This document shows positions 1-53,044 of a DNA stretch of 53,044 bases, one piece after another. Position numbers and translations under genes: made by a program. Location: the IMG/VR virus record IMGVR_UViG_3300044530_001358, positions 1 to 53,044 of that record. One strand, written 5' to 3'. The stretch comes from a virus. Within the stretch, counting starts at the first letter, position 1. Each line of letters starts with the position of its first letter. The notes beneath the pieces are model-generated. The model had not been told where the DNA came from. It did no database searches and worked only from the letters and a program-made list of their open reading frames with translations.

Positions 1-3000
1 TAATGTAGCGTCAGTAGTATCTTTACAACCATCAGCCTCAACAAACAAATATATCCTGTGATTTCCTGATTTAGTAAATGTTTGTGATAAAACAGTTTGA
101 TTAAATGGATTTGAGTTAAGTGGTGTACTATTAAAATCAGTAACATCCATATACCACTTATAAGTACTACCCACAATACTTGGAACCGCAGTATAAGTTG
201 AATTTAACACCAACCCATATCTCTCATCAACACAACCTCTATCAGGTGATATAGTAAAATCAGCAACTGGTTTTGGTTTAATCGTATAAGTTATAGAATC
301 ACTTACAGAACCACAAATATCGGGATCGGTAGTTAAATCTATAGTTGTAACTTTAAAAGTAACTTTTCCACGAATAATGTCGAATGGTGTTGCGGTATAG
401 TTAATTCCATTTATACCATTATCAATAATATTCCCGTTACCATCAGGTGTTACCCAATTCCAAGTATATGGCGAACTTGGTATTGTTTTAAACCCCACAT
501 TAAAAATGGCATCATAAGAACAAACCGATCCATCATCTACAATATCTACCTGAGGTGGACTTTGTATTCTAATATTTATTGAATCTTTGTTATCACATCC
601 CGTTCCAGGATCCTTATAATAATATTTAATATTATAAACCCCATCAGGAACATTATTGATTGTAAATTTACCATTAGTTACATCAAATGCTGTGGTCGGT
701 AAAGTTGGAAAACTTTTCATCTCACCATCAACACTTGAAATGTTATTTGGATTCATAAAGAAGAATACACTACCACGAGTTTTACAAATTGAACTATCAC
801 TAACAATATTATAATCGATATCCACAACAGGATTCTCATTAACTTGAATTGTAGTTGTATCCGCAACCCTACAAGTTGTTGATGTGTCAGCATATACTAA
901 TCTGTACTGTCTGGTGAAATTTTCTAATATAGGACTTGATGGGTTGAAATTTCTACCATTAGTTATTGAAGTCCTATACATCTGATCAGGTGATCCAATA
1001 TACCAATAACTACTTAGTGGGTTAATAGATGTTGTACTTCTACCTAACATATGTTGATCTATATCGACAATAGTACCTGACCTACATAAAGATGGTGCAA
1101 TACCTGTTTCTAACTTCGGAGTTTTTATTACTGAAAATACCAAAGTATCGGTAGCTAAACAACCTCCTATTGGTGATGGTGCGAAAAAACCACTAACCGC
1201 AGGTGTAAATAACACACTATTATTTAATGGGAATGTAGCAGTAAATTTATAAGTTATAATATTTGTGTCAGGTAAAGTTAATACGTCAACACCTTGTGGA
1301 TTAAATGCATAATAATTAATCGCGGGATTTGGTTTATTAATACCACGACCAAACCACTCTTCATTAGTTGCTAACGCACCTCCATTTGGAGAATATAGTT
1401 GGGAACCTGGGTTAATGTTAAACACACTAGCAAAATCACAAAAGTTTCTACTTGATCCTGCGTTAATTAATGGTACAGGAAAGACAGAGATTACGATTGA
1501 ATCACTTATTCTACATCCATCAACATCGTTTACGTTAAGACGAATAATATTTCCTCTTACAGGTGTTGGTGGTACTGGTGGTAAATTAATTAAATTAGAT
1601 ATTATAACTTGATTACCATTAATCGCATTTGGGTTTGATGGATAATTCCATACCGATGTTATCAATCCAGGTTTGTTTGTAGAAGTAATATTTGGTAGTA
1701 ATACTATGTTAGTATTTCTACACAAAGACATATTATCAGGTCTATTAATTATTGGTAATGGTTTAACTATTACATCCATAGTATCAACATAAGAACATCC
1801 AACACCACCATAAGTTAAAAATCCTCTCACTTGATAACTGGTTGTAATCAATGGTGATACATTTAGAATTGATGTTCTACTTAAAACAACATCAGGGTTT
1901 GATATTGGAATCGATCTCCATTGAAAACTATCTATGGCTGCGGTCGTACCAACACCAACTATATTTATTGGTGCGTCTTTCTCACAAATAGTTCGATTAG
2001 GACCAGCACTAACAGGTACTCTTTCATTAATATAAACCATAATAGTATCCAACTGAGAACACCCATTTAAATCCGTTTTTCTTACAATATATTGACCACT
2101 ATCTCTTGGTGTAATTTTTTGTGATACAGTATCAGTCAATACTGGTGATACAGGAATTTTATTCCAACGCCAAATATTAACACTACCATTACTATTACCA
2201 CCATCTATGGTGTCAGTTGCACCAAAACAATAACGAACAGAATTTGGTAACTCTTTAATCGGTAAATTACGAGTAAATACGTTTAATAAAGTTGAGTCTT
2301 TACAACCATTCAAATCCTGAATAACAACTTTGTAAGAGCTACTAACACCAGGGTTTGTTGGGTTTATTACAAAATTGGAATCAATACCAAAAGTTCTAAT
2401 AATGTTGTTTGAACCCATACCACCACCATATAGAGTATACCGATAAGTACTACCAAAAGGCGTACCATCTCGTCCATTTGCCCTAACTATAACTGAAGTT
2501 CCAAAACAATTAAAAGTATCCCTAATATTTACATCAACAGGAGGTACCACCAAAACAGAGTCCCAAATATTATCGTTAGGACAACCATTGGGTGATGGTG
2601 GTGCAGTTGTTGTTAACTGTAACCTAATTTTATGCCAACCACCTTGTAAAAATCTATGATTGATCACATTAGGTCCAACAAAAGTTTGGTAAGTATTAGA
2701 ATTAGGGCTTGTTTCAATTAAGAATTTAGTATACGAAGGGTTAATAGGAACGACATTTGTTTGAGTATATGAAAAATCATAGAAGCCACAATTTTTGTTG
2801 GTTTTAATGATATTTGCTATAGGAATCCTTCTAACTAAAATACTAAATGATCTTGTAGTACGAGCCGGAATAGGACACGCCCTATCTTTGGCGGTAACAA
2901 CAAAATAATAAGGTAAATTACTCGCCATTTCAGGACCAGGTGTCCAACAAAAACGAACACTATCATATTTTGGTCCAATCATAGTTCTTTGAATAGGATT

Positions 3001-4224
3001 ATATGCTTTAACAAATGTAGCACCTTTACTAACTAATAATGTTGGCGCGTTCCAAGTAATGTCTGTAGTATCGGTAACTGCGGTATTATCCCAAGCAGAA
3101 ATCATAAAACATAATTGTTGTCCAGCACAAACAGAATAACTAAAGTTTGGTTGTGGTGAGGTTAAAACTCCATCATTGGTCCATGTTCGTAAAACAGGTG
3201 GGTTATTTTCAGGACAAATCCTACTATAAAACTGAATGTCCCTTCGAGTTACACCCATTAAGGTAGGTACTCCTCCTACCATTTTCCATTGTCGAACCTC
3301 TATAATTAAATTAGCAACAAAGGTTCCCATCGGTCTAAACCGTAGATCTCCAGTTACAGGATCTATGCTGATACCAATAGGAGGAACCGCAGGTGGTGTT
3401 TGAATTGGCGCACCTAAATAAGGTAGTGGTACATTGGCACTGTATGGTGAAAGATATGGCGCCGTAACACCAGGTCCTGTAAGTGATTGCCCAAAAGAAT
3501 AACTTAAAGAATCACCATCAGGGTCAATAGCTCCTAAATTGTAAGTAAAATCTTGTCCCGCACAAGTAACCGCAACAGGGTCATTTGTAAATGTTGGAGA
3601 AGAATTACAAGGTGTTACACACCTATTAATTGTACCTTGAGTATAAAAATTTAAAGCGCCAGGATTTACTAAAGTAGTTATAGCATCATTTCTACAACAG
3701 ATACTATAACCTATATTGATTAAACAACAACTAGCCGGAATAGATGCTAAACTAATATTCCCTTCAAATGTATACACCTCAATACCAGGAACAAAAGTAC
3801 CAGGTGTTCTAGTCCCACAATTAGTACAAATGGATTTTTCTCCTGAACATAGTTGTACAACATCAAAACCACTAACACCTGTAACCACATTTATATTTTG
3901 GGTTCCAAAATTAATTCCAGCACAAGGGCTTGTTGGTAAACCTGAACCTGTAGGTGCAGATCCACCTGTCAATATAATTGGAATATTACAAGAAGGACTT
4001 AAACTTGTGGGACAATTGGCACAGAGTTGAACACCCTGACAATCTCTATATATCTTAAACTGAACACGATAAACACCTGGTGTGGTTGTACAGACATAAG
4101 ATATGTCGGAACCAACAACGTGAGAAGCATTTACTTCTTTTTGGGTTACGCCGATTAATGATAATATTAATACAGATAATAAAAAAATCTTTTTTATAAT
4201 CTTACCTAAAACTATTTTTTCCAT
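1..4224 (-). CDS. Large exported multi-Ig/PKD-like surface protein, partial
   Basis: About 1,408 codons are open from the ATG at 4224 to the left edge, with no stop, so the C-terminus is missing. Residues 1-33 look like a signal peptide: lysine-rich start, hydrophobic stretch near residues 13-25 and a possible cleavage site VNA-S at 31-34. The mature start (SHVVGSDISYVC, then YRDC near residue 60) resembles Bacteroidota exported proteins that often end in a gliding-motility/type IX secretion domain. A DPDGDSLSY motif and many later modules of the form G-C-x(4-8)-D-T-x-x-V-x-V-x-P-x-P look like PKD/Ig-like repeats. Thr, Asn, Pro and Cys are frequent. A host-type TATATTTG box lies 16 nt upstream. 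Its role in a phage is unknown: virion adhesin, host-surface moron or host-derived flank are all possible. Confidence 0.85.
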   Translation of the reverse strand, partial: MEKIVLGKIIKKIFLLSVLILSLIGVTQKEVNASHVVGSDISYVCTTTPGVYRVQFKIYRDCQGVQLCANCPTSLSPSCNIPIILTGGSAPTGSGLPTSPCAGINFGTQNINVVTGVSGFDVVQLCSGEKSICTNCGTRTPGTFVPGIEVYTFEGNISLASIPASCCLINIGYSICCRNDAITTLVNPGALNFYTQGTINRCVTPCNSSPTFTNDPVAVTCAGQDFTYNLGAIDPDGDSLSYSFGQSLTGPGVTAPYLSPYSANVPLPYLGAPIQTPPAVPPIGISIDPVTGDLRFRPMGTFVANLIIEVRQWKMVGGVPTLMGVTRRDIQFYSRICPENNPPVLRTWTNDGVLTSPQPNFSYSVCAGQQLCFMISAWDNTAVTDTTDITWNAPTLLVSKGATFVKAYNPIQRTMIGPKYDSVRFCWTPGPEMASNLPYYFVVTAKDRACPIPARTTRSFSILVRRIPIANIIKTNKNCGFYDFSYTQTNVVPINPSYTKFLIETSPNSNTYQTFVGPNVINHRFLQGGWHKIRLQLTTTAPPSPNGCPNDNIWDSVLVVPPVDVNIRDTFNCFGTSVIVRANGRDGTPFGSTYRYTLYGGGMGSNNIIRTFGIDSNFVINPTNPGVSSSYKVVIQDLNGCKDSTLLNVFTRNLPIKELPNSVRYCFGATDTIDGGNSNGSVNIWRWNKIPVSPVLTDTVSQKITPRDSGQYIVRKTDLNGCSQLDTIMVYINERVPVSAGPNRTICEKDAPINIVGVGTTAAIDSFQWRSIPISNPDVVLSRTSILNVSPLITTSYQVRGFLTYGGVGCSYVDTMDVIVKPLPIINRPDNMSLCRNTNIVLLPNITSTNKPGLITSVWNYPSNPNAINGNQVIISNLINLPPVPPTPVRGNIIRLNVNDVDGCRISDSIVISVFPVPLINAGSSRNFCDFASVFNINPGSQLYSPNGGALATNEEWFGRGINKPNPAINYYAFNPQGVDVLTLPDTNIITYKFTATFPLNNSVLFTPAVSGFFAPSPIGGCLATDTLVFSVIKTPKLETGIAPSLCRSGTIVDIDQHMLGRSTTSINPLSSYWYIGSPDQMYRTSITNGRNFNPSSPILENFTRQYRLVYADTSTTCRVADTTTIQVNENPVVDIDYNIVSDSSICKTRGSVFFFMNPNNISSVDGEMKSFPTLPTTAFDVTNGKFTINNVPDGVYNIKYYYKDPGTGCDNKDSINIRIQSPPQVDIVDDGSVCSYDAIFNVGFKTIPSSPYTWNWVTPDGNGNIIDNGINGINYTATPFDIIRGKVTFKVTTIDLTTDPDICGSVSDSITYTIKPKPVADFTISPDRGCVDERYGLVLNSTYTAVPSIVGSTYKWYMDVTDFNSTPLNSNPFNQTVLSQTFTKSGNHRIYLFVEADGCKDTTDATL

Positions 4225-4240
4225 ACGCTATTTTTTTGTT

Positions 4241-4248
4241 CAAATATA
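4241..4248 (-). promoter_or_regulatory. TAnnTTTG-type -7 box before the exported protein gene
   Basis: The minus strand reads TATATTTG 16 nt before the ATG at 4224, an exact match to the Bacteroidota -7 consensus TAnnTTTG. No clear -33 TTTG lies at the usual 19-21 bp spacing. The box lies partly inside the inverted repeat at 4246-4278. Confidence 0.5.
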
Positions 4249-4278
4249 AACTAATACTTTAATAAAATATTAGTTTAT
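4246..4278. repeat. 11-bp inverted repeat overlapping a promoter box
   Basis: The arms ATAAACTAATA (4246-4256) and TATTAGTTTAT (4268-4278) are perfect complements around an 11-nt AT loop. It lies between the end of the DHH gene and the start of the exported protein gene and overlaps the TATATTTG box. It could be an operator or a weak terminator; it lacks a GC-rich stem and a clean T run. Confidence 0.5.
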
Positions 4279-4329
4279 TAATAAAAAAATAGTGTAATAA
4301 TTATTTTTAATAAAAAATAAAGTTTTTTA

Positions 4330-5727
4330 TTACTTAGACTCTTTAATCTTTTCTTTTAATTTTCTCTCAAACTCGTGAGCAATCATCTTTGTGAACTTAA
4401 CTGAAGGCGAATCGTCTTTTTCAGAGTCATATCTATATTGCCCTTGTGGTGGTCTTTTACTTCTACCTAAGTAATTTAATCCAGATATATTTGTAATACA
4501 TTTGTGTCCACCTGAGTTGGCCTGAATTAAATCCCAAGTATTAATACCAATCTTGTCTAACATTTCCCTATGCTCTTCAGTTAATTCGGTGAATGGAGTT
4601 TCCATCATATCATTAATATGATCTAAAACCCCTTCTCCCCCTTCCATGGTTGTAAACTTATCACCATATAAAGCTTCAAAATCTTTAAATGTAAAACCAA
4701 CACTCTCAGGAACTGCAGATGTTTCACTAACCCATTTGATTGTAGATAATGGAATTGTTCTTTGTTTTAATTGGTCTTCCCATTTAGATAAAACTTCTTG
4801 AGCGATTTCACCTAAATTAACACCTTTAAGTTCTCTTTCTTTTTTGAAAGGATTACAAGATGCTTGTACTAACCCCATTGGCCAAGCCATAATTAAAAAG
4901 TCAGCTTCAGGATTGTTCCTAAATGGTGTATACCTATCATAAGAACCTGGCTTAATCATAGAACCTCCACCATATTGAAATATAATATTATCCTCAACTT
5001 TAGGATAACCTTTCATAGTTTCTTTATATGCCTCGGCATTCTTTTGTAGTTCTTTGGGGTTTGCGGCATTAGTTTTTTTCATCCAATCTTTAATGTTTGT
5101 TAATATAGACAATAAAGATGGTTCTGAATTTTGTACTAAACCTTCTAAGAAACCTTTTTTGTTTTTAAATGCCAATAATAACTTGTTAATAACAAGACCC
5201 ATTAACATTTTATTTTTTTGTAATGACTTATCTTTATCTAATTTAAAAATATAATTCACAACTTCATCAGGTGATATATCATATTTTGCATAATCTGCCG
5301 AGTCAACAGTACTGATTAATAATATATCTGAAGATGGGAATAATTCTTTTGGTGAAACTACTTGAGATATTGTTTCAACATTTGAACGAGATTGTCTAAA
5401 TGATGTGGACTTGGTACCTTCCGCACCTGCTTGTCTGTCGTGGTGGTCAGTATGAATAACGAACATTGGTTTACCGTGAGCAAAGTCAACCAATACTGGC
5501 ATAACATCACCAGTTGCGTCAAGTTTTTTAACCGCAAATTCTTTATCACCGTATTGGATAACATGTGAATTGATAACGTCAATACCATTATCTTCAAGGT
5601 ATTTCTTCATTGCAATCGCAGTGGTTACACCATCTAAATCTTGGTGAAAATATATTTCTGCTTTAGGATATCTTTTTCTTAAGGCTGAAATATCACGTAT
5701 TCCTGATTCCGTTATTCTTCCTTTCAT
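4330..5727 (-). CDS. DHH-family phosphoesterase
   Basis: 465 aa. Three hallmarks of the DHH superfamily (RecJ, NrnA, GdpP-like) are visible near the N-terminus: HQDLDG at 28-33 (motif I), D81 in LVDFAHG (motif II) and the signature DHH at 94-96 in HTDHHD. A glycine-rich GGHKC near residue 408 may correspond to the DHHA1 substrate loop. Family members are metal-dependent and cleave single-stranded DNA, nanoRNA or cyclic di-nucleotides; which of these applies cannot be told here. The gene starts 3 nt after the stop of the peptidoglycan-binding-like gene and is the last gene of the 7150-4330 operon, so it is probably expressed with late genes rather than with the replication block. Confidence 0.8.
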   Translation of the reverse strand: MKGRITESGIRDISALRKRYPKAEIYFHQDLDGVTTAIAMKKYLEDNGIDVINSHVIQYGDKEFAVKKLDATGDVMPVLVDFAHGKPMFVIHTDHHDRQAGAEGTKSTSFRQSRSNVETISQVVSPKELFPSSDILLISTVDSADYAKYDISPDEVVNYIFKLDKDKSLQKNKMLMGLVINKLLLAFKNKKGFLEGLVQNSEPSLLSILTNIKDWMKKTNAANPKELQKNAEAYKETMKGYPKVEDNIIFQYGGGSMIKPGSYDRYTPFRNNPEADFLIMAWPMGLVQASCNPFKKERELKGVNLGEIAQEVLSKWEDQLKQRTIPLSTIKWVSETSAVPESVGFTFKDFEALYGDKFTTMEGGEGVLDHINDMMETPFTELTEEHREMLDKIGINTWDLIQANSGGHKCITNISGLNYLGRSKRPPQGQYRYDSEKDDSPSVKFTKMIAHEFERKLKEKIKESK

Positions 5728-5730
5728 TAA

Positions 5731-6096
5731 TTAGTCAATTCCAAGTAAATGCATTCCTTTATCAATTATGTCTCCGTGGTCAGAAATACACTGTTTGTAT
5801 ATCATTTTATCTTTTGGTGTCATCTTAGTATTAGTCTCGTAACCCCATACTCCATCATTATCAACACCAATACTTGATTGATATTTTGCAATTGCTTGAG
5901 CACTTTTAGAGTTAGGTAAATTACCGATACTACCATCTAATTTTAATGATTGTCCTGCATCATCTTTAATTCCTTTTTTATTTAAGAAACATTGGATTGC
6001 GATATTAATTTTGTAATTTTCATCCTGTTCTTGGATGACTCTTTTAACGATATTCATTAAATCACCTTCAGTTAATTTTATAATTTTCTTTGCCAT
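5731..6096 (-). CDS. Tagged peptidoglycan-binding-like protein
   Basis: 121 aa. The start at 6096 (MAKKIIKL) is chosen over an upstream in-frame ATG at 6144, which would overlap the previous gene. Residues 8-24 (LTEGDLMNIVKRVIQEQ) form an amphipathic segment ending in I-Q-E-Q, which fits the [L/I]-x-E cleavage rule of T4-type prohead proteases. The remainder (AIQCFLNKKG, DGSIG, AIAKYQSSIGVDNDGVWG) resembles PG_binding_1 modules that bind peptidoglycan. It is the middle gene of a three-gene minus-strand operon. Virion location and wall binding are inferences. It is acidic and lacks a catalytic wall-hydrolase domain. Confidence 0.75.
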   Translation of the reverse strand: MAKKIIKLTEGDLMNIVKRVIQEQDENYKINIAIQCFLNKKGIKDDAGQSLKLDGSIGNLPNSKSAQAIAKYQSSIGVDNDGVWGYETNTKMTPKDKMIYKQCISDHGDIIDKGMHLLGID

Positions 6097-6118
6097 ATTT
6101 TTACTATTATACTTAGTT

Positions 6119-7150
6119 TTATGATACTTGTGGAGAACCCCCAAACATTGTAGTAAAAATATTTGAGAATCCGTCTTTATTATTTAAATTAATACTTCCC
6201 ATATTAAACAATGAACTTGCAGAGTTACCTGAGTTCCTATTTTTAATGTATTGGTCAATTTCTTCTTTAGATGGTGTAGTTTCAGGGGTTTGTTGTTTTG
6301 TCACCATATCTCCTTTTTCAAAGTTTTGTGCGATATAATCACTTGTTTTTGGGTCTTCTGCAACTTTTTTTCTAAATTCGGCATCATCTGATAATTTTCT
6401 TTCAAAAGTAGATAATGATGGTATTCCAAAGTAAGCTAATAAATTATTTGCCACAATAAATTGTCTAAAAGCATTTCTTCTATCTTGTCTTGCTCCAACA
6501 TTCAACCACCATCTTTTAATGCCTGTTTCAGGTAGAACACCACGTTTTTCAAAATACTTAGATAATCTTTGTCCTTGGAAATAATCTTTTAATCCTGTTT
6601 TGAAACTTCCGCCTGCGATAACCTCTTTACCACCTGCCTTAATTCCACTTAAAGCTTTATTACCAGTAATCATATCTAAACCACTTCTTAATTTTGACGC
6701 TAACCCCGGACTAACTTTTTCAATTCCTTTAACTGTATTTTGAACTGCAGGTTCTTTAACGTATTTACCTAAACTACTAAACTTTTTAGCTATTTGAGGG
6801 TTTTTTGCCAAATATTCTGTTAATGTTTTACCTCCTGCTTTCATGGCCGCAGCTCCTCCTCCACTCCCTTTGAATAATTTAATAATCGGTTTAGCAATAA
6901 AATCACCAACGGTTGGGATTAACGCTATTAACATTAACGCTGCGTATAATTTTTCACCTTTATAGAGGTAGTAACATATTAAAGCAATATCAGCAATTTC
7001 TCCAACAACAGGAACAAACCCTGCAGCCATTAAAATATTTTCAAAACTAAATAAAGATTCATTAATGGTTCCTTTTTTGGATTTTTGTTCACTTAAAACT
7101 TTATTGGTGATAAGTCCCAATTGTTTTTCAGTTATTATAATTTGACTCAT
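6119..7150 (-). CDS. Tagged membrane-hairpin (pre-toxin-like) protein
   Basis: 343 aa. Residues 4-22 (IIITEKQLGLITNKVLSEQ) repeat the tag pattern of the downstream gene and end in L-S-E-Q. Residues 41-90 contain AAGFVPVVGEIADIA, a hydrophobic stretch, then ALMLIALIPTVGDF: two apolar helices bracketed by P-x-VG-[ED] turns. This arrangement recalls the pre-toxin/TG linker found before toxin domains in polymorphic toxins. The C-terminal 250 residues are basic, helical and unrecognised (KRWWLNVGARQDRRNAF near residue 215). It is the first gene of the operon, with an exact TATTTATA box 14 nt upstream. A packaged or injected membrane-active protein is an inference; a structural role is equally possible. 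Confidence 0.75.
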   Translation of the reverse strand: MSQIIITEKQLGLITNKVLSEQKSKKGTINESLFSFENILMAAGFVPVVGEIADIALICYYLYKGEKLYAALMLIALIPTVGDFIAKPIIKLFKGSGGGAAAMKAGGKTLTEYLAKNPQIAKKFSSLGKYVKEPAVQNTVKGIEKVSPGLASKLRSGLDMITGNKALSGIKAGGKEVIAGGSFKTGLKDYFQGQRLSKYFEKRGVLPETGIKRWWLNVGARQDRRNAFRQFIVANNLLAYFGIPSLSTFERKLSDDAEFRKKVAEDPKTSDYIAQNFEKGDMVTKQQTPETTPSKEEIDQYIKNRNSGNSASSLFNMGSINLNNKDGFSNIFTTMFGGSPQVS

Positions 7151-7164
7151 TTTTTTGTTTTAAT

Positions 7165-7172
7165 TATAAATA
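7165..7172 (-). promoter_or_regulatory. TATTTATA box, candidate late promoter
   Basis: The minus strand reads GATATTTATAAT, ending 14 nt before the ATG at 7150. The same exact 8-mer precedes eight other genes in this window, always in the same orientation relative to the gene. Confidence 0.45.
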
Positions 7173-7182
7173 TCCATAAAAC

Positions 7183-7208
7183 AAAAAAAAGGGTCGTTAA
7201 ACCCTTTT
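7183..7208 (-). terminator. Rho-independent terminator after methyltransferase gene
   Basis: On the minus strand AAAAGGGT, a 6-nt loop and ACCCTTTT form an 8-bp stem followed by a run of eight T. The stem overlaps the TAA stop of the methyltransferase (7207-7209), so it ends that operon before the next promoter. Confidence 0.85.
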
Positions 7209-8070
7209 ACTTAAACTCTATTTTAGTTTGTTTATTTAAATCAATAAAATGTTGTACCCTTTCTTGTCCAACTTTGGTATAGTTTTCACTCAGTTCGATT
7301 CCAATCCATCTACGACCCAAGGTTTCCGCAGCAACCAAACTAGTTCCGCTGCCAGCGAATGGGTCGAGAACAATATCATTTTTATAAGTAAGAATCTTAA
7401 TGGCCTTTATTGGAACATCCATTGAAAATGTGGCTTTGGTTTGTTGTTTTGTGTCCGCAAAATATTCCCACTGACCATAAACCAAAGACATAAATTCTTT
7501 CTTGTCTTCTTCTTGATAAACCGCTTTAGTTTTTACAGTACCATCTTCTTGTTCCATATCAACCATTTCAGCTTTCCATTGTGGTTCACCTTTAACTTTT
7601 TTAATACGGTCTTTCTTATAGGCTAATATTACACATTCTTTTGGGTTATAAATGTATGGGCTACTTGGTGACATCCATGAACCCCAAGCTGTAGTCTTAC
7701 TTCTGTGTGGTGAGTTCTCATCAAGGTCAACTAACCCATAGAATTGGAACCCGACAGATTTCATCACTGACCAAAACTCAGCCATAAATAAAACCCTACC
7801 TCCTCTATCTTGAACATTAACTTCGTAGGGAATGTTTATAGCAACCCTACCATCATCCTTTAAAAGTCGGAAAGATTCAGTTAACCATTCTTTTGTCCAT
7901 TCCCAATAATCAGACATTGGCATCCTATCATCACAACTATCATAATCAATACCCACATTATATTTTGGGCTTGTAACTATCAAATCAATTGTCGATTCGG
8001 GAATTTCTTTCATAACTTGTACGGAATCCCCATTGATTATGGTGTTAATAATATTTTCTAATTCTCTCAT
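7207..8070 (-). CDS. Site-specific DNA methyltransferase (N6_N4_Mtase family)
   Basis: 287 aa. The order of motifs is that of the beta class: IINGDSVQVMKEIP, then VTSPKYNVGIDYD (motif IV), then VLDPFAGSGTSLVAAE (motif I, AdoMet binding) and RWIGIELSENY. Members methylate the exocyclic amino group of adenine or cytosine, and in phages they usually protect against host restriction. Motif IV reads SPKY where SPPY or DPPY is usual, so activity is not certain. No cognate endonuclease is next to it. The start ATG overlaps the stop of the DUF3310 gene by 4 nt, so the two are translationally coupled. Confidence 0.88.
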   Translation of the reverse strand: MRELENIINTIINGDSVQVMKEIPESTIDLIVTSPKYNVGIDYDSCDDRMPMSDYWEWTKEWLTESFRLLKDDGRVAINIPYEVNVQDRGGRVLFMAEFWSVMKSVGFQFYGLVDLDENSPHRSKTTAWGSWMSPSSPYIYNPKECVILAYKKDRIKKVKGEPQWKAEMVDMEQEDGTVKTKAVYQEEDKKEFMSLVYGQWEYFADTKQQTKATFSMDVPIKAIKILTYKNDIVLDPFAGSGTSLVAAETLGRRWIGIELSENYTKVGQERVQHFIDLNKQTKIEFK

Positions 8071-8297
8071 ATTTTATTTTTTTCTAAATTTTGTATTTTT
8101 CTTTCAAGGTACCATAATGCTTTTTTTAGATCTTGAAGTTCTTTATCTGTACCTTTCTTTCCCGCTCTTGAAATATACTTTACAGTATTACCAAGGTGAA
8201 AGTCAAGGTTCCAAACCTCAATAACTTTAATTACCTCATATGGGTTACTTTCTCCCCCATAATGACTTGGGTGATTAACCATTTCTTTTTCTTCCAT
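8067..8297 (-). CDS. DUF3310 family protein
   Basis: 76 aa. The segments VNHPSHYGG, YEVIKVIEVWNLDFHLGN, TVKYISRAGKKG and ELQDLKKALWYLERKI follow the DUF3310 pattern known from many phages, where its function is unsettled (sometimes annotated as a nucleotide kinase-like protein). It is coupled to the methyltransferase downstream (4-nt overlap), which suggests a role in DNA or nucleotide metabolism. Confidence 0.85.
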   Translation of the reverse strand: MEEKEMVNHPSHYGGESNPYEVIKVIEVWNLDFHLGNTVKYISRAGKKGTDKELQDLKKALWYLERKIQNLEKNKI

Positions 8298-8305
8298 ATT
8301 ATTTT

Positions 8306-8494
8306 TTATATACTTTTAACCACATAATAATTCTTCGCGTATTTTGATTCTTCTATAATATTTTCTTCAACCAATTTATTAATTAAATTTATGGTATCAT
8401 CCATTGATTGATTAAGGATGTATTTCGATATGTAATCGATATGTATGGGTTGCCTGAGTTTACCCAATAAGTTTTTGATAATTTTTTGTTCCAT
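8306..8494 (-). CDS. Small protein with winged-helix-like pattern
   Basis: 62 aa. Alternating helix-forming segments (NLLGKLRQPIHIDYISKYI, then DDTINLINKLVEENIIEES) followed by a short beta pair (YAKNYYVVKSI) resemble a small winged-helix DNA-binding fold, but no specific family is recognised. It sits between two other small minus-strand genes with gaps of only 1 and 8 nt, so it is part of the same transcript. Confidence 0.65.
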   Translation of the reverse strand: MEQKIIKNLLGKLRQPIHIDYISKYILNQSMDDTINLINKLVEENIIEESKYAKNYYVVKSI

Positions 8495-8495
8495 A

Positions 8496-8681
8496 TTATT
8501 TTTGAATAATTTTTAATATTTCTTTCTCTGTTTTACCTTCAACAAATAAGTCATAAATCTTTTCGCTTTCATAATCTTGGAAAATAAATGCATCAGTTTT
8601 TCCATAATACTCCTTTAATCTGTTGGATTGAAGAGCAATTAAGGTATTTTGGTGGTTTATATATCTCTTATTAAATCCCAT
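8496..8681 (-). CDS. Small hypothetical protein
   Basis: 61 aa from the ATG at 8681; an in-frame TTG three codons upstream is less likely. The composition is mixed and charged (NRLKEYYGKTDAFIFQDYES, then KTEKEILKIIQK). Its C-terminal half could be a helix. It is not recognised. It lies one nucleotide upstream of the next gene in an operon. Confidence 0.6.
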   Translation of the reverse strand: MGFNKRYINHQNTLIALQSNRLKEYYGKTDAFIFQDYESEKIYDLFVEGKTEKEILKIIQK

Positions 8682-8704
8682 GATAACCAATTATAAAAAA
8701 AATA

Positions 8705-9481
8705 TTACTCAGAGTCAAAATTTTTTATTTTACTAATATTAAGAATTTGAAAAATGTATGCTATAACTTTTCTTTTCATTATTGGAACTATTGTCTGTTC
8801 CATTGGAAAGTCTTGATTACACTGCATTTCAAATACAGGGAATGTCTTATAATTTTTAGATTTAACAAATGATGAATTGGTTTCAATTATTGAAGATAAT
8901 GTTATGTCTTCAGGTGAATTCCCATATATTAAATTAAGAGTTGTTTTATTACTATTTGGTTGTTTTCGGTCTCTTTTTATTTGATACTCCCAAACAAATA
9001 CTTTGTTTTCTTTTTTTCTGTAATAGAACACATAACCAATTCCTGAGGATAAAAAACCTTTGTTCTTTTTTAAAGAAATTTCAACACTATCAAACGCTAA
9101 GTTCCATATTGATTTGGCAAAATTAAAGGTGTCGTATAATTTGTTATTTGAATATTGAATTGTTTTGGTTAACTCATTTTCTTCTTCTTCGGAAAGTTGG
9201 CGAGGTTTTTTTGGGTATAAGTCTTTCAACATGATTTCATCATCACATGACTCGAACTTCTTGTTCGTTAATAATAAGGTATGTTCTTTTGTTAACGATT
9301 GCATGTTTGCCAAGTGTAATGACAATTCAATAAAATCAGGATATATTTCAAACCTATCAAGGCTTTTTTCGCATTTCTGTATATAGTCCAACAAGGTGTA
9401 CTTGTTGTATTCAAAATCCAATGGTTCTTTTAACATCCACTCAGGATTCAATTTAAATGACATTTTCTTTTTTCTCGCCAT
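8705..9481 (-). CDS. Hypothetical protein, 258 aa
   Basis: The N-terminus is basic (MARKKKMSFKL), then come helix-rich segments and a beta-rich C-terminal half (GIGYVFYYRKKENKVFVWEYQ). There is no signal peptide, membrane helix or recognisable catalytic motif. It is the first gene of the 9481-7207 run and lies 30 nt downstream of the WCT-motif gene. Function is unknown. Confidence 0.75.
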   Translation of the reverse strand: MARKKKMSFKLNPEWMLKEPLDFEYNKYTLLDYIQKCEKSLDRFEIYPDFIELSLHLANMQSLTKEHTLLLTNKKFESCDDEIMLKDLYPKKPRQLSEEEENELTKTIQYSNNKLYDTFNFAKSIWNLAFDSVEISLKKNKGFLSSGIGYVFYYRKKENKVFVWEYQIKRDRKQPNSNKTTLNLIYGNSPEDITLSSIIETNSSFVKSKNYKTFPVFEMQCNQDFPMEQTIVPIMKRKVIAYIFQILNISKIKNFDSE

Positions 9482-9511
9482 ACAGGAATAATAATTGAAA
9501 TTTTATACTAA

Positions 9512-11269
9512 TCAATCAATTCTCATAACATAAAACAATTGGTCTTGAACTCTCACATCATCAACACTTCCATCATAACGATTTAAAGTAACACCATAAC
9601 CATCCTCATCAATTACACCATCAATAAATTCCCTCCTATTAATATAATCTTCCCAATTCAATCCATATTCTTCCATAAACCCTGTTACATCACGTTTGAT
9701 ATCATAAAGTCTGTTTTTAATTGCATTTTCAATTTCGTCTTCAGGAAAGTCTCCTTCAGGGTCTGATTCAATATCTGTAATCTCATCATTCATTTCTTCA
9801 ATTACCTCATTCATCTCATCAATTCTTTCCTGTAAATCATCATCATTCTCACCATCCATTTCAGATTCAAATCGGTTAATCATAGATTCAGCTTTAGATA
9901 TTCTAAATCTCAATTGTTTAATACTATCTTCTTGGTCATCCGATAACATCCTCATATCTTCATTAATATATGAATCAGGGTTTTCTCTAACATCGTCCTC
10001 AAACAAATCCTCAGCATAACGAATAACCTCAGCTTCATCAATATAATATTTTGCAAAATTTTCGTTGAATCCTTTATAACCAATATCGTCAATTAATTCC
10101 TCAACAGATTCATATGCACTTGATTGCATTTCATCTTCATCACCCACCGCGTATCTATTATTTTCAAGATTTGGTTCGTCAATTACTTCAAAAACAGTTG
10201 TATCATAATAATCATCAGTTGGGACAATATTATAAACATCAATTTTTGTCTTTAGTTCTTCCAAAGTATCTTCCAATTCACTTATCTCATCCAATAGATC
10301 TTGTCTAACATTTTCATCATTATCATATTCTGTCTGTAGTCTTTGAATTTCATTTTCAATTCTGGCAATTTCACCACGATCTTCATTGGTGATAATCTCA
10401 ACATCGTCATTTGAAGCTAACGAATTGAGTAATGCATGTGCCCTCAAACCTACGTCAGGGCAGTCAGGACCTAACTCCCACTCACCTTCCAATCTTCTTT
10501 CTTGCGCTTCTTCTCTTCTATCTTGAAGAACTCTTTGTATTCTCAATCTATCAAGTCTTTCTCTTTCTTTTTTAGCGGCTTCTTTGTCTGAGAATATTTT
10601 TATTTGTTGGGCATATTCAGCATTAAGATACTCGTCAATTGATGTTAAAATTTCATTTAATTTATTTGTATTTAATATCCACCCATTTTTAATGGTTTCA
10701 TTTTTACTATCATAATAGGTTTTATCCCCATCGAACTTTTTAAGAAGTGCTACCTTATAAAAAGGATCATTGGTTGGGAGGGTTTTATCTATTATGTAAA
10801 ATAATTTACCGTCTTCATTATATCTTTTAAAATGTGTATCCGTTTCAGCGGTAGTACACCATTTGGTTCCCCGACCATAATAACAAGATGACTCGTGAGT
10901 TAGTGGATTAACAACAAAAAACCTATCATCATCATAAACAACATTACCACCCTCAACCTTCTTAACATTTCTTCTTTGTCTACCATCATATTCACTTAAC
11001 GCCCCCAATAACTGACCAACACTTTTGTATTGACTTAAATCAGTTATAGGTAAATTACTTGAAATCTTTTCAAACTTATTTAATGCCTCGGTAGTTTTAC
11101 CGAACGTTTCGTCAAAGTTTACAACATCTAAGTTCTTACCAACCCAATCCAAATATTTTTGTGGAACTGACGCAATAATCTTATTTACATTGTCCCCACC
11201 AAATTTCTGAGAATACTTGACTTTAAAGTCATCAACTCTTCCTTCTTGTATTAATTTTAAAAAATCCAT
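9512..11269 (-). CDS. Tagged WCT-motif protein with acidic coiled coil
   Basis: 585 aa from the ATG at 11269 (the preceding codon is GTG). The N-terminus MDFLKLIQEG closely resembles T4 internal-protein capsid-targeting peptides, with I-Q-E at 7-9 as a possible prohead cleavage site. A domain at about 30-210 has KYLDWVGKNL, LPITDLSQY and the core C129-Y-Y-G-R-G-T-K-W137-C138-T-T-A, followed by FKRYNEDGKLFYIID. The same order of elements recurs in the gene at 16637-17953. Residues 215-350 and 440-520 are strongly charged and likely coiled coil (IKIFSDKEAAKKERERL; MNEVIEEMNDEITDIES). The C-terminus (DGYGVTLNRYDGSVDDVRV) is a small beta-rich piece. The biochemical role is unknown. Upstream lie a TATCTTTG box and a TATTTATC variant. 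Confidence 0.82.
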   Translation of the reverse strand: MDFLKLIQEGRVDDFKVKYSQKFGGDNVNKIIASVPQKYLDWVGKNLDVVNFDETFGKTTEALNKFEKISSNLPITDLSQYKSVGQLLGALSEYDGRQRRNVKKVEGGNVVYDDDRFFVVNPLTHESSCYYGRGTKWCTTAETDTHFKRYNEDGKLFYIIDKTLPTNDPFYKVALLKKFDGDKTYYDSKNETIKNGWILNTNKLNEILTSIDEYLNAEYAQQIKIFSDKEAAKKERERLDRLRIQRVLQDRREEAQERRLEGEWELGPDCPDVGLRAHALLNSLASNDDVEIITNEDRGEIARIENEIQRLQTEYDNDENVRQDLLDEISELEDTLEELKTKIDVYNIVPTDDYYDTTVFEVIDEPNLENNRYAVGDEDEMQSSAYESVEELIDDIGYKGFNENFAKYYIDEAEVIRYAEDLFEDDVRENPDSYINEDMRMLSDDQEDSIKQLRFRISKAESMINRFESEMDGENDDDLQERIDEMNEVIEEMNDEITDIESDPEGDFPEDEIENAIKNRLYDIKRDVTGFMEEYGLNWEDYINRREFIDGVIDEDGYGVTLNRYDGSVDDVRVQDQLFYVMRID

Positions 11270-11282
11270 CACACTTTTATTT

Positions 11283-11290
11283 GATAAATA
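11283..11290 (-). promoter_or_regulatory. TATTTATC box (one mismatch to TATTTATA)
   Basis: The minus strand reads GAATATTTATC 13 nt before the ATG at 11269. A host-type TATCTTTG box (11313-11320) lies further upstream, so this gene may have both promoter classes in tandem. Confidence 0.35.
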
Positions 11291-11312
11291 TTCTTTTGTA
11301 TCTATATTTCAT

Positions 11313-11320
11313 CAAAGATA
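11313..11320 (-). promoter_or_regulatory. TATCTTTG box (TAnnTTTG type)
   Basis: An exact TAnnTTTG match on the minus strand, 43 nt before the ATG at 11269, in the divergent region shared with the plus-strand GIY-YIG gene. Confidence 0.4.
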
Positions 11321-11321
11321 G

Positions 11322-11329
11322 TATTTATT
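11322..11329 (+). promoter_or_regulatory. TATTTATT box before GIY-YIG gene
   Basis: The plus strand reads GTATTTATTATT, one mismatch from TATTTATA, 26 nt before the ATG at 11356. It is the divergent counterpart of the box at 11283-11290. Confidence 0.3.
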
Positions 11330-11355
11330 ATTAAGAAAGAACAATTTCAATTTTT

Positions 11356-11943
11356 ATGAATTCTGGTATCTACAAAATAACTAACACCATTAATAACAAG
11401 GTTTACATTGGTAGTAGTGTTAATATTTCAAACCGAGAATATAAACATTTTTGGATGTTGGATAAAGGTATTCACGATAATGAATATTTACAAAAATCAT
11501 ATAACAAATATGGTAAAGGTGTTTTTATATTTGAAATTGTTGAATATTGTGACCCTAGTGAGTTAATTGAAACTGAAAATAAATTTATTACACTATATGA
11601 ATCTAATAATCTTAAAAATGGTTATAATTTAGCATCGGTAAACGAATTTAGACGAAACACATTTAATGATGAAGTGAAAATTAAATTATCAAAATATAAT
11701 TTAAATAAGAATGGGAATATAAATAAATTTTCATTAACAAATCTTGAAACTAATGAAGAATTTATATTTGAAACTTTGGTTGATGGTGCAAATTATTTAA
11801 TAGAAACTGGATTTGCAAAAGGTAATCCATCTTATGTTAGAGTTAAATTATCATCGGCATTAAGAGGGGTAAAAGTAAACAATGGTTATAATGGTTCCAT
11901 AAGAAAAACTATTTATAAACATAACTTTAAACTAATAAACTAA
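11356..11943 (+). CDS. GIY-YIG homing endonuclease
   Basis: 195 aa. The N-terminal nuclease domain is complete in outline: SGIYKITN (GIY), KVYIGSSVNISNREYKH (YIG plus the catalytic Arg region), then E60-type segment and ENKFITLYESNNLKNGYNLA. Residues 130-190 (FSLTNLETNEEFIFETLVDG, SSALRGVKVNNGYNG) look like a NUMOD-type DNA-recognition tail. Such genes are mobile in phages and cut intronless or HEG-free alleles. It stands alone between a divergent gene and the MSGCGCK gene, which suggests an inserted element. Confidence 0.88.
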   Translation: MNSGIYKITNTINNKVYIGSSVNISNREYKHFWMLDKGIHDNEYLQKSYNKYGKGVFIFEIVEYCDPSELIETENKFITLYESNNLKNGYNLASVNEFRRNTFNDEVKIKLSKYNLNKNGNINKFSLTNLETNEEFIFETLVDGANYLIETGFAKGNPSYVRVKLSSALRGVKVNNGYNGSIRKTIYKHNFKLIN

Positions 11944-11961
11944 AATTAAAAAATAAAAATT

Positions 11962-12126
11962 ATGTCAGGATGCGGATGCAAAAATAAAGGAAACGAATCA
12001 CAACAGCCTACTGTTCAACAAGTACAAGCAGCACAAGCACAGAAACAACAAACAACAGAAAGTGTTAAAAGTGCAATCAAAAAGACTATTGAAAAGTACT
12101 ACAATGTGAACAAGACAAGTAACTAA
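11962..12126 (+). CDS. MSGCGCK microprotein, 54 aa
   Basis: The ATG at 11962 opens a 55-codon frame ending in TAA, just before a strong terminator. The N-terminus MSGCGCKNKG has a compact C-x-C pair; the middle is Gln/Ala-rich (QQPTVQQVQAAQAQKQQ) and the end is a basic amphipathic helix (SVKSAIKKTIEKYYNVNK). Similar Cys-start, Gln-rich microproteins seem to occur in other large Bacteroidota phages, but I know no function. It lies 18 nt after the GIY-YIG stop. Confidence 0.7.
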   Translation: MSGCGCKNKGNESQQPTVQQVQAAQAQKQQTTESVKSAIKKTIEKYYNVNKTSN

Positions 12127-12151
12127 TTGTCTTACATTTAACAAAATTATG

Positions 12152-12179
12152 AAAGGGGTAAAATTTTACCCCTTTTTTT
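12152..12179 (+). terminator. Rho-independent terminator
   Basis: AAAGGGGTAAAA and TTTTACCCCTTT form a perfect 24-nt palindrome followed by T7. It ends the GIY-YIG/MSGCGCK transcript, and the next promoter box begins 2 nt after it. Confidence 0.88.
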
Positions 12180-12180
12180 G

Positions 12181-12188
12181 TATTTATA
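12181..12188 (+). promoter_or_regulatory. TATTTATA box, candidate late promoter
   Basis: Exact TATTTATA with only 4 nt before the ATG at 12193. If it acts as a -10 element, the transcript would start at or next to the start codon. Confidence 0.45.
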
Positions 12189-12192
12189 TATT

Positions 12193-13194
12193 ATGAATAT
12201 TAATGAGTTAATTGAAATGTTTAATGAAGGTGATACTGATTTTATCAAGTATATCAACGACATTGAAACATTCCTTAAGATTGTCAATAAGAGAGGGTTA
12301 TTAGATGAATTAGACCCTGAAGGAAGATTTGCGGAAGAATACCAAAATGAGTTATTATTATTTTATTATGAAACCAATAATGAGAAGTTTTTGAAATATG
12401 TCTTAAAGTATTTAGGTGATGTTGAATTAGTTAATGGTGAAGTATATTTGGTTATTGACAATCAGGGAGACCTTGCCGAATTATTTTGTAGTGGAAATAG
12501 AAACGACCTTTCAAAAGATACGGTTGAGTCACTATTAAGTGGTGAGTATGATAGTCATTCCTATGGTTGGGGTTCTTATGATTTAACTGACAATCTTTAT
12601 CGTGACGTAATTGAAGAACTAACTAAAGAAAACTTATTACGCCTAAAAGAATATATTATTAAATCGTTAGAAGGTAAACAAATTGGAGTACATACCGATT
12701 TACTTGAAGATTACGCCCAACAACAGGGTCATCCTGAATATGTTATTATTGACCAATCAAATATAGACCAAGTGGTTGATAATTCAGAGACCATGAATGA
12801 ACTAATGGATAACGAACTTGATGAATTAAAAGGTGAGTTATATAGTATCTATGGTTCGGCTTACAATAACGCATATGAAGAAGAATTATATGAAGATGTT
12901 TGGAGCGAACTTTTAACTTACTTTGGAAAAGGTGAATGGGTAACAAGACCACATATATACAAAAAAGATACTGAAGTTCAAAAATTTAGAACACCAATAC
13001 ATAACTTTGAAAGTTATATTACCGATTATTTAGGTGATAATAAAGGGTATAATCGTGGTACATTGGAATATTGGGGTTCTTATTTGAGTTTATTAAAAGA
13101 TGGTATGGATTGTTTATCTGTTTACCCTCCTGATTATCCCGATTCAAGAAAAGTTGATAAAAACATCAACATGTACTTCAGAGATTATATTTAA
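12193..13194 (+). CDS. Hypothetical acidic protein, 333 aa
   Basis: Starts at the ATG at 12193, directly after a terminator and a TATTTATA box. The N-terminus MNINELIEMFNEGDTDF is a weak match to the tag pattern (F-N-E-G). The protein is acidic and rich in Tyr, Leu and Glu, with helical segments (EFYLVIDNQ-like near residue 85, NELMDNELDELKGELYSIYG near 200) and no recognised domain. It lies 6 nt upstream of the metallopeptidase gene, so the two are co-transcribed. Confidence 0.75.
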   Translation: MNINELIEMFNEGDTDFIKYINDIETFLKIVNKRGLLDELDPEGRFAEEYQNELLLFYYETNNEKFLKYVLKYLGDVELVNGEVYLVIDNQGDLAELFCSGNRNDLSKDTVESLLSGEYDSHSYGWGSYDLTDNLYRDVIEELTKENLLRLKEYIIKSLEGKQIGVHTDLLEDYAQQQGHPEYVIIDQSNIDQVVDNSETMNELMDNELDELKGELYSIYGSAYNNAYEEELYEDVWSELLTYFGKGEWVTRPHIYKKDTEVQKFRTPIHNFESYITDYLGDNKGYNRGTLEYWGSYLSLLKDGMDCLSVYPPDYPDSRKVDKNINMYFRDYI

Positions 13195-13200
13195 CATAGA

Positions 13201-14043
13201 ATGATTAAGTTTATAAACATACTATCAAACGTTATATCTGAACAAAAAAGATATAAATTGTCACCTGAAGACTATACCAAACTATTGGAGTTAACTGATA
13301 GATTATGGACTTTACGTAGTAAAGAAATCCCAAGAAAGATTGAGGTAGACCAAATGGAATTCATAACCGCAGATGGTAGTGAAGGTAAAGTTAGAATATT
13401 TTTAAATCCAAGATATAAAAATTACGGTCAAATGGATTTAAACCCAAAAACAACAAGAAACCCTCAAAAGTTTGTAATGCAACTTAATCCAAAACTATTT
13501 GGTTCAAAAAAGAATTTATTTTTAACCCTATACCATGAATTAATGCATGCAACCGACCCAAACTTTACTACAAGGTCTAATGACAAATATTGGAAAGATT
13601 ATGACCCTACAGTTGATGAGAAATATTGGGGTCATCCTGTTGAATTTAGATCCGTCACAAATGAATTTTTAGAAGGTTTAGTTAATGAGTTTAGAAGAAG
13701 AAATGATGGGGTAATTAAAGTTGAAAACAGGCAATTACTTTTAAAATCACTAAACAATATCCTTAACTATTTCGCTAAAAGTGAACCTTTATCAAGATTA
13801 TCTTTAGATGTTATTAATAGAATAAGTGATGAAGGTTTAGAAGATACAAGAATTGCAAACTTATTAGCAAATATTTCAACTGAATATCCTGAAACAAGTG
13901 AATTTATGAATAATAAAGAACCATATTATTTAATCTTAATCAATACAATTAAGAAATTTAATCCTGATATGTGGCCAAGATTTCTAAAAATGTTATACGA
14001 TTCCGTAGATGAGATAAAAGATATAATAAATAAAGGGACTTAA
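13201..14043 (+). CDS. Tagged zinc metallopeptidase-like protein (HELMH)
   Basis: 280 aa. The N-terminus MIKFINILSNVISEQ carries the tag pattern, with I-S-E-Q at 12-15. The zincin signature HExxH is present as HELMH at 112-116 (LTLYHELMHATDP), and HPVEFRSVTNEF at 145-156 offers a third ligand or catalytic Glu. The preceding beta-rich segment (GKVRIFLNPRYKNYGQ) fits the edge strand of a small metalloprotease fold. No signal peptide follows the tag. It may act inside the capsid or, if injected, in the host cell; the substrate is unknown. A strong terminator overlaps its stop. Confidence 0.8.
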   Translation: MIKFINILSNVISEQKRYKLSPEDYTKLLELTDRLWTLRSKEIPRKIEVDQMEFITADGSEGKVRIFLNPRYKNYGQMDLNPKTTRNPQKFVMQLNPKLFGSKKNLFLTLYHELMHATDPNFTTRSNDKYWKDYDPTVDEKYWGHPVEFRSVTNEFLEGLVNEFRRRNDGVIKVENRQLLLKSLNNILNYFAKSEPLSRLSLDVINRISDEGLEDTRIANLLANISTEYPETSEFMNNKEPYYLILINTIKKFNPDMWPRFLKMLYDSVDEIKDIINKGT

Positions 14044-14063
14044 ATTAGTCCCTTTTCTTTTAT
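14032..14063 (+). terminator. Rho-independent terminator after metallopeptidase
   Basis: AAAGGGACT, a 6-nt loop and AGTCCCTTT form a 9-bp stem followed by TCTTTT. The 5' arm covers the last codons of the gene. Confidence 0.85.
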
Positions 14064-14173
14064 AATTTCTTCAAGTAAACACCCAATAGTTCCTTTATCT
14101 TAAAAAACTTATTTGTTTTTACAATTAAATTTATTATAATTAGTAAAACAATAAATATTAAAAACTAAAACTA

Positions 14174-14932
14174 ATGATATTAAAGTCACCTGTTAGTAGA
14201 TTATCCCTTGTAAATTTGTTCGCAGATTTCATTTTAAACCAAATACCTAAAGAAGAAGAGAGTATAATTCAAGTTGTTGATTGTTTTAACTTTTACGTTA
14301 TTAAAGGTAAAACAACATATAACGAACCGTTAAACATCGGTAAACTTAAAGATGAATTTATCATAAAATTTGAAGATTTAATTGGTGAGGTAAAACTTAC
14401 ACATATAATAGATTTAATTGAGTATGATTCAAAGTTAAAACCATCAGAATCATTAACCTTTGCATATCATAATACTAACAATTGTTCTTATCACAACTCA
14501 CAAATAAAATCATTTGAAGAAGATTCTACAGTTTCATATGATTACCGACATTTTCTAAAACCTATAACTGAAAGCAACAATTTAATTTTTTGTTCTGAAT
14601 TTCCCCATGGATATTCATTGAATCAAGGTAGATTATTATATTATTATGGTAAACACATATTCTACAATATACCATCATTATACCCTGTATCCACATTGGT
14701 ATTTGAAATGTCAACCAAAAAAGACGAGTCTGGTGACCAATTATTTTTAGTTAAAACTAAATTGAATGATGTTGATATGGTATTAACTTCAGCAATTCTT
14801 GATGTATTTGACTTCGATATGTCTTGGTTAGAACAGGACATAAAAAAAGTGGATTGGTCTATTGAAATAACCAACCCACTTCAGGATTATGATTTTCTTA
14901 AAAAAAGAATAAAAGATTTTATAATTTTTTAA
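14174..14932 (+). CDS. Hypothetical protein, 252 aa
   Basis: The gene follows a 130-bp AT-rich gap that contains the previous terminator and no clear promoter match. The protein is a mixed alpha/beta sequence (SIIQVVDCFNFYVIKGKT, TLVFEMSTKKDESGD) with no membrane segment and no recognised motif. Its stop overlaps the stop of the convergent glutaredoxin gene by 4 nt. Its codon use and AT content match its neighbours. Function is unknown. Confidence 0.72.
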   Translation: MILKSPVSRLSLVNLFADFILNQIPKEEESIIQVVDCFNFYVIKGKTTYNEPLNIGKLKDEFIIKFEDLIGEVKLTHIIDLIEYDSKLKPSESLTFAYHNTNNCSYHNSQIKSFEEDSTVSYDYRHFLKPITESNNLIFCSEFPHGYSLNQGRLLYYYGKHIFYNIPSLYPVSTLVFEMSTKKDESGDQLFLVKTKLNDVDMVLTSAILDVFDFDMSWLEQDIKKVDWSIEITNPLQDYDFLKKRIKDFIIF

Positions 14933-15228
14933 ATTATACCAACATTCTTTCTGTGACCTTTGATAATATCAAGAGCCTCAGTTAACTCATTGTAGTTTCT
15001 TTCAGGTGCATATAAAAATGATTCGTGAGAATTTTCATCACCTTCAATAATTAATAACGAAGGAATCATATCATTATTGGTTATTTCAACAAATAAATCA
15101 TATTCTTCTTTATATTCATCAATATCTCTATCAAAGAACTCAATGTTTTCTTTGACTAACATTTCTTTAAAGTCTGTACAAAAAGGACACCCTTTCATTG
15201 TGTAAACTACAACACTTAAATCTTTCAT
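14929..15228 (-). CDS. Glutaredoxin-like protein
   Basis: 99 aa. The N-terminal strand is followed by the active-site CPFC at about residues 14-17 (YTMKGCPFCTDF), then EFFDRDIDEYKEEYD, the cis-Pro segment NDMIPSLLI and a C-terminal helix. This is the thioredoxin fold of glutaredoxins, which in phages (such as T4 NrdC) feed electrons to ribonucleotide reductase. It overlaps the upstream thioredoxin gene by 4 nt, so the two redox proteins are coupled. No reductase gene is in view. Confidence 0.85.
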   Translation of the reverse strand: MKDLSVVVYTMKGCPFCTDFKEMLVKENIEFFDRDIDEYKEEYDLFVEITNNDMIPSLLIIEGDENSHESFLYAPERNYNELTEALDIIKGHRKNVGII

Positions 15229-15548
15229 ATTTTGTTTAAATTATTAACCATTTCTAAAATGGCGTTTGTTTGTTTAAGTCCAATCTCTGAAAAAACCTCT
15301 TTTCCATTTGAAAATCCTTTAATTGTTGGGACACTTCTTAACCCTAATTCGGTAATAAACTCTCTGTCATTCTCTATGTTAAACGTAAATAACTCTACAG
15401 GTAACCTATTTTCTATAGTCATTTGACTTACTTCTTCAAACATAGGTTTCATCACCTTACAAGGTCCGCAAAATGTACCATAGAAATCAATAATAACTTT
15501 ATTACCATTTTTAATTTTTTCTTTTAATTCTTTTGATGTAATTTCCAT
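15225..15548 (-). CDS. Thioredoxin
   Basis: 107 aa, the normal thioredoxin length. The active site is FCGPCK near residues 26-31 (IDFYGTFCGPCKVMKP) and the cis-proline lies in LRSVPTIKGFSNGK; here the usual W before CGPC is F. It probably reduces protein disulfides or supports nucleotide reduction during infection. It starts 5 nt after the end of an upstream unknown gene and overlaps glutaredoxin downstream. Confidence 0.92.
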   Translation of the reverse strand: MEITSKELKEKIKNGNKVIIDFYGTFCGPCKVMKPMFEEVSQMTIENRLPVELFTFNIENDREFITELGLRSVPTIKGFSNGKEVFSEIGLKQTNAILEMVNNLNKI

Positions 15549-15553
15549 ATTTT

Positions 15554-15883
15554 TTATTTTGAATAATTTTTAAATTGTTTTAATAGTTGTGTTACAAATA
15601 TAGTTAATTCACTTAACTGTTGTTGTTTATAATATATTGTCATATTAGTACTACCATCGTCATCAAACAATAAGTTTAAATAAAACGATTGTTGTGTTTT
15701 ATAAATTTTAGACTCAAATGATATTTTACCAGTTTCGAAATCAGAGGTTGATTCACTATAAACAAGACTCATTTTTTTATCTTTAAGATATTCGTCAAAT
15801 CCTTTTTTAGGTATTAAGATTTGATTTCTAGCCAAAAAACCTTCTCTTTGTTCATAATCTTTTATTATATATGGTGTTTCCAT
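15554..15883 (-). CDS. Hypothetical protein, 109 aa
   Basis: Small soluble alpha/beta protein (SLVYSESTSDFETGKISFES, SFYLNLLFDDDGSTNMTIYY) ending in a helix (ELTIFVTQLLKQFKNYSK). It is not recognised. It lies upstream of thioredoxin with a 5-nt gap. Confidence 0.65.
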   Translation of the reverse strand: METPYIIKDYEQREGFLARNQILIPKKGFDEYLKDKKMSLVYSESTSDFETGKISFESKIYKTQQSFYLNLLFDDDGSTNMTIYYKQQQLSELTIFVTQLLKQFKNYSK

Positions 15884-15922
15884 AATTAAAAATTGTTTTA
15901 ATAAAGTATATGATATTATACC

Positions 15923-16309
15923 TTATTTTTTTTTCATAAAAAATTTACTAAAAAACATTTCAAATGTAAAACCAAATACTATCCAATAAATAAAAATATC
16001 AATATTCTTATTCACTAAAGGAGTATAAAATGTAATTGCCATTGAAAGTAGAAACAACATTGTTGTCTTAGCCAAATGCCAAGCGTCTGTTGTCCACACT
16101 AAAAAAGTACTTGATCCAAAAAACTTTTCACCTTGATTTGGATCCCCATTTTTCCATTTATTCTTCCAAGAAACTGTTGAGTCAAAAAATGTCTCCCATT
16201 TCTTGGGTAACATCATAAACACACTTTTATTATATCGTATCGCTGATACAATAATATCCATTGCGGCATTTAAAATTCCCGCTAAAATTACTAAAATTAA
16301 TGATATCAT
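15923..16309 (-). CDS. Membrane protein, 128 aa
   Basis: Hydrophobic segments at the N-terminus (MISLILVILAGILNAAMDII), near residues 83-98 (TTMLFLLSMAITFY) and 103-120 (IDIFIYWIVFGFTFEMFF) suggest three membrane helices, with a soluble loop rich in Trp and Lys between the first two. It ends in a basic tail. Function is unknown; in a phage a membrane or lysis-related role is possible, but nothing specific supports it. Confidence 0.7.
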   Translation of the reverse strand: MISLILVILAGILNAAMDIIVSAIRYNKSVFMMLPKKWETFFDSTVSWKNKWKNGDPNQGEKFFGSSTFLVWTTDAWHLAKTTMLFLLSMAITFYTPLVNKNIDIFIYWIVFGFTFEMFFSKFFMKKK

Positions 16310-16321
16310 ATTTTTTTTTTA

Positions 16322-16615
16322 TTAGTTTAAAAACATAGGTCCAAATTTTGTCCCCATAATATAACTCTCAAGTTTTTCCTCAACAACTTTATCTTCTTTT
16401 GGTGTTTTACCGTTAAGCACGACACATATGTCAATCATTTGTTTTTGAGTTAATGGAGCATCCTTTCCCTTGTCTGAGTTTTCAATTGCAACTTCTCTTA
16501 TCTTACCATAAAAATCTTCTTCTCTTTCTTTTGGAACGAGATTTAAAAGGTCTTTAGGGTTTGACTTAAAAAATTTGACAATATTATTTATGTATATTTC
16601 AACATCAACATTCAT
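16322..16615 (-). CDS. Hypothetical protein, 97 aa
   Basis: Helical, charged protein (NNIVKFFKSNPKDLLNLVPK, KQMIDICVVLNGKTPKEDK) ending in GTKFGPMFLN. No family is recognised. It lies between the WCT/LRR gene and the membrane protein gene with gaps of 12-21 nt, probably in one transcript that starts at 17971. Confidence 0.65.
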   Translation of the reverse strand: MNVDVEIYINNIVKFFKSNPKDLLNLVPKEREEDFYGKIREVAIENSDKGKDAPLTQKQMIDICVVLNGKTPKEDKVVEEKLESYIMGTKFGPMFLN

Positions 16616-16636
16616 TTTGTTAGATTTAAAAGGTTA

Positions 16637-17953
16637 TTAGTCTTGTAGGTCCCACATTCCACCACCCATGTCAGTTCCTCTTGCTTGTACACTTTCAGGT
16701 ACTCTAACATTTGGACTTCCTTTAAGGTTTAAGAAAAATAGGTTTGGTAATTCAGAAACACACTCAGGTATTTCAGTAAGTTTTTTGTTGTTAATTAACG
16801 CTAAAAATCTTAATTTAGGTAAATTACAGATTGAATCAGGAATACTCTCAACACAATTGTCAAACAAAACCATATTCAAATCTTTAAATCTACCAATAGA
16901 TTCAGGGATGGTAATTATAACATCATTCTTATCTCTGTTTTGAATTTGGAACTCTTTCAACGTTGATGGTAGATTATCAATTAAATCATCTAAACCGTAA
17001 AGTCCGATAAATTTACCAACAGCCCCGTGACTAAAACTATCAATAACTAGTTTTTCACCACCAACGGTTAATCCTTGTGCAAACTCAGGTTTAAAGAAAT
17101 CTTTTAACTCAGACATTGGTCCGTTTAAATAGTTAACCAAATCAATTTGACGGTCATCCTTATCCATGAATTGATTACTTGGGAAATGGAATTGGTATCT
17201 TTCTTTTGGTAAACCTGTATCAGAGGTAACGTCTGTATCACCTGATTTATATATTACATACAAAGGTCCGTCTTTAATGTATCTCTCAAAATATGATAGG
17301 CCTGGTGCTGATGTACACCATCTAGTTTCTTTTTGATTACCACCATAGAAACAAGCTGCCTCTTTACCAACCGCTCCCTTATCTTTAATCTCAATAACTC
17401 TCCATGTTGGACCGTCAAATAATAATTTAGAACCAGGATGAACAGGTGCCGATTTTCTTTCAGATTTAGTTGTTGTCGCTAAAGTTAAATCAAAGTCTTT
17501 AACCGCATCATATAATAATGATGGAGTTAGTTTATTAATGTCCCTCATATCTTGAGGTAATCTGTTCTTGAATCTTTCAAACTTTGTAAGGTCATCAGTA
17601 ACCTTATATAAGTCCTCCATGAAAGTTTCTTTAACTTGTTTTACTTCTTTTTCATAACCATTATCGCCAGGTTGTCTTTCAGTTTTTGGTAATAAATAAT
17701 TCTTAATTAACCATTGAACATACTTACCAGCCTTAACTTTAGCAAGTTCTTTAGAATCCGCAGTTAACATGTTAACATTATTAGTTCTAGTAGTAGGGTC
17801 AGCATTAACTAATAAGATAAACTCATCTTTATTTAACTTTGGCTTAACCTTATTTCCTTCTTTATCTTTTGACGGTTTAGTTAACGCATCAAATAATAAT
17901 TCGAATCTTGATTGTTCAAGAATAACTGTTTTTAATAACGACGTAAATTTCAT
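16637..17953 (-). CDS. Tagged WCT-motif protein fused to leucine-rich repeats
   Basis: 438 aa; ATG at 17953 chosen because a TATTTATA box lies upstream and the tag begins there. The N-terminus MKFTSLLKTVILEQ ends in I-L-E-Q. KYVQWLIKNYL (78-88), FERFKNRLPQDMRDIN (125-140) and the core C201-F-Y-G, T210-R-W212-C213-T-S-A, FERYIKDGPLYVI repeat the order seen in the protein at 9512-11269. Residues about 330-430 form several leucine-rich repeats (FKDLNMVLFDNCVESIPDSI, LPKLRFLALINNKKLTEIPE), a fold used for protein recognition. A packaged effector that binds a host protein through its LRRs is an inference; the WCT domain has no function known to me. Confidence 0.85.
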   Translation of the reverse strand: MKFTSLLKTVILEQSRFELLFDALTKPSKDKEGNKVKPKLNKDEFILLVNADPTTRTNNVNMLTADSKELAKVKAGKYVQWLIKNYLLPKTERQPGDNGYEKEVKQVKETFMEDLYKVTDDLTKFERFKNRLPQDMRDINKLTPSLLYDAVKDFDLTLATTTKSERKSAPVHPGSKLLFDGPTWRVIEIKDKGAVGKEAACFYGGNQKETRWCTSAPGLSYFERYIKDGPLYVIYKSGDTDVTSDTGLPKERYQFHFPSNQFMDKDDRQIDLVNYLNGPMSELKDFFKPEFAQGLTVGGEKLVIDSFSHGAVGKFIGLYGLDDLIDNLPSTLKEFQIQNRDKNDVIITIPESIGRFKDLNMVLFDNCVESIPDSICNLPKLRFLALINNKKLTEIPECVSELPNLFFLNLKGSPNVRVPESVQARGTDMGGGMWDLQD

Positions 17954-17970
17954 CTGCGGTATTTTTATAC

Positions 17971-17978
17971 TATAAATA
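17971..17978 (-). promoter_or_regulatory. TATTTATA box, candidate late promoter
   Basis: Exact 8-mer on the minus strand 17 nt before the ATG at 17953; the context ATATTTATAGTATAA matches that before the gene at 47515. Confidence 0.45.
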
Positions 17979-17999
17979 TATTGAAGACACAAAAGTAAC

Positions 18000-18839
18000 T
18001 TAATAATTTAATATTAACAACTCTTCTCCCATATTTTGTTTTGTACCTTTCTTTGCTGCGGCTGCTTTAGCAAACTCTTTTTTCTCCCATCTATATTTGT
18101 CCTCAGGAAACCATTCATGTAATAAATCAAAATCATAATAAGATAAACTGAACTTACCTTGTATGTTTTTTAAACAATCTGCTAATCTCTCATGGTCTTT
18201 TCTTCCAAAATCATGATTAGAATAATAATTTTCAGTTCGATAATAGGGTGGGTCTAAATAAATGTATGTGGTTGGTGAATCATACTTTTTAATAACGTCA
18301 GCAAAATCCATATTCTCAACATCTGTTATCCTTAAGAAATGTTCAACCCATTCAGGTTTTAATAACTTATCCCTGAATGTAAGATATTTTGATTTATACT
18401 TACCTTTCAAGTCAATGAATGAACTTGTCTCAGGTTTACTACCGCTAAACACAGATGTTAAAATATAAACATACTTTGATGCCACCACATAGTCAGGGTA
18501 GTTAATTGTAAATCCACTCTCAAACAACTCTGATTGAAAGTTATTGAATTGTTCTTTATAGATAGTCGGCGTAATTTCTTCCCCAAATTGTTGACAAGGA
18601 ATAGAATTAATCGCCTCCAACAATAGTGTCGGATTTTTAATACACTGAAATAAATTATAATTCAGTGGATTGAAGTCGTTATAAACGACCTTCTTAAGAT
18701 TAGGGTACTTTGATAAGTCCATGTTAAAGAAACACCAAAACATTCCTCCGAAAGTTTCAAGATATGTTTCCATATCTTCAGGATAGAACGGAACTATCCA
18801 TTTTCCTATTTTTGATTTTCCACCGATGTATGAGATCAT
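18000..18839 (-). CDS. Dam-type DNA adenine methylase (D12 class)
   Basis: 279 aa. MISYIGGKSKIGKWIVPFYP and ETFGGMFWCFFN form the AdoMet-binding motif I region, VVYNDFNPLNYNLF is the acidic motif II, and YIYLDPPYYRTENYY is the catalytic DPPY of alpha-class N6-adenine methyltransferases. A C-terminal GEELLILNY closes the fold. Phage Dam enzymes modify GATC-like sites to resist restriction; the target is not predictable here. It is the second methylase in the window and of a different class from the one at 7207. A TATACTTG sequence at 18855-18862 is a near match to TAnnTTTG. Confidence 0.92.
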   Translation of the reverse strand: MISYIGGKSKIGKWIVPFYPEDMETYLETFGGMFWCFFNMDLSKYPNLKKVVYNDFNPLNYNLFQCIKNPTLLLEAINSIPCQQFGEEITPTIYKEQFNNFQSELFESGFTINYPDYVVASKYVYILTSVFSGSKPETSSFIDLKGKYKSKYLTFRDKLLKPEWVEHFLRITDVENMDFADVIKKYDSPTTYIYLDPPYYRTENYYSNHDFGRKDHERLADCLKNIQGKFSLSYYDFDLLHEWFPEDKYRWEKKEFAKAAAAKKGTKQNMGEELLILNY

Positions 18840-18885
18840 ATAATTACTTTTCTACAAGTATACGAAAAAAACTTCAAAAAGCAAA

Positions 18886-19062
18886 TTATTTATAACAATT
18901 TTTGTATGGACGGCAGGACGCCTTTTGAGTGAATCCCATTTTACGACATGGAGTCTTCTCACAATATGATTGACTATATTTGCGAGGTTTCTTATATTTG
19001 TGTTGTTCTTTTTCATCAAGATATTGATATAGAACTCTTTTAATAATCTGCTCAAGTAACAT
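18886..19062 (-). CDS. Small Cys-containing phage protein, 58 aa
   Basis: Frame chosen by its start at a TATTTATA box and its pattern: MLLEQIIKRVLYQYLDEKEQ, a basic stretch, then SYCEKTPCRKMGFTQKASC and RPYKNCYK. A C-terminal GF-[ST]-QK-x-SC-[KR] motif is familiar from small proteins of many myoviruses, where the function is unknown. An overlapping frame on the same strand lacks this pattern and is rejected. The gene is divergent from the plus-strand gene at 19076, with 13 nt between the start codons. Confidence 0.75.
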   Translation of the reverse strand: MLLEQIIKRVLYQYLDEKEQHKYKKPRKYSQSYCEKTPCRKMGFTQKASCRPYKNCYK

Positions 19063-19065
19063 AAT

Positions 19066-19073
19066 TATAAATA
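19066..19073 (-). promoter_or_regulatory. TATTTATA box between divergent starts
   Basis: Exact box on the minus strand only 3 nt before the ATG at 19062; read on the plus strand it is TATAAATA, 2 nt before the ATG at 19076. It is the only promoter-like sequence in the 13-bp gap. Confidence 0.4.
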
Positions 19074-19075
19074 TA

Positions 19076-19237
19076 ATGGAAAACTACGAACAACAAAAAT
19101 CCGAATGTAAAACATGTAAACAAAAAGGACCAGGAACATTCCAAATTGGAACTATACTTTTAGGTTTTTATATTTTATTCATATCAATTTACGGAACAAT
19201 TGAATTATTTAAACATATTGTTTCTTGGTTTAAATAG
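19076..19237 (+). CDS. Small membrane protein with CxxC, 53 aa
   Basis: The N-terminus has a Cys pair ([11 protein letters not shown]), followed by one hydrophobic helix ([19 protein letters not shown]) and a short basic tail. Single-pass inner-membrane topology is likely. It ends in TAG and overlaps the convergent DnaJ gene by 8 nt. Function is unknown. Confidence 0.65.
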
Positions 19238-20171
19238 TCCTATCAAACTTAACATTTAGTTTTACAAACATATCTCCACCTGAATATCCTTTATTTCTCA
19301 ATCTTAAAGGTTTTGAGGTGTCGAATGTTTTTAACGCGTTCATAATTAAATTTCCATCAGGATGTGGTATTGTAAATGTATCTTGTTTAACTTCCTCTAA
19401 ATTTAAAAATAAATTGTAAACCAAGTCATTATTTATTTTTTCAAATCCATCTTTAGTTACCACTTCTATTTGAATAACCAAATCACCATATTCACCATTT
19501 TTAAAGTCACCTAAATCCGCCAACTTTAAATATTGACCATTATCAACACCAACAGGTAATTTAACATTTATTTCCCGAGCATTGGATTTAACTCCATTAC
19601 CACCACAATTATAACATCTGTGTACTAAAGTATATCCTCTACCCCCACAAGAACCACACGCAGTTCTAATTTGTTGAGTCATAAAACCAGTTCCAAAAGC
19701 TTTAACTTGGAATCCAGCACCTCTGCAAGTATTACACACTTGTTGGTCTCCTCCACTCCCATTACATATGTCACATTTATCATCCTTAATATAATTAATA
19801 GTTTTATCAGAACCTCGGTAAGACTCTATTGGACTAACTTGAACTTTAATTATTTTATCAGGAGCTGACTTTCGTCTTTGGGTATTGTTAAATGGGTTGT
19901 TTTGTTGATTACCAAACATTTGATTAATAAAATCTTCATATGACATCTGATTACCGCCACCAGCAAAAGGATTACTCAAACGATTATCATAATCCTTTCT
20001 TTTATTCTCATCACCAACGATATCATACGCTTGAGCAATTTCTTTAAATTTATCAGCGCCATCAGGGTTTTTATCTGGATGGTATTGTATTGCGAGTTTT
20101 CTGTACGCTTTTTTGATGTCATCTTGAGTAGCGTCTTTACTTACTCCTAATATTTCGTAATAATTATTCAT
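19230..20171 (-). CDS. dnaJ: DnaJ (Hsp40) co-chaperone
   Basis: 313 aa; ATG at 20171 ([10 protein letters not shown]) chosen over an upstream TTG. All parts of a type I Hsp40 are present: J domain with the catalytic HPD (YHPDKNPDG, about residues 32-40), a short Gly/Phe/Asn region ([15 protein letters not shown]), four CxxCxGxG-like zinc-finger repeats ([32 protein letters not shown]) and two C-terminal beta domains ending early. It stimulates the ATPase of host DnaK and hands over unfolded proteins. It is shorter than the usual 370 aa, mainly at the C-terminal dimerisation end. The start codon faces the plus-strand start at 20174 with 2 nt between. Confidence 0.93.
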
Positions 20172-20173
20172 AT

Positions 20174-20821
20174 ATGGCAAACTATTTGGTAGTCTTATTT
20201 AAGAATAAAACAAGAAAAAAAATTATAAAGAAGTTTATAACTTTATCTCGTGCTAAAAATTATTTTAAACAGTTAATTAAAGAGTCTAATGATGTAATTT
20301 TTGAGGTTTTAGTTGAGAATGGTAAAGAGTGTAGATTTGAATTAGGATTAATTGAAATGTCCGTAAATCAATCTGCACCTGTATATATGACCGATGAGTT
20401 TGGTAGAAGTGTTAAGGTTAAGTTAGAAGATGGAGGTATGTCTATATTATCAATAAACCATTACAAAGAAGAAGATTTAATTTATGATGTTAGAAATAAG
20501 ATAAAGATTACCGCCCAGGAATTTATTAAAAAACACTTAAAAGGTGATGGGTTAAAAATGGTATCAGTACTTAACAACAAAGTTATCCTACAAAAAGACG
20601 AAGAAATTGATTTATTTTCACTAAAAAATGAATCAGAGTGTACTAGATTTGTTGAGTCTTTATCTTCATATTTCTTTAAAAGAAAAAGGGGAGACTGTCT
20701 TTTTATTAAAGATTGTTCCTCCCCTCAACGAAAATATTTGTATAGTTTGTTAGAATCTAACGGATTTGATAAAAAAGTTTTATATCGTAAGTTTACGACT
20801 TATCCTGTTCGTCCAAAATAA
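20174..20821 (+). CDS. Hypothetical protein, 215 aa
   Basis: Lys-rich N-terminus ([20 protein letters not shown]) followed by mixed alpha/beta sequence ([38 protein letters not shown]) and a C-terminal Cys-containing part ([20 protein letters not shown]). It is not recognised. The start is face to face with that of dnaJ in the octamer CATATATG, and the end overlaps the convergent gene at 20793 by 29 nt, so no private promoter or terminator space exists. Confidence 0.7.
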
Positions 20822-21026
20822 AATGGAACTCGGTTCCTGATATATCAATAGAAAACTGTTTGTGGTATCTATCAACCTCTCTAAAGTGATTAATGACATT
20901 GGTGTACTCACCTTTAGGTAATTCAAAGATAATGGTACCTTTACCACTAAAAAGGGTTTGGACTGATTCTGCAATCAACGCCAATTTTTCTATTTCCCCA
21001 AAAGTATTATTTTTATTCTCTTCCAT
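20793..21026 (-). CDS. Hypothetical protein, 77 aa
   Basis: Small alpha/beta protein ([47 protein letters not shown]). It has no recognised domain and no membrane segment. Its start lies inside the end of the upstream gene (37-nt overlap), which argues for coupled translation if both are real. Confidence 0.6.
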   Translation of the reverse strand: MEENKNNTFGEIEKLALIAESVQTLFSGKGTIIFELPKGEYTNVINHFREVDRYHKQFSIDISGTEFHFILDEQDKS

Positions 21027-21184
21027 AAACTTAATTTAACGGGCTTAGGAAAAAGCTCGTCTTTTTTTAACCCCTTTATTTCTCTAACAATTTTTTCTTT
21101 TTGTCTATCCAACTCTCTTTTGTCTTTTAGTGTTTCACTATTGAACCAATTCAGTAATTGTTGACTCCTGTCTGTCTTGCTCAT
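20990..21184 (-). CDS. Small basic protein, 64 aa
   Basis: Lys/Arg-rich, likely helical (KDKRELDRQKEKIVREIKGL, then KLSLWKRIKIILLGK). It overlaps its upstream neighbour by 47 nt and its downstream neighbour by 37 nt, unusual even for this compact genome, so the call is moderate. Confidence 0.5.
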   Translation of the reverse strand: MSKTDRSQQLLNWFNSETLKDKRELDRQKEKIVREIKGLKKDELFPKPVKLSLWKRIKIILLGK

Positions 21185-21599
21185 TGTCTAATTCATTCTC
21201 TAATTCTGTATCTAACTCTGTATCAAGGTCTCCCTCATCAAAATCAAAGTATAGATTCTGTAATTTATCTAAATCAGTTTTTTCAAAAGTTTGTTTTAGT
21301 TGTTCTACTGTTTGCTTAAACAATCTTTCTTTTAACTCTCTTTCTTTATTTAATTTAATTACCTTACCAATCTTAACTAAAGTGATTGACATATCTTTTT
21401 CGGCAATTGGACAAATAAATGTTATTCCTTTTGAGTTTTGATCATCAACCTCAAACCCAATAACCTGTCCTTCATCTACTATACTCTTAGGTATAGACCA
21501 TTTAGTTGGGAACTTCATATCAAAACTTAGATATGTCTCCAACTTTCTAATTGAATGGATATATTCAACGAATGGTAATATTTCTTTATAAAAACTCAT
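21138..21599 (-). CDS. Hypothetical protein with acidic tail, 153 aa
   Basis: The N-terminal two-thirds is a mixed fold (SFDMKFPTKWSIPKSIVDEG, GITFICPIAEKDMSITLVKI). The C-terminal part is highly acidic and repetitive (FDEGDLDTELDTELENELDN). The acidic tail could bind a basic partner or mimic nucleic acid, but this is speculation. It overlaps the next gene upstream by 4 nt. Confidence 0.65.
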   Translation of the reverse strand: MSFYKEILPFVEYIHSIRKLETYLSFDMKFPTKWSIPKSIVDEGQVIGFEVDDQNSKGITFICPIAEKDMSITLVKIGKVIKLNKERELKERLFKQTVEQLKQTFEKTDLDKLQNLYFDFDEGDLDTELDTELENELDNEQDRQESTITELVQ

Positions 21600-21784
21600 T
21601 TTTGTAATAGATATGTTATAATATAACTAATTGATACTCCTAAGAGGATAAGTTCCCTGTTACTATAGACCAATGGTTTTGGTTCTTTTTGTAACAGGGC
21701 ACCTAAAAAATTTGTGACATTTTTTAATGACACCAATATTGTGAAAACAAATATAAAAAGATATATTGTATCAATATTATGCAT
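21596..21784 (-). CDS. Small two-helix membrane protein, 62 aa
   Basis: Two hydrophobic helices (YLFIFVFTILVSLKNVTNFLG and LILLGVSISYIITYLL) flank a short charged loop (QKEPKPLVYSNRE). It overlaps the Hc1-like gene by 8 nt and the downstream gene by 4 nt. Size and topology would suit a class II holin or a membrane accessory, but no lysis gene is adjacent. Confidence 0.65.
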   Translation of the reverse strand: MHNIDTIYLFIFVFTILVSLKNVTNFLGALLQKEPKPLVYSNRELILLGVSISYIITYLLQK

Positions 21785-21959
21785 TTTTTTCTGTCTTGTT
21801 GTGTTCTAAAATTTCACCTCTTAATTGTTGAAGTAATGCCTTCAACTCTTGAGCAGATTTTCTAGCTCTTGTTCCTGCGCTTTTGTTACCGCCAAAAAAC
21901 TTTGTAGTATCTACTGAAAGTAATTCAGTCAACACTTTAATTTGTTCTAATGTTTCCAT
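21777..21959 (-). CDS. Hc1-like histone H1 homologue
   Basis: 60 aa. The pattern METLEQIKVLTELL, TTKFFGGNKSAGTRARKSAQ and ELKALLQQLRGEILEHNK matches the short Bacteroidota histone H1-like (Hc1) proteins, whose core is GNxAAGTRARKxxQELKxLAQEIRxE. Those proteins bind DNA and compact the nucleoid. The phage copy keeps the GTRARK core and the following amphipathic helix but lacks the lysine-rich tail of longer Hc1 proteins. It might coat phage DNA, assist packaging or reshape the host nucleoid. Family call is by pattern memory only. Confidence 0.7.
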   Translation of the reverse strand: METLEQIKVLTELLSVDTTKFFGGNKSAGTRARKSAQELKALLQQLRGEILEHNKTEKNA

Positions 21960-22037
21960 TTCTTTAAAAATTGTAATTGTTTATTTTAATAATTAAAAAG
22001 TAAGTTTTTTCCTTCTGGTGTAAATAGAATCAACGAT

Positions 22038-22496
22038 TTATTCCATATTTTTTTCCATTAATTTATATAATTCTGTTAATAAATCTAAATCTGATTTAGA
22101 AAATGTTACCTCAGTGTCAAATATTTCATTTAAAAATTTATCGATTGAATGTTTTATACTAGTTTTAGATTGATTATAGAATGTGTCCATAAAAAAAGAT
22201 TGGAAATATTCTTTGTGATCACCATTTAATTTAATAATAATATTTTCTTTTTTAAAGTCATTAATCATTTTTTTCCAACACCATTCAAAATGAGACGCAT
22301 TATCTTCATCAGATAGCGTTATTTTGGTCTCAGATATGTTTTCTCCGAGATACGTATCCATAATAATTTTGGTTAATGACTTAGAGATATCACCATACAA
22401 TTCAATTTTTTCATAATTCATATTATGAATATTGAACCATATTATAACTTCTTCTTGAGGCATTGGCTTAGTCATCCAATTAAAAAAATTCTCCAT
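22038..22496 (-). CDS. Hypothetical protein, 152 aa
   Basis: Helix-rich acidic protein (KIELYGDISKSLTKIIMDTY, KSDLDLLTELYKLMEKNME), not recognised. Two starts are possible: ATG at 22496 (MENFFNW), which lies inside the 3' arm of a 14-bp terminator-like hairpin, or ATG at 22475 (MTKPMPQEE), which would put the whole terminator upstream. I favour neither strongly; the second is simpler. Confidence 0.65.
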   Translation of the reverse strand: MENFFNWMTKPMPQEEVIIWFNIHNMNYEKIELYGDISKSLTKIIMDTYLGENISETKITLSDEDNASHFEWCWKKMINDFKKENIIIKLNGDHKEYFQSFFMDTFYNQSKTSIKHSIDKFLNEIFDTEVTFSKSDLDLLTELYKLMEKNME

Positions 22497-22520
22497 AGAA
22501 TGTTGTTTCTATGGAGAATT
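22482..22520 (-). terminator. Terminator hairpin reaching into the next start codon
   Basis: On the minus strand AATTCTCCATAGAA, a 6-nt loop and TTCTATGGAGAATT give a perfect 14-bp stem, followed at once by a T run. It ends the 22549 operon. The 3' arm contains the ATG at 22496, so it could also sequester that start. Confidence 0.85.
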
Positions 22521-22548
22521 ATAGTCTAATTTTATTAAATGTGAATTT

Positions 22549-24240
22549 TTATTGAGTTTTTCTATTATAAGATATCAAATTTTTCATTTTCTGTAAATCT
22601 TCGTTGATAATCTTAGTTGCTTTAGCTTCTGTAGACTCCAATTGACTCATGATTTTGTTTGCTTTACCTGTTGAGCCTCCTTTAATACTTTTTAAAGAAC
22701 CTGGTTGTTTTTTACCCCCAGCAATATCAACAGGTGCGATTGTTTTTTTATAAGTACCATTCATTTGTTCTGCACCATATAAATTTTCATCAAAGTTCTT
22801 TTTAAATCTTTCTCCAACCTTCTCACTTCTTTTTGAAACGTTACCTAACGCTTTACCATCTTTTCCACTTACAGCATTACCGTTTTTAGAATCACCTTTA
22901 ATTTGTCTTGAAATCATTTCATCGTCTGGTTTAATTTCATCATAAACAAGATTTGTCATACCAGGATAAGAAAAAGCTTCAATGTATTCCTCAACCGCAT
23001 CTGATGGGTGGTACTTCATCTCATTATGTTCTTTCTCCATGTCGTAATTACTTTGAGGGAAATCGTCAGGATTTTCATCATAACTTCCTCCACCCATATA
23101 CATGTCTTTCATGTAATCTTTCATTTTCTTAACGACTTCTTTAGCATACTTGTCATTTTCTTTTTGACTTTCACCTTGAGCTTTTTCAGTTTTCTTTAAA
23201 CCTTGAGGTTTATTAACACCAAAATTATTTTTTTCTGATGAGTCTTTAACTGTTTGTTCTTTAACAATATTTTCAATCATATCAATTAACTCATTCTCTG
23301 TTAACGATAAAGTATTTTTACTCTCATTAATATTTCCTAATGTTAATGCCATGTTAACTTGTTTTAACAACTTAGAATCCGCATCAGATAATTTTTTATC
23401 ACCTTTAGCTTTAGACATTAAATCTTTCTTAATTGAGTTTAATTTAGTTTTAGATATTTTTTGACTTTCAGGAATCCCTAACGCTTTATGTAACGCACCT
23501 TTTTTCATGTTAGTTTTTTGAATCCATTTGTCTTCAGATTCATTAACATTATATTCTTTACCATCAACTTCAAAACTATCATCACCAGATTTTTTAGCCT
23601 TAGCTAAAGCTCCTGTAAACGCATTACCTTCTTCAGTCTCAGCTTCTTCTTCCAACCCTTTAGCAATTCTAACTCTAAACGGTTTTCCACCGAACTTATC
23701 TTTATATTGATTAAAGAATTTTTCCCCATCATTTGGTGCAAACCATCTTTGATTTTTACCGTGTTTATCCATTAATGATGGAAAGTCTTCAAACTCCTCT
23801 TCATCGTAATCAAAATCAAATTCACCTGTATGTTCTCTGTCAGATTGGTCAAACCAACCATGTCCATCATCAAATGAACCAAACATTTTGTTTCTAATTT
23901 TGTTTTTAATTTTATTATCAGCTAAACCTTTACCAACATATGTTGGTTCATTTTGAGATAATTTTTCAACTTCTTCCTCTTCAGAATCATAACCAGTGTA
24001 AATTTCTTCAACTTCTTTTTTATGTGCTTTAGCGTCTCTTAGTTTTTTAAAATCTGCGGCAGTTATCTTACCTTTAGGTTCGGCAACATCAATTTTGGAC
24101 TGTTTACCACTAAGTTCCTCATCCATTTTAATTTCTTCCCATTGACCTTTTGTCTCTGTGATATGTTTAACTTTAGTCTCAATTTCTTCATTTAAAATCT
24201 TTGAGACTAATTTATCAATATTTTCTTGAAAGTTTTTCAT
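22549..24240 (-). CDS. Acidic prohead core/structural-type protein, 563 aa
   Basis: Strongly charged, low-hydrophobicity protein with long helical and disordered stretches. Several [L/I]-x-E sites occur: KILNEE near residue 16, VNESE and NINES in the middle, LTENELIDMIENIVKEQ near residue 310 and IINED near the end. NAFTGALAKAKKSGDDSFEV, then DGKEYNV, is a segment typical of T4-like head-associated proteins in cyanophages. No catalytic motif is visible. An exact TATTTATA box lies 14 nt upstream, and a strong terminator follows. I infer a scaffold or internal head protein processed by the prohead protease; direct evidence is lacking. Confidence 0.75.
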   Translation of the reverse strand: MKNFQENIDKLVSKILNEEIETKVKHITETKGQWEEIKMDEELSGKQSKIDVAEPKGKITAADFKKLRDAKAHKKEVEEIYTGYDSEEEEVEKLSQNEPTYVGKGLADNKIKNKIRNKMFGSFDDGHGWFDQSDREHTGEFDFDYDEEEFEDFPSLMDKHGKNQRWFAPNDGEKFFNQYKDKFGGKPFRVRIAKGLEEEAETEEGNAFTGALAKAKKSGDDSFEVDGKEYNVNESEDKWIQKTNMKKGALHKALGIPESQKISKTKLNSIKKDLMSKAKGDKKLSDADSKLLKQVNMALTLGNINESKNTLSLTENELIDMIENIVKEQTVKDSSEKNNFGVNKPQGLKKTEKAQGESQKENDKYAKEVVKKMKDYMKDMYMGGGSYDENPDDFPQSNYDMEKEHNEMKYHPSDAVEEYIEAFSYPGMTNLVYDEIKPDDEMISRQIKGDSKNGNAVSGKDGKALGNVSKRSEKVGERFKKNFDENLYGAEQMNGTYKKTIAPVDIAGGKKQPGSLKSIKGGSTGKANKIMSQLESTEAKATKIINEDLQKMKNLISYNRKTQ

Positions 24241-24254
24241 CTTGTATTTTTTAT

Positions 24255-24262
24255 TATAAATA
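24255..24262 (-). promoter_or_regulatory. TATTTATA box, candidate late promoter
   Basis: The minus strand reads GATATTTATAAT, 14 nt before the ATG at 24240, with the same spacing and flanks as the box at 7165. Confidence 0.45.
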
Positions 24263-24265
24263 TCT

Positions 24266-25141
24266 TTATTTTATTCTTTTACCTACGTTTTCATACTCAT
24301 GTTCTAAAATAGTCATGATAACGTCTTTACTAACCCCAAGTTTTTTAGCCACGTTTTCAATAGCTTCTTTAACTGATTCGTTTTTACTAATTTTAAGGTT
24401 ATTAATATCACCCTGATTACAATATGGAAATTTGGTACATTTCTTCTTAATTTTTACAAATCCTCCTCCAGGTATTTGAGTCTTTCTACTTGGACCCCAA
24501 TCTTTTTTACTTGTTGATTTAGCCCACATAGATGGTGATTCATAACCACCAACGGATCCAGATGTTGTTGCCTCTTTAGCTTCAACTTTATCAACTTCAC
24601 TTTCTTTTAATTTTGGGTTTTCAGATCTACTTCTTTCCCAAAACTGATTATCTCCACCAAAAACAGGTCCTGAATACGCACCTGATGAACCTGATCCTGT
24701 AGCTTCTTTTGTTTCTATTTTTTTTAATTTAGAATAGTAAGTTGGGTTTTCCCAAAGATGGTCCATGGCGATTTCTTTTGCTTTGGTTTTATCTTTAGTG
24801 TGTTCCATTTCAACTTTAATACCCATACTTAATTCTTTTTTCAAAGAAGAAACCATATTTTTGATATCATAATAACCTTTTTTGTCGTGTTTTTTTGCGA
24901 TATCTTCAATAGTTTTATTATCAGATAAACCACCTTTTAATTTTTCCTCATCAATTTTTTTGGTATTCATCTTTTTATTTAAAAAAGTTTCATACTTATT
25001 ACCATCATCATCAAACTCTTCAGTAAATGATGATTTATATTTTAAAGCATCACCAATTGTTGTGGTATTTAATTTAACATTTGGTTGAGTAGTATATGCT
25101 TTATCAATCGCATTTTTAAATTCAGTTGTAGAATTATTCAT
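24266..25141 (-). CDS. DUF5661-like structural protein, 291 aa
   Basis: The segment VEMEHTKDKTKAKEIAMDHL, then ENPTYYSKLKKIE (about residues 105-140), follows the DUF5661 pattern (H-T-x-D at the start, D-H-L then Y-Y-x-K-L). Two degenerate repeats, KEATGSGSSGAYSGPVFGG and KEATTSGSVGGYESPSMWA, are Gly/Ser linkers with aromatic ends, common in T4-like virion proteins. The C-terminus carries a small helical domain (AIENVAKKLGVSKDVIMTIL). It lies 3 nt after the next gene's stop. A virion role is likely by context. Confidence 0.72.
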   Translation of the reverse strand: MNNSTTEFKNAIDKAYTTQPNVKLNTTTIGDALKYKSSFTEEFDDDGNKYETFLNKKMNTKKIDEEKLKGGLSDNKTIEDIAKKHDKKGYYDIKNMVSSLKKELSMGIKVEMEHTKDKTKAKEIAMDHLWENPTYYSKLKKIETKEATGSGSSGAYSGPVFGGDNQFWERSRSENPKLKESEVDKVEAKEATTSGSVGGYESPSMWAKSTSKKDWGPSRKTQIPGGGFVKIKKKCTKFPYCNQGDINNLKISKNESVKEAIENVAKKLGVSKDVIMTILEHEYENVGKRIK

Positions 25142-25143
25142 AG

Positions 25144-25389
25144 TTAAGCATTTTTAAGTCTTGGTTCCCAATAACCACGGTTCATCCACATAAATTGGTA
25201 GAATTCACGGAACATTCTTAGGGTTATATCTTTAACATCACCTTCAAGTTTACCTCGCTTGATTTCTTTGGAGATTCTGTCTAATAATTTGTCTTCAAAT
25301 TGTTTAATTGTGTTATTGTCCATAAAGTTTCTAATCTCTTTACGAATCATCACTTCAATTTCGTTTTTTTCGGTTGATGTAAGTGCCAT
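25144..25389 (-). CDS. Small conserved phage protein, 81 aa
   Basis: Helical, charged protein starting MALTSTEKNEIEVMIRKEIR and ending in an aromatic motif (REFYQFMWMNRGYWEPRLKN). Similar MALTxxEKxEIExLIRKEI proteins occur in T4-like phages, near head or neck genes, without a firm function. Its ATG overlaps the TAA of the upstream spanin-like gene by 1 nt. Confidence 0.72.
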   Translation of the reverse strand: MALTSTEKNEIEVMIRKEIRNFMDNNTIKQFEDKLLDRISKEIKRGKLEGDVKDITLRMFREFYQFMWMNRGYWEPRLKNA

Positions 25390-25802
25390 TAGTTTGTTAT
25401 TAATAAAAAGGTTAATGTTAAAATGGCAATGCCGGCCAAACCAGATGTAAATTTATTTTTGATTTTTTCTTTTTTTAAATTTAACTCCACTTTCTTTGTG
25501 TGGTCCTCTAAGATTGAATATTTTTGGTCTTGAGCGCCAATGATTGTTTGATAGTTATTTTCTTTAACCCTTAATAAACTTATAACACTATCTTTCATAA
25601 CAACTTTGTTTTCTGTTTCTAACAATTGTTGTTCTGTTAATTTTAACTGAGCTTTAGCAGAATCACCGCTAATTAAATCTTTAGTGATTTGCTTAACAAC
25701 TGGTATAGGAAAACATTTAGTTGGTTGATTATTTGTACCTGTTTGAGAAAAAGCCGTCAAGCTCAGGCTCAGAATACTTATCAACACGATTAATTTCTTC
25801 AT
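25389..25802 (-). CDS. Exported coiled-coil protein with C-terminal TM (spanin-like)
   Basis: 137 aa. Residues 1-18 form a clear signal peptide (MKKLIVLISILSLSLTAFS) with likely cleavage before Q20. A long heptad-rich helix follows (AKAQLKLTEQQLLETENKVV to KKVELNLKKEKIKNK), and residues 118-136 are a hydrophobic anchor (LAGIAILTLTFLLITN). The topology resembles spanins that bridge the periplasm in the last step of lysis, but there is no lipobox Cys at the signal end. The first 74 nt lie in another frame inside the upstream membrane gene, as in Rz/Rz1 pairs. It is 850 nt downstream of the amidase. Confidence 0.72.
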   Translation of the reverse strand: MKKLIVLISILSLSLTAFSQTGTNNQPTKCFPIPVVKQITKDLISGDSAKAQLKLTEQQLLETENKVVMKDSVISLLRVKENNYQTIIGAQDQKYSILEDHTKKVELNLKKEKIKNKFTSGLAGIAILTLTFLLITN

Positions 25803-26085
25803 GATATTTTTTTCCTGTTTTTGTTTTATTTGTTTTTATCTTTGAAATGTTATCATCAATCTTTTCAACTTCTTCGTCAATAAGTTCAATTTTATCTTCT
25901 AAGATATCTTGTTCTTTGTTAAGTTCATTAACAACGTTTGTTAATGAATCAAGTTTAGCTTTATCAATAGCGCTCATTGTACTTGTGTTTGACATAGTCA
26001 TAGCCCAATACAATATAAACAATATTATCAGTGCCGATAAGATTGTATCATAATTTTTAATTACAAAATTTTTAATTGTTTCCAT
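25729..26085 (-). CDS. N-terminal TM coiled-coil protein (i-spanin-like)
   Basis: 118 aa. One hydrophobic helix near residues 13-33 (TILSALIILFILYWAMTMSN) is followed by a coiled coil (LDSLTNVVNELNKEQDILED, then KIELIDEEVEKIDDNISKIK) and a basic tail. This is the layout of an inner-membrane spanin subunit. The gene shares 74 nt in a different frame with the next, exported coiled-coil gene. It overlaps the upstream gene by 1 nt. Sequence cannot separate a spanin from other single-pass coiled-coil proteins. Confidence 0.7.
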   Translation of the reverse strand: METIKNFVIKNYDTILSALIILFILYWAMTMSNTSTMSAIDKAKLDSLTNVVNELNKEQDILEDKIELIDEEVEKIDDNISKIKTNKTKTGKKYHEEINRVDKYSEPELDGFFSNRYK

Positions 26086-26657
26086 TATTTTGGTGATTCT
26101 TTAGTTTTCTTTCTATTTGCCAAAACTTTACCCCATTTAGATTTAAATTTTTGGTAAAATTGTTGAAGTTTATTTATCATATCTAAGAAATCTTCATCAA
26201 CCTTCATCATTTCACCGTTAATATAGATTCCACTGTTTTCACCAATTGTGAATGTGAACTCAATATCTTGGTCAATGATTTTACCCGACCAATCAACATT
26301 ATTTGTATAAACATTTAATGTATTAAAGTCGGCCAAGTCAGAAACTTCCTCTACGAATTCATCCATGGTTTCTTGGAATGCAACTTTTTCGTCAGTTGTA
26401 ATATCCAAATCATTTCTGCCTTTACCATGTAAGGCCAAAATACCACCTGATATTCTATATTTTTGTGATTTATCCTTAGGTGTTTGAGTTTCACCTTCTT
26501 CCTTGTCATCTACCGCGGTCTCGTATTCAGTATCTTGTTCTATTCTACTTTCAATACTTGCCGCCATGTTATCTTGAGTATCTTGCTCAAATAACATTTT
26601 TGATTTTTTAATCAACGATTTTATTTCGTCGTACCTGTCGTTATGTAAATTACCCAT
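26085..26657 (-). CDS. Hypothetical protein with MLFEQ N-terminal segment, 190 aa
   Basis: The N-terminal 25 residues (EIKSLIKKSKMLFEQ) end in L-F-E-Q and resemble the tag of the packaged-protein candidates. A disordered acidic linker follows (SRIEQDTEYETAVDDKEEGE), then a beta-rich domain (YRISGGILALHGKGRNDLDI, IEFTFTIGENSGIYINGEMM) and a basic helical end. It overlaps the amidase gene by 8 nt. A virion role is possible; function is unknown. Confidence 0.68.
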   Translation of the reverse strand: MGNLHNDRYDEIKSLIKKSKMLFEQDTQDNMAASIESRIEQDTEYETAVDDKEEGETQTPKDKSQKYRISGGILALHGKGRNDLDITTDEKVAFQETMDEFVEEVSDLADFNTLNVYTNNVDWSGKIIDQDIEFTFTIGENSGIYINGEMMKVDEDFLDMINKLQQFYQKFKSKWGKVLANRKKTKESPK

Positions 26658-27246
26658 TTTCTATTAGTTTTGTAAAGTTTTCAAAGTTAAATGATGGATT
26701 TAAATCTGTGTATTTTTCGTTAAAATTGCTTCTTGAAACAATTCCTTCAAAATTCTCAACACCGTCAATCTTAGTGTTATGACTTACACAATTTTTTTTA
26801 ATTTGGAATTCATTTATCAGGTAACCACATAACTCAGCAGTTTTTTCAATCTGATTGGTTGTGTATGGTTCCCAAAAGAAGAAGTCCCTCCATTTTTTCT
26901 CGTAAACCTGTTGATTATAAATACTTCCTTTCCAGTTAATATGATAGGTTGTTAGCGGTTTCTTTTCTAACCACCCTAAATTCTCTAAACAAACCACAAT
27001 TGAGTTTTTGTTTATGTTGTCTTCAGTAAAAAAATTGGTATATCCGTTGTTGGGTAACAGTTGTAAAACTGTTCCATTTTTGGTTATGACGTAGTTTGGG
27101 ATTTTATCGTACGTAGAATTGTATCTATATTTAAGGGAGGCTAAGTATTCCTCAACCTCCCTTGAAGTATGACACAAGATGATTTGTTTTTTCTTTTTTT
27201 GTTTGCCAGTAGTTTTGAAGTTTCCGTATTTTTCAATATTAAGCAT
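26650..27246 (-). CDS. Amidase_2-type endolysin
   Basis: 198 aa. IILCHTSREVEEYL, YVITKNGTVLQLLP, NSIVVCLENLGWLEK, TNQIEKTAELCGYLINEF and CVSHNTKIDGVENFEGIVSR, then NFNEKYTDLNPSFNFENF, follow the N-acetylmuramoyl-L-alanine amidase (PGRP/T7 lysozyme-like) fold seen in Bacteroidota phages. H26 and the His of VSHN are the probable zinc ligands, and the SRSNF-to-DLNPSF end is characteristic. It would cut the amide between MurNAc and the peptide stem. No signal peptide, so it needs a holin. It is flanked by membrane proteins on both sides with 8-nt overlaps. Confidence 0.78.
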   Translation of the reverse strand: MLNIEKYGNFKTTGKQKKKKQIILCHTSREVEEYLASLKYRYNSTYDKIPNYVITKNGTVLQLLPNNGYTNFFTEDNINKNSIVVCLENLGWLEKKPLTTYHINWKGSIYNQQVYEKKWRDFFFWEPYTTNQIEKTAELCGYLINEFQIKKNCVSHNTKIDGVENFEGIVSRSNFNEKYTDLNPSFNFENFTKLIENG

Positions 27247-27949
27247 CTCTTCTTATGTAACTTAATCTTTTAATCTCCGGATCTTCAATCGGTTCTGTTT
27301 GGATTTGTTCAACTAAACTTCCAAACTTTTGTTCGTTAACCCTAATTAGTTCCTTCTCAAGTCTTTCTAAATCTTCTTGAGTTGGTGTATATTTTTCTTT
27401 TTCAATTTCAGCTTCTCTTTTACCTGCTTCAATACTCAATTCATCTATACCAACAACAGGTTGTGATAAATTATTACCACCTTTCTTTTCTTCTTCTTCA
27501 AATTTAACTAACATATGAAGAAAAGACAATGATATAATTGGTAACATACCACCAGCAAATAATGCCAAGAATCTTTTATGACCAACAGGGTCGCCTGATT
27601 CAACACCAAGATAAGAAACAATTGGGTCAACCAAATCAATCCAATCTTTAAATGCTTGTGAATTTACATCAATGTATTGATAAGCAAAAAAGATATTACC
27701 AATAAACTGAATAAGGGTTACAATCCCGAATGGGAAATATACTTTTTTACCCATCTGAGCTGATATTGCAGCAAGTGCTGACAAGGCAGCAATCTCAATA
27801 CCTACAGACAAATAAATTGCCCAACTAAATGGATTGGATAAACCATACCAAGAAGTTACGTGGGATATTGACACACCAGCCACCGTTAAAATCGGCACCA
27901 AGAACGCAACATAAATTATTTTTTTAAAATTTCTTTGAATCCAATTCAT
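27239..27949 (-). CDS. Polytopic membrane protein, 236 aa
   Basis: Four likely helices: about 10-30 (IIYVAFLVPILTVAGVSI), 42-62 (WAIYLSVGIEIAALSALAAI), 72-92 (FGIVTLIQFIGNIFFAYQYI) and 132-152 (FLALFAGGMLPIISLSFLHM). A charged cytoplasmic tail follows (IEAGKREAEIEKEKYTPTQE). It overlaps the endolysin gene by 8 nt. Position suggests a holin or lysis regulator, but its size and long soluble tail are not typical of holins. Confidence 0.7.
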   Translation of the reverse strand: MNWIQRNFKKIIYVAFLVPILTVAGVSISHVTSWYGLSNPFSWAIYLSVGIEIAALSALAAISAQMGKKVYFPFGIVTLIQFIGNIFFAYQYIDVNSQAFKDWIDLVDPIVSYLGVESGDPVGHKRFLALFAGGMLPIISLSFLHMLVKFEEEEKKGGNNLSQPVVGIDELSIEAGKREAEIEKEKYTPTQEDLERLEKELIRVNEQKFGSLVEQIQTEPIEDPEIKRLSYIRRDA

Positions 27950-27950
27950 A

Positions 27951-28232
27951 TTACTTTGAAGTTAGTTTTTTAATTTCCTCTTCAATTTGAGTTTGTCTTT
28001 GAACGTCCAATAATTTTCTATCAGTCGCTTGAATCATTCTTTTTTCTGATTCCAATCCCATAATTTTCAATTCTTTATCTAATTCTTTTTTAGTGTAAGT
28101 CGAATCTTTAATCGCTTCAATTTCTTTTCTTATTTTAGCTAACTCTCTTCCGTCTCCACAACTTTTGAAGAAACTAAGTAATGCAATTACCAGTACAATA
28201 ACTGTAAAGTTTTTTTGTATAAAATTTTTCAT
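27951..28232 (-). CDS. Single-TM coiled-coil protein, possible spanin component
   Basis: 93 aa; ATG at 28232 chosen because an upstream GTG in frame lies inside a terminator stem. Residues 8-22 are hydrophobic (FTVIVLVIALLSFFKSCG); the following Cys at 24 could be read as a weak lipobox (FKSC). The rest is a coiled coil (ELAKIRKEIEAIKDSTYTKK, then VQRQTQIEEEIKKLTSK). It lies immediately upstream of the membrane protein and amidase genes, so it is part of the likely lysis cluster. Confidence 0.68.
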   Translation of the reverse strand: MKNFIQKNFTVIVLVIALLSFFKSCGDGRELAKIRKEIEAIKDSTYTKKELDKELKIMGLESEKRMIQATDRKLLDVQRQTQIEEEIKKLTSK

Positions 28233-28261
28233 AGTTTTTATTTTTAAATTTACCCTAAATA

Positions 28262-28292
28262 TAAAGGGTGTACTTAATAAATACACCCTTAA
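28262..28292 (-). terminator. Terminator-like hairpin after the sigma gene
   Basis: AAGGGTGTA (28264-28272) and TACACCCTT (28282-28290) form a perfect 9-bp stem around a 9-nt loop; on the minus strand it is followed by TTATATTTA, a weak T run. It separates the sigma gene from the lysis cluster. Confidence 0.65.
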
Positions 28293-28299
28293 ATTAGTT

Positions 28300-29097
28300 T
28301 TACAAATAATCGAATAAACTACCAGTCTCGTTTCGTAGTTTTCGTAAAGCCTTTTCCTTGATTTGTCTTACCCTTTCTTTAGTTAAAGAAAAGTCACCGC
28401 CAATATCTTCTAATGTTCTAGTATTACCTGATAGACCAAAATAATCTTCAATGATAATACGTTCACGGTTATCCAAAACATTCAACATTTCCAATAACTT
28501 TTCCTTTAATGTTTCTTCACTTGATAAATTAGCATCCGCAAGTTCGGCATTTGGATTATTCAAAACATCCAACAATGTATCACCGTCTTCATTAAGTGGG
28601 TTGTCGTAGTTAATGGTATATGGTAATGTTGAAAACTTTTCAGGGAGTTCAACACCAACAGCATCCATTTCTTTTTTGGCTCTATGCAGTTCTTGAACCA
28701 CATTAACAGGTAGACGAATGGTCCTTGCATTTTCGTTTAGTGACTGCAAGATTGATTGACGAACCCACCAAACAGCATAAGATATGAATCGCAACCTCTT
28801 CGTCCAATCAAAATTTTCAATTGCCTTCATCAAACCATAATTACCTTCAGCAATAAGGTCAGATAAATCTAATCCTTGATTCTGATATTGTTTACTAACA
28901 GTGATGACAAAACGTAGATTACCCTCCAACAACTCTTGATAAATTTGTTTTTTCTCAGTTTCAGTTGTGGTACCCGATAACATTCTTTCCGCAAGTTCTC
29001 TCTCACGTTCAGGTGTCATTACTCGTAGTTTGCGGATGTCTTTAAGATATCCCGTAATTTCTTCTTGGTTAATTGGTATTGTTGATTTTTCTTTCAT
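28300..29097 (-). CDS. Sigma-70 family RNA polymerase sigma factor
   Basis: 265 aa. Region 1.2-2 is well kept: ITGYLKDIRKLRVMTPERER, LLEGNLRFVITVSKQYQNQG, LDLSDLIAEGNYGLMKAIEN and FISYAVWWVRQSILQSLNEN, followed by RTIRLPVNVV (region 3.0). Region 4.2 has the HTH TLEDIGGDFSLTKERVRQIK. The wording is close to the Bacteroidota primary sigma (RpoD), so it probably recognises host-like TTTG/TAnnTTTG promoters and is not an obvious gp55-type late sigma. It would bind host core polymerase. It lies at the end of the replication block, 3 nt after the upstream gene. Confidence 0.93.
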   Translation of the reverse strand: MKEKSTIPINQEEITGYLKDIRKLRVMTPERERELAERMLSGTTTETEKKQIYQELLEGNLRFVITVSKQYQNQGLDLSDLIAEGNYGLMKAIENFDWTKRLRFISYAVWWVRQSILQSLNENARTIRLPVNVVQELHRAKKEMDAVGVELPEKFSTLPYTINYDNPLNEDGDTLLDVLNNPNAELADANLSSEETLKEKLLEMLNVLDNRERIIIEDYFGLSGNTRTLEDIGGDFSLTKERVRQIKEKALRKLRNETGSLFDYL

Positions 29098-29100
29098 ATA

Positions 29101-29616
29101 TTAATTTTTACTGTAGTTATCTAAGGTTCCTTTTTCAAATGGTGTTAGATTACCAACTCCTTCATTTTTAATTTTTTCAAGTAATTGATCTAAAGTTGGG
29201 GTCTTTATGTGATTCTTAACTTCATTCAAAAGAAGTGCCACGAACTCATCATCTTCATCCTCATCCATATACTGAATACCATTCTTAGGTGTTAATACCA
29301 ATTCAATACCATTATTAGTATCATTTTTATCCAAATTAAACAAATGTTTCTTGTTTTCCTCTGTCATAAAAACTGACACTTTGTCAGTATACTCTGACAA
29401 AATGAATGACTCATATAAATCATAAGATGTCATTTCCAAGTACTCATGTATATCACTCATGTCCATTTCAGAAGCAAAGTGAAAAATTAAAACACCTTTC
29501 GTAAATTGAAACTTAAGGTTTGGTGAATCAACCACTGGTGTTAAGGCAATTGCAATTTCTTTACAAATTTCATCGGATTTAAATTCTCCGAATATTGTTA
29601 ATAGGTATTTTTTCAT
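29101..29616 (-). CDS. Hypothetical protein, 171 aa
   Basis: Alpha/beta N-terminal part (KKYLLTIFGEFKSDEICKEI, KGVLIFHFASEMDMSDIHEY), an acidic stretch (YMDEDEDDEFVALLLNEVKN) and a C-terminal motif LDQLLEKIKNEGVGNLTPFE, GTLDNYSK that resembles the short helical tail found in several Bacteroidota proteins. Function is unknown. It is the first gene before the sigma gene and has a TATCTTTG box 14 nt upstream. Confidence 0.75.
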   Translation of the reverse strand: MKKYLLTIFGEFKSDEICKEIAIALTPVVDSPNLKFQFTKGVLIFHFASEMDMSDIHEYLEMTSYDLYESFILSEYTDKVSVFMTEENKKHLFNLDKNDTNNGIELVLTPKNGIQYMDEDEDDEFVALLLNEVKNHIKTPTLDQLLEKIKNEGVGNLTPFEKGTLDNYSKN

Positions 29617-29630
29617 TCTAATTGTTTTGA

Positions 29631-29638
29631 CAAAGATA
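29631..29638 (-). promoter_or_regulatory. TATCTTTG box (TAnnTTTG type)
   Basis: Exact consensus on the minus strand, 14 nt before the ATG at 29616; it would drive the 29616-28300 pair, including the sigma gene. No TTTG was seen at 19-21 bp. Confidence 0.5.
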
Positions 29639-29672
29639 CAATAATTTATTTAAACTTTCTTAGAATAACCAA

Positions 29673-30140
29673 TTATTTTAAAATAATATCCGATAACCCA
29701 TCAACTTTAATTCCACAAGCCAAATAAGTTTCATAATTTAAATAAGTAGGATTCTTCTTAGCGAAAGATGTAACTTTTACATGCTCTTCTTTAGATAGTT
29801 TTACTGTTGAGGAATACTTCTTAACAATGTTAATAAACATTTCCAAACTCATATTTGGGTCTTTTTCAAGTTCCGCAAATACAAACTTAAGTCCCTTACT
29901 TCTTTGAATGTAGTGGTCGTCTACCAAATCTTTCTTGTCTAACTTTTTAGCCTCTTTAGACAATAACCCTGTCTTATAAAATTTACATCCTGTCAAATCC
30001 CAAAGTGGATTTCTATTTCTAACAAAAAAAGCCCTTAATTTATTTTCATCATTTTTAACTTGTTGATATCTTATAAGTAAAACTTTAAAGTCTTCTAAAG
30101 TTTCCTGAGCATTAAATAATTGGTTTTGGTTTAAGATCAT
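29673..30140 (-). CDS. Hypothetical protein, 155 aa
   Basis: Helix-rich basic protein (QETLEDFKVLLIRYQQVKND, NKLRAFFVRNRNPLWDLTGC, SLEMFINIVKKYSSTVKLSK). No domain is recognised. It lies alone between a terminator upstream and a promoter downstream, with its own TATCTTTG box. Confidence 0.72.
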   Translation of the reverse strand: MILNQNQLFNAQETLEDFKVLLIRYQQVKNDENKLRAFFVRNRNPLWDLTGCKFYKTGLLSKEAKKLDKKDLVDDHYIQRSKGLKFVFAELEKDPNMSLEMFINIVKKYSSTVKLSKEEHVKVTSFAKKNPTYLNYETYLACGIKVDGLSDIILK

Positions 30141-30158
30141 GGTTTATTATTTAGACTA

Positions 30159-30166
30159 CAAAGATA
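30159..30166 (-). promoter_or_regulatory. TATCTTTG box (TAnnTTTG type)
   Basis: Exact consensus on the minus strand, 18 nt before the ATG at 30140; a TTTG lies 16 bp further upstream, shorter than the usual spacing. Confidence 0.5.
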
Positions 30167-30182
30167 ATAAAAATTTTTTAAA

Positions 30183-30214
30183 CAAAAAAGTCCCACTATT
30201 GTGAGACTTTTGAA
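30183..30214 (-). terminator. Rho-independent terminator after gp46-like gene
   Basis: On the minus strand AAAAGTCTCAC, loop AATA and GTGGGACTTTTTT form an 11-bp stem (one G-T pair) with a T run; it spans the stop of the gp46-like gene at 30196. Confidence 0.85.
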
Positions 30215-32574
30215 ATGTTATCTGTTTTGTTAATTCTAACCACATTATCCGCCCAATTTGATATGAGTGGGTTATGCGATATTACGAAGATTTTCTCAAA
30301 ATAATCCTTTAACTTCATAAAGAAGTCTCCAACCATTTCCAAGTTTTCGTTAGACACCTTCCCCCAAGTCTCATCGTAAACTGATATGTTTGGTTTTGGA
30401 AGTGAGCACACTTTGGAAAGTACTGCCCTAATTGCCAACGCTCCAATTGTCTTTTCATATCCTGAACCAGCGGTCATTGGTTTTTCAATTCCTGTTCCGT
30501 TATCAACCATAATAAAGTCAACCTCGTTCTTGTCGTTAATACGAATCTCCAAGTTAAAGAAACAAGAGTCCTGAAGGAGTCTTTGAAGTTCGGAGTTAAT
30601 CAACGGCATCATGGTTTTCATAATCATCTTGGTGATACCGTTCTTTCCAAACACATCAACGTAGATTTTGTAAATCTTTTCACGTTCAAACTCTTCGGCA
30701 ATTTTCAAGATAATACCATTGTTTTTTTCAATACGAGCATGAAGGTTTTCAATTTGATTTTGGTTTGTCGCTTGGACTCTTTCATATCCACGTTTCTCGT
30801 TAATCAATTCATCAATTCTCAATCCAGCTTTAACAAGTTGAGCATCAACCTCGTTGTTCTTCTTAATCTTGTCTTGAACCTCTTCGTATCGTTTAAGTTT
30901 GTCTTTGGCTTGACCCAATTTCAACTCATTTGATTCCAATGATAACTCATACTTCTCTTTGATAAGTTTGTTTCTTTCGTACTCATCAAAGTCTTTCTTG
31001 AGTTGCGTAAATGATTGTTCTTTCTTTTCATAATCACTTATTTCTTTTTTGAAATCCTTAACAAGTTTTTTGTATCCATCAAGTTGGTCAATTTTCTTCT
31101 TGGTTAATTCGGCCTCCATGAGTTTGATACCACAATGTTCGCATTGAATACCATCACCGTATTTTCCAACAAGGTCTTCAATCTCTTCAACTTTGTTTTC
31201 ACTGGTAACAAGTTCAGCAAACCTTGATTTGATAACCTCTTTAACCGCATCGTGTTTATCTTCATGATAAAACTCTTTTGGTTCCACAATCTTAACCTCG
31301 TTGATTTGACCTTTGATTCTTTCACTTGAGTTCTCAAGGTCTGTGATATCCCCCTGTAATTTAATTGGGTTCAATACAATTAACTCTTGGTCAATGTCGG
31401 TGTACTTTGACTTCAACAAGTTGTCTTTGTAGTCCTGACCTTTTTGTAATCTCAAATCAACATCCGTGATTTTGGTGTTGGCATCTGTAATCTCGTTCTT
31501 AAGACGTTGGATTTCTTCGGTTGATGTCTCATTGTCTTGTTTCAATGATTCTGTGTTATACACATTTGACATCATACCTTTTGAAAACTCTGAGTAAATT
31601 TCTTTACCAGTTTCTTCCTTCTTTTTTAAGAATTCAAGACCCAAGAATCTGCTCAACACCTGACCACGAGCGGTCGGCTTTGCTTCCAACAAATCCTCAA
31701 GATTAGACGCTGTGGTGACGATAGTCATTAAGAAGTCATCCATACTACCAATAGATGTTTTCATGAAGTTCTCGGTCTCCCTACGTTGTTCTCCCGTGAA
31801 GTTTTGAAGTTGACCATCAGCAAGTTTCTTGAAAAACTCTAACTCAGTTTTAACATTCCATTCACCTGCTTTGGATTTCTTTCTTTCAATCTGACGAGCA
31901 ATGATATACTCCTCACCATCAATTACGATGTCACCCTTAACACTAACCTTATTGATATCTGTAAATCTATTAAAGATTTCTTCTGCCTTCTGTGTTTTTG
32001 TCGTTGTGTTAAAGAATAGGAATAATAATAAATCTACCGTCAAAACAGTTTTACCTCCAAAGTTTGGTGGGTCGGATTCAACAACCGTAATACCATTACA
32101 TTTATCAAAATCAATAACTTGGTTCTCACCATAAGATAAGAAGTTACTGAATTCAATCTTCTTAATGTACCACCTTTTAAATGGTGTTACTTCAACTTCG
32201 TTAGCCAACATTCTATTCTCCACTGCAGAATCAATGTTCATCACTTGGTCATAATATTGGTCTTGACCTTTGGATTCCAACAATGATTTGATAAGTTCTT
32301 TTTGGTAGTTCTTATCCATGATATTAACTGAAACATCAATTGTTTGTTGCGTCTCTTCTGTTGTCTTAACTTTTGTTATGACGTTGATGTTGGTTGAGTC
32401 ATATTTCTTTTGGAAATATTGCTTAACCGACTTGATTCGTTCTTGTGTGAAGTTTTCTGGAGTATCTTCCCAAATGACTTGGATATAAGGATTCTCCAAA
32501 GTTGTAATATCTAACTTTGTTTCCATGTGTTTATAGTTGTACGTTGGTATTGGATTGAATAAATCCCATTTCAT
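30196..32574 (-). CDS. gp46-like recombination endonuclease ATPase (SbcC/Rad50 family)
   Basis: 792 aa. An extension of about 135 residues precedes the ATPase core, which starts at WYIKKIEFSNFLSYGENQVI. The P-loop at about 168-176 reads DPPNFGGKT, with Pro instead of the first Gly. A long coiled coil carries the zinc hook CEHC near residue 480. The signature TAGSGYEKTIGALAIRAVL and Walker B/D-loop ISVYDETWG, then KIFVISHNPL, are near the C-terminus. With gp47 it resects DNA ends and serves recombination-dependent replication in T4-like phages. A start at 32526 (METKLDI) is an alternative. The SbcD-like partner lies 1.5 kb upstream with four genes in between. Confidence 0.9.
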   Translation of the reverse strand: MKWDLFNPIPTYNYKHMETKLDITTLENPYIQVIWEDTPENFTQERIKSVKQYFQKKYDSTNINVITKVKTTEETQQTIDVSVNIMDKNYQKELIKSLLESKGQDQYYDQVMNIDSAVENRMLANEVEVTPFKRWYIKKIEFSNFLSYGENQVIDFDKCNGITVVESDPPNFGGKTVLTVDLLLFLFFNTTTKTQKAEEIFNRFTDINKVSVKGDIVIDGEEYIIARQIERKKSKAGEWNVKTELEFFKKLADGQLQNFTGEQRRETENFMKTSIGSMDDFLMTIVTTASNLEDLLEAKPTARGQVLSRFLGLEFLKKKEETGKEIYSEFSKGMMSNVYNTESLKQDNETSTEEIQRLKNEITDANTKITDVDLRLQKGQDYKDNLLKSKYTDIDQELIVLNPIKLQGDITDLENSSERIKGQINEVKIVEPKEFYHEDKHDAVKEVIKSRFAELVTSENKVEEIEDLVGKYGDGIQCEHCGIKLMEAELTKKKIDQLDGYKKLVKDFKKEISDYEKKEQSFTQLKKDFDEYERNKLIKEKYELSLESNELKLGQAKDKLKRYEEVQDKIKKNNEVDAQLVKAGLRIDELINEKRGYERVQATNQNQIENLHARIEKNNGIILKIAEEFEREKIYKIYVDVFGKNGITKMIMKTMMPLINSELQRLLQDSCFFNLEIRINDKNEVDFIMVDNGTGIEKPMTAGSGYEKTIGALAIRAVLSKVCSLPKPNISVYDETWGKVSNENLEMVGDFFMKLKDYFEKIFVISHNPLISNWADNVVRINKTDNISKVSQ

Positions 32575-32762
32575 TATAATTTTATTTGAGTGTCACCAGA
32601 CATTTCAACTTCACGTTGTTTTTTTAATTCTTCAAGTTGAGTCTTCATCGACTCGTTAAATAATTTTTGTATTGCGTTTTGTCGACCTATATTTTCTTGG
32701 TTTCTCGCGGCAATCCTTTTTCTGTGTGCGGTCTCACCGCCCCTTTTTTTTGATTTTCCCAT
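32574..32762 (-). CDS. Small basic phage protein, 62 aa
   Basis: The N-terminus GKSKKRGGETAHRKRIAARN is very basic and resembles small proteins of T4-like cyanophages that begin KSKKxGGxxAHRxR. The remainder is a charged helix (FNESMKTQLEELKKQREVEM). It could bind nucleic acid. It overlaps the gp46-like start by 1 nt. Confidence 0.72.
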   Translation of the reverse strand: MGKSKKRGGETAHRKRIAARNQENIGRQNAIQKLFNESMKTQLEELKKQREVEMSGDTQIKL

Positions 32763-32773
32763 TTTGTCTGTTT

Positions 32774-33124
32774 TTAATTTTGTTTAGGTCTATTTTCTTC
32801 AAACCACTCAACGATTGCGTTGATTGCCCATACTGACCCTGAAGCCAACATACCGTCAAAGAACCATGAAACCATATCGGTTACTCCGAGTAATTCGTGT
32901 ACAGGTGAATATAAGAAAATTCCGTAAAAAAATCCAACCCAAACTGAACAACACATCATACATGCCAACATTTTTGATAAGAACTCTCCAAATCCTTGGA
33001 ATGGTGCGGTTGGGTTAGAACCCCACTTGTTAATGAAATTTCTTGGTCCGTTAAAGATTGAACCATAAACTAAGATGTTGCTTATCCCATAAGCCATAAT
33101 CATCCATACTAATAATTGTACCAT
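32774..33124 (-). CDS. Membrane protein, 116 aa
   Basis: Hydrophobic segments at about 1-24 (VQLLVWMIMAYGISNILVYG), 49-70 (LSKMLACMMCCSVWVGFFYG) and 82-103 (MVSWFFDGMLASGSVWAINA) suggest three helices; the end is charged (EWFEENRPKQN). A CMMCC cluster is in the second helix. Function is unknown; it sits in the replication block between small genes. Confidence 0.7.
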   Translation of the reverse strand: MVQLLVWMIMAYGISNILVYGSIFNGPRNFINKWGSNPTAPFQGFGEFLSKMLACMMCCSVWVGFFYGIFLYSPVHELLGVTDMVSWFFDGMLASGSVWAINAIVEWFEENRPKQN

Positions 33125-33127
33125 ATC

Positions 33128-33298
33128 TTATTCGAAAATTATTCCCTCATTTTCAATGTACTGTTTAAAAGCACCCTCAGCAACTTCCTTTGTTGGGTAA
33201 AAACCAATTGCTCCATCTTGTTCTGTTGGGTCTATTACAATAAATGAACCCGCTGGTGTTTCATAGACAAATGTGTCTAAAATTTCTTGTGTTATCAT
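33128..33298 (-). CDS. Small hypothetical protein, 56 aa
   Basis: ATG at 33298 to TAA at 33128. The sequence ITQEILDTFVYETPAGSFIV, DPTEQDGAIGFYPTKEVAEG, FKQYIENEGIIFE looks like a compact beta-alpha domain. It fills the gap between two genes (3 nt and 8 nt spacing), which supports it as real. It is not recognised. Confidence 0.65.
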   Translation of the reverse strand: MITQEILDTFVYETPAGSFIVIDPTEQDGAIGFYPTKEVAEGAFKQYIENEGIIFE

Positions 33299-33306
33299 AT
33301 TTTTTT

Positions 33307-34074
33307 TTATTTATATAGTTTATCGTCAAGGTTTGACCCTTTTAAATAGACGGCTTGTTTATTGTCTTGGAACTTTTGAATCTCTTGAATTGTCTGTTCC
33401 AATTCTCTTATTTTTTTGTCTTTCTCCAACGTTTCCTGTCTAACTTTAGCTAAAGTTGTTTGTAACGCGTCTAACTTCGGTTTCAAAGAATTGTTGGTTG
33501 ATTCCTTCTCTACGACCACTTCCACTATCTTTTCAACAGGTGGTCTATCTAGTTGTTTGTCTAGTTCTTGTCTAAGTTCATCTAGTTCTTGCTCCTTTTT
33601 AGACATTTTATCTTGGAAGATATTTTCCATTTCTGTCGTTTTAGTGGAAAATTCTCGCCCTTCCGATTCCAACTGTTGTATTTTTAACAACAGTTCATTC
33701 TCTTGTGTGTTGTCACAAATATATTCTATTTTTGTGACAACGACTTCAACAGGAATCTCTTTGACCACCTCTTTTTCAACAGGAACCTCCACAAATACTT
33801 CTTTAATTACCTCAACAGGAACCTCCACGTACTCAATCTTAACTACCTCTTTGATAACCTCAACAGGTATTTCCACCCGTTTTTCTCGGATTACCTCAAT
33901 TTCCACCCGTTTTTCTTGTTCTCCACCCGTTTTACTCAACAAACCATACTTTTCAATCGTAAACCCCTCCAAATACGATTTCTTAACAATATCTTCTGGT
34001 ACGAACTTATTCAGTTCGCAGTATCTTGTTAGGTCTTTGTATTGTTTTGAATCAAGTTCAAGGGTGATGTTCAT
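33307..34074 (-). CDS. VEVIKEV-repeat coiled-coil protein, 255 aa
   Basis: ATG at 34074 (MNITLELDSKQY) chosen because it lies one base after the gp47 stop; an upstream in-frame start would overlap gp47. Residues about 65-120 carry at least six copies of a [EK]-V-P-V-E-V-I-K-E-V type unit. The remainder is a heptad-rich coiled coil (QDKMSKKEQELDELRQELDK, RQETLEKDKKIRELEQTIQE). Such valine/glutamate repeats form extended beta-like or fibrous stalks in other proteins. The small N-terminal domain (TRYCELNKFVPEDIVKKSYL) is unrecognised. Its place inside the recombination operon is unexplained. Confidence 0.75.
   Translation of the reverse strand: MNITLELDSKQYKDLTRYCELNKFVPEDIVKKSYLEGFTIEKYGLLSKTGGEQEKRVEIEVIREKRVEIPVEVIKEVVKIEYVEVPVEVIKEVFVEVPVEKEVVKEIPVEVVVTKIEYICDNTQENELLLKIQQLESEGREFSTKTTEMENIFQDKMSKKEQELDELRQELDKQLDRPPVEKIVEVVVEKESTNNSLKPKLDALQTTLAKVRQETLEKDKKIRELEQTIQEIQKFQDNKQAVYLKGSNLDDKLYK
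33730..33915. repeat. Tandem degenerate repeat coding VEVIKEV units
   Basis: AT-rich degenerate units with recurring AACAGGAACCTCCAC and TTTGATAACCTC-like blocks on the plus strand. They encode the alternating Val/Glu/Lys stretch of the 33307-34074 protein. Confidence 0.6.
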
Positions 34075-34075
34075 C

Positions 34076-34855
34076 TTAGTAGTTAACAAGTTTTTCAGTT
34101 CCTTCAACCAAGTTATCTATTGAGTTGATGTAGAATGATAAAAACGGTTTAGGGTTTGGTAAGTCAATAAAGTCATATTGGTCTGATTCAAGGTCGTATA
34201 CACCATATCCATGTTTGGTAATCTTCTCACCAAAATTTTGTTGAATGGTTGAACCAATCATATATGCTTTCTTTTTACCAGGGATATCAAACACTTGTCG
34301 TTTGTGAATGTCTCCACATAATACTAAGTCGCACCCACTGAATTTATCTACATCAAATCCATCTTCAAACTTATACCCAATATCAGTGTATAGTCCTTGG
34401 ATAGGTCCATGGAATAATCCAATGTTTTTCTTATCTGATTTTTGAATGTCAGGTGGAATGTTATGTTCCATTAAAGAGTAGACACACCAATTTACATTAT
34501 CATCTTCGTAAACTCCACGATTCTTTAAATAAGTAATGTTATCATTCTTCAAAGAATCAATTATAGGAGTGAGCGCATCCAACCTTGTATTGTTGTTCTC
34601 CAAGAAATCATGGTTCCCAATAATAACAACAGTTTTGGCAATTTTAGCACATTCAGATAACACCCAAGCAACGAATTCAACCAGTTCTGGCGTCATCTGA
34701 TTTTTTGAATGTACCAAGTCTCCCGTGAACACAATACGGTCAGGTCGGATGGATGCCCACTCCTTTAATGCAGTTTCCAATATCCCACGATATAAATCAT
34801 GGTCTTTAAACAGTCTGATATGTAAATCAGAAAAATGTACTAATCTCTTAATCAT
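34076..34855 (-). CDS. gp47-like recombination nuclease (SbcD/Mre11 family)
   Basis: 259 aa. The calcineurin-like phosphoesterase motifs are in order: HFSDLHIR (D-x-H), VFTGDLVHSKN (GD), VIIGNHDFLENN (GNHD), LVLCGDIHKRQVF (GD-x-H) and an earlier IGLFHGPI. These coordinate two metal ions for exo- and endonuclease activity. It forms a complex with the gp46-like ATPase to process DNA ends and start recombination-dependent replication. It is compact, lacking the C-terminal capping domain of longer Mre11 proteins. It overlaps the zinc-ribbon gene by 8 nt. Confidence 0.92.
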   Translation of the reverse strand: MIKRLVHFSDLHIRLFKDHDLYRGILETALKEWASIRPDRIVFTGDLVHSKNQMTPELVEFVAWVLSECAKIAKTVVIIGNHDFLENNNTRLDALTPIIDSLKNDNITYLKNRGVYEDDNVNWCVYSLMEHNIPPDIQKSDKKNIGLFHGPIQGLYTDIGYKFEDGFDVDKFSGCDLVLCGDIHKRQVFDIPGKKKAYMIGSTIQQNFGEKITKHGYGVYDLESDQYDFIDLPNPKPFLSFYINSIDNLVEGTEKLVNY

Positions 34856-35090
34856 TTAATGTTAGTTTTGTTTCCTCTTCATCCTCAAAAGGATTAAATC
34901 CTTTGTTAATGTGACCACACTCATCACATTTGTAAATTGGGAATGGTACTGTTGTGTCCTCAGCGGAACCTGTCAATAATTTTGACACTTTTTTGATGTA
35001 AATTACTTCTCTAAAGTAGATACTATTACAAGCATCACATTTGGTTGTCTCACATTCTCTTAAGTTAACTTTTGGTTTAATTGTTTCCAT
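34848..35090 (-). CDS. Zinc-ribbon protein, 80 aa
   Basis: Two Cys pairs, CDACNS (about residues 18-23) and CDECGH (about 54-59), with separated strands between, form a likely zinc ribbon; a further Cys at 13 and an acidic tail (FEDEEETKLTLND) flank it. Zinc ribbons of this size bind nucleic acid or polymerase. It is between gp47 and a membrane gene, overlapping both (8 and 14 nt). Confidence 0.75.
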   Translation of the reverse strand: METIKPKVNLRECETTKCDACNSIYFREVIYIKKVSKLLTGSAEDTTVPFPIYKCDECGHINKGFNPFEDEEETKLTLND

Positions 35091-35277
35091 TTAATTCGTC
35101 TATTTGTTTTTGTAGTTTAATACATTGTAATTCCATCATAAACGCAACCCCAACCCAACATAAAGTCCCTGTCGCCATTATAACAGTGTTATACTCGGAT
35201 GTGATTAAATTGGTTGTAATTGTAATTAATGATACTGCTAACATAATAGCATAAGTAAATTTTGATAGTTTAGTCAT
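35077..35277 (-). CDS. Small two-helix membrane protein, 66 aa
   Basis: Two hydrophobic helices (FTYAIMLAVSLITITTNLI and TVIMATGTLCWVGVAFMMEL) followed by a short polar helix (KLQKQIDELNGNN). It overlaps the zinc-ribbon gene by 14 nt. No function assigned. Confidence 0.65.
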   Translation of the reverse strand: MTKLSKFTYAIMLAVSLITITTNLITSEYNTVIMATGTLCWVGVAFMMELQCIKLQKQIDELNGNN

Positions 35278-35304
35278 AATATAATTTTTGATAAGTTTAA
35301 TTCT

Positions 35305-36165
35305 TTATTTCTGATTTGTCAAATATTGTTTGACATCTATACCCATAATGATATTCACAATGTCTTGAGGAACTTTGTATTCATCATATAAACTATCATC
35401 TTTTAGATGAGATATTACACAACCATATAGTTTAATGTTCTCATACTTTGTGCCTTCCAACATTTTTAATAACAACTTACCATAAAGTGGTAATTGAACA
35501 TAGTAGTGACCAAGTGCGGTATCGTCATATTTCTCAAATGGTTTTAACATTTTCTTTGTATAGTTTGTGGAGGCAAAGTTCTTTTTTTTGTTTGTTTTCC
35601 AATCGGTAATGACAATTCCATATTCACTTTTGTCACGATTCATCATCAACCAAACTTTGTCGGGCTGACCCGTGTACCCTAATTCAGGGTGACCCAAGAC
35701 CATCTCAGTATCGAGTAGTATCGCCCCCCTTTCTTCCATCAAGTCAAGATATTTTTTGCCAGCAACAATCATATTGTCCCCCTTCATAATCTGACTCAAG
35801 TCACATTTGAATTCAGGTTGTCTTACTTGTTTGTAGTTTCCGTTACGTTTGATAACATCACTCTCCAATACAAAGTGAACACGACTTCCCATATTGGTTG
35901 AGTATGTTCCTGCCGCAGCCCATTCTTCAATAAGTTCTTGTTGACGTTGTGGGTCACCACCCGCAACTTTTAAAGCGATTTCTTCGGTCGCAAACTCTGT
36001 ATAGAATTTCTTTAATACCTTAGATACTGACGGGTAGTCTGTCCTACCATTCATGGTATAGATGTGGTTTTCTTCCTCAAACGATAAACCGAGCTCGGTT
36101 TGTTTTTGAGAAATAATCTCCCTTATCTCTTTCGCAATATCATTTAATTTCATAGTAGTATTCAT
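35305..36165 (-). CDS. PD-(D/E)XK nuclease (RecB/Cas4-like)
   Basis: 286 aa from ATG at 36165 (a start at 36153 is also possible; both overlap the primase gene). The nuclease core is visible as LLDTEMVL (first acidic), GYTGQPDKVWL (D of GxPD), VITDWKTNKKK (D-x-K) and the Q-x3-Y motif in HYYVQLPLYGKLL, as in RecB-type nucleases. These enzymes degrade DNA ends with a single catalytic site. An N-terminal IYTMNGRTDYPSVSKVLKKF is typical of phage exonucleases of this group. With gp46/47 and RuvC it forms a recombination module. Confidence 0.85.
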   Translation of the reverse strand: MNTTMKLNDIAKEIREIISQKQTELGLSFEEENHIYTMNGRTDYPSVSKVLKKFYTEFATEEIALKVAGGDPQRQQELIEEWAAAGTYSTNMGSRVHFVLESDVIKRNGNYKQVRQPEFKCDLSQIMKGDNMIVAGKKYLDLMEERGAILLDTEMVLGHPELGYTGQPDKVWLMMNRDKSEYGIVITDWKTNKKKNFASTNYTKKMLKPFEKYDDTALGHYYVQLPLYGKLLLKMLEGTKYENIKLYGCVISHLKDDSLYDEYKVPQDIVNIIMGIDVKQYLTNQK

Positions 36166-37054
36166 CAATTTGTCCTCTTATATCACAGATGTCTTTATCA
36201 ATCGGCAATTTTATTATTTTTATTTTGTTATATAACACTCCGCCATTTAATTCGTGGTATAGTTTTAATCCGTCTTTCCAAGCGTCGCCATCAGGACATA
36301 TAATCACGTTACCCTTGGCGTTCAAGTATAGAGTTTCAAACAATAACTTGCTCATCTTCTTACCCAACATCACAATAGAGTTATCCAAAAAGAATCCGTC
36401 AAATGCCCCCTCCACCAAATATACATCTTTATTCCAATCAATCATACCTTCGTTGAATATTATTTCATCTTTCGCCGCGGTTGGATTCTTATATTTTATC
36501 CTACCTTTTACCCACGACCTTGCAACAAAATAATTCAACGTACCCTCTTTATTAAATGAAGGAACGATGATTCTGTAGGCAAAATCACCAGTAGCGGTAT
36601 AACCTATCTTATATTTTTTGATTATCTCATCTGTAATACCTCTTGATTGTAGGTATCGGTAAGCCTCAATATGTGGAATAAATCTTGGGTTGGAGTCCTC
36701 AAAGGTCGTATATCCCTCAGGCAATTTTAATTTTGGTTTCTTGGCATCTTGTTGTTTTAACTCCTCAGGTTTGATTAGGTTATAAACTTTCTTTTGGGCT
36801 TTGGTGGCATGTTTATCAAATAATTTACCTAATGGTCCTTGAGTTCCGTATGTCTCACCACATGACCAACATTTATATACGTGTTTAGAATAGTTAATCT
36901 CAAGGTTTCCTTTACCATCACCATTGTCCAATCCTTTTTCAGCTGCACAGACAGGGCAGTCAAATGATATTTGACCCTTAGATTCATAGTGTTGTTTTTC
37001 GTTACCTAAAACATCCCTAAGTAATTCTACTAAAACCTCTACCTCTTCTGTCAT
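36140..37054 (-). CDS. DnaG-type DNA primase
   Basis: 304 aa. The N-terminus has a zinc-binding domain, CPVC (near residue 33) and CWSC (near residue 62), with the CHC2-like spacing. The catalytic Toprim domain follows: VYLVEGAFDGFFL (E-x-x-x-D) and IICPDGDAWKDGLK (D-x-D). It makes RNA primers for lagging-strand synthesis. It is shorter than bacterial DnaG and lacks the DnaB-binding C-terminal domain, as in phage primases (T4 gp61). No helicase gene is seen here. A TATATTTG box lies 4 nt before the start. Confidence 0.92.
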   Translation of the reverse strand: MTEEVEVLVELLRDVLGNEKQHYESKGQISFDCPVCAAEKGLDNGDGKGNLEINYSKHVYKCWSCGETYGTQGPLGKLFDKHATKAQKKVYNLIKPEELKQQDAKKPKLKLPEGYTTFEDSNPRFIPHIEAYRYLQSRGITDEIIKKYKIGYTATGDFAYRIIVPSFNKEGTLNYFVARSWVKGRIKYKNPTAAKDEIIFNEGMIDWNKDVYLVEGAFDGFFLDNSIVMLGKKMSKLLFETLYLNAKGNVIICPDGDAWKDGLKLYHELNGGVLYNKIKIIKLPIDKDICDIRGQIDEYYYEIK

Positions 37055-37058
37055 GTCT

Positions 37059-37066
37059 CAAATATA
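37059..37066 (-). promoter_or_regulatory. TATATTTG box (TAnnTTTG type) before primase
   Basis: Exact consensus on the minus strand with only 4 nt before the ATG at 37054, so the transcript would be nearly leaderless. A TTTG lies 14 bp upstream, closer than the usual 19-21. Confidence 0.5.
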
Positions 37067-37085
37067 GTAAAAATTTACGACAAAT

Positions 37086-37259
37086 CTATTCTTCAGGATC
37101 ATTTCCTATAATATACTTCCTCCACCATTTTTTAAGTGGGGTTTCCTCAGATAACTCATATTCAACCATAAAAATAATCATAAAGATTATTGCCAAAATG
37201 ATTAAATGAGTAATAAATAATTTTATTAAAATTTTTTTAAAAAGAACCATATTAAACAT
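37086..37259 (-). CDS. Small membrane protein, 57 aa
   Basis: ATG at 37259 (or 37250, MVLFKK) to TAG at 37086. A lysine-containing start is followed by one long hydrophobic helix (LFITHLIILAIIFMIIFMVE) and a charged tail (SEETPLKKWWRKYIIGNDPE). It fills an otherwise empty gap; no function is evident. Confidence 0.6.
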   Translation of the reverse strand: MFNMVLFKKILIKLFITHLIILAIIFMIIFMVEYELSEETPLKKWWRKYIIGNDPEE

Positions 37260-37266
37260 AATTATC

Positions 37267-37641
37267 TTATGTCCAATTAATTTTTTTTATTTCCTCAACA
37301 TATCTTAATTTAATTCCAAAATAAGCCGCTTGGTCTTTAACCTCATTAAAAATTGCACTTTTAATTAGTTTAGTAACTTTGATTTTAGAAACTCCAGATT
37401 TATTATATATGTCAGATTTAAACCAACTATGCTCTTCGAATGAATTATATCTAGCACGTATTTCCCCATTGAACTCAATATCAACTTCGTTAATAAAATC
37501 GTATTTTCTAAAACCAACAATATAGAATGACCCTCTTAACCTATCGTTAAAAGGTGTAATTTCTTTTTTAGAAAACTTTTTGAGTAATTTCTTAATTACC
37601 TTTGAATCATCATCACGAATACATTTACCATTTACTCCCAT
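37267..37641 (-). CDS. Hypothetical protein, 124 aa
   Basis: Basic alpha/beta protein (KVIKKLLKKFSKKEITPFND, GSFYIVGFRKYDFINEVDIE, RARYNSFEEHSWFKSDIYNK). It is not recognised. It has the best promoter in the window: TATCTTTG 4 nt before its ATG with a TTTG 19 bp further upstream, so it is likely an early gene. Confidence 0.72.
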   Translation of the reverse strand: MGVNGKCIRDDDSKVIKKLLKKFSKKEITPFNDRLRGSFYIVGFRKYDFINEVDIEFNGEIRARYNSFEEHSWFKSDIYNKSGVSKIKVTKLIKSAIFNEVKDQAAYFGIKLRYVEEIKKINWT

Positions 37642-37645
37642 TTAG

Positions 37646-37676
37646 CAAAGATAGGCAAAAATTTGGAATTACCAAA
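37646..37676 (-). promoter_or_regulatory. Host-type promoter, TTTG-N19-TATCTTTG
   Basis: On the minus strand TTTG (37673-37676), exactly 19 bp, then TATCTTTG (37646-37653). This matches the Bacteroidota consensus for -33 and -7 elements. The ATG follows after 4 nt. Confidence 0.65.
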
Positions 37677-38271
37677 TTTCTTTCATTTTCATTAAACCGA
37701 GTGCGGCACAATAAGCATCAGTAGAATCAAAATTTTCTTTTTTGAGGGTATTGTTTTTGGTGTATTGCCACAAGATTTGTGGTTCGCGTTTTGCTACTAA
37801 TTCCCATATCACGACTTTCTTGTCTATGTCTTTTGGAAGACCACCAAATAAAACGAATTTTCCTTTATCGTTTTGTTGTACAAGGTGGGGGAAGGCAAAT
37901 TTTCTTGAATTATAAGTTGAGATGAATTCAGGTACGATTCCAAGAACATCGTAGACTTCTTTACATACCAAGGTATTGAACCTCATTAAGGTTCCAACGG
38001 TATATACGTTATTAGAATTTAAAAGTGGTTCCTCAATCACAACATTTGTGATTCCCATTCCAACATAATCTTCAAGTTTTTTTCTAAAGATGTGTCCTTT
38101 AAGAATAAGTTCTTCAATTTTATTTTCAACCTTTGGTTTAGGTACAGGAGAAATGTGTGTTAATTCTAAAAGTTCTTTTGTTTGGATGTCAAATAATGCA
38201 ACACCAATTGTACGAGTTGACACATCTAACCCTAATACCTTGGGGGATTGATTAAGTTTATTTTTATTCAT
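37669..38271 (-). CDS. RuvC-like Holliday junction resolvase
   Basis: 200 aa from ATG at 38271 (MNKNKLNQSPKVLGLDVST); longer in-frame starts would run into the upstream GIY-YIG gene. The RNase H-fold acidic residues are in LGLDVSTRTIGVALFD (D1), VVIEEPLL (E2) and NFDSTDAYCAALGLM (D3/D4). It would resolve branched DNA before packaging, the job of gp49 in T4 but with a different fold. It belongs to the recombination block. Confidence 0.85.
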   Translation of the reverse strand: MNKNKLNQSPKVLGLDVSTRTIGVALFDIQTKELLELTHISPVPKPKVENKIEELILKGHIFRKKLEDYVGMGITNVVIEEPLLNSNNVYTVGTLMRFNTLVCKEVYDVLGIVPEFISTYNSRKFAFPHLVQQNDKGKFVLFGGLPKDIDKKVVIWELVAKREPQILWQYTKNNTLKKENFDSTDAYCAALGLMKMKEIW

Positions 38272-38290
38272 TTTTGTTCTAATATCTTTT

Positions 38291-38968
38291 TTATTTTTCA
38301 TATTCCCATCTAAACCCTCCTGAGGTTTTATGATTACGAACATTTCTACAAACTTCGGAAATATGTCTAATTTGTAAAGAGTTTTGTGCTAATGCGATTG
38401 ATTCCCAAACTTTAATTAAATTACCATTCAAATCTAATTGTCTAACTTTTATTTTAACTGTTGATGCGTTAGATAATCTTTTTTTGAATTTTTCAGTATA
38501 TGTTTTTCCTTTATTTGGTGATTTTCTACCTTTACACGATTTGGATAAATTTTTTTTATGTGTTTCAGTTCTTTCAAGACCATTATTAAGCCAAGGAATT
38601 GGTTTACCTTTCTTAGTTTCAGACATTTTTAACTTTGATTCTGAAGTATGTTTCCTTCCTTTTGTTGATGGTGGTTCATCACCACCAATAGTCCCGTTGG
38701 TTAATTCACATCCAATATACTTGAAATACGAAATATAAAATTTTTCCCAATAACCCCAATCAGATTTATCTACAACATCAATAACCTCAATTTGTGGTAA
38801 AAAATTATTATCAATTAATTTTCTTATCCACCTATCTTTATAACTATCATGTAAAACCCTTTCACTAATATGCCTCCTCAATCTACGATTAATATCTGTT
38901 GTTTTTCCAACATATCGGAGTTGTTTTGATTGTGGGTCAATTAAAATATAAATAAAAACTTTTGTCAT
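38291..38968 (-). CDS. GIY-YIG homing endonuclease with NUMOD3 repeats
   Basis: 225 aa from ATG at 38968 (MTKVFIYILI); an ATG five codons earlier lies before the TATTTATA box. The nuclease domain has VFIYILIDPQSKQLRYVGKT, DINRRLRRHIS and the catalytic Glu in WEKFYISYFK. The middle carries NUMOD3 units (TKGRKHTSESKLKMSETKKG, ERTETHKKNLSKSCKGRKSP), and the C-terminus has a NUMOD1/IENR-like tail (VWESIALAQNSLQIRHISEV). It sits between structural genes and the RuvC-like gene, and its 3' end touches the start region of that gene. Confidence 0.92.
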   Translation of the reverse strand: MTKVFIYILIDPQSKQLRYVGKTTDINRRLRRHISERVLHDSYKDRWIRKLIDNNFLPQIEVIDVVDKSDWGYWEKFYISYFKYIGCELTNGTIGGDEPPSTKGRKHTSESKLKMSETKKGKPIPWLNNGLERTETHKKNLSKSCKGRKSPNKGKTYTEKFKKRLSNASTVKIKVRQLDLNGNLIKVWESIALAQNSLQIRHISEVCRNVRNHKTSGGFRWEYEK

Positions 38969-38971
38969 AAT

Positions 38972-38979
38972 TATAAATA
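38972..38979 (-). promoter_or_regulatory. TATTTATA box, candidate late promoter
   Basis: Exact box on the minus strand (GATATTTATAAT) 3 nt before the ATG at 38968. Confidence 0.45.
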
Positions 38980-39019
38980 TCATAATTACGACAAAAGTAG
39001 TTAGTACTGAAGTGTAACC

Positions 39020-41227
39020 CTAAAAATCAAGTTTTACCACATACTGTTGAATACCTTGCCTTAACTCAGGTGATTGTAGCTTAGATATAACTATAAGGTC
39101 TTTATTTGCATCGTAAAGACCAATTTCAGTAACATATGAAGTTGTTCCTGAAGTCCATGTAGGATTTGATGTATTAGTAAACTGATTTCTTCCAAGATTT
39201 ATAAGATATCTCATCTCATAAATGGTTGCAGTTATATCACTTTCTAAGTTCCCATAAAAATAATATTCGTCACCAAAATTCAATATATCAGTTTGTCCGT
39301 TTGTTGGTATATCAATGTAATCCGACAAATCATAAAGACTAGCATTATTATACAAGTCACTTGTAATTTGGAACGTATTACCTGTAATACCACTTACGGT
39401 TAAATAACCATTGATTGTTGAACCACTAATTTCATTAGTAACATCAATCTCTTTCCAATTTGTTGGACTTGGTTGAGCATCTCCTATTACAATTTGACAA
39501 ATTAATTTTAAAGAATTTGCAGAAAACCCTGTGAGTGTTCCATCACCAAAACTTCCGTCAGATAAGAAAGGGAATTCACTTCCAAATCTAACCGCTACGT
39601 TTTGCGAATCAGTTGTACAACCTGTTGTAGGTCCTGTAATCATTGAATAATAATTACAATGTAATGAATTCGTAAATCCTGTAGAATCTAATCTGTATGT
39701 AACCCACATTTTTTGAGTATCGTTCGATAATAAACCTGTAGCACTTTGTCCGTTTGAAAAACAAGTGTTTGGAGTTAATAAAGATAACTTTGGTGCAGGT
39801 ATTGTCCAATTTCTATTTGCCTTGTAGGACATTGCTGCAATTACTTCTTCATCGTCAATAACAACAATTTGTGAATCAGGGAAAACTTTTCCAATTCTAT
39901 TTAGATTTCCGTTACTATCAGGATTTGTATCCCATAAATGATAATACCTAATACCAGGGTCATTCATGTCAATGTTTTTAGTAGACTTAATATAGAACGG
40001 TACACATAAATTATCGTAACCTGGAGGGTCTATATAGAATGTTTCACCAATAGTACCACCTGTAGATTTGTGCCACATTAATGTAGGTAATGTTATCTTA
40101 AAATGTCTTGCTAAACCAGTACTATCTGTTGGATTTTGTGGGTCAAAAGGTGTAGTTGAAAATTTTTCACCATAAACATTATCGATTGATTGATTAGTAT
40201 AGTGTATAATACCAATAGCCTTTTGTTGTGCTGGAGGTACTATTATTCTTTCGTCAAATGAATTATAATAAAAAACTAAACTAGTGTCTGTTTGTCCACT
40301 TGGCTCTTGATATCCCAAATATTCTTTTGTACCAATATAAGAAACTGAACCGTACTGAGTATAATCTTCATATTGGTTACTAAAAACACCCGCAGGGCTT
40401 ACAGACCATGGAATATTCATATTCCAAACTAACGTATTTTCACGATTTGTCACATCACAAGGAGACTCAAAATTAAGTGTGTCTGTTTGCCAATAAGGTG
40501 CTGGAGTTATAGAATCATATAGTTGAGTCATACCAGATGGATAAATTAACACCCTTGCAATACTTCCTGAAGGTGCAACTACACTGTAATCAGGAACACT
40601 TCTATCTAAAGTTAAAGTATAACCTGTTGTACCTGTAGTCCCTGTTGATGGACTCATATCTTGAATTCTGTAAGTTAAAATTGGATATGTTCCAAAATCA
40701 CCACAACCACCATTAGGGTCAAAGAATATAGTAATGTAGTCATTTATTGAAGGTGTTCCAGTTGTTGCAGCACAATAGTCTAGTGTAATATCTATCGATG
40801 TTTGACCCGATAAAGTTGTCATATCTACCAAATAATTTGATGTTACGGTATATGCCGAACTTGTTTGTGCTGACGTTACTCCTGTTGTAAAAAATCCCTT
40901 AACACCTGCCGAATTATAAACAGATTGGAATTGGCTATCTAAAAATGGAATACCATACGTATTACCTGCACCGCCTTGAACATAATACGGGTATTTAATG
41001 TTTTGTTTATTTGAACGTGGTGTACCAGTATCGTTTTGAGCATTAAAGGCTGGCATTAAAATATTATTATTAACTATATTGTAGTTTGGAACCGCACTAT
41101 AATTAACCTCACTATCACCAATTTGAAAATAAGAAATATTAAAGCTTCCCAGCGATATGTTTCTTCTTCCAACATCAGTTAGTCTGGTGTTAATTAATCC
41201 TGATGTATTTTTTATAATGTATGACAT
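39020..41227 (-). CDS. Virion structural protein, 735 aa
   Basis: Beta-rich, Thr/Ser/Asn/Gly-rich protein without signal peptide. The N-terminus NTRLTDVGRRNISLGSFNIS, YFQIGDSEVNYSAVP is typical of large-phage tail or baseplate proteins, and the C-terminus YVTEIGLYDANKDLIVISKL, QQYVVKLDF resembles the end of tail-fibre or baseplate-wedge proteins. Between them are several Ig-like stretches. It lies downstream of the Thr-Pro fibre genes. An exact TATTTATA box lies 4 nt upstream. Confidence 0.78.
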   Translation of the reverse strand: MSYIIKNTSGLINTRLTDVGRRNISLGSFNISYFQIGDSEVNYSAVPNYNIVNNNILMPAFNAQNDTGTPRSNKQNIKYPYYVQGGAGNTYGIPFLDSQFQSVYNSAGVKGFFTTGVTSAQTSSAYTVTSNYLVDMTTLSGQTSIDITLDYCAATTGTPSINDYITIFFDPNGGCGDFGTYPILTYRIQDMSPSTGTTGTTGYTLTLDRSVPDYSVVAPSGSIARVLIYPSGMTQLYDSITPAPYWQTDTLNFESPCDVTNRENTLVWNMNIPWSVSPAGVFSNQYEDYTQYGSVSYIGTKEYLGYQEPSGQTDTSLVFYYNSFDERIIVPPAQQKAIGIIHYTNQSIDNVYGEKFSTTPFDPQNPTDSTGLARHFKITLPTLMWHKSTGGTIGETFYIDPPGYDNLCVPFYIKSTKNIDMNDPGIRYYHLWDTNPDSNGNLNRIGKVFPDSQIVVIDDEEVIAAMSYKANRNWTIPAPKLSLLTPNTCFSNGQSATGLLSNDTQKMWVTYRLDSTGFTNSLHCNYYSMITGPTTGCTTDSQNVAVRFGSEFPFLSDGSFGDGTLTGFSANSLKLICQIVIGDAQPSPTNWKEIDVTNEISGSTINGYLTVSGITGNTFQITSDLYNNASLYDLSDYIDIPTNGQTDILNFGDEYYFYGNLESDITATIYEMRYLINLGRNQFTNTSNPTWTSGTTSYVTEIGLYDANKDLIVISKLQSPELRQGIQQYVVKLDF

Positions 41228-41231
41228 TTTT

Positions 41232-41239
41232 TATAAATA
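41232..41239 (-). promoter_or_regulatory. TATTTATA box, candidate late promoter
   Basis: Exact box on the minus strand, 4 nt before the ATG at 41227. Confidence 0.45.
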
Positions 41240-41267
41240 TTCTTATTCTATTTTATTTTTAAAACTT

Positions 41268-43304
41268 TTAGTTTTCACTCGTACTCTGACCTAATACTAT
41301 TGTATGATTATTAATTCCTTGTGACTGTGGGTTATTTGTTATACTATTACAAACACCACCTGTAATGGTGGCCGATGAAGTAGACACTAATATACTTTGT
41401 TCAAGTTTAGTTATACATGAATTAAAACCTACCGCACCTTCAGTTATATTTAACTCAGATAATGAAGTTCCTGACACAACATCACCATGTCCCATTGTAA
41501 CTCTTTGAAGTTGTTGAGGGTTTTGTAAGTTTGTCGAATAAAATGCAGATGTTGTGGTGGCTGATTGTGTATTTGGTGAACAGAACTCTCTTGGTGATTC
41601 AACTAAAGGTGTAAATCCTGAAAGATACGAGTTTAAAATGTTATTATTAAACTTAACCACAGTTGTTCCATTTATGGTTCCAGTTCCTGGTGAATAATAC
41701 GTTTTAATCTCGTTAACCGATAACACAAAAGATATTGTGGTTCCAACTGGTAACGGAGGAGTTATATTAACTCTCCAACTAGCCAATTGAGAACCAATCC
41801 CTAAATTCACAACGTTATCAACAACCACTTCAAGACTATAATTAAGATTTTCACCTAATGTTGTAACCAACACAGTATTACTTAAAGTATTTTTTGTTGG
41901 AGTTGCAGAATCTCTTGTAATCACAGTATATGTTGAAGAACCTAATCCTTGGAATACATTACTTGATTGATATGAATTACCACCATTAATTGAGTATTCA
42001 TATGGAGGTACTCCATAATTTGTCATTAATGTAATTGAACCGTTAAGATTTGCAGGACAAGTTTGATTTTGTACTGTTGGTACCGACATTAATGGTATGT
42101 AACTAGGACAATTTCCTGTGGTCATTGACAGAGTCGCTTGTTGACCTCCAGCCATTGACCATCCACTATCAGGTATATTAGAAGAATTAACACTAACAGG
42201 AATTCCTGGTGTGAAAGACCACCCTATGATTTCCCATCTTGAATTTTGTATTGACCATTCAACATCTAATTGACTGTTATCATAAATTCCTGTCCAAGTA
42301 GGTTTATTATTGTAAAAACCATTCAAAGTAAATTGAATTGGTCCATAACTAATTGTTGAACTAACATATATTAAACATAAATCAGGATAAACAGGCGTTG
42401 GTGTAACCGTTGGCGTTGGTGTTGTTGTATTTGTAGGAGTAGGAGATGGTGGGAATAGATTACAAACTGTTGTCGAACTATAATCACCATAATAATCAAC
42501 AACAATAACTTCATAACTACCTTGAGGTATTCCAACTAAAGTCTGAGTTCTTTGTCCACCTTCCCAATAAAATGAATATGGTGCAGTCCCACCTGTAACT
42601 TGAACCGCCAAAATACCATCACTTGATGTTTGTGAGGTTGGTATTGTAATTGGATAACATTGAACACCCATATCAAATAAAGTAAAAACATCACATTCAT
42701 TTTTTAATGCGAAAACTCCACTTGATGTTGGTGTAACATTTGGAGTATTTGTTGGTGTTGGAGTTAAAGTTGATGTTGGCGTTGTTGTTTGTGTTGGTGT
42801 AATTGTTGGAGTTAAGGTTGGTGTTGGAGTCGGTGTTGGGGTTGAACAAACTGTTGTTGCCGGAACATTTAACTTAACAACACCATTGTATGGTTTGGTA
42901 TAATCAATAGAAACTATAAGGCCAACAGTTGTCCCCTGTATTAAATTACCACAACAATCAGTATAGTAATAATTTCCAGTTGTAGTTCCACTACCACAGA
43001 TAATTGGAGTTGTCGATGGTGTTTGACTATTTGTTGGTGTTTGACTTGGTGTTTTTGTCTGAGTCGGAGTTTGAGTTGGTGTCCTTGTAGGTGTTGGCGT
43101 TGGTGAAGAACAAGCAGTTAATGTATTTATCAACAAATTCGAACCTGGTGTTGCATATGTCGGAGTAGTCCCATCTAAAACACATATGGTACCCGAGCTT
43201 GGATATGTTGCAAAAAAGGTCACATTATTCCCAAGACAATCTCTATAAGTTATATTCGAACTATTGGTGATGGTTTCCCAATACCATTCAAAACATCCTG
43301 CCAT
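41268..43304 (-). CDS. Thr-Pro-repeat fibre-like protein, 678 aa
   Basis: Begins MAGCFEWYWETITNSSNITY, a small Cys-containing domain, then three separate Thr-Pro stretches (such as PTPTRTPTQTPTQTKTPSQT) that link beta-rich Cys-containing domains. The second half has PKD/SprB-like modules (GILAVQVTGGTAPYSFYWEG, NGSITLMTNYGVPPYEYSIN) known from Bacteroidota surface proteins. No signal peptide is present, so it is more likely a virion fibre than a secreted protein. A TACTTATA variant box at 43322-43329 precedes it. Confidence 0.78.
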   Translation of the reverse strand: MAGCFEWYWETITNSSNITYRDCLGNNVTFFATYPSSGTICVLDGTTPTYATPGSNLLINTLTACSSPTPTPTRTPTQTPTQTKTPSQTPTNSQTPSTTPIICGSGTTTGNYYYTDCCGNLIQGTTVGLIVSIDYTKPYNGVVKLNVPATTVCSTPTPTPTPTLTPTITPTQTTTPTSTLTPTPTNTPNVTPTSSGVFALKNECDVFTLFDMGVQCYPITIPTSQTSSDGILAVQVTGGTAPYSFYWEGGQRTQTLVGIPQGSYEVIVVDYYGDYSSTTVCNLFPPSPTPTNTTTPTPTVTPTPVYPDLCLIYVSSTISYGPIQFTLNGFYNNKPTWTGIYDNSQLDVEWSIQNSRWEIIGWSFTPGIPVSVNSSNIPDSGWSMAGGQQATLSMTTGNCPSYIPLMSVPTVQNQTCPANLNGSITLMTNYGVPPYEYSINGGNSYQSSNVFQGLGSSTYTVITRDSATPTKNTLSNTVLVTTLGENLNYSLEVVVDNVVNLGIGSQLASWRVNITPPLPVGTTISFVLSVNEIKTYYSPGTGTINGTTVVKFNNNILNSYLSGFTPLVESPREFCSPNTQSATTTSAFYSTNLQNPQQLQRVTMGHGDVVSGTSLSELNITEGAVGFNSCITKLEQSILVSTSSATITGGVCNSITNNPQSQGINNHTIVLGQSTSEN

Positions 43305-43355
43305 TTAATTTATTATATTATTATAAGTATAATATTTTAGGGTTTTTTGTGTATA

Positions 43356-44003
43356 TTAAACACATATTGAATAATTCAATATTACCCCAACTGAGTTTAT
43401 TTGTATTACATAAAAATTACCACCAAAACCCATTTTAATATACCTATCATTACCGTTAAACGGATTGAATAGGGTACCACTAACATTAGTTTGATAAACT
43501 ATCGCACCATTTACAGGTGTTAAATTGGCTTCACTAATGTAAGTGTAATAATTAACTATCGTAACCGTATCATTACAAGTGTTTGCCGAACTTACGGATA
43601 AGTTGGAACCAACAGCATGTGATACAACAACAGGTGTTGGTGTCGGGGTTGATGTTATTGTAGGAGTTACGGTTGGGGTTGTGGTATTTGTTGGTGTTAT
43701 GGTAGGTGTTATGGTATTAGTAGGTGTTATGCTTGGTGTAATTGATGGTGTGGGTGTTGGTGTTTTGGTATTTGTTGGGGTAGGAGTAGGGCTTATCAAA
43801 ATGGTTTCGATAACTTCACAATTTTGACTATCAATAATCTTTAAGTTAATGTTTTCAGTATTATACGGAGGAAACACTTCAAAGGTGTATGGAAATGTGG
43901 ACACAGTTGATACATAAACACAATTCTCACTCATAGAATCACAATAATATATATCTACTGGAGTGTTGGCCGTTACTGATGTTATTGTTACTAGTTGACT
44001 CAT
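43356..44003 (-). CDS. Thr-Pro-repeat fibre-like protein, 215 aa
   Basis: N-terminal beta domain (VTITSVTANTPVDIYYCDSM, FPYTFEVFPPYNTENINLKI), then about 45 residues of Thr-Pro repeat ([20 protein letters not shown] and on) and a C-terminal beta domain ending NGNDRYIKMGFGGNFYVIQI. The N-terminal domain is clearly related to that of the next gene upstream ([28 protein letters not shown]). A TATTTATG variant box lies upstream at 44034-44041. Confidence 0.75.
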   Translation of the reverse strand: MSQLVTITSVTANTPVDIYYCDSMSENCVYVSTVSTFPYTFEVFPPYNTENINLKIIDSQNCEVIETILISPTPTPTNTKTPTPTPSITPSITPTNTITPTITPTNTTTPTVTPTITSTPTPTPVVVSHAVGSNLSVSSANTCNDTVTIVNYYTYISEANLTPVNGAIVYQTNVSGTLFNPFNGNDRYIKMGFGGNFYVIQINSVGVILNYSICV

Positions 44004-44054
44004 ATTTTATATTGTTTTAATGATATCATATTTCATAAATATAAAAAATATAAT

Positions 44055-44711
44055 TTAACAACATTGGTTTGTATTTGTTAAAACTCCACCCCATTGTGTA
44101 TCGTCAAAATATGGTGTGGTTCCAGGGTAAACACAACCAAAGACTTGTGGTACCATCTCACTATAACCAGAAACAGGAGTGGTTGAGGCAACATTTTCAC
44201 AGTTTTGATAAATTATATTAACCCCACCTGTACTACCACTAAAGTAATATGTCCATTGAGAACAACATGGTGGTGTTGCGGTTGGGGTTGGTGTAATAGT
44301 TGGAGTTGGGGTTGTTGTAGGTGTCTCGGTAGGTGTTGATGTAGGAGTATTAGTAGGAGTAACCGTTGGTGTTTCAGTTGGAGATGTTCCTGGTGTTGCG
44401 GTTAGTGTATTAGTTGGAGTCTCGGTAGGTGTTGATGTTATTGTTGGTGTAAGGGTAATTGTTGGCGTTGGGGTTGGAGTAATAAAAGAACAAGTCACAA
44501 CGGGTTCTTCCCCTGTTATAACACATCCGTTATTATCAATTACTTTTAACATATAAGCGCTTGATGTATTATAAGGTGCTGGTATATCAAAAGAATAAGG
44601 CGTAGAATTAATTGTTGTCATATAAAAACAACTTGTTCCTCCTGTTTGACATATGTAAATATCATAAGGTGGTTGTCCTACTATATTATTTATTGTTACT
44701 TGTATTGCCAT
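44055..44711 (-). CDS. Thr-Pro-repeat fibre-like protein, 218 aa
   Basis: The N-terminal domain ([40 protein letters not shown]) is a paralogue of the downstream gene's. A Thr-Pro stretch of about 65 residues ([20 protein letters not shown]) leads to a C-terminal Cys-rich module ([27 protein letters not shown]) with a terminal Cys pair. No signal peptide. It lies 11 nt after the 930-aa gene's stop. Confidence 0.75.
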
Positions 44712-44722
44712 TTCTTATAAAA

Positions 44723-47515
44723 TTAACTTGGTGTTGTAATACAAGTGCTACAATCAGCATAGACCGTAGGTGGAGTAAACAACCTTGTTGCAAAATAATC
44801 GCCAGAATATGTTATTGGTAAATACCCAATTGGTGAAATGTAATCAGAACCAAATTGACCAAGGTATGACCAGCAAATACCATTTGAATCTTTGAAAGTA
44901 CTACCAACCGAATTGGTTACTGGTGATGGAATAGTTTGGATTACTTGTACTTGAGACCCATATGATTCATTCTGACCACCACATGTTTGATATACATAAA
45001 CAGAATTAACTGTGGTTGGTGTAACCGTTGGGGTTGGAGTTGGGGTTGGAGTTGGGGTCGCACTTGGCAAGTTACAACCGCTACCAATTAATGTAACTGT
45101 CATCGGACAAACAGAAGTCGGTACCGAACAAGAACACAAGTTTATGGTACTTCCATTTTCAAAAAATTGTTGGTTAAAATAAGAAGGACCTTCACTCATC
45201 GAAAGACCAGTGTTACAATCCGTCCAATTTATTGCCTCACCACAATTAACATTAAATTGAATAGAATATGTTGAACAAGGACATGTTGAAATACAATTAC
45301 CACATGTTGAATATATTTGTGAAATACTTGTTAAATTTGAATTTGAAGAAATGTTTGAATCGTCCCTAACATAAGTAACACATAGACTTGATCCATTAAT
45401 AAATGCTGACATCGTCATACCTGTCACAATAGGTATTCCATTATAAATCAAACTATCAGTTACATAATATTCAGTACCACTCACACAATCAACAAGAACT
45501 TTAACCGACACACAAGTAAAGGTTTCATTTAACATTACAAACGACACTTGTCCTTGAACATCACAAGTTTTTGTTAAAGTTAATGTTGGAGTTATTGAAG
45601 GTGTTGGCGTTGTTTCAGTATAACTACAAATACTAAAAGATAAACTTGTATTACACACACTTGTTGGTGTTGGAGTCGGAGTTAACACCATTGATGTTAC
45701 GTCAAAGTTAACATCATCACAAGGTACGCTTGGAGTTGGTGTTGGAATTGGCTCCCAATCACAATCAAAATAAGCATTGAAATTAAACAATTCACAATTT
45801 AATGGTGAAGGTGTTGGTGTTGGACAAGGTCCACTACTAAATAAATTGGCTGATATATCAGGACATTCTGAATAACATGGGTATGACCCTTCTAATAAAC
45901 ACGTACCACCCAAAGACGTACTTAAACACCATCTGTCACCAGTATAATATATAACACCCGTACTTACACCGTCACCAGAATAAGTGTATTTGGTATTATA
46001 TATACTACCTTGAACATAGTTTCCACTATAACCTGAAAGTGATGGTAATGTAGTTTTAAAACAATATGTTAAACTACAAGAACCTATCGTTGGTGTGACG
46101 GTGGGTGTTGGGGTTGATGTTGGCGTTTGAGTTGGAGTACTCGTTTGTGTTGGTGTTGGTGATGGGCAACTACCACATGCACTACAATCAACATAAGGTC
46201 CAACAAAAATACCTCCACTATATAATGGGCCTATTGCAGAATATGAAATTACAGTTGCACATCCAGTAAATCCACCATTAGTTATATTCCACACTTCACC
46301 AACATTTAAAATTCCTGGTACATTTTCAATTCTAAACTGATTTGTTGGGTCACAACAATCTTCAAATAGATAAACGTCATAAGGTTCAGTTGGTGTAACT
46401 GTAGGTGTCGGAGTTTGTGTCGGAGTTTCACTGTTCGTTGGTGTATTTGTTGGAGTTTCGCTCGGAGTATTAGTCGGAGTTTCAGTTGGCGTTTCAGTAT
46501 TTGTAGGTGTCGGAGTTTCGGTATTAGTTGGTGTATTTGTTGGAGTCTCCGTTGGGGTTTGACTTGGAGACGCTCCTGGTGTTTGAGTAGGCGTTTCACT
46601 TGGTGTATTTGTAGGAGTTTCTGTTGGAGTTTCGCTTGGAGATGCTCCTGGCGTTTGAGTAGGCGTTTCACTTGGTGTATTTGTAGGAGTTTCTGTTGGA
46701 GATGCTCCTGGCGTTTGAGTAGGCGTTTCACTTGGTGTATTTGTAGGAGTTTCTGTTGGCGTCTCTGTTGGGGTTTCTGTATTAGTTGGAGTAACACTTG
46801 GTGTATTTGTAGGAGTTTCAGTAGGTGTCTCGGTTGGTGTTTGAGTATTAGTTGGAGTAACACTTGGTGATAATTCAGGTGTTGGAGTAACTGTTGGGGT
46901 TTCTGTATTAGTTGGCGTATTTGTAGGAGTTTCAGTAGGAGTTTCGGTTGGAGTTGATGTCGGAGTATCAGTTATAGTAGGTGTAGGTGTTGGAGTAGGT
47001 GTATCTGTAATTGTAGGTGTAGGAGTTTCAGTAGGTGTTTCCGTAGGAGTTTCCGTTGGTGTTTCCGATGGTAATGGTTCTATCCCTGGTGTTAAGGTAG
47101 GTGTTGGTGTTGGAGTAGGAGTTGGACAAGCCCCTTGATTAATTACGGATAATCCCGCAGCAACCAAATTAACAGAATATCCACTCGTGAATGGTAATAA
47201 ACAAGCGCAGTCTAATATAACACTCTGACCATTAAGTAAAGAACTATTTAAATAAACCGTTCCATTACAATCAACCCAATCAAAATTAATATCCCCTCCA
47301 GTATTATTTTGAAGAGAATAATTATAACAAGTTGTACTACATACCTCTGCAAGAACTAAATTAAGTGTTGTATTTTGTTGTACGGTGCCTCCTGAAACAC
47401 AAGTCCAATAACTTCCGTCATTAGTCGCAGAATATATAAGACCGAGGGTACCTGGACTGGTATCCTCAATTATATAACTCCCACAACAACTTTGATAATA
47501 AAACGGTCCTGCCAT
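44723..47515 (-). CDS. Large Thr-Pro-repeat, Cys-rich fibre-like protein, 930 aa
   Basis: Starts [20 protein letters not shown]. After a Cys-containing domain, residues about 131-377 are a Thr-Pro-Glu-Asn repeat, including near-identical 20-residue units [20 protein letters not shown]. Further Thr-Pro linkers separate Cys-rich beta modules. Two of these, [20 protein letters not shown] with ILDCACLLP and [15 protein letters not shown] with INLCSCSVP, are copies of one module with D-C-x-[GT] and a C-x-C end. The linkers would be extended rods that space binding heads. The lack of a signal peptide and the neighbours suggest a virion fibre. An exact TATTTATA box lies 19 nt upstream. Confidence 0.78.
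46385..47125. repeat. Thr-Pro-coding low-complexity repeat tract
   Basis: On the plus strand about 740 bp of GT-rich hexamer-like units (GGTGTT, GGAGTT, GGAGTA, GGCGTT) encode Thr-Pro-X-X runs on the minus strand. Shorter tracts of the same kind occur at about 42380-42450, 42715-42845, 43010-43105, 43630-43795 and 44275-44490. Confidence 0.85.
46569..46760. repeat. Near-perfect 60-bp tandem repeats inside the Thr-Pro tract
   Basis: Units 46641-46700 and 46701-46760 are 60 bp long and almost identical; a third copy with a 12-bp insert starts at about 46569. Each encodes a 20-aa Thr-Pro-Gly-Ala-Ser unit. Confidence 0.9.
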
Positions 47516-47534
47516 TAATTTGATTTAATTATAC

Positions 47535-47542
47535 TATAAATA
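47535..47542 (-). promoter_or_regulatory. TATTTATA box, candidate late promoter
   Basis: Exact box on the minus strand, 19 nt before the ATG at 47515, in the context TATTTATAGTATAA shared with 17971. A short hairpin (CCGA-TAG-TCGG) lies just beyond it. Confidence 0.45.
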
Positions 47543-47613
47543 ACCCGATAGTCGGTTTTTATACATTTTAAAAATAGAAATATTGAAAGATAAATAAACA
47601 GACCCTTAAACTA

Positions 47614-47621
47614 TATTTATA
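47614..47621 (+). promoter_or_regulatory. TATTTATA box, candidate late promoter
   Basis: Exact box on the plus strand, 4 nt before the ATG at 47626, back to back with the minus-strand box 72 nt away. Confidence 0.45.
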
Positions 47622-47625
47622 TTAT

Positions 47626-47799
47626 ATGAAACTTATTAAGACAATAGAAAAAATAATCAAAGAAGCTGAGGAATTATATACTAATGCATTGGAGTCTGTG
47701 GTTGATGAAAAAGAACTGGACCGTCTTGAAAAGAACTATCAAGATAGTCTTAAATTAATGAAGACCTTTAATCAAATTAAGAAAACTAAATTAGATTAA
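47626..47799 (+). CDS. Small coiled-coil protein, 57 aa
   Basis: ATG at 47626 after a TATTTATA box; TAA at 47797. The protein is one long charged helix (KLIKTIEKIIKEAEELYTNA, DEKELDRLEKNYQDSLKLMK). The N-terminus has I-K-E-A, which fits the [L/I]-x-E rule, but this may be chance in a helix. It is the only plus-strand gene in the fibre region and overlaps the convergent gene by 9 nt. Confidence 0.68.
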   Translation: MKLIKTIEKIIKEAEELYTNALESVVDEKELDRLEKNYQDSLKLMKTFNQIKKTKLD

Positions 47800-48060
47800 T
47801 CTTGTTAGTTGATTTGGGTCCGTCCATTCTGGCGTTGCCAAAATGTCTAACATTTCATTGTAACTGTAAGGACCTTCACTTGTGGTTAAGTTTTGAACAC
47901 ATGGTGGTGTTGAACCATTCCATTTAACAAATGTTTTGGTTAAATCAACTGATTTTCTAACAGTATCTATTGAAGTTTCTAAAACTTCATTAAAATTAAT
48001 TGTATTCAACTCTGAAACGTTGAATATCATAAACTCTCTATCTATATATGGGTCTGACAT
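47791..48060 (-). CDS. Small virion-region protein, 89 aa
   Basis: Acidic protein (DREFMIFNVSELNTINFNEV, SVDLTKTFVKWNGSTPPCVQ, YNEMLDILATPEWTDPNQLT). No domain is recognised. By position it could be a tail connector or fibre accessory. A TATTTATT variant box lies at 48065-48072, 4 nt before its ATG. Confidence 0.7.
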   Translation of the reverse strand: MSDPYIDREFMIFNVSELNTINFNEVLETSIDTVRKSVDLTKTFVKWNGSTPPCVQNLTTSEGPYSYNEMLDILATPEWTDPNQLTRLI

Positions 48061-48075
48061 AATTAATAAATATCA

Positions 48076-49833
48076 CTATAATCCGAATCTTGATTTTTGT
48101 GCGTTATAGTTTTGTAGTACTTCTGATGAGGTTAGAGCTCTGTTATAACTTCTAACAACATCAATATCACCACTAAACGGAAGTCCATTATAAGTGTAGA
48201 ATAAACCAACTTTTGTGACAGCATTCTCAACATAAGATATTTCTCTTGTTACAGTATTTTCTTGTACTCCGTTTACGTATAAAACATTTAAATTATCAGA
48301 ACTTCTATGTGTTGCAACTATGTGATACCACACATTTAAAGATGGAGTCCAAGAAGTTGTTAAATAAACACCACTAACCATTGCCGCAATATTTTGTATA
48401 GTACCAATTTGTAAACTAAAACCTGTTCCCCAAGAAGGCATATTAGATATAATACCATGCCACCCATTAATAAATGAATTTGCATTAACCCACGCTTCCT
48501 GCGTAATATCGTTATTTAATAAGTTTAATTTATATCCGATATCTACATAATCATCCACACCATCAAATACAATTGACCCACCATCGTCAGAATTATATGT
48601 TGGCCCATTAACCAAGGTTCCATTATTTCCATAACCCGACACATCATACCAAGTTGTTCCTGTTGTTGGATAGGACGAGGGATATCCCGCGTCCAAATAT
48701 AAAACCAATCCCGATGTGACAATATTTTCACCTAAAAATCTTGGAAACATTGCTTGATAGTTTTGTATTATTTCTGATTGTGATAAAGGTTTATTATACA
48801 TTCTCATTACTGTAAAATCAACTTGATTGTATCCTATTACATTACCACCCCAGCTATAATCACTTGTTGCGGTTAAATTATTATCAATTCTCGATTGACT
48901 ATTTTTAAAATCAACTGTTTTTGTACTCCCTTGTTGCACCCCATTAACATAAATTTTGTAATATGTCCCATCATCAGAAGTCATTACCCAATTACACCAC
49001 TTATTTACCGCCGATGCATATACCCAAGCAGTTTCAGAATTATTCCATCCAATTTCAACACCTGGGCATTGACTACCTCCTGGGTTGTTTCTTGGTCCAA
49101 ATGTAAAGTTTGAAGAAATATTAGAAGGTTCATTAGCACTAATTAAACTGAAACCAGCCGCATTACCTTTTAATGCATCATAATTACATCCATTATAATT
49201 ACCATATATATATTTATAGGTTTGCGGTGTAGCATCGGGAGTGTACATATACATCCAGCACTCAATTGTCCAATCTATATCGTATTGGATATTATGTGTG
49301 AATCCAACCAAATCCTTAGGTACATCTATCCTATCGTCAATACCGTCCAGTTTGAAACAAGAAACACCTTCTGTGGTTCCAAAAGTTGGTCCATTTATTA
49401 AAACACCATTATTCCCGCGTGGACTCACATCATATAACACAGTATTTATGGTGGGATATGATGGAGTAAATGATGCGTCGATATTCATCGCTAACCCATC
49501 TGTAACAATTGCAGGATAATCAATATTGAAAACCATCTTGTCAGTTTGTGTTGCAAACCAATTTAAACATTGACCTGATGTTGTAAAACTTTGAACCCCA
49601 ATTGTATTGGTTAATGACACCAACTGAGACTCAGTCGATACGGTATAGATACTTGGACCACTAGTTTCTTTATTAAGATATATTGTATATCCTCCTGCTG
49701 GTGGAGTTATTCCATTATAATAACCAGTACTTGATGTCGGTCCTTTTCCAACATCACCAGTGCCAATCCAAAAGTTTCCTTTCTTAAGAGCTAGTGTTTC
49801 CGTACTTACGTTATATTTTATTGAGTTTGGCAT
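48076..49833 (-). CDS. Tail-fibre protein with two LamG domains, 585 aa
   Basis: The N-terminal 100 residues (KYNVSTETLALKKGNFWIGT, GDVGKGPTSSTGYYNGITPP) are nearly the same as in the next gene upstream and probably attach to the virion. Two concanavalin A-like/LamG_3 domains follow, each opening with DVSP/DVSG-x-GNNG-x-L-x-NGPT and FDGxDDRI/FDGVDDYVDIG and closing with MRMYNKPLSQSEIIQNYQ or VRSYNRALTSSEVLQNYNAQ. Such domains bind sugars and are common in phage receptor-binding proteins. Its ATG overlaps the upstream stop by 1 nt. Confidence 0.88.
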   Translation of the reverse strand: MPNSIKYNVSTETLALKKGNFWIGTGDVGKGPTSSTGYYNGITPPAGGYTIYLNKETSGPSIYTVSTESQLVSLTNTIGVQSFTTSGQCLNWFATQTDKMVFNIDYPAIVTDGLAMNIDASFTPSYPTINTVLYDVSPRGNNGVLINGPTFGTTEGVSCFKLDGIDDRIDVPKDLVGFTHNIQYDIDWTIECWMYMYTPDATPQTYKYIYGNYNGCNYDALKGNAAGFSLISANEPSNISSNFTFGPRNNPGGSQCPGVEIGWNNSETAWVYASAVNKWCNWVMTSDDGTYYKIYVNGVQQGSTKTVDFKNSQSRIDNNLTATSDYSWGGNVIGYNQVDFTVMRMYNKPLSQSEIIQNYQAMFPRFLGENIVTSGLVLYLDAGYPSSYPTTGTTWYDVSGYGNNGTLVNGPTYNSDDGGSIVFDGVDDYVDIGYKLNLLNNDITQEAWVNANSFINGWHGIISNMPSWGTGFSLQIGTIQNIAAMVSGVYLTTSWTPSLNVWYHIVATHRSSDNLNVLYVNGVQENTVTREISYVENAVTKVGLFYTYNGLPFSGDIDVVRSYNRALTSSEVLQNYNAQKSRFGL

Positions 49834-51320
49834 TATAGTCCGAATCTTGATTTAGTTGCGTTATAGTTTTGTGTTATTTCTGAGGCGGATAAGGCTCTGT
49901 TGTAAAGTTGGATAAGTGCTAAGTTTCCATCAAACCAATAAGAAGTTCCAGTAGTACCTATTGTAAATAAAGTATCTCCAGGGAAACTAACATCACTAGT
50001 GTATGTGTATACAGTATTATTAATATAAAGAGAGTTTACACCACCTTCTCTTTTACAAACAACATAATACCATTGGTTCGCTGTTAAAGTTGATGATACC
50101 GCTGCTTGCCCTCTGGTGCCTCTTGTAGTAAAAGTTAAATTAGCTGCACCAACACTAGTATTTGTCATCAAAGCCCAATAACTACTAAAAGCCTGCCACA
50201 CTATAGCACCAACGTTATTAAATGTTGGAAATTTAATTACTGTAATAAATGTAAAATTTTCAGTAATTCCTGTTAAATTTAGACTAGTCACTGTAGCATA
50301 ATCATCCACACCATCAAACACAATCGAACCACTATTAGCAGAACTAAATGTAGGTCCATTAACCAACGTTCCGTTATTACCATTTCCACTTAAGTCATAC
50401 CAAGGTGTAACTGTAGAATTATTGGAGTTTAAAGGAATTGTTGCAAATGAAGGTGAGAATCCAGCATCCAAATTAAGTGTTAATCCACTGGTTACAATAG
50501 ATTCATAATCTCTATTAAAAATCATTTTATCGGTTGGTACTGAAGCAAACCAATTCAAACAATTTCCTGATGTTGCAAGACCTGGCCCACCTGGCATTGA
50601 CCCTTCAGTTAGGGTAAATTCTGTCATTAAACATTCTGAACCAGCCGCTGAAGATTGGTCATAAATAAAAAAATATACTTTATCAATAACATTTGTAAAA
50701 GTCCAACTACATCTTTGCCAAGTTTGAGTTGGAGGAGCAAAATACCCATAAACCGAATATGCCTGAAAATTACCATTTACATCTCCGCTACCACCTTGGT
50801 TATTAAACCCAATATTAAACTGATTTGCGTTTGTTTGTCTATACCAAAATGAAAATGTATATGTAACACCAACAGTCATTGTAAAGGGACTTGGGTCGGT
50901 GTAAATATTCATCCCGCCGCCAGCAACAAATTTTGCCGCTTTGGTTGATGTTGAACCATAATATGGTTTATCATTTGTGATATCAACTATGGTTGGAAGA
51001 GTTCCGTAAGCACCTGTAAATGGAGCTATTGTTCCATCAGCAAAATTCCCACCATTGTTGTTTTTAATTAAGTTTGTTGAAACACTAAGTGTGTTTGTTA
51101 ATCCTGTTAGTTCAGCTTCAGTTGTCACCGTATATATTGATGGCCCACCACTCTCTTTATTAAGATAGATTGTAAATCCTCCTGTTGGTGGTGTGATACC
51201 ATTGTAGTATCCTGTTACGTTTGTTGGACCCTTTCCAACATCACCAGTTCCAATCCAAAAGTTTCCTTTTTTCAACGCTAGTGTTTCAGCACTTGTATTA
51301 TATTTGATGGCATTTGGCAT
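49833..51320 (-). CDS. Tail-fibre protein with one LamG domain, 495 aa
   Basis: The N-terminal virion-attachment-like domain (KYNTSAETLALKKGNFWIGT) is a paralogue of the downstream gene's. The middle (residues about 110-240) is an extra carbohydrate-binding-like beta domain (TYTFSFWYRQTNANQFNIGF). The C-terminal LamG domain has DLSGNGNNGTLVNGPTFSSA, SIVFDGVDDYATV and ends ALIQLYNRALSASEITQNYN, ATKSRFGL. The final KSRFGL is shared with its partner. Probably part of a receptor-binding tip. Confidence 0.88.
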   Translation of the reverse strand: MPNAIKYNTSAETLALKKGNFWIGTGDVGKGPTNVTGYYNGITPPTGGFTIYLNKESGGPSIYTVTTEAELTGLTNTLSVSTNLIKNNNGGNFADGTIAPFTGAYGTLPTIVDITNDKPYYGSTSTKAAKFVAGGGMNIYTDPSPFTMTVGVTYTFSFWYRQTNANQFNIGFNNQGGSGDVNGNFQAYSVYGYFAPPTQTWQRCSWTFTNVIDKVYFFIYDQSSAAGSECLMTEFTLTEGSMPGGPGLATSGNCLNWFASVPTDKMIFNRDYESIVTSGLTLNLDAGFSPSFATIPLNSNNSTVTPWYDLSGNGNNGTLVNGPTFSSANSGSIVFDGVDDYATVTSLNLTGITENFTFITVIKFPTFNNVGAIVWQAFSSYWALMTNTSVGAANLTFTTRGTRGQAAVSSTLTANQWYYVVCKREGGVNSLYINNTVYTYTSDVSFPGDTLFTIGTTGTSYWFDGNLALIQLYNRALSASEITQNYNATKSRFGL

Positions 51321-51329
51321 TATAATCCA

Positions 51330-51695
51330 TTAATTTGGATAAACTTGGAATGATTCTGGTTCATCTTCGGTTGCTTCAGTAAAGTCACCCTCTATGTACC
51401 AAAAGGTGGGATTATTGTATTCGGCATACTTTACTTCAGCAACATCACTATCATAATAATTATTTATCATAATTTTATATGTCTCAGCAGTTTCTAAATT
51501 ATAGAACTGATAACCCCAAACTACATAAAAGTTTTGTAGTTCTGTTAACCACTGAGTTTCATCGGTTGTTTGATAAAGATTAGGTTGTCCGCTTGACATC
51601 TCTTGGTCGGGATTTACTGAACCCCAAGCACATACTCTACTATTGGTATATGCTATAAAATAAGTTGTATCTGTTGGGTATTTTATTTCTTGCAT
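51330..51695 (-). CDS. Small fibre-region protein, 121 aa
   Basis: Tyr/Asn/Thr-rich beta protein (TDTTYFIAYTNSRVCAWGSV, LQNFYVVWGYQFYNLETAET, NPTFWYIEGDFTEATEDEPE). No match to a known domain. Gaps of 9 and 11 nt to neighbours place it in the fibre operon, where it could be a chaperone or a tip accessory. Confidence 0.7.
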   Translation of the reverse strand: MQEIKYPTDTTYFIAYTNSRVCAWGSVNPDQEMSSGQPNLYQTTDETQWLTELQNFYVVWGYQFYNLETAETYKIMINNYYDSDVAEVKYAEYNNPTFWYIEGDFTEATEDEPESFQVYPN

Positions 51696-51706
51696 AATTA
51701 TCTATT

Positions 51707-53044
51707 TTATAATTGTCCTCCATCTGTTATGGTCCAGTTATTAGGTGAACCTGTTAATATATTTTTACCTGATTGTGCGGTTGAGTTGTATTTGATTGAA
51801 CCAAAAGTTATATTTATATTTGGTTTAACAGCTCTTGAACTCCATCCATTGTATATGCTATCAAGGTTTGCGGCTGAATAGTTGGCTGCGGTTTTTCCCG
51901 CCATGAAACTCCCAAAGTTTGTCACATTTGATACGTTCCATCCTCCTATGTCTTGATTAAATGCCGTTGCACCTTCAAACATATGTTGCATATCTGTTAT
52001 ACCCGACACATTCCAATTGCCAATTGCTCCATTGAAATTGGGGCAATTTTGGAAGAAACGGTCAAAAAATGCACCCGCAGCAATCAAAGGGGCATCAGTT
52101 GCCGTAGCAGTTAAATTAGTACATCCTCTAAATACCCTAAATTCATTAATTTCCAAACCTTCCCATTGGAATACATTTAACATCTTTAATAAATCACCAC
52201 CTTCATTAAACGCCCAATTTCTAAGATTGCCAACCGTACTAATTGTATACGTACCCGCAGTTGCATAAGTATGAATTGCTAAAGTGTGATTGGTTATGGT
52301 TTCAACGGGTGTACCATCTCCCCAATTTACCGTGAAATATAATCCCGTAGAACTTATTAACGGCATTCTGAACTGAGTAGACGTAGATACTCCCGCATTG
52401 TCAGTCTTAACACTAAACTGAAAAGTTTCGGCTCTTAAGACACCACCATCTGTTATGGTCCAGTTATTAGGTGAGTTATCTAATATATCTTTACCTGCTT
52501 GACCTGCTGTTGTGTATAATATATTTCCAAAATCAATAGTCAAATTTGGTTTTAATGTTAACTGACTCCATCCATTATATAGGCTATCGAGATTTGATGG
52601 GGAATAGTTGGCGGCAGTTTTACCAATCATGAAGTTAACAAAATTTGTAACATTAGAAACATTCCAACTTCCAATATCTTGGTTGAATGCGGTTGAATTG
52701 CTAAACATATTTTGCATAGTAGTAACATTAGAAACATTCCAACTTCCAATATCTTGGTTGAATGCGGTTGAAAGGCTAAACATATTTTGCATAGTAGTAA
52801 CATTAGAAACATTCCAACTTCCAATTGGTTGATTAAATGCCGTTGCACCTTCAAACATATGTTGCATATCTGTTATACCCGACACATTCCAATTGCCAAT
52901 TGCTCCATTGAAATTGGGGCAATTTTGGAAGAAACGGTCCAAAGTTGTAGTCGTAATTAAAGGTGCGTCCGTTGCTGTTGCGGTTAAATTAGTGCATCCC
53001 CTAAATGCTCTAAATTCATTAATTTCCAACCCTGCCCATTGAAA
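51707..53044 (-). CDS. BspA-like (DUF285) repeat and PKD protein, partial
   Basis: The frame continues through the right edge, so the N-terminus is missing; about 446 codons are visible. Repeats of 25 residues (FNQDIGSWNVSNVTTMQNMF) are the DUF285/BspA-like type, a leucine-rich-repeat relative often found in surface proteins. A PKD-like module follows (VNWGDGTPVETITNHTLAIH, TYATAGTYTIST), then a second DUF285 block. Both blocks end in NNWTITDGG. The architecture is a tandem duplication of about 720 bp. It is the most upstream fibre gene visible and likely contacts receptors. Confidence 0.85.
   Translation of the reverse strand, partial: FQWAGLEINEFRAFRGCTNLTATATDAPLITTTTLDRFFQNCPNFNGAIGNWNVSGITDMQHMFEGATAFNQPIGSWNVSNVTTMQNMFSLSTAFNQDIGSWNVSNVTTMQNMFSNSTAFNQDIGSWNVSNVTNFVNFMIGKTAANYSPSNLDSLYNGWSQLTLKPNLTIDFGNILYTTAGQAGKDILDNSPNNWTITDGGVLRAETFQFSVKTDNAGVSTSTQFRMPLISSTGLYFTVNWGDGTPVETITNHTLAIHTYATAGTYTISTVGNLRNWAFNEGGDLLKMLNVFQWEGLEINEFRVFRGCTNLTATATDAPLIAAGAFFDRFFQNCPNFNGAIGNWNVSGITDMQHMFEGATAFNQDIGGWNVSNVTNFGSFMAGKTAANYSAANLDSIYNGWSSRAVKPNINITFGSIKYNSTAQSGKNILTGSPNNWTITDGGQL
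52651..52875. repeat. Three 75-bp tandem repeats (DUF285 units)
   Basis: Copies start at 52651, 52726 and 52801 with exact 75-bp spacing; the first two are almost identical at DNA level and the third diverges at its end. Each encodes one 25-residue BspA-like repeat. Confidence 0.9.

Follow-up and report, generated by a model that had tools for sequence, protein, structure and literature searches.

A tail-less Hc1-domain gene in an aquatic jumbo-phage lineage, tentatively assigned an accessory role in phage DNA metabolism

The Pfam name Hc1 comes from the Chlamydia trachomatis protein Hc1 (HctA), in which the conserved N-terminus is responsible for dimerisation and DNA binding falls to the Lys-rich C-terminus (PMC2848022); the title of Pedersen et al. 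1996, as cited in PMC3469542, gives the chlamydial protein the same domain roles. Bacteroidota carry a stand-alone version (PF07432, about 58 amino acids [aa]) that has the core GNK[AS]AGTRxRKxxQE and lacks the Lys-rich tail. Among phages, PF07432 has been reported in all four complete genomes of the moraphages, which are aquatic, reach about 300 kb, in some cases encode DnaJ, and have Bacteroidota hosts (PMC12619734); in the main text of that paper the histone H1-like protein is not analysed for sequence, gene context or structure. The freshwater Bacteroidetes phages that encode bS21 have genomes of up to 331 kb and a ribosomal S21 gene, and a histone is not mentioned in the main text of the metatranscriptome paper that describes them (PMC9723584). 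Two annotated phage proteins carry the label histone H1, each in another host and another genomic context than the protein considered here: that of Synechococcus phage S-SRM01 is of the short Hc1 type, with 44% identity over 50 aa, and that of Pseudomonas phage ZC08 is a weak structural match by fold only (TM 0.79, E = 0.26). In full-text literature searches we came across neither a study of the tail-less form of Hc1 nor a DNA- or RNA-binding experiment on a stand-alone Hc1 domain.

The gene examined here lies in a 53-kb fragment (53,044 nucleotides, all of it analysed and called the window) from an IMG/VR virus record, belonging to a lineage of aquatic jumbo phages. The gene and its immediate surroundings are as follows.

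21777..21959, minus strand: Hc1-domain protein, 60 aa, ATG start and TAA stop, from the open reading frame (ORF) and PF07432.
22038..22496, minus strand: conserved protein of 152 aa, encoded immediately upstream of Hc1, with a relative in 159/160 loci.
21996..22024, minus strand: Bacteroidota-like promoter motif TTTAC-N17-21-TAnn[AT]TT, from comparison of upstream regions.
21596..21784, minus strand: 62-aa protein with two hydrophobic segments, from lineage comparison.
21138..21599, minus strand: 153-aa protein with beta-sheet, long helix and acidic tail, in the same putative transcription unit as Hc1.

Translation of 21777-21959 on the minus strand gives METLEQIKVLTELLSVDTTKFFGGNKSAGTRARKSAQELKALLQQLRGEILEHNKTEKNA. 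Pfam-A finds a single family for it, PF07432 (Hc1, histone H1-like), at E = 7.7e-17 and 61.3 bits against a curated cut-off of 23.5 bits, with residues 1-55 aligned to positions 1-56 of the 57-residue domain model, and both the core GNKxAGTRxRKxxQ and the arginine at 47 are present. The preliminary description had called this a phage-encoded Hc1-like histone and proposed the profile comparison; the family assignment is borne out by the profile, the alignment and the conserved context, and the functions attached to the word histone (compaction, protection, silencing) are not. Searches of PHROGs and NCBIfam gave no family, and a sequence search for relatives of solved structure gave none. A chance ORF is ruled out by the Pfam match, purifying selection and a constant gene neighbour. 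Genes of the window match phage primase, exonuclease, SbcC/SbcD, virion-protein and DNA methyltransferase families, and we rule out bacterial contamination on the virus record and its primase, SbcCD, exonuclease, endolysin and virion-protein matches. The two DNA methyltransferase genes of the fragment, of the phrog_56 and phrog_67 types, are at 18000-18839 and 7207-8070; an Rfam search of the window returned nothing.

Compared with HctA, the window protein has the homologous N-terminal domain and stops five residues past it; the Lys-rich, DNA-binding C-terminal half (PMC2848022) is absent. The product is thus an Hc1 N-terminal domain standing alone, a form that is common in Bacteroidota cells. 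PF07432 occurs in 148 of 247 sampled Bacteroidota genomes (~60%), and the copies examined there are mostly about 58 aa and tail-less, which agrees with the earlier suggestion that the core is typical of that phylum; the core GNKSAGTRARK is not exclusive to it, since Fibrobacterota and some alphaproteobacterial/Rickettsiales MAGs have it as well. The phage copies differ from those of Bacteroidota in forming a group of their own, on one weakly supported branch of the Hc1 tree (SH-aLRT 61), the support being weak because the tree has only 61 columns; for the same reason we abandoned using the tree to place the phage clade. When 84,980 cellular genomes were scanned with patterns from the window protein, no close relative was confirmed, and the best cellular matches by alignment search have 38-58% identity over most of the domain, with 71% over one short segment.

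In IMG/VR, a scan with patterns from the 60-aa protein confirmed 227 relatives, and a scan with the Hc1 alignment at least 414. Identity in the best 80 is 75-100%, and all 80 retain GNKSAG[TIV]RARK. With the window copy as reference, pN/pS is 0.03-0.2 for most lineage members, with synonymous differences close to saturation; the gene is under strong purifying selection. Loci were fetched by way of the neighbouring 152-aa protein alone, which avoids selection by the Hc1 gene itself. In 80/80 of the best loci the 152-aa gene is followed directly by Hc1 after a gap of 5-84 nt, and the genes on either side of Hc1 are retained in nearly all lineage loci, so that Hc1 is a core gene of this aquatic jumbo-phage lineage. 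The IMG/VR contigs are related to one another, so neighbour counts here and below are not independent and, far from dozens, stand for two or three distinct contexts.

Contigs related to the window are as long as 290-326 kb; among 15 that were tested, a tail-sheath match was obtained in 11 and a ribosomal S21 gene in 6. The size, tail sheath, DnaJ and Hc1 of the lineage would fit a possible kinship with the moraphages, and its size, habitat and ribosomal S21 gene a possible one with the bS21 phages; its host is probably a member of the Bacteroidota. An Hc1-family protein in such phages is already known from the moraphages (PMC12619734), and the window copy adds a member. Two further genes of the wider neighbourhood have recognisable products.

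19230..20180, minus strand: DnaJ-like chaperone downstream of Hc1, with a J-domain, CxxCxGxG repeats and a match to phrog_14336 at E = 7.8e-59; a relative is found in 77/80 loci.
26650..27246, minus strand: N-acetylmuramoyl-L-alanine amidase (endolysin), PF01510 at E = 1.8e-11, 4.7 kb upstream of Hc1.

Just downstream of the amidase region, the minus-strand genes 25389-25802 and 25729-26085 overlap by 74 nt. One product of the pair, of 118 aa, has a coiled coil and a membrane segment at its N-terminus; the other, of 137 aa, begins like a signal peptide and has its membrane segment at the C-terminus. We considered spanins for this pair on the basis of topology. The genes at 20793-21599, 20174-20821, 26085-26657 and 24266-25141 are strictly conserved in the lineage and have no significant family match, with DUF5661 lying within the last of them, a 291-aa gene. 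A short motif like LTENELIDMIENIVKE is found in two otherwise different proteins, those of 22549-24240 (from residue 313, and also in its homologues) and 5731-6144 (from residue 24), and a search of ORFs from bacterial loci, about 400,000 aa in all, did not match it; it is possibly a targeting or cleavage signal.

The window copy of the promoter motif reads TTTAC-ACCAGAAGGAAAAAACT-TACTTTT and ends 36 nt before the Hc1 ATG. The motif is similar to the known promoter of Bacteroidota (TTTG and TAnnTTTG). It is positioned 45-68 nt before the Hc1 ATG in 52-53 of 69 distinct lineage upstream regions, where shuffling leads one to expect 0.7; since the lineage loci are related, that count measures conservation and not 53 independent events. 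The same motif precedes the 152-aa gene in 23/69 regions and one other gene in 10/65, and most neighbouring genes in 0-1 loci. Because it stands before Hc1 and, apart from those two genes, is nearly absent nearby, Hc1 probably begins its own transcription unit, and the host type of the motif suggests that transcription by a host sigma factor, without phage late functions, is possible. The window and many of its relatives have an 8-nt overlap between the end of Hc1 and the start of the 62-aa gene, and the two genes are otherwise adjacent, so they may be translationally coupled. The 62-aa protein has a relative in 159/160 loci and no significant match in family searches; a holin was considered for it from its topology. 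The 153-aa protein likewise has a relative in 159/160 loci, and its AlphaFold2 model (mean pLDDT 74.6) has no match in the PDB with E <= 0.001 and none that is informative. Upstream, at the start of the 152-aa gene, 22487-22520 (minus strand) contains a 14-bp hairpin and then a T-run that looks like an intrinsic terminator, of which the 3' arm and the T-run are the gene's first codons (ATG GAG AAT TTT TTT). This start codon pairs upstream in 69/70 distinct lineage sequences, at a mean of -16.0 kcal/mol versus -4.7 for shuffled sequences, and compensatory changes are seen at +5, +4, -2 and -3.

The 60-aa protein has a pI of about 9.2 and a net charge of about +2, with +5 in the segment 23-47 and slightly acidic ends. 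Its AlphaFold2 single-chain model is a helical hairpin of helices 3-22 and 27-59 with a mean pLDDT of 95.8. This predicted two-helix hairpin is neither the three-helix histone fold nor a winged helix, which sets the protein apart from core histones and eukaryotic H1. Foldseek with the model against the PDB and BFVD gave nothing at E <= 0.001; the PDB matches listed include no histone, and no structural neighbour of known function was found there. We do not use the fold-match lists for function because small helical hairpins match many unrelated proteins. An alignment of 47 phage and cellular sequences shows no variation at G24, A28, R31, R33 and R47 and conservation of 91% or more at each of N25, K26, G29, K34, Q37, K40 and Q44. 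On an idealised helical wheel, R33, Q37, K40, Q44 and R47 share one side of helix 2 (200-280 degrees), distinct from its hydrophobic face, which is near 110 degrees. The amphipathic hairpin is compatible with N-terminal dimerisation. The polar stripe R33-Q37-K40-Q44-R47 is the best candidate for a surface that would contact nucleic acid or a partner; it could instead be the dimer interface, which counts against the reading we prefer.

Among annotated phage genomes, only 20 of 50,697 records gave a match, including S-SRM01, Lak phages and metagenomic phages of 460-640 kb; Hc1 loci in other phages were found with a cellular-type query. In the largest such group, an SSB-family gene is upstream of Hc1 and UvsX downstream. 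A second group has the order ribonucleotide reductase, Hc1, a 250-aa gene, DNA polymerase, UvsX, and in the 462-kb phage L082 Hc1 is preceded by a dUTPase-like gene and followed by genes for a homologue of the 250-aa protein and for a DNA polymerase. Some other groups have no such neighbours, and a few have endolysins. Many of these relatives are neutral or acidic, with net charges of -3 to +3 across two phage groups other than the window's lineage and of -3 to +2 in the relatives beside SSB/UvsX. Two phages of 630-640 kb, L084 (LR745206, 5001-5216) and L085 (LR756502, 4902-5138), have an insertion in the first part of Hc1. In L085, the gene just upstream of Hc1 encodes 178 aa, and the C-terminus of its product is rich in Lys and Ala (KKVAAKKAAPKKVAAKK); the basic tail and the Hc1 domain may there be on separate proteins.

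Our preferred reading, held tentatively, is that the protein is a dimeric accessory factor that binds nucleic acid or nucleoprotein in phage DNA metabolism, and not a head-packaging histone. With the pairing domain present and no tail to grip DNA, a helper in DNA metabolism is likelier than a proven phage histone. By analogy with dimerisation of the chlamydial N-terminal domain, two 60-aa hairpins would pair through the hydrophobic faces of both helices into a four-helix dimer, on which K26/R33-Q37-K40-Q44-R47 would face nucleic acid or a nucleoprotein partner, for instance the recombinase/SSB complex. The protein would then have an accessory or architectural role, with low affinity, on phage DNA during replication or recombination, and may form mixtures with the Hc1 of the host or take its place. 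A point against this accessory-factor reading is that in the window's lineage Hc1 is not beside SSB or UvsX, the nearby genes being those for the amidase, the spanin-like proteins, DnaJ and unassigned proteins.

It is rather unlikely, to our minds, that the phage domain instead forms mixed dimers with host Hc1 and so, at an early stage of infection, alters transcription in the host or the structure of its chromosome, as a form of subunit mimicry. Such a role would fit with the frequency of Hc1 in the sampled Bacteroidota genomes, with the conserved part being the dimerisation domain, with the host-type promoter-like motif, and with the other copies of host proteins carried by the lineage (DnaJ, and ribosomal S21 in 6/15 related contigs). 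Against it, the host copies examined are also tail-less, so loss of the tail cannot make the phage copy dominant-negative, and the phage copies form one divergent group without a close cellular relative. The preliminary description had raised silencing of the host nucleoid and protection of phage DNA from nucleases, and nothing was found that supports either.

We regard it as unlikely that the domain is an adaptor between proteins in general and has no role with nucleic acids, in which case the name histone would have been carried over from Chlamydia. The N-terminal half of Hc1 is the one reported for dimerisation and DNA binding is assigned to the other half, acidic or neutral members retain the same core residues, and the PDB offered no functional neighbour; set against these are the conserved Arg/Lys/Gln stripe of helix 2, away from the hydrophobic face, and the repeated association with replication and recombination genes.

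A phage histone that coats and condenses phage DNA late in infection, is packaged in the head, or does both, as also suggested for moraphages (PMC12619734) and as first proposed for this gene, has the family name, the mild basic charge at pI 9.2, the packing needs of very large genomes and the endolysin genes within a few kb of Hc1 in the window and S-SRM01 on its side, and is nevertheless quite improbable given the missing Lys-rich tail, a net charge of only about +2 here and of -3 to +2 in the relatives beside SSB/UvsX, the host-type promoter-like motif, the replication-operon context in other phages, and, as measured to the genes for tail sheath and S21, a distance of tens of kilobases or more in the long relatives. 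Bulk condensation of DNA inside the virion by the Hc1 protein is accordingly not favoured.

Hc1 domains are present in about 60% of sampled Bacteroidota and in many aquatic phages, yet our searches turned up no account of the function of the tail-less form. A testable lead comes from the contexts in phages, which point to replication and recombination over packaging. It is conceivable, though doubtful, that tail-less Hc1 is a widespread and unrecognised accessory factor of replication or recombination, and not a packaging histone, in several unrelated groups of aquatic phages, retained between SSB and UvsX or next to ribonucleotide reductase and DNA polymerase, and that the Bacteroidota copies may share this role. 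For phage annotation, the label histone H1 rests on the half of Hc1 that is without the known DNA-binding activity.
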